Assembly (NCBI GenBank): GCA_016870325.1
Contig: VGBV01000012.1
Location: 1 to 33,707, forward strand
DNA length: 33,707 bases
From: Actinomycetota bacterium
GTDB lineage: Bacteria > Actinomycetota > Thermoleophilia > Solirubrobacterales > 70-9
Direction of reading: 5' to 3'
Part shown: positions 1 to 33,707 of the stretch, piece after piece
Numbering within the stretch: the first letter of the stretch is position 1
How the letters are laid out: each line of letters starts with the position of its first letter
Translations under genes and position numbers: made by a program
The notes under the pieces: generated by a model
Told to the model about the DNA's origin: nothing
Database searches by the model: none
Seen by the model: the letters and a program-made list of their open reading frames with translations, nothing else

Positions 1-309
1 AACCTCGCTGAAGACGGCTCCGCTAGGAGCCGGGAAGCTCCAAACGCCATATGCGTAGCTGGAACCCACGCCGCCGGTGTTGGTGACCTGCATGCCGACA
101 TCGCCCTCGTCCGTTTCTGAGCAGTCGGTAGTGCGCGGGTACACAGTGGTGTTGGTCGAGGAGACTGCGTCGGCGGCCGATGGATTCAGCGTCGAGCACT
201 CCGTCGCTACGTAGGTACCTGCGCTCGCGCTTTCGGCGCCGAAGAGGGCGGCCAGCGCCACCGACGCAACGAGTGCGCGGCTGAAGGTCCTTGCGACGCG
301 CCCCCTCAC
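1..309 (-). CDS. Secreted protein of unknown function, N-terminal part (truncated by window edge)
   Basis: Reading from a GTG at 309 gives 103 codons open to the window edge. The first 30 or so residues form a signal peptide: a basic start (VRGRVARTFSR), a hydrophobic core (ALVASVALAALFG) and a likely signal peptidase site after SASA. The mature part begins GTYVATEC and is rich in Ser, Thr, Gly and aromatic residues, as in extracellular beta-sandwich proteins. The GTG overlaps the TGA stop of the upstream sigma-factor gene (GTGA), so the two are translationally coupled. I infer that the protein is an extracytoplasmic product under, or sensed by, that sigma factor. I do not recognise a named family. 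The rest of the gene lies outside the window. Confidence 0.72.
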   Translation of the reverse strand, partial: MRGRVARTFSRALVASVALAALFGAESASAGTYVATECSTLNPSAADAVSSTNTTVYPRTTDCSETDEGDVGMQVTNTGGVGSSYAYGVWSFPAPSGAVFSEV

Positions 310-1679
310 TCGAACCCGAACCCCCCTCCGGACCCTCCGCCCGAGCCTCCCGAGCCTCCGCCTGACGGGGCGCCGAACTCGCCGCCGCCTGACGAGGATG
401 CGGATGAGCTGGAAGGGGTTGCCTGTTCGAAGCCGAGCTCCTTGCTGGTCTGCTGAGCCTGGGTGAGGGGCTCGGAAGCGGGTGCGACGTCGGCGGCCTC
501 GGCCGATTCGGTCGGGGTCAGCTCCGGCCGGGTGACGCCGGTGGGATCAACGGGCGCGGCGTGCTGGGGCGGGACTTCCTCGGCGACCTTCTCGGGATCG
601 CCTCGGCCCGGAATGAGGTCACCGGGGGCGACGCCGTTGACGGCGCAGTAGGCGCCGCCGCCGCCCGCGATCGCGACACCGCAGACAGCGAGGGCCTTGG
701 TGGCCGATGCCTGCAGCCCCCCGGCGATCCCGCCGGCGGCGGCCTCGCCCTCGGAGCCGGTCCCCCGGTGCGCGATCGCATAGGCCGACTCCCGGACGCG
801 ATCGACTGCGCCTCCGACCTTGTCGGCGAGCCACTCGTGAGCGCGCCCTCCCGTGCCTTGATCGAGGGCGGGGCCGGCGGGGAACAGCTCGAAGACGCGA
901 TCCGGGATCGCGCGGAAGGCCCGCAACTTGGCCCTGCAGGTCGCGCAACTGCGGAGGTGCAGGCCGACGTCGTCCGCGCCGGCGACGTCGGCCTCCCCGT
1001 CAGCCAGCGCCGAGAGCGCGGCCGAGAGCTGCTCGCAGCGGCGACCCTCCTCGATGTCGGCGAAGACCGACAGGAACCGCTTCCTCCCCTCGGCCATACA
1101 GCGATTGATCTTCGTGTGGCTCCATCCCGTGATCTTGCCGATCTCCGCGTAGGAGTACCCCTGAGCCTTGAGGACCAGGGCGCGGAGCTCGTGCGGCTTG
1201 AGCGAGCGAAGCGCCTCCCTGCTGCGCACCACCCGCTCGCGGCTGGCGGCGCGTTCTGTCGGGCCGTCTCCATCGGAGGCGATCGTGGCGAAGGGGTCGC
1301 GATCGTCGTCCCCGTCGACCGAGTGCCCGCCGCTGAGAAGCCGCTCGCGCTGGCGCCGCACCGAGAGCGCCTCGCGCTTGGTCACCACCTGCATCCAGCG
1401 CACGATCGAGTCCCCCTCGAGCGGCGGCGCCTTGGTCAGCAGGATCTCGAGCGAGCGCTGGTATGCGTCCTCGGCGTCCTCGGAGCAGATCGAGTAGCGG
1501 CGGGCCGTCCGCCTGAAGACGGCGTCGTGACTCTCGATCAGGCATTCGGCGACCTCGGCCCGCTCGGCCTGAGTGATCCGGTCGACTTCTTCCCTGGCCG
1601 CCCGCGAGTCCTCCGCCTCAGCCGGCGCGGACTCCGAGACAACTCCCTCCGCAGCTGTCAAGCCCCTCTCCTTCTTCAC
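306..1679 (-). CDS. Sigma-70 family (ECF-like) factor with C-terminal zinc-finger and membrane segment
   Basis: 457 aa. Residues about 45-120 resemble sigma region 2 (AYQRSLEIL...VRWMQVVTKREAL). Residues about 150-205 are a region 4 helix-turn-helix (LRSLKPHELRALVLKAQGYSYAEIGKITG). Then comes a zinc-binding anti-sigma-like motif HxxxCxxC (HLRSCATC), a Gly/Ala-rich hydrophobic stretch (TKALAVCGVAIAGGGGAYC) that could span the membrane, and a Pro/Ser/Gly-rich tail ending in GGGSGG repeats. A sigma factor and its anti-sigma module therefore seem fused in one membrane-bound chain. Such C-terminally extended ECF factors are known in Actinobacteria. The GTG at 1679 has no Shine-Dalgarno sequence; a TTG at 1661 preceded by AAGGAG is a credible alternative start. 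The stop overlaps the GTG of the secreted-protein gene. The Gly/Ser tail may lie outside the cell (inference). Confidence 0.85.
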   Translation of the reverse strand: MKKERGLTAAEGVVSESAPAEAEDSRAAREEVDRITQAERAEVAECLIESHDAVFRRTARRYSICSEDAEDAYQRSLEILLTKAPPLEGDSIVRWMQVVTKREALSVRRQRERLLSGGHSVDGDDDRDPFATIASDGDGPTERAASRERVVRSREALRSLKPHELRALVLKAQGYSYAEIGKITGWSHTKINRCMAEGRKRFLSVFADIEEGRRCEQLSAALSALADGEADVAGADDVGLHLRSCATCRAKLRAFRAIPDRVFELFPAGPALDQGTGGRAHEWLADKVGGAVDRVRESAYAIAHRGTGSEGEAAAGGIAGGLQASATKALAVCGVAIAGGGGAYCAVNGVAPGDLIPGRGDPEKVAEEVPPQHAAPVDPTGVTRPELTPTESAEAADVAPASEPLTQAQQTSKELGFEQATPSSSSASSSGGGEFGAPSGGGSGGSGGGSGGGFGFE

Positions 1680-2104
1680 AACGAGATGAGGAAGAAACTC
1701 TCACGGCTTCCCCCTCATTGCCAATCGCGACGGGCGCAAATTGCGGGAAAGTTGTCGGCCGGGGCGGGGGTACGGCTCGCCCGTCCTCAGCGCCGCGCGA
1801 TCACCGGGGTGGCGAGGTGGATGCGCTCGAACAGGGCGGCCAGGTTCTCGTCGCGGGCCCGGAGGCAGCCGGCGAAAGCGGCGGCGAGCGCCGGGCGATC
1901 AGCGCGGCCTAACCGAACGCTCGCTGCGTCACGCTTCCCCTGGCACGACGTCCTCCTTGACCCGGGCCGCCATCCGCGGCGCTCCTGCGTTGATGCCGAT
2001 CCCGGACGGGGCCGATCAAGCATCCGAGGCCAGCATCGGCATCACCCGGACGGGGTGAAGGCCCGCGAGCCGCGCTATTCGCGCATTTCGCGGGCGCCCG
2101 TGGA
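1680..2104. other. Intergenic spacer of about 425 nt, hairpin-rich at its right end
   Basis: This lies between the sigma-factor start and the tRNA-Ser(GCT) gene. I see no convincing complete gene. A minus-strand ORF at 1787-2023 (78 aa) has a plausible C-terminal half (ALAAAFAGCLRARDENLAALFERIHLATPVIARR) that could be the end of a decayed gene, but I cannot assign a family. From 1991 to 2095 there are three nested or consecutive inverted repeats: TGATGCCGAT/ATCGGCATCA (1991-2000 with 2035-2044), TCACCC/GGGTGA (2042-2047 with 2053-2058) and GCCCGCGA/TCGCGGGC (2061-2068 with 2088-2095). The promoter of the sigma gene should lie in the left part, but I cannot place a clear -10 box. Confidence 0.5.
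2061..2095 (-). terminator. Hairpin downstream of tRNA-Ser(GCT)
   Basis: A perfect 8-bp stem GCCCGCGA/TCGCGGGC encloses a second GCGC/GCGC stem with a 5-nt loop. It starts 10 nt beyond the 3' end of the minus-strand tRNA. There is no U-tract, as is common in very GC-rich genomes, so its role as terminator is inferred from position. Confidence 0.45.
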
Positions 2105-2194
2105 CGGAGAGGGAGGGATTCGAACCCTCGAGAGAGCTATTAGCCCCCTACTCGCTTAGCAGGCGAGTGCCTTCAGCCGCTCGGCCACCTCTCC
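2105..2194 (-). tRNA. tRNA-Ser(GCT)
   Basis: 90-nt class II tRNA. The 7-bp acceptor stem GGAGAGG/CCTCTCC is followed by G73. The anticodon loop reads CTGCTAA with anticodon GCT, there is a long variable arm, and the T arm reads GAGGG-TTCGAAT-CCCTC. CCA is not encoded. It decodes AGC/AGU. A second serine tRNA (TGA, at 7672) and serS (11140-12423) lie in the same window. Confidence 0.95.
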
Positions 2195-2212
2195 CGGTCT
2201 GATTCGGGACCG

Positions 2213-2222
2213 ATTGTAGGCT
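2213..2222. promoter_or_regulatory. Overlapping divergent -10 boxes
   Basis: The 10-base stretch ATTGTAGGCT reads as TAGGCT on the plus strand (2217-2222), 8 nt before the ATG at 2231. On the minus strand it reads as TACAAT (2218-2213), 18 nt before the tRNA-Ser(GCT) 5' end. The two boxes share two base pairs, so polymerase cannot occupy both at once. No good -35 is seen on either side. Confidence 0.5.
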
Positions 2223-2230
2223 GGCTGGGG

Positions 2231-3601
2231 ATGTCCGGCTCCGAACAGACCCCCACTCCGACCACCCCCGCGGCCCCCCCGGCGGCCGAGGGCGCGCCCC
2301 CTCCCCCGCGGCCCGAGCCGCCCGAGGCCGCCGGCGAGCAGGCTTCCCCGGGCGCCGCGCCGGCGCCGGCCGACACGCCGACGCCGCTGCCGCTGCCGAC
2401 CCCCGCCGAGGCCTACGAGCGCTACGAGGAGGCCTTCGGAGGCGTGCAGGCGCCGTTCGCCTTCCTCGACCTCGACGCCGTCTGGTCGAACGCCGCCGAC
2501 ATGCTGCGGCGCGCCAAGGGCAAGCCGATCCGGATCGCCAGCAAGTCGATCCGCAGCCGCGCGGTGCTGGACCGCCTGCTCGCCCTCGACCGCGGCTTCC
2601 AGGGAGTGCTCAGCTTCACGCTGCCCGAGACGCTGTGGCTGTGGGAGCAGGGCCACCGCGACATCGTGCTCGCCTATCCCACCGCCGACGGCCCCGGCAT
2701 CACCCGGCTCGCCCGGATCACCGCCGAGCACCCCGAGGAGGCGCCGGCGGTGATGGTGGACTCGGTCGAGCACCTCGACCTGATCGAGGAGTCGGCCTCG
2801 TCCTTCGTGGCCCCGATCCGGGTCGCGATCGAGATCGACCTCTCCTGGTGGCCGCTCGGGGGCGTGGTCAAGATCGGCCCCAAGCGCTCGCCCGTCCGCA
2901 GCGCCGAGCAGGCCGCCGCGCTCGCGCGTGAGATCGAGCGGCGCCAGCGGGTGCGGCTGGTCGGGCTGATGGCCTACGAGGGGCAGATCGCCGGCGTCGG
3001 GGACGACGTCCCCGGCAAGCCGATCGGCAACCGGATGGTGAGGGCGATGCAGGCGGCCTCGGCCAGGGACGTGGCCGAGCGCCGCGGCGAGGTCGTCAGC
3101 GCGGTCTCGGCGGTGGCCGAGCTGGAGTTCGTCAACGGCGGCGGCACCGGGTCCGTCGAGCGCACCGCCGAGGACTGGGCGGTGACCGAGATCGCCGCCG
3201 GCTCGGGCTTCTACGCGCCGGTGCTGTTCGACCACTTCCAGGCGTTCACGCTCGTTCCCGCGGCGATGTTCGCGCTGCCGGTCGTGCGCAAGCCCGAGCC
3301 CGGGACAGCGACCGTGCTCGGCGGCGGCTACGTCGCCTCCGGCGTCGGCGCCAAACAGAGGCCGCCGGTTCCCCATCTGCCCGACGGCCTGCGCCTGGAC
3401 CCCTACGAGGGCGCCGGGGAGACGCAGACCCCGCTGCTCGGCTCCGCGGCCGAGCGGCTGGGGCTGGGTGACCGCGTCTATTTCAGGCACGCCAAGGCGG
3501 GCGAGCTCTGCGAGCGCTTCGACTCGCTCCACCTCGTGGCGGGAACCACGATCCGCGATCGGGTGCCCACCTACCGCGGCGAGGGACGCGCCTTCCTCTA
3601 G
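2231..3601 (+). CDS. PLP-dependent amino acid deaminase/aldolase-like protein (alanine racemase N-terminal fold)
   Basis: 456 aa. The first 57 residues are a disordered Pro/Ala/Thr tail. The catalytic part starts near residue 58 and follows the D-threonine aldolase / D-serine dehydratase-like family: FAFLDLDAVWSNAADM, then IRIASKSIRS, where Lys105 is the expected pyridoxal-phosphate lysine. A TIM-barrel body (residues about 80-320) carries the VNGGGTGS phosphate-binding motif, and a C-terminal beta domain ends the protein (VYFRHAKAGELCERFDSLHLV, typical metal-ligand HxxxxxxxC region). The substrate is not predictable from sequence. The ATG lies 8 nt after a TAGGCT box and has no Shine-Dalgarno, so the mRNA is probably leaderless or nearly so; this fits the long N-terminal tail being translated. 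The gene is monocistronic. Confidence 0.85.
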   Translation: MSGSEQTPTPTTPAAPPAAEGAPPPPRPEPPEAAGEQASPGAAPAPADTPTPLPLPTPAEAYERYEEAFGGVQAPFAFLDLDAVWSNAADMLRRAKGKPIRIASKSIRSRAVLDRLLALDRGFQGVLSFTLPETLWLWEQGHRDIVLAYPTADGPGITRLARITAEHPEEAPAVMVDSVEHLDLIEESASSFVAPIRVAIEIDLSWWPLGGVVKIGPKRSPVRSAEQAAALAREIERRQRVRLVGLMAYEGQIAGVGDDVPGKPIGNRMVRAMQAASARDVAERRGEVVSAVSAVAELEFVNGGGTGSVERTAEDWAVTEIAAGSGFYAPVLFDHFQAFTLVPAAMFALPVVRKPEPGTATVLGGGYVASGVGAKQRPPVPHLPDGLRLDPYEGAGETQTPLLGSAAERLGLGDRVYFRHAKAGELCERFDSLHLVAGTTIRDRVPTYRGEGRAFL

Positions 3602-3624
3602 GCACGCCGAGGCCGGCGGCGGGC

Positions 3625-3640
3625 CGCCCTGAAAAGGGCG
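3625..3640 (+). terminator. Terminator-like hairpin
   Basis: CGCCCT-GAAA-AGGGCG, a 6-bp stem with a stable GAAA tetraloop, 24 nt after the deaminase/aldolase stop. No U-tract follows. Confidence 0.5.
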
Positions 3641-3745
3641 TCCAATCGCGCCCGCCTACCGAATTCCGGTCTTACGGCGTGGACCGTCCCCCTGTAACCT
3701 CGCTCTTACCTGAAGGGTGCATCCAGTGAGGTGGAAGGAACGAGC

Positions 3746-6394
3746 ATGAAGCTTCCCCGGTCTCGGGAGGCGGTGGTCAGCGGCTTCTCGGCCCCGCGAT
3801 GGATCGGCGAGGAGGTTCCTCCGGGCCATTTCTTCGAGGGCGAGCGCCGGCTCGGCCGGTTGGCGCCGTTCATCGTCGCCGGGTTCGTCCCCTTCCTGGT
3901 GCTGGGGGCGGTGGGCTCGGGCTTCGGCGACTGGCAAGTGCAGCTCGCGGCCCTGATCTGCGCGGGCGTGATCGCAAGTGTCCCGCTGGTCCCCTGGGAG
4001 AGGCTGCCGAGCTGGACCCAGATGGTGCCGATCCTGGCCATCTACCCGGTGATCGCGCTGCTTCGCGACGCCGCCGGCGCCAAAGCGGCGGTCTTCGAGC
4101 CGCTCGTAATCGTGCCGCTGGCCCTCGTCGCCATCTACGGCACGCGCGCGGACCTGCTGGTGACGGTCGCGGCGCTGGCGGCGACGATCGCGCTTCCCCC
4201 GCTGCTGATCGACGACCCCGCCTATGGCGACGAGCAGATCGTCAGGGCGGTGCTGGCATCGGTGGTCGCCGCCACCACCGGCATCGCCGTGCAGTCCCTC
4301 GTCAGCACCACGCGCGCGCTCGCAATCGAGGGCCGCGCGATACTCACCTCGAGCCAGGACGCCTTCATCGCGGTCACCACCAACGCCACGATCATCGAGT
4401 GGAACCCCCGGGCCGAGGCCATGTTCGGCTGGAGCCGCTCCGAGGCGATAGGCCGCAACCTGCTGGACATGATCGCCTCTCCGGACGATCGCCACAAGGC
4501 GGAGAAGCAATTGCGCCGCTTGCGGGAGGAGGGCGGGCAACTGCCCGGCAGCAGGATCGAGGGGCGAGCCGTGCGCAGGGACGGGAGCGCGTTTCCGGTC
4601 GAGATGACGGTCTCCACGATCAAGGTCGGCGGCCGCAAGACGATCAACGGCTTCGTCCACGACATCAGCGAGCGCAAGAACGCGCAGCGGGCGCTGCAGC
4701 GGGCCGAGGAGCGCTTCCGCCTCGCCTTCGAGGACAACCGCGTCGGCATGGTGCTGCTGACTCCGGCGGGGAAGTTCGAGCGCGTCAACGAAGCCTTCAG
4801 CGAACTGCTCGACCGCTCCCAGGAAGAGCTGGTCGGGGTCGGCTTCGAGGAGATCGCCCATCCCGACGACGTGGAGAGCAACGCCGAGGCGATGGCCGAG
4901 ATGGCCGAGGGCAAGCGCCACGGCCACCAGGCGGAGAGGCGATGCCTGCATTCCCGCGGCGACTACGTCTGGACTTCGTGCAACGTCTCTCCGATCCGCG
5001 ACGAGCGCGGGCGGCTGCTGCACTTCATCGCCCAGATCGAGGACATCACCGACCGCAAGGAGCAGGTCGACCGGCTCACCCACCAGGCGATGCATGACCC
5101 CCTCACCTCGCTCCCGAACCGGGTGCTTTTCGCCGACCGGGTCCGGGTCGCCTCGGGGCGGCGCGAGAGCGGCAGCTTCGCGGTCATCTTCATCGACCTC
5201 GACAACTTCAAGCCGATCAACGACACCTACGGGCACACCGCCGGCGACCAGGTCCTGGTCGAGGTCTCGCGCCGGCTCGAGACGCGGCTGCGCGAGGGGG
5301 ACACCCTGGCGCGGCTCGGCGGCGACGAGTTCGCGGTGCTCTGTGAGGACACGGACGAGGAGTCCGCGCGCCTGGTCGCCGAGCGGGTCATCGCCGCCTT
5401 CGAGCGCCCGTTCGCGATCGGCGACCACTCGGTGCTGCAGGCGGCCAGCATCGGGCTCGCGATCCAGCCGTGCGACGCCGGCGCCAGGGATCCCGAGCAG
5501 GTGCTCCGCTTCGCCGACCTCGCCATGTACAGGGCGAAGGCGGCCGGCAAGTCCCGCTACGCGGTCTTCGAGGGCGGGATGGGCGAGGGGCAGCCCGACC
5601 GCGGCGGGCTCGAGGGCGAGCTGCGGCGCGGCATCGCCGAGGGCGAGCTGACCGTTCACTACCAGCCCCAGGTGAACCTGGAGAGCGGCGAGGTCACCGG
5701 CGCCGAGGCGCTCGTCCGCTGGCAGCACCCCGAGCGCGGCCTGCTGGAGCCGGCCGAGTTCATGTTCGTGGCCGAGGACAGCGAGCTGATCGTCGCGCTC
5801 GATGACTTCGTGCTCTGGGACGCATGCCACCAGGCGGCTCGCTGGCGCCGCCACCTCGGGCCCGACCGGGAGTTCGTGATCTCGGTCAACCTCTCCCAAC
5901 GCCGCCTTGCCGAGCCGGGCCTGTCGAACCGGATCGCCCAGACGATCAGCGAGGCCGAGCTGCCGGCCGAGGCGCTCTGCCTCGAGGTCACCGAGAGCGC
6001 CGTGCTCGACCGGCGCTCGGACACGCTGTACGGGTTCCCCGACGTGGAGCGGCTGGGGGTGCGGCTGCTGATCGATAACTTCGGGGTCGCGATCTCCTCG
6101 TTCGCCTCGATCCAGCGGCTGCCACGCCTGAGCGCGATCAAGATCGACTCGTCTTTCGTCGCCGGCCTCGGCCGCTCAGCCGAGGACTCGACGGGCGTCG
6201 CCGCAATCATCGGGCTCGCTCACGGACTGAGTCTGACGGCGACCGCCGCGTGGGTCGAGACGCCCGAGCAGCTGGCCGTGCTGCGCGAGCTCGGCTGCGA
6301 TTACGCCCAGGGCTACCACTTCGCCCGCCCCCAGCCCGCGGGGGCATTCGCCGGCCTGCTGGCCTCGGCCAGCTACGGCGAGATGCTGGGCTGA
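3746..6394 (+). CDS. Membrane-anchored PAS-PAS-GGDEF-EAL cyclic-di-GMP protein with degenerate EAL site
   Basis: 882 aa from the ATG at 3746, which is preceded by AAGGA at 6-nt spacing; an upstream GTG (3731) has no such site. Residues about 38-185 hold five or six hydrophobic segments. PAS 1 is about 200-315 and PAS 2 about 320-445. The GGDEF diguanylate cyclase domain (about 450-620) has an intact GGDEF at 525-529 and an inhibitory RxxD (REGD) five residues before it. The EAL domain (about 630-875) keeps EAL (654-656), the Asn of SVNLS, the Glu of LEVTES, the Lys of KID and the Gln of YAQG. The metal-binding DD pair is D777-N778, and the general-base Glu of the usual AEGVET is Ala835 (TAAWVET). 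I infer a working cyclase and an EAL that binds rather than cleaves c-di-GMP. Confidence 0.9.
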   Translation: MKLPRSREAVVSGFSAPRWIGEEVPPGHFFEGERRLGRLAPFIVAGFVPFLVLGAVGSGFGDWQVQLAALICAGVIASVPLVPWERLPSWTQMVPILAIYPVIALLRDAAGAKAAVFEPLVIVPLALVAIYGTRADLLVTVAALAATIALPPLLIDDPAYGDEQIVRAVLASVVAATTGIAVQSLVSTTRALAIEGRAILTSSQDAFIAVTTNATIIEWNPRAEAMFGWSRSEAIGRNLLDMIASPDDRHKAEKQLRRLREEGGQLPGSRIEGRAVRRDGSAFPVEMTVSTIKVGGRKTINGFVHDISERKNAQRALQRAEERFRLAFEDNRVGMVLLTPAGKFERVNEAFSELLDRSQEELVGVGFEEIAHPDDVESNAEAMAEMAEGKRHGHQAERRCLHSRGDYVWTSCNVSPIRDERGRLLHFIAQIEDITDRKEQVDRLTHQAMHDPLTSLPNRVLFADRVRVASGRRESGSFAVIFIDLDNFKPINDTYGHTAGDQVLVEVSRRLETRLREGDTLARLGGDEFAVLCEDTDEESARLVAERVIAAFERPFAIGDHSVLQAASIGLAIQPCDAGARDPEQVLRFADLAMYRAKAAGKSRYAVFEGGMGEGQPDRGGLEGELRRGIAEGELTVHYQPQVNLESGEVTGAEALVRWQHPERGLLEPAEFMFVAEDSELIVALDDFVLWDACHQAARWRRHLGPDREFVISVNLSQRRLAEPGLSNRIAQTISEAELPAEALCLEVTESAVLDRRSDTLYGFPDVERLGVRLLIDNFGVAISSFASIQRLPRLSAIKIDSSFVAGLGRSAEDSTGVAAIIGLAHGLSLTATAAWVETPEQLAVLRELGCDYAQGYHFARPQPAGAFAGLLASASYGEMLG

Positions 6395-6432
6395 GAGGGC
6401 CCAGGCTTCGGGCCTGTGGGAGGATCCTGACC

Positions 6433-6963
6433 ATGGCAGCGCACGCCCAGGGGCGCGTCCGTCCGTTCGACCCGACGGTTCCGAAGGGACCGCTGCTGCG
6501 GGTGCTCGACCGCGCGGCGCAGCTTCGCCCGGCCACCTGGTTCCTCGTCAACGTCGGCGGCCGCATCGATCCGGTCCTGATGAAGCTGTCCAGCGGCCGC
6601 ATCAGGTCCACCGTGACCGCGCCGACGGTGCTGCTGAGCAACCGAGGCGCCCGCAGCGGCAAGCTGCGCCAGACGCCGCTCGGCTACTTCACCGACGGCG
6701 ACGACGTGATCCTGATCGCCTCGAAGGGGGGCGACCCCAGGCACCCGGCCTGGTTCCACAACGTGGTCGCCAACCCCGACGTCGAGCTCACGACCGGCCA
6801 CGGGGACGGCGGGCCCTACCGGGCGCGCGTCGCGACCGGCGCCGAGCGCGAGCGCCTGTGGAGGCTCGCGACGACCCTCTACTCGGGCTACGACGACTAC
6901 CGCAGGCGGGCCGGGGGGCGCGAGATCCCCGTCGTCGTCTGCTCGCCGCGCAGCGGCGGCTGA
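6433..6963 (+). CDS. Deazaflavin (F420)-dependent nitroreductase-family oxidoreductase
   Basis: 176 aa from the ATG at 6433, preceded by GGGAGGA at 8-nt spacing. The core matches the Ddn/FDOR split-barrel family: LLSNRGARSGKLRQTPLGYF, then DDVILIASKGGDPRHPAWFHNVVANPDVEL. The Lys/Gly-rich SKGG and HPAWFHN segments are the usual F420-phosphate and substrate contacts. It lies 38 nt after the GGDEF-EAL gene and one base before the next gene, so it is probably co-transcribed with the membrane protein. The family uses reduced F420 to reduce quinones, nitro compounds or enones. The actual substrate is unknown. Confidence 0.9.
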   Translation: MAAHAQGRVRPFDPTVPKGPLLRVLDRAAQLRPATWFLVNVGGRIDPVLMKLSSGRIRSTVTAPTVLLSNRGARSGKLRQTPLGYFTDGDDVILIASKGGDPRHPAWFHNVVANPDVELTTGHGDGGPYRARVATGAERERLWRLATTLYSGYDDYRRRAGGREIPVVVCSPRSGG

Positions 6964-6964
6964 G

Positions 6965-7489
6965 ATGGACGTCTGGCACACCTCGCGCCTCTACAAGCTC
7001 TGGGTCGTCGGCGGCCTGATCGCGGTCGCCGCCTTCGCCGTCATCGGCGGGCTCTCGGACCCCTCCGACCAGGACTTCATCTTCTACCTGATCCCGGTGG
7101 TCGCAGTCTGGGTGTTCGGGATCTTCTTCCTGCAGTGGCGCGCGCTGCGCAGGGACGTCGAGGCAAACCCGATCCTGGCCGAGCCATCCGCAGGCCTGGC
7201 GCGCTGGAGCATCATCTTCGGCGTCCTGCTCTGCGTGGCGATCTTCGCCGGCGTCTTCCTCTTCTACGCCGACGTCGGCGGCACCCTCTACCCCTTCGGT
7301 GAGACCGGGCCCGGCTTCCCCGTGGCGCTGCTGCCCGCCTTCGTGCTGATCGCCTACGGAGCCCTGCGCTCGCTGAACGTGCTGCGCCAGCTCGGCCGCA
7401 GCGCCGACGAGCGCGGCGCCGGCGAGATCAAGGGACCGACCGACATCCAAGCCCCCGGGTCGCCGGGAAGACCCAGGAGTTCTGACTAG
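6965..7489 (+). CDS. Small membrane protein of unknown function
   Basis: 174 aa with four predicted membrane helices, near residues 10-30 (LWVVGGLIAVAAFAVIGGL), 38-58 (FIFYLIPVVAVWVFGIFFL), 80-100 (WSIIFGVLLCVAIFAGVFLFY) and 115-132 (FPVALLPAFVLIAYGAL). A polar, disordered C-terminal tail rich in Gly, Pro and Ser follows. It starts one base after the stop of the F420-type gene, so the two are coupled. I recognise no family. Confidence 0.7.
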   Translation: MDVWHTSRLYKLWVVGGLIAVAAFAVIGGLSDPSDQDFIFYLIPVVAVWVFGIFFLQWRALRRDVEANPILAEPSAGLARWSIIFGVLLCVAIFAGVFLFYADVGGTLYPFGETGPGFPVALLPAFVLIAYGALRSLNVLRQLGRSADERGAGEIKGPTDIQAPGSPGRPRSSD

Positions 7490-7650
7490 ATGATCGAACC
7501 CACCGCGCCGTGCGCCTGAGGGCGCGCATGGCCGAGCAGCCCAAGGACGCAGGGCGCAGCCCTTGGTGGCGCCAAGGGCAGGCCCGAGGACGCCGGGATG
7601 CGATGCGCCATGCGGGGCCTCGGGCGTGCGTGGTCGTGGAATCGCTCATC
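7490..7650 (+). other. Spacer with consecutive stable hairpins and an alternative pairing
   Basis: No gene is visible. Hairpin 1 is GTGCGCC-TGAG-GGCGCGC (7510-7527). Hairpin 2 is GCCCTTGG-TGGCG-CCAAGGGC (7559-7579; residues 7572-7579 are the right arm). Hairpin 3 is GCCCGAGG (7582-7589) with CCTCGGGC (7618-7625). A copy of CCAAGG at 7541-7546 could compete with 7572-7577 for pairing to CCTTGG at 7561-7566, which would give two exclusive folds. It may be a terminator array, or a leader or small RNA ahead of tRNA-Ser(TGA). Confidence 0.45.
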
Positions 7651-7656
7651 TAGGCT
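7651..7656 (+). promoter_or_regulatory. -10-like box for tRNA-Ser(TGA)
   Basis: TAGGCT ends 15 nt before the tRNA 5' end. The same hexamer is at the -10 position of the deaminase/aldolase and msrB genes in this window. Confidence 0.45.
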
Positions 7657-7671
7657 TGCTCGGAGCACCCC

Positions 7672-7760
7672 GGAGGGGTGGCAGAGCGGTTGAATGCGGC
7701 GGCCTTGAAAGTCGCTAGGGGCCCTTCGGTCCCTCGGGGGTTCGAATCCCTCCCCCTCCG
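7672..7760 (+). tRNA. tRNA-Ser(TGA)
   Basis: 89-nt class II tRNA. The acceptor is GGAGGGG/CCCCTCC with G73. The anticodon stem GCGGC/GTCGC closes the loop CTTGAAA with anticodon TGA. There is a long variable arm (GGGGCCCTTCGGTCCC region) and a T arm GGGGG-TTCGAAT-CCCTC. CCA is not encoded. It decodes UCA and related codons. A truncated HD-GYP fragment begins about 55 nt after its 3' end, as is often seen where elements have inserted and been lost at a tRNA gene. Confidence 0.95.
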
Positions 7761-7790
7761 TGATTTCCAGGTGTTCCGCTTCAGAAATCA
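7761..7790 (+). terminator. Inverted repeat immediately behind tRNA-Ser(TGA)
   Basis: TGATTTC (7761-7767) and GAAATCA (7784-7790) form a 7-bp stem with a 16-nt loop, starting at the first base after the tRNA. It could end the tRNA transcript, or be part of an old attachment or junction region. Confidence 0.35.
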
Positions 7791-7808
7791 CGCCCTGCGG
7801 CCGATCCG

Positions 7809-8010
7809 ATGCCTGCATGCAAGGGCCGGATCCCGCTGGCGGCGCGCGTCATCTTCGCCTGCGACGCCTACGACGCGATGACCAGCGAGCGCCCATACGC
7901 CACGGCGGGCAGTCCCGCCGAGGCGCTGGACGAGCTGCGCGCCAACTCGGGCACCCAGTTCGACCCGCGGATCGTCGACGCGGTCTGCGCGGAGCTCTCC
8001 AGCCCCGGCC
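7809..8010 (+). pseudogene. HD-GYP domain C-terminal fragment (truncated remnant)
   Basis: From an ATG at 7809 the frame reads RIPLAARVIFACDAYDAMTSERPYATAGSPAEALDELRANSGTQFDPRIVDAVC. This is the C-terminal quarter of an HD-GYP cyclic-di-GMP phosphodiesterase domain (canonical IPLGARI..CDAFDAMTSDRPYR...GTQFDP). The metal-binding HD and GYP motifs are missing. The frame has no matching sequence before about 7820, and after about 8010 it continues meaninglessly into the antisense of the thioesterase gene. It is therefore a 5'-deleted remnant next to the tRNA gene, not a working enzyme. No ribosome-binding site precedes it. Confidence 0.8.
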
Positions 8011-8070
8011 TCGCAGGCAGGGCAGAGGCGCTGCGACCGGCGAAGCTGCCGGTCTCCGCAAGGGTGAGGG

Positions 8071-8892
8071 TCAGTCCCCCTCGCGCGGGGCGACGAGCAG
8101 GGTCTGCGCGGCGCGGCCGATCGGCCCGGACTCGTCGAACAGCGCGGTGTCCGAGATCCCGATGCCTTCGTGCTCGGGCACCGTGACCGCGTCCAGGCAG
8201 ACCCATTCCCCCCGCGGCATGCGGCTGAGGTGGACCGTCAGGTCGACGTTGATGAACAGGTAGCGCTCCCAGTCGAGCGGCGCGCTGACCCCGTTGCCCG
8301 AGTCGGCGGCGGCGAGCACCCGCTGCAGCGGCGTCGGCTCCTCACCCGGCAGCAGCGGCACCCGCATCCGCATCCACACGGTCGCCGGGCCCGGCTCCAT
8401 GAAGGCGCCGGCGAGGAAGCGGTAGTCCATCGCCGTGTGGTAGCCGGCGTCGTGTGGGGTCTCGACGTACTCCCCCGGCTCGCCGGCGTCCGGCCCCGGC
8501 GGCGCCGCGGGGATGCCCGGCGGCTGCTCGAAGCGGACCGGCTCGGTCCGCAGCCGCCAGCCCTGCGCCCGCATCAGCGGCTCGCCGCCCCCGTCGCTGA
8601 GCGTGGCCGCGACCATCTCCACGCGCCGACCGGGGCGCACGACCTCGGCCCGGACCCGCACCGGACCGATCGGCACGGGCCGGAGCACCTCGTAGGTGAG
8701 GCGGCCAACCTGCGCGGGCAGCCCGCCGGGACCCCCGACCCCGCCCTCGCCGAGGCGCTCGACCTCGCGCCCGATCAGCGCCGCCGGCGGCCCCGCGTGC
8801 TGGTGGCCGGGATCCCAGGGGCCGCGCGTCAGCTCGGTCGCGACGAACGCTCCGTCGTCGTCGCCGTCGGGCTCGTAGAAGCTCTCGGCCAC
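8071..8892 (-). CDS. Thioesterase family protein (TesB-like double hot-dog)
   Basis: 273 aa. The N-terminal half shows the family signature FVATELTRGPWDPGHQHAGPPAALIGREVER, followed by a hot-dog strand pattern (LTYEVLRPVPIGPVRVRAEVVRPGRRVEMVAATL). The second half (about 145-270) is the repeated hot-dog (MDYRFLAGAFMEPGPATVWMRMRVPLLPGE...INVDLTVHLSRMPRGEWVCLDA). Members act on acyl-CoA thioesters in the cytosol; the acyl substrate is not evident. The GTG start at 8892 lies 6 nt downstream of a TAGGAT box (8904-8899) and lacks a Shine-Dalgarno, so it is probably translated from a leaderless mRNA. It diverges from the NTF2-like gene. Confidence 0.82.
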   Translation of the reverse strand: MAESFYEPDGDDDGAFVATELTRGPWDPGHQHAGPPAALIGREVERLGEGGVGGPGGLPAQVGRLTYEVLRPVPIGPVRVRAEVVRPGRRVEMVAATLSDGGGEPLMRAQGWRLRTEPVRFEQPPGIPAAPPGPDAGEPGEYVETPHDAGYHTAMDYRFLAGAFMEPGPATVWMRMRVPLLPGEEPTPLQRVLAAADSGNGVSAPLDWERYLFINVDLTVHLSRMPRGEWVCLDAVTVPEHEGIGISDTALFDESGPIGRAAQTLLVAPREGD

Positions 8893-8898
8893 GCGCGC

Positions 8899-8925
8899 AT
8901 CCTACGGCGGCGCTGGGCCTAGGAT
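8899..8925. promoter_or_regulatory. Divergent pair of TAGGAT boxes
   Basis: Minus strand: TAGGAT at 8904-8899, 6 nt before the thioesterase GTG. Plus strand: TAGGAT at 8920-8925, 7 nt before ATA at 8933, in frame with the NTF2-like protein. The two boxes are 15 bp apart and face outwards. Confidence 0.5.
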
Positions 8926-8932
8926 TGAGCCC

Positions 8933-9352
8933 ATAGGCGCCGGCTTCGACGGGTGCAGCGAGCAGCAGGGCCGCGAGTTCGCCGATCGCTGGCTCCCGGC
9001 CTGGACCGGCAACGACCCCGAGCTGCTCGCGTCCTTCCACACCGAGGACTGCTTCTACTCCGACCCCGCCGTGCCGGACGGGGTGCGCGGGCGCGAGGCG
9101 CTCAGCTCGTACTTCCGCGCGATGCTCGGCCGCTTCCCCGCCTGGGTCTGGACCAACACCAGGGTGGTCCCGTCGGAGTCGGGCTTCCTCAACTACTGGC
9201 ACGCGTCGGCGCCGGTCGGCGCGACCACGCTCGAGATCGACGGCGTCTGCACGGTCGAGCTGCGCGAGGGCCTGATCGCCTCCAACGAGGTCTTCTTCGA
9301 CCGCAGCGAGCTGCTGGCGGCGATCGCCGAGGCCGAGGTAGGGGCCGAGTAG
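8933..9352 (+). CDS. NTF2-like / SnoaL-like protein with apparent ATA start
   Basis: The frame reads GAGFDGCSEQQGREFADRWLPAWTGNDPELLASFHTEDCFYSDPAVPDGVRGREALSSYF and so on to AEVGAE at 9352. It is a complete NTF2-like alpha+beta cone (first helix, ELLASFHTED...YSDP turn, C-terminal strands). The open frame begins after a stop at 8876 and has no ATG, GTG or TTG until the GTG at 9071, which would delete the first helix. An in-frame ATA at 8933 sits 7 nt after a TAGGAT box, exactly where leaderless starts lie for its neighbours. Either ATA is used, or an ATG was mutated or misread here. 139 aa by this reading. Ligand and reaction are unknown; the fold serves isomerases, dehydratases and binding proteins. 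Confidence 0.72.
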   Translation: MGAGFDGCSEQQGREFADRWLPAWTGNDPELLASFHTEDCFYSDPAVPDGVRGREALSSYFRAMLGRFPAWVWTNTRVVPSESGFLNYWHASAPVGATTLEIDGVCTVELREGLIASNEVFFDRSELLAAIAEAEVGAE

Positions 9353-9374
9353 CCCCCGGCGAACCAAGGGGGCG

Positions 9375-9956
9375 ATGGCCTCCCGGCGCGTTTACGTGAT
9401 CGAGCTGGACCGCGCCGCGGGGCGGCGGCGCGACCCCCGCATCCCCTGGGTCTACGTGGGCTCGAGCGCCCGCAGCCCCGAGAAGCGCTTCGAGCAGCAC
9501 CGCAGCGGCTACAAGTCGGCGCGGCTGGTGAAGCGCTTCGCGCTGCGGCTGCGGCCCGAGCTCTACGAGGACCTGGAGCCGCTCGGCAGTTCGAAGCAGG
9601 CCGTCGCAACCGAGAAGCGGCGCGCCCGCGAGCTCGCCGACTGCGGCTTCGTCGCCCACTGCGACGGCGTCTCCTACGGGGCCCGCGAGGCCGATTGGGC
9701 GGAGTGGGACGCCGAGCGGCTGGAGCCGGTGATCGAGCACCTCGATGCCGCCGCGCTGCAGCTCGGCGAGTCCTCGTTCAGGCCGCTCGGCGCCGATCGG
9801 TGCGCGCGGCTGCTGCACGGCGAGCTCGGCTTCTGGGTCGCCGACTACATCGACCAGGAGGACCCGCCGCCGGGCTACGGGCGCTTCTCGCACGTCCGCC
9901 TGGAAGTGCTGCGAGAGAGGGTCGAGCTTCTCGAGGCCTTCGAGCCGGCCGCTTAG
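9375..9956 (+). CDS. GIY-YIG-like nuclease-domain protein
   Basis: 193 aa. The N-terminal 90 residues fit a divergent GIY-YIG fold: VYV at 6-8, VYVG at 26-29 followed by SSARSPEKRFEQHRSG (the conserved Arg), and a later Glu in the helix KQAVATEKRRARELADCG. The C-terminal half (about 95-193; DWAEWDAERLEPVIEHLDAA...FWVADYIDQEDPPPGYGRFSHVRLEVL) is an extra domain I do not recognise. The ATG starts 22 nt after the NTF2-like stop with a G-rich stretch just before it, so the two may share a transcript. GIY-YIG proteins cleave DNA, but small stand-alone members have unclear roles. Confidence 0.65.
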   Translation: MASRRVYVIELDRAAGRRRDPRIPWVYVGSSARSPEKRFEQHRSGYKSARLVKRFALRLRPELYEDLEPLGSSKQAVATEKRRARELADCGFVAHCDGVSYGAREADWAEWDAERLEPVIEHLDAAALQLGESSFRPLGADRCARLLHGELGFWVADYIDQEDPPPGYGRFSHVRLEVLRERVELLEAFEPAA

Positions 9957-9976
9957 GAGGGGCTGACGGCCCCGGG

Positions 9977-9982
9977 TAGGCT
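9977..9982 (+). promoter_or_regulatory. -10 box for msrB
   Basis: TAGGCT with a predicted start of transcription near 9989, giving a leader of about 20 nt that carries GGAGG (10000-10004) before the GTG at 10011. Confidence 0.45.
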
Positions 9983-10010
9983 TGATTCACCCCAAGAACG
10001 GAGGCGAAGA

Positions 10011-10406
10011 GTGGAGAAGGTGAAGAAGACCGAGGCCGAGTGGAAGGCCGAGCTCACCCCCGAGCAGTACAAGGTCGTCAGGGAGAAGGGGACGGAGGCG
10101 CCGTTCACGAGCGAGCTCAACGACCTCAAGTCCGATGGCACGTTCAAGTGCGTCGCCTGCGGCCAGCCCCTGTTCAGCTCTGAGAGCAAGTTCGATTCCG
10201 GCACCGGCTGGCCCAGCTTCGACGCGCCGATGGGCGACGAGGCGGTCGAGACCGAGGCCGACAACTCCATGTTCATGCGCCGCACAGAGGTGCTGTGCTC
10301 GCGCTGCGACGCCCACCTGGGCCACGTCTTCGACGACGGCCCCGCCGAGACCACGGGCAAGCGCTACTGCATCAACGGCTGCGCCCTCAGCTTCGACGAG
10401 TCTTAG
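10011..10406 (+). CDS. msrB: Peptide-methionine (R)-S-oxide reductase MsrB
   Basis: 131 aa, full family length. It has two zinc-binding CxxC pairs (CVAC and CSRC), the substrate motif GTGWPSF, the DAHLGHVFDDGP loop and the catalytic RYCINGCALSF, in which the first Cys attacks methionine-R-sulfoxide. It repairs oxidised methionine in cytosolic proteins, with thioredoxin as usual reductant. The GTG start has a clear GGAGG at 6-nt spacing. It converges with the response-regulator gene across a GC-rich hairpin. Confidence 0.96.
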   Translation: MEKVKKTEAEWKAELTPEQYKVVREKGTEAPFTSELNDLKSDGTFKCVACGQPLFSSESKFDSGTGWPSFDAPMGDEAVETEADNSMFMRRTEVLCSRCDAHLGHVFDDGPAETTGKRYCINGCALSFDES

Positions 10407-10447
10407 CCGTCTTCGCCATCAGGTCGCGGCCACAGGCGGCCGCCGAT

Positions 10448-10497
10448 CAGCAGTCGCTCCGGGCTTCGCCCTCCGCCTCACGGAGGGCGGCCTGCTG
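10448..10497. terminator. Bidirectional terminator-like hairpin between msrB and the response regulator
   Basis: GCCCTCC (10468-10474) pairs with GGAGGGC (10482-10488) around a 7-nt loop. An outer CAGCAG/CTGCTG pair (10448-10453 with 10492-10497) extends it. It sits between two convergent genes. Confidence 0.5.
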
Positions 10498-10501
10498 GCC
10501 G

Positions 10502-11143
10502 CTAGACCTTGCCGCCGGCGCCGAGGTAGCTGAAGCGCACGGCGAGGGCGACGGCCTCGGTGCGGGTGTCCACCTCCATGCGCGCGATCGCGTTGCGAAC
10601 GTGCGTGTGGACGGTGGCGGGGCTGAGCGAGAGCTTGTCTGCGATCTGCTTCACGCGCAGGCCTTCGGCCAGCAGCTCCAGGATCTCGCGCTCGCGCGGT
10701 GTCAGCTCGAGCAGCTTCTCGACCTCGCCGGCGCCCTGGCTGAGCTCGGTGCCGACGAAGGTGCCCCCGCTCGCGACGACCTCGATCGCACGGGCGATGT
10801 CCTCGCTGGGAGCTGACTTGAGCACGTAGCCCGAGGCCCCGGCGCGCAGGGCCAGGGTCAGCAGGTCGGGCTGGGCGTGGGCGGTGAAGATGATCACCCG
10901 GATATAGGGCTGCGCGGCCAGGATCTCCCTGGTCGCCTCGATCCCGTCGGCCCCGGGCAGCTCGACATCGACGATGCAGACATCGGGCTTCTTGGCCTTG
11001 ACGACCTTGACCACGTCCTCGGCGGTCGCCGCCTCGCCGACGATCTCGACGCCCGTGGCAGAGGCCATGCGCGCCTTGACGGCCTCGCGGACGATCTCGT
11101 GGTCGTCGCAGAGCACGACCCGCTTCGGAGTCCCCGCTTTCAT
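10502..11143 (-). CDS. LuxR/NarL-type response regulator
   Basis: 213 aa from the ATG at 11143, which overlaps the serS stop (ATGA). The receiver domain (about 6-125) has the acidic pocket DD (13-14), phospho-acceptor Asp59 (IVDVELPG), a Thr in FTAHA and Lys109. The C-terminal LuxR helix-turn-helix (about 148-210) reads LTPREREILELLAEGLRVKQIADKLSLSPATVHTHVRNAIARM. No histidine kinase is in the window, so it is an orphan here. Coupling to serS puts it in the cytochrome c-serS transcription unit. A much longer upstream reading of the same frame overlaps serS and is not a better start. Confidence 0.9.
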   Translation of the reverse strand: MKAGTPKRVVLCDDHEIVREAVKARMASATGVEIVGEAATAEDVVKVVKAKKPDVCIVDVELPGADGIEATREILAAQPYIRVIIFTAHAQPDLLTLALRAGASGYVLKSAPSEDIARAIEVVASGGTFVGTELSQGAGEVEKLLELTPREREILELLAEGLRVKQIADKLSLSPATVHTHVRNAIARMEVDTRTEAVALAVRFSYLGAGGKV

Positions 11144-12423
11144 ACCGTGGGAATGCGCTCCGGAAGCCCAAGGTCCTGCAAGGCGGACGGCAACGACACA
11201 GACCCATCTCCCTCTTGTCCGTTCTCCATCAGCGCGATCAGGGTCCGTCCAACCGCAACCGCCGTGCCGTTCAGCGTGTGCACTGGCTCGGGTGCCGCGC
11301 TCTCGGCGGGACGGTACCGAGAATTGAGTCGGCGCGCCTGATAGTCGGTCGTATTCGAGCACGAGGTCAGCTCCCGATAGCGCTCCTGGCTTGGGATCCA
11401 GCCCTCGCAGTCGAACTTGCGCGCGGCCGAGGCGCCGAGGTCACCGACCGGGATGTCGACCACCCGGTAGGGGATCTCGAGCGCGGCCAGGATCCGTTCC
11501 TCGAGCGCCAGAATGCGCTCGTGCTCCGCGCCCGACTGGTCCGGCGCGACGAAGCTGAACATCTCGACCTTGTCGAACTGGTGCACGCGGAAGATGCCGC
11601 GGGTGTCGCGCCCCGCCGCCCCTGACTCACGGCGGAAGCAGGTCGAGAAACCGGCGTAGCGCAGCGGCAACTCGGCAGCGGCGAGCTTCGCGTCCGCGTG
11701 GAGCGAGGCCAGCGAGACCTCGGAGGTGCCGACCAGGAAGAGCTCGTCGCGGGGAACCTCATAGATCATCTCCCGCTCCCCGGGGAAGAAGCCTGTGCCG
11801 TGCAGCGCCTCCTCGCGGACCAGGACCGGGGGCGAGACGGGCTCGAAGCCCTGTGCCCGCAGCGTCTCGAGCGCGAAGCGAACGAGTGCCATCTCGACCA
11901 TCACCAGATCGCCGATCAGATAGGCGAAGCGGGAGCCCGAGGTTCGCGCCGCGGCCTCCATCTCGATCCAGCCGTGGCGCTCACCCAGCTCCAGGTGGTC
12001 GACGGGCTCGAAGTCGAACTGCGGGCGCTCGCCCACCTCGCGCAGCACGACCGCATCGTCGTCGCTGTCCCCGTCCGGCGCCTCGGGCGACGGGGGATTC
12101 GGCAGGCCGGCCAGCAGCTCGTCCTGGCGCCGCTTCAGCTCGCCGAGCTCGGGCTCCAGCTGCTTCAGCTCGGCCTTCAGCTTCGAGGACTGCTCGCGAA
12201 GCTCCGCGACCTCGGGGTCGTCTCCGCCGCCCCCGTGCGCCGCCCGCTCGATCCGCTCGGAGAGCTTGTTATGCTCGGCCCGGACCTCGTCGGTGCGCGT
12301 GTTCAGCTCGCGGCGTCGCTCGTCGGCTCGAAGCAGCTCGTCGAGTTGCTCGGCGGCGCCGCGTCTTGCCAGGGCCTCGCGAACGGGACCGGGGTCGCGA
12401 CGGACCTGTTTCAGGTCGAGCAT
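11140..12423 (-). CDS. serS: Seryl-tRNA synthetase
   Basis: 427 aa, normal length. The N-terminal antiparallel coiled-coil arm (about 25-110) binds the long variable arm of tRNA-Ser. The class II catalytic core has motif 2 (FSTCFRRESGAAGRDTRGIFRVHQFDKVEMF) and motif 3 (TLNGTAVAVGRTLIALMENGQ), with the LTSCSN serine/ATP-site segment before it. It charges both serine tRNAs seen in the window (GCT and TGA). It starts 33 nt after the cytochrome c gene and overlaps the response regulator by 4 nt. Confidence 0.98.
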   Translation of the reverse strand: MLDLKQVRRDPGPVREALARRGAAEQLDELLRADERRRELNTRTDEVRAEHNKLSERIERAAHGGGGDDPEVAELREQSSKLKAELKQLEPELGELKRRQDELLAGLPNPPSPEAPDGDSDDDAVVLREVGERPQFDFEPVDHLELGERHGWIEMEAAARTSGSRFAYLIGDLVMVEMALVRFALETLRAQGFEPVSPPVLVREEALHGTGFFPGEREMIYEVPRDELFLVGTSEVSLASLHADAKLAAAELPLRYAGFSTCFRRESGAAGRDTRGIFRVHQFDKVEMFSFVAPDQSGAEHERILALEERILAALEIPYRVVDIPVGDLGASAARKFDCEGWIPSQERYRELTSCSNTTDYQARRLNSRYRPAESAAPEPVHTLNGTAVAVGRTLIALMENGQEGDGSVSLPSALQDLGLPERIPTV

Positions 12424-12456
12424 CGCTTCGCCCCCCGGCGGGCGCCGATCACCCGC

Positions 12457-12870
12457 TCAGGGCTCGCGCTCGGGGCGCGGGATGATCGGCTCGGCGCTAT
12501 CGTCGGGATCCCGGACGTCCTTGCCCGAGTACTGAGCGAGGAAGCGCGCGACCGCGTCGGCGTCGCCGCCGCCGACGATGTTCTGGGGCATGATCGCGCC
12601 TGAGAAGCCTCCGTTGGCGATCGCGTAGATCGCGTCCTCGTAGGTCTCCTTGCGCTGGTCGAAGTTGGGTCCCTGCGCGCGCTGGCTGCGGTTGGCGCTG
12701 CCCTGGGCGCCCGCGGCGCTGAGCGTGTGGCAACCGGAGCAGCGCTCCGCGAACAGCTCGGCGCCCCTGAAGTCAGGGTTGTCCTCGGGCACCTCGATGC
12801 CCTCGCTGCCGCAGGCGCCCACGGCGAGGGCGGCCGCGGCAAGCGGGATGATCAGCAGAACGCGTCGCAC
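12457..12870 (-). CDS. c-type cytochrome lipoprotein
   Basis: 137 aa. A signal peptide (MRRVLLIIPLAAAALAVGAC) ends in a lipobox with Cys20, so the protein should be lipid-anchored outside the membrane. One haem motif, CSGCH, follows (residues 44-48), and GAIMPQNIV supplies the likely distal Met ligand, as in class I mono-haem cytochromes. The polar tail is acidic and Pro-rich. It probably shuttles electrons between membrane complexes. The GTG start lies 8 nt after TATGAT (12884-12879) without a Shine-Dalgarno, suggesting a leaderless transcript that continues into serS and the response regulator. Confidence 0.92.
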   Translation of the reverse strand: MRRVLLIIPLAAAALAVGACGSEGIEVPEDNPDFRGAELFAERCSGCHTLSAAGAQGSANRSQRAQGPNFDQRKETYEDAIYAIANGGFSGAIMPQNIVGGGDADAVARFLAQYSGKDVRDPDDSAEPIIPRPEREP

Positions 12871-12878
12871 GCGGCGGG

Positions 12879-12909
12879 ATCATATGCGAGCGGAGCCTGG
12901 CGATACCGT
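12879..12909. promoter_or_regulatory. Divergent -10 boxes for cytochrome c and flavin-reductase genes
   Basis: Minus strand: TATGAT (12884-12879) then 8 nt to the GTG at 12870. Plus strand: TACCGT (12904-12909) then 7 nt to the GTG at 12917. Neither start has a Shine-Dalgarno. Confidence 0.45.
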
Positions 12910-12916
12910 TGCCCTC

Positions 12917-13426
12917 GTGCCGACCGACGCAGAGCCGAGCCCTGACCGCTTCCGCGAGGTGCTTTCGGCCTATCCCACGGGGGTCACGGTGCTGACGGCG
13001 GCCCAGCGGGCCCTCGGGAGCGACCGCCAACTCCGTCACATCGCTCTCGCTCGATCCGCCGATGATGCTCGGCTGCCTGGACCGGGGCTCGCGCACGCTG
13101 CGGTCCGTGCGCGAGGCCGGCCTGTTCGGTGTCAACGCGCTGGCCGCGGGCCAGGAGGAACTGGCGCTCCGCTTCGCCGGGAAGCACCCCGAGGCCGAGA
13201 AGTGGGACGGGGTCGCCTGGCGCGAGAGCCATGGCTCGCCGCGGCTGGAGGGCGCCCTGATCTGGGTCGCCTGCGAGCTCCGCGACCTGATCGACGGCGG
13301 CATCACCTGATCGCCACGGGCGCCGTGCTCGACGCCGACTCGCGCCAAGGCATGCCGCTGATCTTCCACCGGGGCGCCTACAGGGACCTGCTCGCCGAGT
13401 CTGACCGGATGCGGATCAGCCGCTGA
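12917..13426 (+). pseudogene. Flavin reductase-like FMN-binding protein, interrupted by two frameshifts
   Basis: From GTG 12917 the frame reads PDRFREVLSAYPTGVTVLTA, the start of a flavin-reductase domain. Near 12999-13001 the homology moves to the +1 frame (PSGPSGATANSVTSLSLDPPMMLGCLDRGSRTLRSVREAGLFGVNALAAGQ...EWKDG-type region ... ACELRDLIDGG). Near 13300-13308 it moves back (HHLIATGAVLDADSRQGMPLIFHRGAYRDLLAESDRM). All core motifs of the family are present once, so only two single-base-scale indels break it. Either the gene has decayed recently or the sequence carries errors. A working protein would be about 170 aa and bind FMN or FAD. Its stop overlaps the stop of the ABC permease on the other strand by 11 nt. 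Confidence 0.82.
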
Positions 13427-14186
13427 CCGCGCGCTTGTAGCGGCGGACGCTGAGCCAGCCGAAGACGAGGCTGAGGCCGGCGGACCATGCGACGGCGGCC
13501 GCGATGTCGCCGCCGGGCTCCCCGGTCCAGAGGGTGTGCAGGGCGTCGACGACGACACTGAAGGGATTGTGCTCGGCGAACTGCTGCAGGCCCTCGGGCA
13601 TCGTCTCGACCGGGACGAAAGCCGAGGAGACGAAGGTGATCGGGAACACGATCATGAAGCCGATCGCCTGCGCCGACTCGCCGGAGGACGCGACCAGCCC
13701 GAAGAAGGCGAAGATCCAGGAGAAGGCGTAGCCGAACAGCAGCATCAGGCCGACGCCGCCCAGGATCTCGACCGGGCTCGAGTCGAAGCGGAAGCCGATC
13801 AGGTAGCCGACGATGACCATGACCACGAGCGAGAGCAGGTTGGTGGGGATGTCGGAGAGCGTGCGCCCGGCCAGCACGGCGCCCCGCGACATCGGCAGCG
13901 AGCGGAAACGTTCGATCAGGCCCTTCTTCAGGTCATCGGCCAGGCCGATTGCGGTGACGAAGCCCCCGAATGACATCGTCTGGGCGACGATCCCGGGGAT
14001 GAGAAAGTCCGTGTAGGTCTGGCCCGGTGTCTCGATCGCGCCGCCGAACACGTAGTTGAACAGCAGCACGAACATGATCGGCTGCAAGGTGAAGCTGATC
14101 AGCAGGTCCGGCGCGCGCGGGATCCGGCGCAGGTTGCGCAGCGCCAGCACCAGCGTGTCCGAGACGGCGTGGCGAGCGGCGATCAC
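13416..14186 (-). CDS. ABC-2 type transporter permease (DrrB-like)
   Basis: 256 aa from GTG 14186. It has six hydrophobic segments: FTLQPIMFVLLFNYVF, FLIPGIVAQTMSFGGFVTAIGLA, LLSLVVMVIVGYLIGF, ILGGVGLMLLFGYAFSWIFAFFGLV, AIGFMIVFPITFVSSAFVPV and IAAAVAWSAGLSLVFGWLSV. The conserved ABC-2 pattern includes KKGLIERFRSLPMSR and the QQFAEHNPFS loop before the last helix. It pairs with the ATPase encoded just upstream to export a drug, lipid or other hydrophobic compound; the substrate is unknown. The start is GTGA, overlapping a TGA that the ATPase would reach only after a -1 shift. Confidence 0.92.
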   Translation of the reverse strand: MIAARHAVSDTLVLALRNLRRIPRAPDLLISFTLQPIMFVLLFNYVFGGAIETPGQTYTDFLIPGIVAQTMSFGGFVTAIGLADDLKKGLIERFRSLPMSRGAVLAGRTLSDIPTNLLSLVVMVIVGYLIGFRFDSSPVEILGGVGLMLLFGYAFSWIFAFFGLVASSGESAQAIGFMIVFPITFVSSAFVPVETMPEGLQQFAEHNPFSVVVDALHTLWTGEPGGDIAAAVAWSAGLSLVFGWLSVRRYKRAVSG

Positions 14187-15177
14187 GGCGCGTCCTCCCG
14201 CTCGCGGCCGGAGCCCCCTCCTCGCCCTCGCCCTCGGCGACGTGCCCGGTACAGGCCATGAAGACGTCGTCGAGGGTCGGGCGCCGGGTGCCGATGTCCT
14301 CGATCGCCACGCCCGCGGCGTCCAATCGCCGCACCGCCTCGGCGATCGAGCCACCGCGTCCTTCGAGCTGCACGCGCACGACGCCGTCCTCGGCCACGGG
14401 CCGCTCCGCGGACATCGGGGCCAGTGCCGAGACCGCCTTCCCGGCCTGGGTCTTGTTGTCGCGCCGCAGGTGCACCTCGAGGCCCTCGCCGCCGACGCGG
14501 TCCTTGAGCTCGTCCAAGGTGCCCTCGGCGATCATGCGGCCGTGGTCGATCACGGCGATGCGGTCGGCGAGCCGGTCGGCCTCGTCCAGGTACTGGGTGG
14601 TGAGCAACACCGTCGTGCCCGCCTCCACGCGGGCCTCGATCGTCTCTAACAGCCCCAGGCGGCTGACGGGGTCGAGGCCGGTCGTGGGCTCGTCGAGGAA
14701 GACGACGGGCGGGTGCGCGACCAGGGCGCCGGCGAGGTCGAGGCGCCTGCGCATGCCGCCCGAGTAGGTGCGCGCGAGGCGGTCCGCGGCGCCGGTCAGG
14801 TCGAAGGTCTGGAGCAGCTCGCCCGCGCGCTCGCGCGAGGTCGCCCTGCCCAGGTGGTAGAGGCGGCCCACCATCTCCAGGTTCTCGAAGCCGGTCAGGT
14901 TCTCGTCCACGGCGGCGTACTGGCCGGCGAGCCCGATCCGCGAGCGCAGCCTGGCGGCGTCGCCGACGACATCGAGGCCGGCGACCCGGGCGCGGCCGGC
15001 GTCCGGCCGGAGCAGCGCGGTCAGGATCCTCACCGCCGTCGTCTTGCCCGCGCCGTTGGGCCCGAGCAGTCCGAGCACGGTGCCCTGCTCGACGCTGAGG
15101 TCGATCCCCCGCAGCGCCTCGACCTTGCCGAAGCTGCGCCTCAGCCCCTCGGCCTCGATTGCCGGTTCGGAAGCCAT
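14183..15177 (-). CDS. ABC transporter ATP-binding protein (DrrA-like), C-terminus frameshifted
   Basis: The frame from ATG 15177 shows Walker A GLLGPNGAGKTT, Q-loop GLAGQYAAVDENLTGFEN, signature YSGGMRRRLDLAGAL, Walker B VVFLDEPTTGLDP and the His-less switch LTTQYLDEADRLADRI. A DrrA-type C-terminal domain follows (ALAPMSAERPVAEDGVVRVQLEG...LDDVFMACTGHVAE). After GEGEEG the frame has no stop and runs 250 nt into the permease gene. Adding one base at the G5 run (14218-14214) would end it at TGA 14185-14183, overlapping the permease GTG and giving about 331 aa, the usual length for DrrA. It probably powers the permease above. The start lies 7 nt after TAGTTT, which also contains the preceding gene's stop. 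Confidence 0.88.
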
Positions 15178-15187
15178 CGCCCCAAAA

Positions 15188-15619
15188 CTAGATCAGCGGC
15201 GTGGTCCCGGCGGCGCGCAGCGCCAGGAAGGTGATGACCAGGCAGGAGACGGCCATGATTCCCATCTCGCGGCGGACGATCGCGAGCGCCACCCGGCGCT
15301 GGCGCTCCTCGGGCAGCGCCTTGAAGTCGAGCGCCCCCAGCTCCTGCTGCGCGGCGCCGGCGCGGACGAGCTCGGCGAGGAAGGAGACGAGCAGCGGCAG
15401 CGCCCCGTAGAGGTAGTGCAGGTCCTCGGCGATGCTGCCGGTGAAGACGAGGATGAGGCCGATCATCGCCTGCAGCACGACCGTCACCTGGGCCACCCGC
15501 AGCGCGTACCAGAAGCCCACCGTGGGGTCGGCGCGCAACCAGGCCACGCCGCCCCAGATCCCGGCGACGAGGTTGGCGGCGATCAGCGCCACCCCGACGG
15601 CGATGTGGACCGCGGTCAC
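15188..15619 (-). CDS. Membrane protein of unknown function upstream of the ABC exporter
   Basis: 143 aa with four predicted membrane helices, near residues 4-28, 40-62, 66-88 and 117-137 (MAVSCLVITFLALRAAG), and a cytosolic loop (GALDFKALPEERQRRVALAIVRREMG) between the last two. The GTG start at 15619 is 7 nt after TAACCT (15632-15627) and has no Shine-Dalgarno, again a leaderless-type start. The stop is 10 nt before the ATPase start, so the three genes form one unit (membrane protein, ATPase, permease). No family recognised. Confidence 0.72.
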   Translation of the reverse strand: MTAVHIAVGVALIAANLVAGIWGGVAWLRADPTVGFWYALRVAQVTVVLQAMIGLILVFTGSIAEDLHYLYGALPLLVSFLAELVRAGAAQQELGALDFKALPEERQRRVALAIVRREMGIMAVSCLVITFLALRAAGTTPLI

Positions 15620-15626
15620 GCCGGGG

Positions 15627-15632
15627 AGGTTA
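15627..15632 (-). promoter_or_regulatory. -10 box of the membrane protein/ABC exporter unit
   Basis: TAACCT on the minus strand, 7 nt before the GTG at 15619, with no Shine-Dalgarno between. Confidence 0.4.
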
Positions 15633-15722
15633 GGACGCGGGGCACGCGGGGATTTCCGCCTCTCTGTGTCGGATCTTTTCCTTTCTGATGCGGAAAGCCA
15701 CTATGCAACAGGTTGATACAAG
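15633..15722 (+). promoter_or_regulatory. Upstream region of the nuo operon
   Basis: This roughly 90-nt gap is conspicuously AT-richer than its surroundings from 15661 on. It holds CTTTC/GAAAG (15681-15685 with 15693-15697), TATGCA (15702-15707) and TTGATACA (15713-15720). The promoter of the 15-kb operon should be here, but no box pair has consensus spacing, so I do not name a start of transcription. Confidence 0.4.
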
Positions 15723-16106
15723 GTGAGTGGTATAACGCCTACCGCCGTGCTGGAGAGCTACCTCCCCGTCCTCGTCTTCGCCGCCATCGGAATGCTGGTC
15801 GGAGGCGTCTTCGTACTGCTGAATGCGGTGATCGGGGCGCGGCGGCCGAACCCCGTCAAGGGTCAGCCCTATGAGTGTGGGCTGCCCTCGCACGTGACCC
15901 GCAGCTTCCGCTTCGGAATCAGCTTCTACATGGTCGCGATGCTGTTTATCCTCTTCGACATCGAGGTCGTCTTCCTCTATCCGGTCGGCGCCATCCTGCA
16001 GTCGGCCGACAGCGTCTTCGTCCTCGTCGAGATCATCATTTTCGTGGCGCTGCTGCTGGTCGGCCTCATCTTCGTCTGGCGCCGGGGAGCGCTGGATTGG
16101 AGATAG
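15723..16106 (+). CDS. nuoA: NADH-quinone oxidoreductase subunit A
   Basis: 127 aa from GTG 15723. It has three membrane helices ([73 protein letters not shown]) and the conserved loop [11 protein letters not shown] with its Cys. NuoA sits beside NuoH and NuoJ near the quinone tunnel. The start is uncertain: GTG 15723 has no Shine-Dalgarno, GTG 15747 is in frame, and an in-frame ATA at 15732 lies 5 nt after AGGTGA. First gene of the nuo operon; its end overlaps nuoB by 10 nt. Confidence 0.95.
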
Positions 16107-16873
16107 AGCGGCGCCAGCTCCGGGTGCCAGCGGCGACAGAGCAGCCACGAACGCCCGAGGAGTTCCGAGCGAAGCAGCTGCGCGCCCGCGAGATGCTGCG
16201 CGGCGACCTCGAGGCCCGCGACCTCGAGGAGTTCGTCGAGCGCAGCGTCTTCACGACCACGCTCGAGAAGGGCCTGAACGTCGCCCGGGCCAACTCGATC
16301 TTCCCCGCCACCTTCGGGCTCGCCTGCTGCGCGATCGAGATGATGTCGATCGTCAGCGCCCGCACCGACCTGGCCCGCTTCGGGGCCGAGGCGCTGAGGG
16401 CCTCGCCCCGGCAGGCGGACCTGCTGATCCTCTCGGGCCGGGTCTCGATCAAGATGGCGCCGGTCGTCCGCCGCCTGTATGACCAGATGCTGGAGCCCAA
16501 GTGGGTGATCTCGATGGGGGCCTGCTCCTCCTCGGGAGGGATGTTCGCCAACTACGCCGTCGTCCAAGGCGCCGACCGCTTCATGCCGGTGGACATCCAC
16601 GTGCCGGGTTGCCCGCCCCGCCCCGAGGCCCTGATGTACGGATTCAACAAGCTCCAGCACAAGATCAAGGGGGACCCCGACCTGGGCTGGCGCCGCCGCT
16701 ACAACGCGATCGGCACCGAGGAATGGGCGCGCTTCGAGCTCGGCGCCCCCAGCGGCGAGGCGCTCGAGTCCGCCGCCCGGATCGCCGAGCTGGAGCCAGT
16801 CGGCCCCGAGCCGGAGGAGGCCGCGCAAGCGGCCCCCGGACGAGAAGCGGAGGAGGCCGCGCAAGATGCCTGA
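16097..16873 (+). CDS. nuoB: NADH-quinone oxidoreductase subunit B
   Basis: 258 aa from TTG 16097, preceded by GGGGAG; GTG 16124 is a weaker alternative. Core residues about 55-215 hold the four ligands of the terminal 4Fe-4S cluster N2: the tandem CC of ACCAIEM, the Cys of GACSSSGG and the Cys of PGCPPRPE. N2 hands electrons to quinone at the NuoB/NuoD interface. About 45 C-terminal residues are an acidic Glu/Ala/Pro tail beyond the usual end, with a duplicated EEAAQ segment (see repeat). The end overlaps nuoC by 8 nt. Confidence 0.97.
16812..16865 (+). repeat. 18-bp direct repeat in the nuoB tail
   Basis: CGGAGGAGGCCGCGCAAG occurs at 16812-16829 and again, exactly, at 16848-16865. Both copies code for the acidic tail of NuoB. 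The second ends directly before the nuoC ATG, and its AGGAGG is the nuoC ribosome-binding site. Confidence 0.85.
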
Positions 16874-17414
16874 CGCCCCCGGCCTGGAGCTGATCGCCCA
16901 GAGGATCAATGAAGAGGTCCCCGGCGCCGTGACCGAGACCGCGCACGACCACGGCCGTGCGACCCTGGTCGTCGACCCCGAGAAGGTGCTCGGCGCCCTC
17001 GGTTGGCTGCGCGAAACCGATGGGCAGCGCTACACCTTCCTCTCCAGCCTCCACGCCGCCGACTACCTGCCGGCGGTCCCCCGCTTCGCGGTCCACTACG
17101 AGCTGCTCAACCGCGACCGCGTCGAGCGCGTCCACGTCAAGGCCCTGCTCCCGGATCCGGGCGCGGGGAACGGCAACGGTGATTCGGCGCTCCCCGAGAT
17201 CGACTCCTGCGTCGAGATGTTCCCGACGGCCGACTTCCAGGAGCGCGAGGTCTACGACATGTTCGGGATCGTCTTCCGGGGCCACCCCGACATGCGCCGC
17301 ATCCTGATGCCCGAGGACTACGTCGGCTGGCCCCAGCGCCGCGACTTCCCCGTCGGCGGCGAGCCCGTGATCTTCACCCACAACGAGCCCGAGCTGCCGC
17401 ACTGGTACGAGTGA
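16866..17414 (+). CDS. nuoC: NADH-quinone oxidoreductase subunit C
   Basis: 182 aa. It carries the 30-kDa subunit signature in the second half ([38 protein letters not shown]) after an N-terminal alpha/beta domain. It is a structural part of the peripheral arm next to NuoD. It is separate from nuoD here, unlike the NuoCD fusion of enterobacteria. AGGAGG lies 9 nt before the ATG, inside nuoB. Confidence 0.97.
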
Positions 17415-17427
17415 GGCGGGGACCGAG

Positions 17428-18735
17428 ATGACACCGGACGGGACCCTGAACCGGGCGGCGCCGACCCAGAGCGGGGTGCAGCCCGAGATCGAGGATCCCT
17501 CGCTCGGTCTGGTGCGCCAGGCCGAGACCGAGGTCCGCCCGCCCGACGTCGACCTCGACCTGGAGCCCGAGCAGGAGCTGCTGACGATCAACATGGGCCC
17601 GCACCATCCCGCCACCCACGGCGTGCTGCGGCTGATCGTGACCCTGCAGGGCGAGCAGGTGATCGACCTGAAGCCGGTGATCGGCTACGTCCACACCGGG
17701 ATCGAGAAGTCGTGCGAGCAGCACAGCTACTGGAAGGTGATCCCGTTCGTCGAGCGGATGGACTACCTCGGCTACTTCTTCAACATGGAGGCCTACTGCG
17801 GCTGCGTCGAGAGCCTGCTGGCGCTGGAGATCCCGCCGCGCGCGAAGTGGCTGCGGACGCTGCACATGGAGCTGAACCGGATCCACTCCCACCTGGTCTG
17901 GCTCGGAACCTCCGCGCTCGACCTGGGCGCGATCTCGATGTTCTGGTACTGCTTCCGCGAGCGCGACCGGATCCTCGACCTGTTCGAGATGTCCGCGGGC
18001 CAGCGCATGCACACTCGCTACTTCCAGGTCGGAGGCGTATTCGAGGACATCCCGGTCGGCTTCGAGCAGAAGGTGAAGGAGTTCTGCGCCGAGATGCCCG
18101 ATCGCATCAGCCAGTACGAGGCGCTGCTCGACCAGAACGAGATCTTCCTGCGCCGGACCAAGGGCATCGGGATCGTCCCGCGCGAGCGGCTGCTGGAGCT
18201 GGGGGTGACGGGTCCGCTGCTGCGCGCCGCCGGCGAGCCCTGGGACCTGCGCAAGGCGACCGACTATCTGGCCTATCCCGAGCTGGACTTCAATATCCCC
18301 GTCGGCACGGTCGGGGACGGGTATGACCGCTACCGCTGCCGCGTCGCCGAGATGCGGGAGTCGGTGAGGATGATCGAGCAGTGCATCGACGGGCTGCCGG
18401 AGGGGCCGTGGATCGCCGACGACCGCAAGATCGTGCTGCCGCCCCGCGACGAGCTCTCGACCTCGATGGAGGCGCTGATCCACCACTTCAAGCTGGTCAC
18501 CGAGGGCTTCCGCGTGCCGCCGGGCGAGCTCTACCACTCGATCGAGGGCCCGCGCGGGGAGCTCGGCTGCTTCATCGTCGCCGACGGCTCCGCCAAGCCC
18601 GGCAGGGTCCACTTCCGCGACTCCAGCTTCGTCAACCTGCAGGCCTTCCGCGAGATGTCGGTGGGCGGCTACGTCGCCGACCTGATCCAGAACCTGGCGA
18701 TGCTGGACCCGATCCTGGGGGGGATCGACCGATGA
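17428..18735 (+). CDS. nuoD: NADH-quinone oxidoreductase subunit D
   Basis: 435 aa. The 49-kDa subunit core begins near residue 48 (ELLTINMGPHHPATHGVLRLIVTLQGEQV) and includes GYVHTGIEK, the quinone-site His of the GPHHPATHG loop, the RIHSHLVWLG helix and a C-terminal PPGELYHSIEGPRGELGCFIVADG followed by the FxNLQ helix. The first 45 residues are a polar extension. It forms the quinone pocket with NuoB and NuoH. GGCGGGG precedes the ATG. Confidence 0.97.
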   Translation: MTPDGTLNRAAPTQSGVQPEIEDPSLGLVRQAETEVRPPDVDLDLEPEQELLTINMGPHHPATHGVLRLIVTLQGEQVIDLKPVIGYVHTGIEKSCEQHSYWKVIPFVERMDYLGYFFNMEAYCGCVESLLALEIPPRAKWLRTLHMELNRIHSHLVWLGTSALDLGAISMFWYCFRERDRILDLFEMSAGQRMHTRYFQVGGVFEDIPVGFEQKVKEFCAEMPDRISQYEALLDQNEIFLRRTKGIGIVPRERLLELGVTGPLLRAAGEPWDLRKATDYLAYPELDFNIPVGTVGDGYDRYRCRVAEMRESVRMIEQCIDGLPEGPWIADDRKIVLPPRDELSTSMEALIHHFKLVTEGFRVPPGELYHSIEGPRGELGCFIVADGSAKPGRVHFRDSSFVNLQAFREMSVGGYVADLIQNLAMLDPILGGIDR

Positions 18736-18763
18736 TGGGTCCGCACGTGGGGAGTGATTGAGG

Positions 18764-19645
18764 GTGAGCCCGCTGCTGCCGAAGGGCGATCGTCCCTGGC
18801 AGGACGACCCCGGCCACATCCACGACGCGCCCGAGCCCTCCGACGAGGCGCTGAAGGAGGCCGAGTTCGCCCCCGGCGACCAGGAGGAGCTGGGCGTTCA
18901 GGTGCCGCCGCTGGACTCGATCACGGCGCTCCAGGCGATCGACGAGTCGCGCGAGCCGCACGGCGAGCCGGCGCCGGTGCCCGACCTCTCCGAGGTCAAG
19001 GTGCCGCGGCCGCTCGCGAGCGAGATCCGCCGCGCGATGAAGCGCTACCCGCAGAAGCGCTCGGCCTCGATTCCGGCGCTGTGGGCCGTGCAGCGACGCT
19101 ACGGCTGGTGCAGCCCGGAGGGGATCGAGCAGGCCGCCGCGGTGATGGGCGTCACCCCGGCCTACCTGCAGTCGGTCGCCACCTTCTACGACCTCTTCCA
19201 CACCGAGCCGACCGGCCGGCACGAGGTGCTCGTCTGCACCAACATCAGCTGCTGGCTGCGCGGCGCCGATGACCTGCTGGCCGACTTCATGGACGCCGCC
19301 GGCACCGACCACCCCGGCGAGACCAGCGAGGACGGCGAGGTGATGGTCAGGGGCTTCGAGTGCCTCGGCGCCTGCGACATCGCGCCGATGGCCTCGATCG
19401 ACGAGCGCTACTACGGCCCGCTCACCGAAGGCGACGCCGAGGCCGCGCTCGAGCAGATGCGAGCCGGCAAGGAGGTGCTGCGGGAGAAGCGCCTGGCCGA
19501 CCGCGGCGCCGCCGGAGGCAGCGGCCCCCGGGTCGGAACCGATCCGCGCGTGACAAGGCACGAGCTGAACAAGGTGACCGCCAAGCGCAAGGCCAAGGCC
19601 AAGGCCAAGCCGTCCCCGGACGCGAAGCGGAAGAAGCGGCGCTAG
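18764..19645 (+). CDS. nuoE: NADH-quinone oxidoreductase subunit E
   Basis: 293 aa from GTG 18764, with GGGGAG 9 nt upstream; TTG 18758 is an alternative. The 24-kDa core (about 85-235) has the thioredoxin-like fold and the 2Fe-2S N1a ligands CTNISC (Cys-x4-Cys) and CLGAC (Cys-x3-Cys). An acidic N-terminal extension of about 80 residues and a C-terminal Lys/Arg/Ala tail (NKVTAKRKAKAKAK...KRKKRR) make it well above the usual 160-220 aa. It works with NuoF at the NADH end. Confidence 0.95.
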   Translation: MSPLLPKGDRPWQDDPGHIHDAPEPSDEALKEAEFAPGDQEELGVQVPPLDSITALQAIDESREPHGEPAPVPDLSEVKVPRPLASEIRRAMKRYPQKRSASIPALWAVQRRYGWCSPEGIEQAAAVMGVTPAYLQSVATFYDLFHTEPTGRHEVLVCTNISCWLRGADDLLADFMDAAGTDHPGETSEDGEVMVRGFECLGACDIAPMASIDERYYGPLTEGDAEAALEQMRAGKEVLREKRLADRGAAGGSGPRVGTDPRVTRHELNKVTAKRKAKAKAKPSPDAKRKKRR

Positions 19646-21010
19646 ATGGCGGCGGCGGCCGAGACCCGGATGCTGTTCCGCAACATCGACGAGCCCAGGC
19701 TCGCCTCGATCCGCACCTACAAGCGGCTCGGCGGCTACAGGGCGGTGCAGAAGGCGTTCAAGGAGATGGCGCCCGAGCAGGTCCTGAAGGAACTGGATGA
19801 TTCCGGGCTGCGCGGCCGCGGCGGCGCCGGCTTCTCGATGGGCAAGAAGGCGAGCTTCCTGCCCCGCGGGGACATGGACAAGTACCTGTGCTGCAACGCC
19901 GACGAGTCCGAGCCGGGCGCCTTCAAGGACCGCGAGCTGATGCAGAAGAACCCCCACCAGCTGATCGAGGGGATCATCATCGCCGCGCGCGCGGCGGGCG
20001 CCAACCGCTGCTTCATCTTCATCCGCGGCGAGTACGACCTGCAGGGCGACATCCTCGACAAGGCCGTCGAGGAGGCCTACGACGCGGGCCTGCTCGGCTC
20101 CGACGTGCTCGGCAGCGGCGAGCAGGTGGAGCTGGTCGTCCACCGCGGCGCGGGCGCCTACATCTGCGGCGAGGAGACGGCGCTGCTCGACTCGCTCGAG
20201 GGCAAGCGGGGGAACCCGCGCCTGAAGCCCCCCTTCCCCGCCGTCCAGGGCCTCTACGGCGGGCCGACGCTGATCAACAACGTCGAGACGCTCTCCAACG
20301 TGCCCCACATCATCAGCTCGGGCGCCGAGTGGTTCAAGAGCTTCGGCACCGAGGAGTCGCCCGGGACCAAGGTCGTCTCGGTCTCCGGGGACGTCCGCAG
20401 GCCGGGCAACTACGAGGTCGAGCTTGGGATCCAGACGCGCAAGCTGATCAACGGGCTCGCCGGCGGCACCGTGGGGCGCCGCAAGGTCAAGTGCTTCTTC
20501 CCCGGCGGCTCGTCCTCGCCGGTGCTGACCGGCGAGGAGGGGCTCGACCTGCCCTACAGCTTCGAGGCGATGGCCGAGGCGGGCTCGATGCTGGGCTCGG
20601 GCTCGATCATCGTCTGCGACGAGCGCACCTCGATCGTGCAGCTCGCCCTGAGGACGGCGAGGTTCTACCACCACGAGTCCTGCGGCAAGTGCACCCCCTG
20701 CCGCGAGGGCACCAACTGGACCGTGAAGATGCTGGAGCGGATGGTCCGCGGCGAGGCGACGCCGATCGACCTCGACACCGTCGCCTCGGTGCAGACGAAC
20801 ATCATCGGCCACTGCCTCTGCGTCCTGGGCGACTCGATGGCGGCCCCGGTCGGCTCGATGGTGGAGAAGTTCCGGCCGGAGTTCGAGCAGGCGCTGGAGC
20901 GGGGCGTGCCCTCGCTGAACGACCGCGGCGGAGCGGGGCGCGGGGCCCAGCGCAAGGGCCGGGAGGCGCGCGAAGAGGCCGGCCACCTGTCGATGGCGGG
21001 CGGCCGATGA
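19646..21010 (+). CDS. nuoF: NADH-quinone oxidoreductase subunit F (NADH- and FMN-binding)
   Basis: 454 aa, ATG directly after the nuoE stop. The glycine-rich NADH/FMN segment GLRGRGGAGFSMGKK is at residues 54-68, with CNADESEPGAFKDRELM, GAGAYICGEETALLDSLEG and NNVETLSNVP after it. The N3 4Fe-4S ligands are the three Cys of ESCGKCTPCREG plus a later Cys in the HCLCVLGD region. It takes hydride from NADH to FMN. The C-terminal 25 residues (GGAGRGAQRKGREAREEAG) are low complexity. Its TGA overlaps the nuoG ATG. Confidence 0.98.
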   Translation: MAAAAETRMLFRNIDEPRLASIRTYKRLGGYRAVQKAFKEMAPEQVLKELDDSGLRGRGGAGFSMGKKASFLPRGDMDKYLCCNADESEPGAFKDRELMQKNPHQLIEGIIIAARAAGANRCFIFIRGEYDLQGDILDKAVEEAYDAGLLGSDVLGSGEQVELVVHRGAGAYICGEETALLDSLEGKRGNPRLKPPFPAVQGLYGGPTLINNVETLSNVPHIISSGAEWFKSFGTEESPGTKVVSVSGDVRRPGNYEVELGIQTRKLINGLAGGTVGRRKVKCFFPGGSSSPVLTGEEGLDLPYSFEAMAEAGSMLGSGSIIVCDERTSIVQLALRTARFYHHESCGKCTPCREGTNWTVKMLERMVRGEATPIDLDTVASVQTNIIGHCLCVLGDSMAAPVGSMVEKFRPEFEQALERGVPSLNDRGGAGRGAQRKGREAREEAGHLSMAGGR

Positions 21011-23631
21011 GCCAGCCGATCCGCAACGCCGTGACCCTGGTGGTGGACGGCCGCGAGGTCGTCGCACCCGAGGGAACGATGGTGGTCGACGCCGCGAAGA
21101 TGGGCGACATCGAGATCCCGGTCTTCTGCTACGAGCCGAAGCTGGGCGACCCCGTCGGCGCCTGCCGCATGTGCCTGGTCGAGATCGAGGGCATCCCGAA
21201 GCTGCAGACGGCCTGCTCGACCCCCGTCCGCGACGGCATGGTCGTCTACACGCAGACCGACCAGGTCAAGCAGGCCCAGAACGCGGTCGTCGAGTTCCTG
21301 CTCGTCAACCACCCCCTGGACTGCCCGGTCTGCGACAAGGGGGGCGAGTGCCCGCTGCAGGACATCGCGATGGGCTGGGGCCCGGGCAAGAGCCGCATGA
21401 CCGACCCCAAGCGCCACTTCCAGAAGCCGCTCGAGCTCTCGCCCCTGGTCGCGATCGACCGCGAGCGCTGCATCCTCTGCTACCGCTGCGTGCGCTTCAG
21501 CCAGGAGGTGGCCGAGGACGAACAGCTGCAGCTGCACGAGCGCGGCGACCGCAGCTTCGTCGGCACCTTCGACGACCGCCCCTACATCGCCCCCTTCCAC
21601 GGCAACATCATCGAGCTCTGCCCGGTGGGCGCGCTGACGACCTACACCTACCGCTTCCGCGCCCGCCCCTGGGACATCGAGCAGGCCGGCTCGGTCTGCA
21701 CGCTCTGCCCCTCGCAGTGCAACGTCGCCTTCACCGTCCGCGACGAGCGCGTGATGCGGGTGCTGGCGCGCGACAACCACGCCGTGGACGACGGCTGGCT
21801 CTGCGACAAGGGGCGCTTCGGCTTCCAGATGTTCGCCTCGGAGGAGCGCATCACCGAGCCGATGATGCGCGGCGGCGGCGGCGAGCTCAGCCCGGTCAGC
21901 TGGGAGCAGGCGATCGAGGCCGCCGCCGCCGGACTGCGCAGGGCCGGCGCGAGCGCCGCTGCGCTGGCGGGCGGCGGCACCGGCAACGAGGAGGGCTACC
22001 TGGCGCAGCGCATCATGCGCGAGGCGCTCGGGTCGCCGAACATCGACTGCTCGCCCAACTCCCCCGACCCGGCGCTGCTGGCCGAGCTGGCGCGGCCCGA
22101 GCTGGGGGCCAAGGTCGCCGACCTCGACTACGCCGGGGCGATCCTGGTGCTGGGGACCGACCCGCTGCACGAGATGCCGATCCTCGACCTGCGCATCCGC
22201 AAGGCCGCCCGCCGCGGCGGCGCCAGGCTGCTGGTCGCGACCGAGCGGCCGAACGCGCTCGACGGGGGCGCCGTCGTCGACCCGGTGCGCTTCGCGCCGG
22301 GCGAGTCGGCCGCGTTCATCAGCGCGCTCGCCGGGGCCCTGGGCGCGCCCGGCTACGAGGACGGCGGCTCCTACGCGAAGCAGGCGGCCGAGATCGCCGC
22401 CGCGCTGAGCTCGGTTCCGGACCCGGTGATCGTCTGGGGCGAGCGCCTCTGGCGCGACCAGGGCGCCGCCAGGGCCCTTCACGACCTGGCACGCGCCCTG
22501 GAGATGCACCAGCGCATCGGCACAGGCCTGCTCGAGGTGCCCGAGGGCGCCAACACCCGCGGCCTGCGCGAGGCGGGGATGCTGCCCGCCGGCGGCCCCG
22601 GCCTCGGCCCCGTGGCGGCGGGCAGGGACGCCGCCGCGATCAGGGACGGGCTCGCCGGTGGCGAGGTCGGGGCGCTTCTGCTCCTGGGAGCCGACCCCGT
22701 GCGCGAGTACCCCGGCGGCGGAGCCTGGAAGCAGGCGCTCTCCTCCTCCTTCGTCGTCTCCTTCGCCCTCACCGAGGACGAGTCGACGGCCCACGCCAAC
22801 GTCGTCTTCCCGGCCGAGTCCCACGCCGAGAAGGAGGGCACCGTCACCCACCCCGACGGCCGCATCCAGCGGGTGCGCCCGAACGTCCCGCATCCCCGCG
22901 ACGTGCGCCCGACCTGGTGGGCGCTGACCGAGATCTCGCGCGCGCTCGGCAACCCACTCACCTTCGGAACCGCCGAGGACGTCTTCGCGGCCCTTTGCGC
23001 GGAGGTTCCTTTCTACGGAGAGACCGCCTACGAGGAGATCGGCGGCCAGGGTCTTCGGTGGCAGGAACGCGACCCCGGGGAGTCCTGGGTGCCTGGGCGG
23101 GGTGGCGGGGGGCCCGGGGCGGCCGCCTACGGTGCTGATTCGGCCGCCACACGCCCGCCCTCCGAGAGCGGCTCGGGGCCTGCATACGCACCTACGGCGG
23201 CCACCCCGGGCCCCAGGTCAGAAAGCGAGGAAGCACGGGGCTCGGGCCTGGCCCTCGGCAGCTACCGCGATCTGTGGGCGAGCGAGGTGACTCGAAGGAA
23301 TCCTTCGCTGCGGTTCCTGATGCCGACGCAGCGGTTGGAGCTGGCGGCGAAGGACGCCAAGGAGCTTGGGCTCGAGGACGGAGATCCCGTCACGGTGAGC
23401 GCAGGCGGAGTGAGCGTCGAGGCTCGGGTGTCGGTCAAGGAGCGGATGAGGCCGGGGGCTGCGTTCCTGATCGAGGGCACCGAGTCCGACAACGGCAACG
23501 TGCTGGCGACCGGATCGCCGCAGCGGATCTCGGTCGAGAAGCGGGCCGAGCCCGAGTCGAACGGCTCGGGCAACGGAAACGGGCGGGTCAAGATCGTGGA
23601 GACCCCGATGCCCGCCGAGGGGGCCGTCTGA
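21007..23631 (+). CDS. nuoG: NADH-quinone oxidoreductase subunit G
   Basis: 874 aa. The N-terminal Fe-S module has 2Fe-2S N1b ([16 protein letters not shown]...TACSTPV), the His-ligated N5 ([14 protein letters not shown]) and N4 (CILCYRC...LCPVGAL). Next comes CTLCPSQC with a Cys 27 residues on (CxxCxxxCx27C), matching the N7 cluster found in only some bacteria. A molybdopterin-oxidoreductase-like body follows (about 290-720), then a low-complexity Gly/Pro/Ser/Ala linker (about 695-740) and a beta-barrel domain ([25 protein letters not shown]). It carries electrons from NuoF towards NuoI. The stop overlaps the nuoH ATG by one base. Confidence 0.97.
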
Positions 23632-24626
23632 TGCTTCTCGCCGAGGTCGGGTTCGCCGAGGCGACCTGGGTGTTGATCGTGAAGTCGGTGCTGATCTTCC
23701 TGCTGGTGTTCATGATCGTGCCGGTTCTGACGGTGACCGAGCGCAAGCTGATCGGCCGCTTCCAGAACCGCCACGGGCCCAACCGGGTGGGACCCGTGGG
23801 ACTGCTGCAGCCGCTCGCCGACATCGTCAAGCTCGCCGGCAAGGAGATGTTCCGGCCGACCGGGGCCGTGCCCCTGCTGTTCGCGATCGCGCCCGCGCTG
23901 ATCATCTTCAGCGGCATCCTCACCCTCGCGATCATCCCCTTCGGCAATGTCGTCGACGGCGTCGGCCTCTACGGCATCGACGTCTCGATCGGCGTCCTCT
24001 ATTTCTTCGCATTCGGCTCGCTCAGCTTCTACGGGCTGCTGCTGGCGGGCTGGTCCTCGGGCTCCAAGTACAGCTTCCTCGGCTCGATGCGCTCGGCCGC
24101 CCAGCTGATCAGCTACGAGATCTCGATGGGCCTGGCGCTGCTCGGCGCGGTGATGATGGCCGGGTCGCTGTCGCTGACCGCGATCGTCGAGGCCCAGGAC
24201 GAGGTCTGGTACATCGTCCCGCAGATCGTCGGCTTCCTGATCTTCATGCTCGCCGGCTTCGCCGAGACCAACCGCGCTCCCTTCGACCTGCCCGAGGCCG
24301 ACGCCGAGCTGGTGCAGGGCTACCAGACCGAGTACGGCGGCATGCGCTTCGGGTCATTCCTGCTGGCCGAGTACCTCGAGATGTTCGTCGTCTGCGCGAT
24401 CGCGACGACCTTCTTCCTCGGCGGCTGGACGGGCCCCGGGCCCGACTGGCTCAGCCCCGTCTGGCTGATCCTGAAGACGCTGGCGCTGATCTTCGTCTTC
24501 ATCTGGGTGCGGGCCACCCTGCCGCGCCTGCGCTACGACCAGCTGATGTCGCTGGGCTGGAAGATCCTGCTGCCGCTCGCGACCCTGAACGTGCTCGTCA
24601 CCGCGATCCTGGTCACCGTCCTGTGA
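23631..24626 (+). CDS. nuoH: NADH-quinone oxidoreductase subunit H
   Basis: 331 aa with eight or nine membrane helices. It shows the conserved first cytosolic loop [32 protein letters not shown] and the [29 protein letters not shown] loop with its acidic cluster, both lining the quinone entry and the link to the proton path. An in-frame reading extends about 120 codons upstream but overlaps nuoG and is not used. TGATG junction with nuoG, GTGA junction with nuoI. Confidence 0.98.
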
Positions 24627-25219
24627 ACGCCGAGCTGAACACCGACGGGATCGAGCGGGTGAACCGCGAGTTCCCCTACCTGAACGAGGGCGACGTGATC
24701 TCGGTCCAGCGCGGGCCCGAGCCGGGCGGCGTCGGGGGCGTCGCCCGCACCTTCGGCGCCACGCTGAAGGGCCTGCGCACGACCTTCGCCCGCATCGTCG
24801 AGGGCCCGGTCACGATCCAGTACCCCGAGGAGAAGACCCCCGTCTTCCCCCGCTTTCGCGGGCGCCACAAGCTCCACCGCTTCGATCACGATGGGTCAGG
24901 AACGGGTGGGCTGGAGAAGTGCGTCGGCTGCAGCCTCTGCGCCGCGGCCTGCCCCTCGGACTGCATCCGCGTGGTAGCCGCCGAGAATGACCCCGCGAAC
25001 CGTGTCAGCGCCGGCGAGCGCTTCGCCGAGGTCTACGAGATCAACCTCAGCCGCTGCATCTTCTGCGGCTACTGCGAGGTCGCCTGCCCCTTCGACGCGA
25101 TCACGATGGGCCACGACTACGAGATGGCCGACTACAACCGCTCGGACCTGATCTTCACCAAGGAGATGCTGCTGGCCGAGCCGGTCGAGCGCACCCCGCT
25201 TCGCAGGGAGGGCGAGTGA
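24623..25219 (+). CDS. nuoI: NADH-quinone oxidoreductase subunit I
   Basis: 198 aa from GTG 24623. It has two 4Fe-4S ferredoxin motifs, [16 protein letters not shown] and [16 protein letters not shown], holding clusters N6a and N6b, which relay electrons from NuoG to N2 in NuoB. The N-terminal helix segment ([18 protein letters not shown]) lies on the membrane surface. The start overlaps the nuoH stop and its own stop overlaps nuoJ. Confidence 0.98.
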
Positions 25220-25734
25220 AGGAGATCTGCTTCTTCGCGGGCGCGATCGGCTGCCTCGGGGGCGCCATCGCGGTGATCGGGCTCCGCAACCCCTTCTACA
25301 GCGTGCTGGCGCTGATTGTCCACCTGATCTCGCTCGCCGGGCTGTTCCTGCTGCTCCGGGCCGAGTTCCTGGCCGCGGCGCAGATCGTCGTCTACGCCGG
25401 CGCCGTGATGGTGCTCTACGTCTTCGTCGCCGCCTACGTCGGCAACGTCGAGGAATCGCTCTGGGAGCCGATCCCCGGCCAGCGCTGGCTGGCGCCCGTG
25501 CTTGGGCTGGCCCTGTTCGTGGAGCTCTCGATCGCGATCATCGGCTCGGGCCTGAAGTCGCTCGACACCGAGGGGCCGACCGTCGAGCTCGGCTTCGGCT
25601 CGCCCGAGGCGATTGGCCGGCTGCTGCTCGAGCGCTTCCTGATCGCCTTCGAGGCCGCATCGCTGCTGCTGCTGATCGCCGCCGTCGGCGCCGTCGTGCT
25701 GGCCGCCCGGCGGCGCGAGGAGGCCACGTCCTAG
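25216..25734 (+). CDS. nuoJ: NADH-quinone oxidoreductase subunit J
   Basis: 172 aa from GTG 25216. It has five membrane helices, including the conserved TM3 with its pi-bulge segment [24 protein letters not shown], whose Gly and Tyr are typical. It couples the quinone site to the antiporter-like subunits. Junctions: GTGA with nuoI, and one base shared with the nuoK GTG. Confidence 0.96.
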
Positions 25735-26033
25735 TGGACATGTCCTGGTACCTGGTGCTGTCGGCGCTGCTGTTCGCGACAGGGGCGGTGGGGGTGCTGA
25801 TCCGGCGCAGCCCGCTGGTGATCCTGCTCTGCCTGGAGCTGATGCTGAACGCCGGAAACCTGGCCCTGATCACCTTCTCGCGCACTCTCGGCGACGAGGA
25901 AGGGCAGGTGTTCGCGCTGATCGTGATGGTGATCGCGGCCTGCGAGGTCGTGATCGGCCTCGGCATCATCGTCGCCGCCTACCGGCGCCGGATCCCGCTG
26001 AACGTCGACGAGCTGCGGGCGCTGCGGGGCTGA
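25734..26033 (+). CDS. nuoK: NADH-quinone oxidoreductase subunit K
   Basis: 99 aa from GTG 25734; the ATG at 25740 gives two residues fewer. Three membrane helices. The conserved Glu residues of the proton path are in LCLELMLNAGNL (TM2) and ACEVVIGLGIIV (TM3). MRP antiporter MrpC-like fold. Confidence 0.97.
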   Translation: MDMSWYLVLSALLFATGAVGVLIRRSPLVILLCLELMLNAGNLALITFSRTLGDEEGQVFALIVMVIAACEVVIGLGIIVAAYRRRIPLNVDELRALRG

Positions 26034-26040
26034 GGCGGAG

Positions 26041-28047
26041 ATGGACGCGACCACCTACGGCTGGCTGATCCTGGCGTTCCCGCTGGCGGGGAGCATGATC
26101 ATCGCCTTCGGCTGGAAGCTGCTGCCCGGCCGCGCGGCGGGCTGGATCGGCACGGCGGCGATCGGCCTCTCCTTCCTGGTGACGCTCGGAGCCCTCTTCC
26201 AGATCCTCGGCCTGCCGGCCGAGGAGCGTCAACTGACCGACTCGCTCTACGACTACGCCAGCGCCGGCGGCCTCGACATCCAGATGAACATCCTCGTCGA
26301 CCCGCTGTCGGTGTTCATGTGTCTGGTGGTGAGCGGGATCTCGACCATGATCCACCTCTACTCGATCAGTTACGTGACCAGCGATCGGGGCTTCAACCGC
26401 TTCTTCAGCTACCTCAATTTCTTCGTCTTCTCGATGCTGCTACTCGTGCTGGCGGGCAACATCGTGCTGCTGATCGTCGGCTGGGCCTTCGTCGGCTTCG
26501 CCTCCTACGCGCTGATCAGCTTCTGGTACCGGCGCACGACCGCGACCGAGGCGGGGATGAAGGCCTTCGTGATCAACGTCGTCGGGGACATCGGCCTGGT
26601 GCTGGCCGCGCTGTTCATCTTCCGCGAACTGGGGACCTTCGACCTGCTCGCGATCTTCGAGCAGGCGCCGGAGCAGTTCTCGACCAACGAGGGCGTTGTC
26701 GTGCTGATCGGGATCCTGCTGCTGGTCGGTGCCTTCGCCAAGTCCGCCCAGGTCCCGTTCCACACCTGGCTCCCGGACGCGATGGAGGGCCCCACCCCCG
26801 TGTCGGCGCTGATCCACGCCGCGACCATGGTCACTGCCGGCGTCTACCTGATCGGGCGCTTTTACCCGATCTTCGAGATCGCGCTGACCGCCGCCGACAT
26901 CGCCGCGATCGTCGGCTTGGTGACGCTGCTGATCGCGGCCACGATCGCGCTCGTGGTCACCGACAATAAAAGGATCATCGCCTACTCGACCATGAGCCAG
27001 ATCGGCTACATGATCATGGGCGTCGGCATAGGCGCCTACTCCGCGGCCTTCTTCCACCTGATGACCCACGCCTTCTTCAAGGCGCTGCTGTTCATGACCG
27101 CCGGCTCGGTGATCGGGGCGATGGCCAACCGCCAGAACATCGACCTGATGGGCGGGTTCAGGCGCTCGCTGCCGTTCACATCGGCGCTGCTGATCATCGG
27201 CTGCCTGGCGCTCGCGGCCTTCCCCGGCACCTCGGGCTTCTTCTCCAAGGACGCGATTCTCGCCTTCGCCGAGTATCGCGGCGGCGCCTACTGGGTGTTC
27301 GCGATCGGGGGCTACATCGGCGCGCTGATGACCGCGATCTACGCCTTCCGGATCGGCTTCCGCATCGTCGCCGGCCCGCCGTGCGAGGTGGCCAGGGACC
27401 TCGAGCAGGGCGTCCACCACCACGTGGAGCCCCAGAACCCGGCGACCGGCGAGGCCGAGGACACCGACGTCGGCTTCCCCGGCGAGAAGCACAACATCGC
27501 CGAGGACAACTGGCCGATGAAGATCGCGATGTCGGTGCTGGGCATCGGCGCACTCTTCAGCGGCTACATCCAGGTGCCCGGCGTGACCGACGTCCTGCAC
27601 ACCTTCCTCGAGGGCTCCTTCGAGGACTCGAAGCTCTACTTCGAGCAGCCCACCGACGCGGCCGAGTGGCGCGGGCTCGCGACCGGCGCCTTGATCTCGC
27701 TGACCGGGATCGCGATCGCCCACCACTTCTTCCTGCGCAATCGCGCTGCCGCAGCGAGGCTGCAGGCTCGCCTGCCCGGCCTGCACACCTTCCTCGCCAA
27801 CAAGTGGTACTTCGACGAGGCGATCGACCTGCTGATCGTGCGGCCGACGCTGGCCTTCGGGCGCTGGTGCGACTCGACCTTCGAGCGCTACGTGGTCGAG
27901 GGCCTTGTCAGCGGCGCCCAGGGCGTCGCCAAGGGCGGCAACTCCGCGGTGAGGACGGCGCAGTCCGGCTACCTGCGCTCCTACGCGCTGCTGCTGTTCG
28001 TGGGCTTCGCGGGCCTCGGCCTCTACTTCCTGATCGCGGGGTCCTGA
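26041..28047 (+). CDS. nuoL: NADH-quinone oxidoreductase subunit L
   Basis: 668 aa, the distal antiporter-like subunit with its long lateral helix near the C-terminus. The central proton-path region is intact (FAKSAQVPFHTWLPDAMEGPTPVSALIHAATMVTAGVYL, with the TM7 Lys), as is the TM12 segment KDAILAFAEY. In TM5 the motif that normally reads GWEGVGLCSY is GWAFVGFASY, so the usual key Glu is Ala149. A His/Glu-rich loop (about 452-490) and a TGHH-type segment follow. ATG preceded by GAGGCGGAG. Confidence 0.97.
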   Translation: MDATTYGWLILAFPLAGSMIIAFGWKLLPGRAAGWIGTAAIGLSFLVTLGALFQILGLPAEERQLTDSLYDYASAGGLDIQMNILVDPLSVFMCLVVSGISTMIHLYSISYVTSDRGFNRFFSYLNFFVFSMLLLVLAGNIVLLIVGWAFVGFASYALISFWYRRTTATEAGMKAFVINVVGDIGLVLAALFIFRELGTFDLLAIFEQAPEQFSTNEGVVVLIGILLLVGAFAKSAQVPFHTWLPDAMEGPTPVSALIHAATMVTAGVYLIGRFYPIFEIALTAADIAAIVGLVTLLIAATIALVVTDNKRIIAYSTMSQIGYMIMGVGIGAYSAAFFHLMTHAFFKALLFMTAGSVIGAMANRQNIDLMGGFRRSLPFTSALLIIGCLALAAFPGTSGFFSKDAILAFAEYRGGAYWVFAIGGYIGALMTAIYAFRIGFRIVAGPPCEVARDLEQGVHHHVEPQNPATGEAEDTDVGFPGEKHNIAEDNWPMKIAMSVLGIGALFSGYIQVPGVTDVLHTFLEGSFEDSKLYFEQPTDAAEWRGLATGALISLTGIAIAHHFFLRNRAAAARLQARLPGLHTFLANKWYFDEAIDLLIVRPTLAFGRWCDSTFERYVVEGLVSGAQGVAKGGNSAVRTAQSGYLRSYALLLFVGFAGLGLYFLIAGS

Positions 28048-28060
28048 TGGGCACGAGCTC

Positions 28061-29566
28061 ATGATCCAGGTGATGCTGTGGCTGCCGCTCGCCGCCGCGC
28101 TGCTGGCGTGCCTGGCGCCGCGCCGCGCCGCCGGCTGGGTGGCCGCGCTCGGCGCCGCCGGCACGCTCGGCCTCGCGATCGCGCTGCTAGCCGGCTTCGA
28201 CTCCGCCTCGGCCGGGATCCAGCACGCCGTGGACGAGGCCTGGATCCCGGACCTGGGCGTGCGTTACTCGCTCGGGGTGGACGGGATCTCGATCTTCCTG
28301 GTGCTGCTGACCTCGGTCGCCTGGTTCGCCGCCACCACCTGGTCCGCGATCCGGATGCCCGAGCGCCCTAAGACCTACTTCCTGATGCTGGGGATCGCCC
28401 AGACGGCGACGCTCGGGGCCTTCATTTCCCAGGACCTGCTGCTGTTCGTCCTCTTCTTCGACCTGATGCTGATTCCGTTCTACTTCCTGTTCGGCAGCTG
28501 GGGGTCCGACCACCCCGGGCGCGAGGGCGAGGGCGCGATCAGGCGCTCGCCGGCGACGATCAAGATGGTCGTCTACACGCTGGTCGGCTCGCTGCTGATG
28601 CTCGCCGGAGCGATCGCGACCGGCGTCATCGCCGGCGACGGCACCCCGGTCTTCTCGATGGCCGAGCTGCGCGCGGACCCCCTCGGCGAGGACAGCCAGC
28701 GCTGGATCTTCTGGTTCTTCGCGGCGGCCTTCCTGGTCAAGATGCCGGCCTTCCTGGTGCACGGTTGGATGCCGGACGCCTACCGGGTGGCCCCGCTGGC
28801 GGTGCTGGCCGTGTTCGCCGCGGTGCTCTCCAAGGTCGCCGCCTACGGCTTCCTGCGCGTGGTGCTGCCGATCTTCCCCGACGCCACGATCCAGTTCCAA
28901 GAGGTGATCCTGGTGGTCGCCCTCGCCTCGATCCTCTACGGCTCGGTGATGGCCTTCACCCAGACGAGCGCCCGGCTCGTCGCCGGCTACTCCTCGGTCG
29001 CCCAGCTCGGCTTCATCACCCTCGGCATCTTCGCCCTGCGGCCCGACGGCGCCGACGGCGCGGTGCTGCAGATGGTCAACCACGGGCTCGTGATCGTGCC
29101 GCTGATGCTGATCATGGTGATCCTCGCCGAGCGCACCGGCGGCGACGACATCACCCGCATGGGCGGCCTCGCGCTGCGCGCCCCAGTGCTGGCGGCGCTG
29201 TTCCTGGTGGTGACGATGGCGCTGCTGGCGATCCCCGGTTCGGCCAACTTCATCGGCGAGTTCTACATCCTGAACGGCGTCTTCCAGGAGAAGATCGTGT
29301 TCGCCCTGATCGCCTCGATCGCGATGGCGATGGCCGCCTACTACGCGCTGCGCCTGTTCCAGCACGCGATGCACAACCGCAAGCGCGACGACGTCGAGTC
29401 GAAGGAGATCGGTTGGCGTGAGGGCGCGATCGTCGGCGCCCTGGTCGCCTGCATCGTCGGCCTGGCGCTGTACCCGGGCATCGTGCTCGAGCGCAGCGAC
29501 GAGTCGGTCAAGGACACCGTCAGCGCCGTCCAGGAGCCCTCCGATGAGGTGGCCGCGAGGCGCTGA
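28061..29566 (+). CDS. nuoM: NADH-quinone oxidoreductase subunit M
   Basis: 501 aa, 14 membrane helices, antiporter-like proton channel. The TM5 acidic residue is Asp134 (LFFDLMLIPFYFLFGSWG), where Glu is usual. The TM7-8 region reads FLVKMPAFLVHGWMPDAYRVAPLAVLAVFAAVLSKVAAYGFLRV, keeping both Lys residues but differing from the common HTWLPDAHTEAPTAGSV. A polar tail follows the last helix. It begins 13 nt after the nuoL stop and ends in TGATG with nuoN. Confidence 0.97.
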   Translation: MIQVMLWLPLAAALLACLAPRRAAGWVAALGAAGTLGLAIALLAGFDSASAGIQHAVDEAWIPDLGVRYSLGVDGISIFLVLLTSVAWFAATTWSAIRMPERPKTYFLMLGIAQTATLGAFISQDLLLFVLFFDLMLIPFYFLFGSWGSDHPGREGEGAIRRSPATIKMVVYTLVGSLLMLAGAIATGVIAGDGTPVFSMAELRADPLGEDSQRWIFWFFAAAFLVKMPAFLVHGWMPDAYRVAPLAVLAVFAAVLSKVAAYGFLRVVLPIFPDATIQFQEVILVVALASILYGSVMAFTQTSARLVAGYSSVAQLGFITLGIFALRPDGADGAVLQMVNHGLVIVPLMLIMVILAERTGGDDITRMGGLALRAPVLAALFLVVTMALLAIPGSANFIGEFYILNGVFQEKIVFALIASIAMAMAAYYALRLFQHAMHNRKRDDVESKEIGWREGAIVGALVACIVGLALYPGIVLERSDESVKDTVSAVQEPSDEVAARR

Positions 29567-31128
29567 TGGACTTCCAGGCCCCCACGATCGACTACGCCGG
29601 GCTCTCGCCCGTGATCGCGCTGACGGCGGGGCTCTGCATCGTGCTGCTGGTCGGCCTCTTCCGCACCGCGCCGGGCTTCATGCCGGCGCTGACGCTGAGC
29701 GTGCTCGCGATCACCGCCGGCCTCTGCATCTGGCAGTGGGGCGAGAACGAGAGCCTCGTGGAGGGCGCGCTTCAGCTCGACGAGCTCGGCTTGGCCGCCG
29801 CCCTGATCGCGATCTTCGCGGCCGCGGTGGCGACGATCCTCTCGATCCGCGAGCCCTCGGCGCAGGACGCCGGGCAGGGCGCCTTCGGCGCGCTGCTGCT
29901 GGGCTCGGTGCTGGGGATGGTGATCCTGGCCCAGGCGCAGAACCTGCTGAGCTTCTTCATCGGGCTCGAGCTGCTCTCGATCCCGCTGTACGTGCTGTGC
30001 GCGTCGGCGATCCGCCGCGAGCGCTCGCTCGAGTCGGGGCTGAAGTACCTGGTGATCGGCTCGGTTGGTTCGGCGACCCTCCTCTACGGGTTCGCCCTCC
30101 TCTACGGCGCGACGGGCTCGACCGAGTTCGGCGCGATCGCGCAGGCGCTCGGCTCCGGTGGCCTCGCCGACGACAGCCTGGTGCTGATCGGGACGGCGAT
30201 GATCTGCGTCGGCCTCGCCTTCAAGCTCTCGCTGGCGCCGTTCCACCAGTGGACACCCGACGTCTATCAGGGCGCCCCGACGCCGGTCACCGCCTTCATG
30301 GCCGTCGCGACCAAGGCCGCCGCGTTCGTGGCGCTGGTGCGCCTGTTCCAGGTCGCGCTAGGGCCGGTCGCCGACGACTGGAACACGGCGCTGGCCGCGA
30401 TCGCGGTGATCTCGATCGCCGTCGGCAACGTCGGCGCCCTCGGCCAGGACTCGGTCAAGCGCCTGCTCGGCTACTCGGGCGTCGCCCAGGCCGGCTACAT
30501 GCTCGCCGGCGTCGTCGTCGCGACCCAGACGGGAGTCGAGGCGCTGGTCTTCTACCTCGCCGCCTACTGCCTGATGAACCTGGCGATCTTCGTCGCCGTC
30601 GTCGTGCGCGAGCGCGAGACCGACCGCGGCGACGACATCAGCGCTTTCGAGGGCATCGGCCGCAGCCGCCCCTGGATCGCCTGGCCGCTGACGATCGGCG
30701 TGCTGGCCCTGGCCGGGCTGCCCGGCACCTCGGGCTTCATCGCAAAGCTGTTCCTGATCGAGGCGACGGTCGAGGCCGACTACACCTGGCTCGGCGTCGC
30801 GATCGTGATCGGCACCATGGTCTCGCTCGCCTACTACCTGCGGATCCTCTCGGCCGTCTGGATCAAGGACGAGCCCGCACCCGCCCAGCCGCCGCTGCCC
30901 GCGATCGCGGGCGGAGGGCCGCTCGCCCGCCTGGACGGCCTCGAGGAGGGCAGCGCAGACGTCTCCTGCCCGAAGGGCTCCGCCGGCCCGCTGGGGGCGT
31001 ACCGCTGCGCGCTCGTCGTCGGCGCCGGCGTCATCTGCGCCGCCGCCACCGTCGCCTTCGGGGTCTACCCTGACCCCCTCGTAGACTGGGCCACCACCGC
31101 GGCCGAGTCGCTGGCGCCGACGCTCTAG
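29566..31128 (+). CDS. nuoN: NADH-quinone oxidoreductase subunit N
   Basis: 520 aa, 14 membrane helices. It keeps the TM5 Glu (FIGLELLSIPLYVL), the TM7 Lys (FKLSLAPFHQWTPDVYQGAPTPVTAFMAVATKAAAF) and the LPGTSGFIAKLFLIEA segment. A Pro/Gly-rich loop (DEPAPAQPPLPAIAGGGPLARLDGLEEGSADVSC, about 440-475) precedes the last helix. It is the last nuo gene. Its TAG stop (31126-31128) is inside the left arm of the candidate structured RNA that follows. Confidence 0.97.
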   Translation: MDFQAPTIDYAGLSPVIALTAGLCIVLLVGLFRTAPGFMPALTLSVLAITAGLCIWQWGENESLVEGALQLDELGLAAALIAIFAAAVATILSIREPSAQDAGQGAFGALLLGSVLGMVILAQAQNLLSFFIGLELLSIPLYVLCASAIRRERSLESGLKYLVIGSVGSATLLYGFALLYGATGSTEFGAIAQALGSGGLADDSLVLIGTAMICVGLAFKLSLAPFHQWTPDVYQGAPTPVTAFMAVATKAAAFVALVRLFQVALGPVADDWNTALAAIAVISIAVGNVGALGQDSVKRLLGYSGVAQAGYMLAGVVVATQTGVEALVFYLAAYCLMNLAIFVAVVVRERETDRGDDISAFEGIGRSRPWIAWPLTIGVLALAGLPGTSGFIAKLFLIEATVEADYTWLGVAIVIGTMVSLAYYLRILSAVWIKDEPAPAQPPLPAIAGGGPLARLDGLEEGSADVSCPKGSAGPLGAYRCALVVGAGVICAAATVAFGVYPDPLVDWATTAAESLAPTL

Positions 31129-31291
31129 TGGCCCTTCTCGGAACGTTCGCCAGGAAATGACGCAGGCCAGGCGCCGCCAGGCAAGGAGGCAGGGAGTCCG
31201 AACAGCAGCGCTATTCGGACGACCGAGGACGCAGCATGGTGGTGATCTGGACCAGTCATCTCCGGTGAGACGTTTTGAGGAGGGCCACTAG
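31125..31291 (+). ncRNA. Candidate structured RNA closed by a 22-bp stem
   Basis: Bases 31125-31146 pair with 31270-31291 over 22 positions without a gap or bulge. 19 are Watson-Crick pairs, and the three that differ are G-U wobbles, so the arms match better as RNA than as DNA. Inside, GTCCGAA/TTCGGAC (31196-31202 with 31214-31220) plus AGC/GCT makes a strong hairpin, and GGTGAT/GTCATC (31241-31246 with 31255-31260) a second with two wobbles. There is no ORF. The left arm includes the nuoN stop codon. It is too long and branched for a simple terminator. Mobile-element RNAs such as HEARO/omega RNAs have this size and branching, but I cannot confirm kinship. Confidence 0.6.
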
Positions 31292-31424
31292 CCGCAGTCC
31301 CCCTCTCGCATATCAGTGGGCTAACGCTGAACCGTTATCGGGCCGTGCGTCTGGGCAGCAGGCGAACGCCGATCGAGTCTTCGTAAAGGAAAGCCCAACG
31401 GGAAGCGAGAGGGGGGGCCGCAGT
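31291..31424. mobile_element. MITE-like inverted-repeat element with 8-bp flanking direct repeats
   Basis: GCCGCAGT is present at 31291-31298 and 31417-31424. Between them, a 118-bp segment starts CCCCCTCTCGC (31299-31309) and ends GCGAGAGGGGGG (31405-31416), perfect 11-bp terminal inverted repeats. Within it, TGGGCT/AGCCCA (31317-31322 with 31392-31397) and TAACG/CGTTA (31322-31326 with 31333-31337) suggest further structure. An 8-bp duplication of the target is used by several insertion-sequence families. No transposase is present, so it would be non-autonomous. Confidence 0.6.
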
Positions 31425-31459
31425 TCGTAAGCCCAACTACCTAGTATTGGCGAACTGCG
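31419..31459 (+). promoter_or_regulatory. Dyad around a -10-like box before the secreted-protein gene
   Basis: CGCAGTTCG (31419-31427) and CGAACTGCG (31451-31459) are a perfect 9-bp inverted repeat. TAGTAT (31442-31447) lies between the arms and would place transcription near 31454, so a protein bound to the dyad would cover the promoter. Confidence 0.4.
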
Positions 31460-31461
31460 TG

Positions 31462-31479
31462 CCTGGACGCACGTCCAGG
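31462..31479 (+). other. Hairpin in the leader of the secreted-protein gene
   Basis: CCTGGAC-GCAC-GTCCAGG, a perfect 7-bp stem with a 4-nt loop, 52 nt before the ATG at 31532. It could be a leader hairpin, or a terminator of read-through from the nuo operon. Confidence 0.45.
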
Positions 31480-31531
31480 GCCGTCCATCCGGCTAAAGCG
31501 GGTCTGCGCCGCACCGATGAGCCGGGAGAGC

Positions 31532-32761
31532 ATGACAACGAGCCACGGAACCGACGCCCTCAGCCGATCCGGCCTCTGCCTGATCGCGGGGCTCGCGCTG
31601 CTCGCCGCCCTGGTGCTTCCGGCGGCCACCGACGCCAAGCCGCGTGGCAAGAAGGACGCCGGCGGGGTCTTCATCTCCTCCACCAGCTTCAGCATGACCA
31701 AGCCCGACGAGAAGCGGCGCAGCGCGGTCACCTGCCCGGGCGGCAAGACCGTGGTGCCGCTGGGCGGGGGGATGTCCACCTCGCCCGCGCCCGGCCCCGA
31801 CGGCGAGGGCGTCTATCCGCACTCCTACGAGCGCCTCGGAGCCCAGCGCGGCTTCCACGTCACACCCGTCCTCTATGACCCCTCCCCGGGCCAGACCACC
31901 CCCCGCAGGGTGACGATGCAGGTCGTCTGCGGCCCGAAGTCATCGCACATCGTGCCCGTGCGGAACACCGTCTACGTGCAGCCCGGCGAGACCGAAACCG
32001 CGCGGGCGACCTGCCCGGGCGGACGCCGCCTCTTCGCCGGTGGCTTCCAGCGCACCAACTTCGTCACCCGCGGCGGCAACTTCGCGACCGGTTCCTTCGC
32101 GAGCTCGGACCGGTCCTGGACCGCCACCGGCAGCGCCTTCGGCTACTTCGGCGGCGAGCTGACCGCGATCGCCTACTGCCGCTCCGCGGGCGGCCCGCTG
32201 CTGACCGAGGTCAGCGCCGAGACCACCGTCTCCCAGGGCGAGTACGCCACGGCGACGACCCCGGCCTGCCCGGGCGGGCGGGTGATGATCGCCGGCGGCT
32301 TCAGCAGCTTCCCCGCGGACTCGACCCTGATGACGGACGGCCGCATCAATCCCGACGGCAGTTGGTCGGCCGCGGGCTACAACGAGTTCGGGCCGACGAC
32401 CACGATCCGGGCCTTCGGCTATTGCCACAGCCCGAGCTTCCCCCGCGCCAAGAAGGGCGAGGCGAACCCCCACCGCTCGGCCAAGGCGCCCCCGGCGCTG
32501 AAGGAGGCAGAGAAGGCCGCGATGTCCGAGCGCGTCCAGAACGAGGGCTGCTACCCGCGCGCGCCGAAGCTCGCCAAGGGCATCCGCAAGCGCACCAAGC
32601 TTCGCACCGCCGTCGCTCACGACCACGGCGGCGTCGACCGCGCGGGCCGCGTCTACGTCCTACGCAAGGGCTCCTCCTGCAACGTCTCGCGCCTTGCGAT
32701 GCGCAAGGGCCGTGACGTGTTCACGATCAACTCCGCAACCGGGATGGTCTCGGTCAAGTAG
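31532..32761 (+). CDS. Secreted protein with three CPGG repeats, function unknown
   Basis: 409 aa from ATG 31532, which has GGGAGA just upstream; ATG 31517 is in frame but lacks such a site. A signal peptide (LCLIAGLALLAALVLPAATDA) is followed by three copies of a domain of about 75-95 residues. Each opens with a Cys-Pro-Gly-Gly turn (CPGGKTVVPLGGG; CPGGRRLFAGGF; CPGGRVMIAGGF) and closes with a Cys strand (VVCGPK; IAYCRS; GYCHSP); copies 2 and 3 carry SWTATG/SWSAAG in the middle. Each copy probably has one disulfide. A basic C-terminal region (about 305-409) has two more Cys and a Lys/Arg-rich stretch. I do not recognise the family. Confidence 0.78.
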   Translation: MTTSHGTDALSRSGLCLIAGLALLAALVLPAATDAKPRGKKDAGGVFISSTSFSMTKPDEKRRSAVTCPGGKTVVPLGGGMSTSPAPGPDGEGVYPHSYERLGAQRGFHVTPVLYDPSPGQTTPRRVTMQVVCGPKSSHIVPVRNTVYVQPGETETARATCPGGRRLFAGGFQRTNFVTRGGNFATGSFASSDRSWTATGSAFGYFGGELTAIAYCRSAGGPLLTEVSAETTVSQGEYATATTPACPGGRVMIAGGFSSFPADSTLMTDGRINPDGSWSAAGYNEFGPTTTIRAFGYCHSPSFPRAKKGEANPHRSAKAPPALKEAEKAAMSERVQNEGCYPRAPKLAKGIRKRTKLRTAVAHDHGGVDRAGRVYVLRKGSSCNVSRLAMRKGRDVFTINSATGMVSVK

Positions 32762-32816
32762 GTCTCGGCCGAGGCCCCGATGGCCTCCGCCCAACCCCTG
32801 CGGGAGGATGTGCCCG

Positions 32817-33707
32817 ATGGGGGTCCTGCTCACAGTCGCCGCGATCGTCCTCGCCACAGCGGCGGGGATCGCCGCCGAGCTGCGCTGGCGCGACCGCGCC
32901 GGCGCGGCCGCGCGCACGAGCCTGACGGTCTCGCTCTACACGCTGGTGCCGTTCGTCGTCTTCTTCAACCTCGCGCGGCTGCAGCTCGACGTCGATGTCG
33001 GCGTCGGCATCCTGCTCGGCTACCTCGCCCTCGCGATCGCCTCGTTGCTCGCCTGGTGGGCGGGCCGGGCGATGCGTCTGTCGCGGTCCGCGCAGGGCGC
33101 ACTGGTGATCAGCGTCCTGATCGCCAACACGGGCTACCTCGGCTACCCGCTCTGCGTGTCGCTGCTTGGCTTCGACTCGCTCGGGGAGGCGATCCCGTAT
33201 GACCTGCTGGTCAGCGCCCCGGCGCTGCTGCTGGCGGGCTTCGCGGTCGGCGCCGCCTTCGGCGAGAAGGCGGGCGAGGGACCGCGGGAGCGGGTGATCG
33301 CCTTCGTCACGCGCAACCCGCCGCTGTACGCGGCGATCGCGGCGCTGCTCGCCCCCGACGCGCTCGCCCCCGACGCGCTCGTCGACGCCTCGCGCGTCGC
33401 TGTGGTGGCGCTGCTCCCGATCGGCTTCTTCGCGGTCGGCGCGATCCTGGCCGAGGAGGCGGAGGAAGGCTACCTCCGCATGGGCTCGCCGCTGGCACCG
33501 CCGGTCGCCCTCGCCATCGGCCTCCGCCTGCTGGTCGCCCCGGCGCTGCTCTACCTGTTGGCGCTGCCGCTGATCGACCTGCCGGACCCCTACCTGCTGC
33601 TGGCGGCGATGCCGTCCGGGATCAACTCGCTGCTCGTCGGGCATGTCTACGGGCTCGACCTGCGGCTGACCGCGCAGGCGGTCGCTTGGTCGACGACGAT
33701 CGTGGTG
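32817..33707 (+). CDS. AEC-family transporter (auxin efflux carrier-like), truncated by window edge
   Basis: 297 codons, open to the right edge. ATG 32817 is preceded by GGGAGGA at 8-nt spacing. It has eight or so membrane helices. The first half begins VLLTVAAIVLATAAGIAAELRWRD and carries the family's Asn/Gly-rich segment VLIANTGYLGYPLCVSLLGF. The second half repeats the fold after a cytosolic loop (EKAGEGPRERVIAFVTRNPPLYAAIAALL), with MPSGINSLLVGHVYGLD near the end. Members export carboxylates or related solutes; the substrate is unknown. It starts 55 nt after the secreted-protein stop. Confidence 0.88.
   Translation, partial: MGVLLTVAAIVLATAAGIAAELRWRDRAGAAARTSLTVSLYTLVPFVVFFNLARLQLDVDVGVGILLGYLALAIASLLAWWAGRAMRLSRSAQGALVISVLIANTGYLGYPLCVSLLGFDSLGEAIPYDLLVSAPALLLAGFAVGAAFGEKAGEGPRERVIAFVTRNPPLYAAIAALLAPDALAPDALVDASRVAVVALLPIGFFAVGAILAEEAEEGYLRMGSPLAPPVALAIGLRLLVAPALLYLLALPLIDLPDPYLLLAAMPSGINSLLVGHVYGLDLRLTAQAVAWSTTIVV
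33351..33380 (+). repeat. 15-bp tandem duplication in the AEC transporter gene
   Basis: GCCCCCGACGCGCTC occurs twice in a row (33351-33365 and 33366-33380). It keeps frame and codes for APDAL-APDAL in a loop between helices. Confidence 0.85.

What the first reader, a model, noticed from the sequence alone, without database searches (positions are those of the whole stretch)
306..1679. Sigma factor, anti-sigma-like zinc finger and membrane anchor in one chain, coupled to a secreted protein
The protein joins sigma regions 2 and 4, an HxxxCxxC motif, a likely membrane span and a long Gly/Ser tail. Its stop overlaps the GTG of a signal-peptide gene. Release of the sigma part by proteolysis, or a shape change on an outside signal, would make a single-chain signalling device, with the secreted neighbour as possible target or partner.
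Basis: partly seen in the sequence, partly recalled or inferred. Interest (0 to 1): 0.5.

Follow-up and report, generated by a model that had tools for sequence, protein, structure and literature searches.

The report
Membrane-tethered sigma with secreted partner
A soil bacterium's gene switch carries its own brake and a probable membrane anchor in one protein, is made together with a secreted surface protein, has relatives that end in a conserved tail tip, and in several relatives is cut in two by virus-like DNA at one fixed spot.

Summary
The 457-aa protein is an ECF sigma factor (regions 2 and 4) fused to a zinc anti-sigma-type domain, one weak predicted membrane span and a disordered tail; its stop shares GTGA with the start of a signal-peptide gene that the contig end cuts at 103 aa. 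It belongs to a family found in one actinobacterial class. A secreted Ig-like protein gene follows directly in 56 of 106 usable relatives: all of the window's own family and of a second one, most outside the order, few in two further families. Single-chain sigma/anti-sigma/anchor proteins are already known (ECF48/52/53), so the proposed device is not new in kind. Three features were not found in print by my searches: (i) the tail ends in an EF-type tip in 88 of 110 distinct complete genes (5 of 360 control ORFs), also seen on a second, non-sigma membrane protein family; (ii) sigma and secreted partner diverge together, paralogues included; (iii) in six relatives the gene is split within the same codons of region 4, with a large serine recombinase at the break, as skin does in sigK. 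Membrane location, proteolytic release and docking of the tip are inferred, not shown.

The parts
306..1679 (-). single-chain ECF sigma / zinc domain / span / tail protein, 457 aa
1341..1541 (-). sigma region 2, residues 47-113
   Evidence: Pfam PF04542; coordinates
1077..1220 (-). sigma region 4, residues 154-201
   Evidence: Pfam PF08281
1104..1115 (-). codons T-K-I-N of the region 4 helix: the place where six relatives' genes are split; intact here
885..1043 (-). zinc anti-sigma-type domain, residues 213-265, ligand candidates C215, H241, C245, C248
   Evidence: zf-HC2; invariant in 28 relatives; three confident helices
633..695 (-). predicted weak membrane span, residues 329-349
   Evidence: hydropathy only
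309..632 (-). disordered tail, residues 350-457
   Evidence: mostly pLDDT under 50
426..440 (-). tail motif copy ELGFE
366..380 (-). tail motif copy EFGAP
309..320 (-). C-terminal tip FGFE, a variant of the family's EF-type tip
306..309 (-). GTGA: stop of the sigma gene overlapping the start of the next gene
1..309 (-). start of the coupled signal-peptide gene, 103 aa up to the contig end
   Evidence: weak resemblance to relatives' N-terminal domain
1736..1744 (.). GCAAATTGC box upstream of the sigma gene
   Evidence: 25 of 129 upstream regions hold it, 0.36 in shuffles; position
1707..1716 (.). G-rich element (GAGGGGGAAG on the gene's strand)
   Evidence: related GGGGGAGA is common in the same family; position

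Best explanation
It is a membrane-tethered ECF sigma factor kept silent by its own zinc anti-sigma domain and reporting on the cell surface. Regions 2 and 4 and the zinc domain lie in the cytoplasm, one span crosses the membrane, and a disordered tail with repeated EF-type motifs and a conserved terminal tip lies outside. The tip is a handle for something outside: either the Ig-like protein translated from the same message, or a protease or receptor shared with other EF-tipped membrane proteins. When tip occupancy changes, proteolysis outside and then in the membrane frees the sigma part, which transcribes its own operon and so adjusts the supply of the secreted protein. Shown here by sequence: domain order, conserved ligand residues, predicted span, tip, coupling, joint divergence. 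Inferred: topology, inhibition in cis, proteolysis, the tip's partner, autoregulation.
For: Domain order and ligand residues; the family profile finds SigE, SigH, RpoE and the anti-sigma factor RsiW among solved structures. Tip: E[FML] within the last 7 residues in 88 of 110 distinct complete genes (90 of 112) against 5 of 360 other ORFs of the same loci. It is kept through synonymous change: 51 tails ending EF[GAS]P use ten codons at the third place and four for Pro. E[FYW] occurs 91 times in tail bodies, 12.8 expected from shuffling. The same tip ends 13 of 13 readable members of a second single-span family. Secreted neighbour in 56 of 106 usable relatives, with a start codon at the 4-nt overlap in 41 of those 56. 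Divergence of the two proteins correlates, r = 0.91 over 55 pairs (0 of 999 permutations) and 0.71 over 13 pairs of family f2 (1 of 999). Charge bias fits an outside tail. The genome has M50 and S41 proteases.
Against: The span is weak (1.76; 22 of 112 fall under 1.6). The tip does not depend on the neighbour: 42 of 50 unpaired and 44 of 56 paired genes have it. M50 and S41 families ring in 14 and 10 of 14 control genomes, so their presence adds little. pTM is 0.42 and no error matrix was at hand, so packing of the zinc domain on the sigma domains is untested. r = 0.91 partly reflects species relatedness, one locus was in that set twice, and nearest neighbours agree in only 5 of 13 f2 pairs. 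No promoter was tied to this sigma factor.
Confidence: 0.55

Rival explanations
1. The secreted protein is only a product of the operon that this sigma factor controls, with no part in sensing; the tip is read by a protease or receptor shared with other EF-tipped membrane proteins.
For: The tip is as common without the adjacent gene (42 of 50) as with it (44 of 56) and ends a second, non-sigma family. Autoregulated operons are usual for ECF factors (PMC5826349 discussion).
Against: Exact overlap of the two genes and joint divergence, paralogues included; neither proves contact.
Confidence: 0.45
2. The hydrophobic stretch is not a membrane span: the protein is soluble, the zinc domain is a cytoplasmic sensor, for instance of oxidation, and the tail with its tip works inside the cell.
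For: Weak Gly/Ala-rich stretch; zinc anti-sigma domains are often redox sensors (PMC8999054 passages); the second EF-tipped family has an Arg-rich tail, odd for an outside segment.
Against: A hydrophobic stretch is kept across the family and is stronger in the other order (over 2.0 in most of those loci); positive-inside bias; coupling to an exported protein.
Confidence: 0.2
3. The conserved tip is a by-product of DNA needs of the overlapping downstream gene (ribosome-binding site, start codon).
For: Many tails overlap the next start by 4 nt, which fixes part of the last codon; CCA is the commonest Pro codon, 26 of 51.
Against: Synonymous spread at the tip, 42 of 50 unpaired genes keep it, and a non-sigma family has it.
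Confidence: 0.03

Closest known systems
ECF52 (SCO4117 of Streptomyces coelicolor); also ECF48 and ECF53
   Same: ECF sigma, zinc finger, transmembrane region and low-complexity extension in one chain; proteolytic release proposed (PMC5826349 abstract and two sections; PMC8999054 passages)
   Different: No carbohydrate-binding module found in this chain; a conserved EF tip and, in many relatives, a separate coupled secreted Ig-like protein
IutY of Pseudomonas putida (ECF243)
   Same: Sigma fused to a membrane-bound anti-sigma and released by proteolysis (Prc, RseP), as told in PMC8999054 (passages)
   Different: Iron-starvation cell-surface signalling; no zinc domain or Ig-like partner is named in the passages I saw
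Zinc anti-sigma (ZAS) factors such as RsiW
   Same: C-x25-H-x3-C-x2-C, invariant in 28 relatives; profile match to RsiW 5wuq_C, E 7e-4
   Different: Here it is part of the sigma chain
skin element in sigK (PMC5025042, PMC4191935, PMC13141910: search listing only)
   Same: In six relatives a large serine recombinase lies where a sigma gene is split
   Different: An ECF sigma/anti-sigma gene, split in codons of region 4, by two diverged recombinase groups; no excision shown. The window's own gene is intact

Membership tests
ECF sigma factors | regions 2 and 4, match to the ECF model | tested here: met
   TIGR02937 49.1 bits against cut-off 42.9; Pfam r2 and r4_2 just under cut-off
Zinc anti-sigma (ZAS) domain | Hx3Cx2C with an upstream ligand in a helical domain | tested here: met
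   C215, H241, C245, C248 invariant in 28; helices 213-226, 232-244, 246-265
Zinc anti-sigma (ZAS) domain | binds zinc and inhibits the sigma factor | not testable with these tools
   needs biochemistry
ECF52 | sigma, zinc finger, transmembrane region and Pro-rich extension in one chain | tested here: inconclusive
   domains present; the span is only predicted; tails of the family are 15.3% Pro, the window's own is Gly/Ser-rich
ECF52 | C-terminal carbohydrate-binding module | tested here: not met
   no Pfam match after residue 249 at E up to 1
ECF48 / ECF52 / ECF53 | match to the published group models or tree | not tested
   models not held; the paper gkaa1229 is not held
single-chain sigma released by proteolysis (IutY-like) | membrane location and a cleavage that frees the sigma part | not testable with these tools
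   only a predicted span and presence of M50 and S41 proteases
skin-type interrupted sigma gene | serine-recombinase element inside a sigma gene | tested here: met
   met in six relatives; the window's gene is not interrupted
skin-type interrupted sigma gene | excision that restores the gene in some cells | not testable with these tools
   needs reads or cultures

The most novel reading that the evidence does not exclude
The terminal EF peptide is a docking tag by which a tethered sigma factor reads the secretion or assembly state of the Ig-like surface protein made from the same message; the tag is shared with other membrane proteins of the class as part of one outside recognition system; and in part of the order this sensor gene is a preferred attachment site at which phages and satellites with large serine recombinases switch it off, possibly reversibly.
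Probability: 0.2. Interest if true: 0.85.

Novelty: new variant of a known kind. Interest (0 to 1): 0.58.

Why it matters
If true, a class of common, hardly studied soil actinobacteria controls a surface protein with a one-protein sensor that carries its own outside tag, a simpler design than the usual sigma, anti-sigma and sensor sets. The tip is a concrete peptide to use as bait. The repeated splitting of the gene at one place by serine-recombinase elements offers natural knock-outs, a source of integrases with a defined target, and a second case beside sigK of a sigma gene as phage attachment site.

Tried and rejected
Ribosome-binding-site origin of the tip: set aside on codon spread, presence in unpaired genes and in another family. 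The tip as a general tag: in 390.5 kb of one relative, EF falls in the last 7 residues of 1 of 290 called genes (FE: 7); for the broader E[FMYL] there was no excess, 21 against 20 for the reverse; the caller missed that relative's own sigma gene, so it under-counts. A promoter for this sigma factor: not assigned; upstream boxes are enriched but may belong to another regulator, and family f2 gave no clear one. Homology of the window's 103-aa fragment to relatives' N-terminal domain: a weak lead only; a 23-sequence profile ranks it first over 3000 shuffles (17.5 against 11.4 bits), but the f1 profile gives 7.5 against 7.4 and the f3 and f2 profiles rank it below decoys. Phmmer with the fragment matched only itself. 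Foldseek with the secreted model gave long Ig-type chains at low TM-scores; with the sigma model only 2 matches at E 0.001 or better, TM-scores up to 0.33. Own-genome pattern for EFGFE: one internal hit, no C-terminus. Of 42 hits, some read TGG or end short chance frames. Pfam support for the secreted proteins is modest: of 10 tested, Big_13 over cut-off in 4; CarboxypepD_reg seen in 7, never over cut-off; one (L114) looks unrelated. Literature: searches found no paper; two general reviews; in the listings of 9, 78, 82 and 93 I saw no such family and no ECF gene as attachment site; those papers were not read except PMC8999054 and PMC5826349 in part.

Rows dropped or corrected: one search left out 26 of 138 loci (3' end missing or no zinc motif); five f1 sigma-only loci with a stop are among them, so 'all of f1' means complete genes with the zinc motif. 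Two loci were in that set twice (L050 = L233, L247 = L163), found; hence 88 of 110 instead of 90 of 112. In one search the window and L114 counted as paired only by matching themselves; both were taken out, with the duplicates and three loci under 280 nt of room: 56 of 106. still holds the duplicates. I fetched 120 stretches for hits, not every listed hit.

Full report
WHAT IS THERE. The window is one whole contig of a 2.5-Mb assembly. ORF 306-1679(-) encodes 457 aa: sigma region 2 (47-113), region 4 (154-201), a zinc anti-sigma-type domain (213-265), a Gly/Ala-rich hydrophobic stretch (329-349) and a tail to 457. The AlphaFold2 model on 28 sequences is confident over region 2, region 4 and the zinc domain and mostly under pLDDT 50 from residue 304 on. 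The family profile finds 9 solved sequences at E 0.001: SigE, SigH, RpoE, RsiW, and two response regulators by their helix-turn-helix. The next gene starts inside the stop (GTGA, 306-309) and runs off the contig after 103 aa.

THE FAMILY. The window protein has matches in 168 of 232 genomes of its order at E up to 0.001, weak and sigma-only ones included. Among 39 named loci most are MAGs of Solirubrobacterales, Thermoleophilaceae, Miltoncostaeales or unassigned actinobacteria; three are labelled Bifidobacterium breve, probably wrongly, and one weak hit is in Hymenobacter. In 396 genomes of the phylum the listed matches at 1e-40 or better all lie in this class; the best listed outside it is 3e-27 (only four candidates scored per genome). 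C215, H241, C245 and C248 are invariant in 28 sequences.

THE TAIL TIP. After a tail that hardly aligns, the last residues are conserved: EFGP, EFSP, EFAP, EFGFE, EMGLE and the like just before the stop. E[FML] falls in the last 7 residues of 88 of 110 distinct complete genes: f1 24 of 27, f2 4 of 13, f3 34 of 39, f4 14 of 19, loci from outside the order 12 of 12; against 5 of 360 other ORFs of the same loci. The window itself is among the 22 without it: it ends GGFGFE, a variant, with ELGFE and EFGAP copies further up. In tail bodies E[FYW] occurs 91 times, 12.8 expected from shuffling. In 51 tails ending EF[GAS]P the codons vary: GAG 47 / GAA 4, TTC 47 / TTT 4, ten codons at the third place, four for Pro. 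A GEFGP-stop pattern over 232 genomes gave 42 hits against 9 for the reversed control; by my comparison, 24 lie at the end of a sigma match. It also led to a second family: proteins of some 130-290 aa with one N-terminal span and a Pro/Arg-rich tail. Of 18 genomes matched, two look spurious and three are cut by the stretch end; the 13 readable ones all end with an EF motif (GEFGP, PEFL, GEFTPDPG, GEFSFEV, NEFIPAG, AEFGL, SEFGFE and others). So the tip looks like a short recognition peptide used by more than one membrane protein.

THE SECRETED PARTNER. In relatives the downstream gene runs from about 440 to 1000 aa, with a signal peptide by script, and Ig-like (Big_13) and CarboxypepD_reg-like matches, many of them under cut-off. 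Its C-terminal region aligns across two orders. The model is all-beta, mean pLDDT 82.7, and Foldseek finds long chains of Ig-type domains at low TM-scores. It lies directly downstream in 56 of 106 usable relatives: f1 26 of 26, f2 13 of 13, f3 8 of 39, f4 1 of 18, outside the order 8 of 10; 41 of the 56 have a start codon at the 4-nt overlap. The tip is in 44 of 56 paired and 42 of 50 unpaired genes, so it does not depend on adjacency. Distances within the two families correlate at r = 0.91 over 55 pairs (0 of 999 permutations), partly from species relatedness and with one locus in twice; over 13 pairs of family f2, with two to four paralogues per genome, r = 0.71 (1 of 999), though nearest neighbours agree in only 5 of 13. 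Related secreted proteins are elsewhere in many genomes (168 of 232 at E 1e-20, four candidates scored per genome). In three genus-g2 loci read, a small third gene follows.

SPLIT GENES. In some relatives the profile finds the two parts of the gene apart. In four genomes both halves lie on one contig and strand, about 9.0, 10.7, 18.5 and 40.2 kb apart (G062, G192, G196, G181). In these and in G071 and G218 a large serine recombinase (Resolvase, Recombinase and zinc-ribbon matches, not every one over cut-off) sits at the end of the front half. The break lies within the T-K-V-N codons of the region 4 helix; all six front halves and the four back halves read there share ACNAA. The recombinases form two groups, 32-40% and 37-46% identical inside and 19-28% between, pointing opposite to and along with the sigma gene, so the place was probably targeted at least twice. 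The 40-kb insert has phage portal, terminase, head, sheath and tape-measure genes; the 9-kb one has a capsid-family gene. Back halves of G062, G181 and G192 keep zinc domain and tip; that of G196 is cut by the contig end. In G062 a secreted-type gene still follows. Congeners have the intact codons. The contig of G083 ends at this place, and G009 is split a few codons further with no recombinase in the stretches read; G217 is unresolved. This recalls skin in sigK. Whether excision ever restores the gene cannot be told from assemblies.

MECHANISM. Best supported is a tethered sigma factor inhibited in cis and released on an outside event read by the tail, with its operon partner as sensor or product. 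The tip's persistence without the adjacent gene and its use by another family weigh toward a shared reader such as a protease or receptor; overlap and joint divergence weigh toward the partner. I cannot decide between these.

KNOWN OR NEW. The single-chain design is known: ECF48/52/53 and IutY (PMC8999054, passages; PMC5826349, abstract and two sections). This chain lacks the ECF52 carbohydrate-binding module, so I do not file it there. The EF tip, the Ig-like partner operon and the attachment site in region 4 codons were not found in print by searches, which cover open-licence papers only.

Noticed in passing
L305 (G062), L306/L307 (G196), L308/L309 (G181), L329/L357 (G192), L326 (G071), L327 (G218): Homologues of the window's gene split within the same region 4 codons, with large serine recombinases at the junction; the G181 insert is a prophage with head and tail genes.
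   Followed up: yes
L200:9197-9625(+), L201:3402-3809(+), L213-L229: Second protein family with one N-terminal span, a Pro/Arg-rich tail and the same EF-type C-terminus, beside a gene that looks like rpsF (recalled label).
   Followed up: partly
window:1736-1744 and 1707-1716; upstream regions of relatives: GCAAATTGC box and a G-rich element (GGGGGAGA in f1, GGGGGCGA in f3/f4) ahead of the sigma gene, enriched over shuffles; function unknown.
   Followed up: partly
L131, L139, L147, L245, L246, L323, L324: Sigma-only proteins that end just after region 4 without zinc domain or tail; some lie beside sugar-nucleotide epimerase-like genes (recalled label).
   Followed up: partly
L331 (G060), L328 (G064), L332 (G069): Sigma region 2 runs in frame into other sequence before the end of region 4 (weak Ig-like match in L331, Pro-rich match in L328); perhaps deletion remnants.
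   Followed up: partly
L251 (G000:C63): The window's genome has a second zinc-finger protein of anti-sigma type, as a separate gene next to a sigma-like gene: the ordinary two-gene layout (labels recalled).
   Followed up: no
L038:8157-8585(+): Small third gene overlapping the secreted gene in genus g2; no Pfam match.
   Followed up: partly
window:2105-2194(-) and 7671-7761(+): Two tRNA-Ser genes with different anticodons (gct, tga) near the sigma gene.
   Followed up: no
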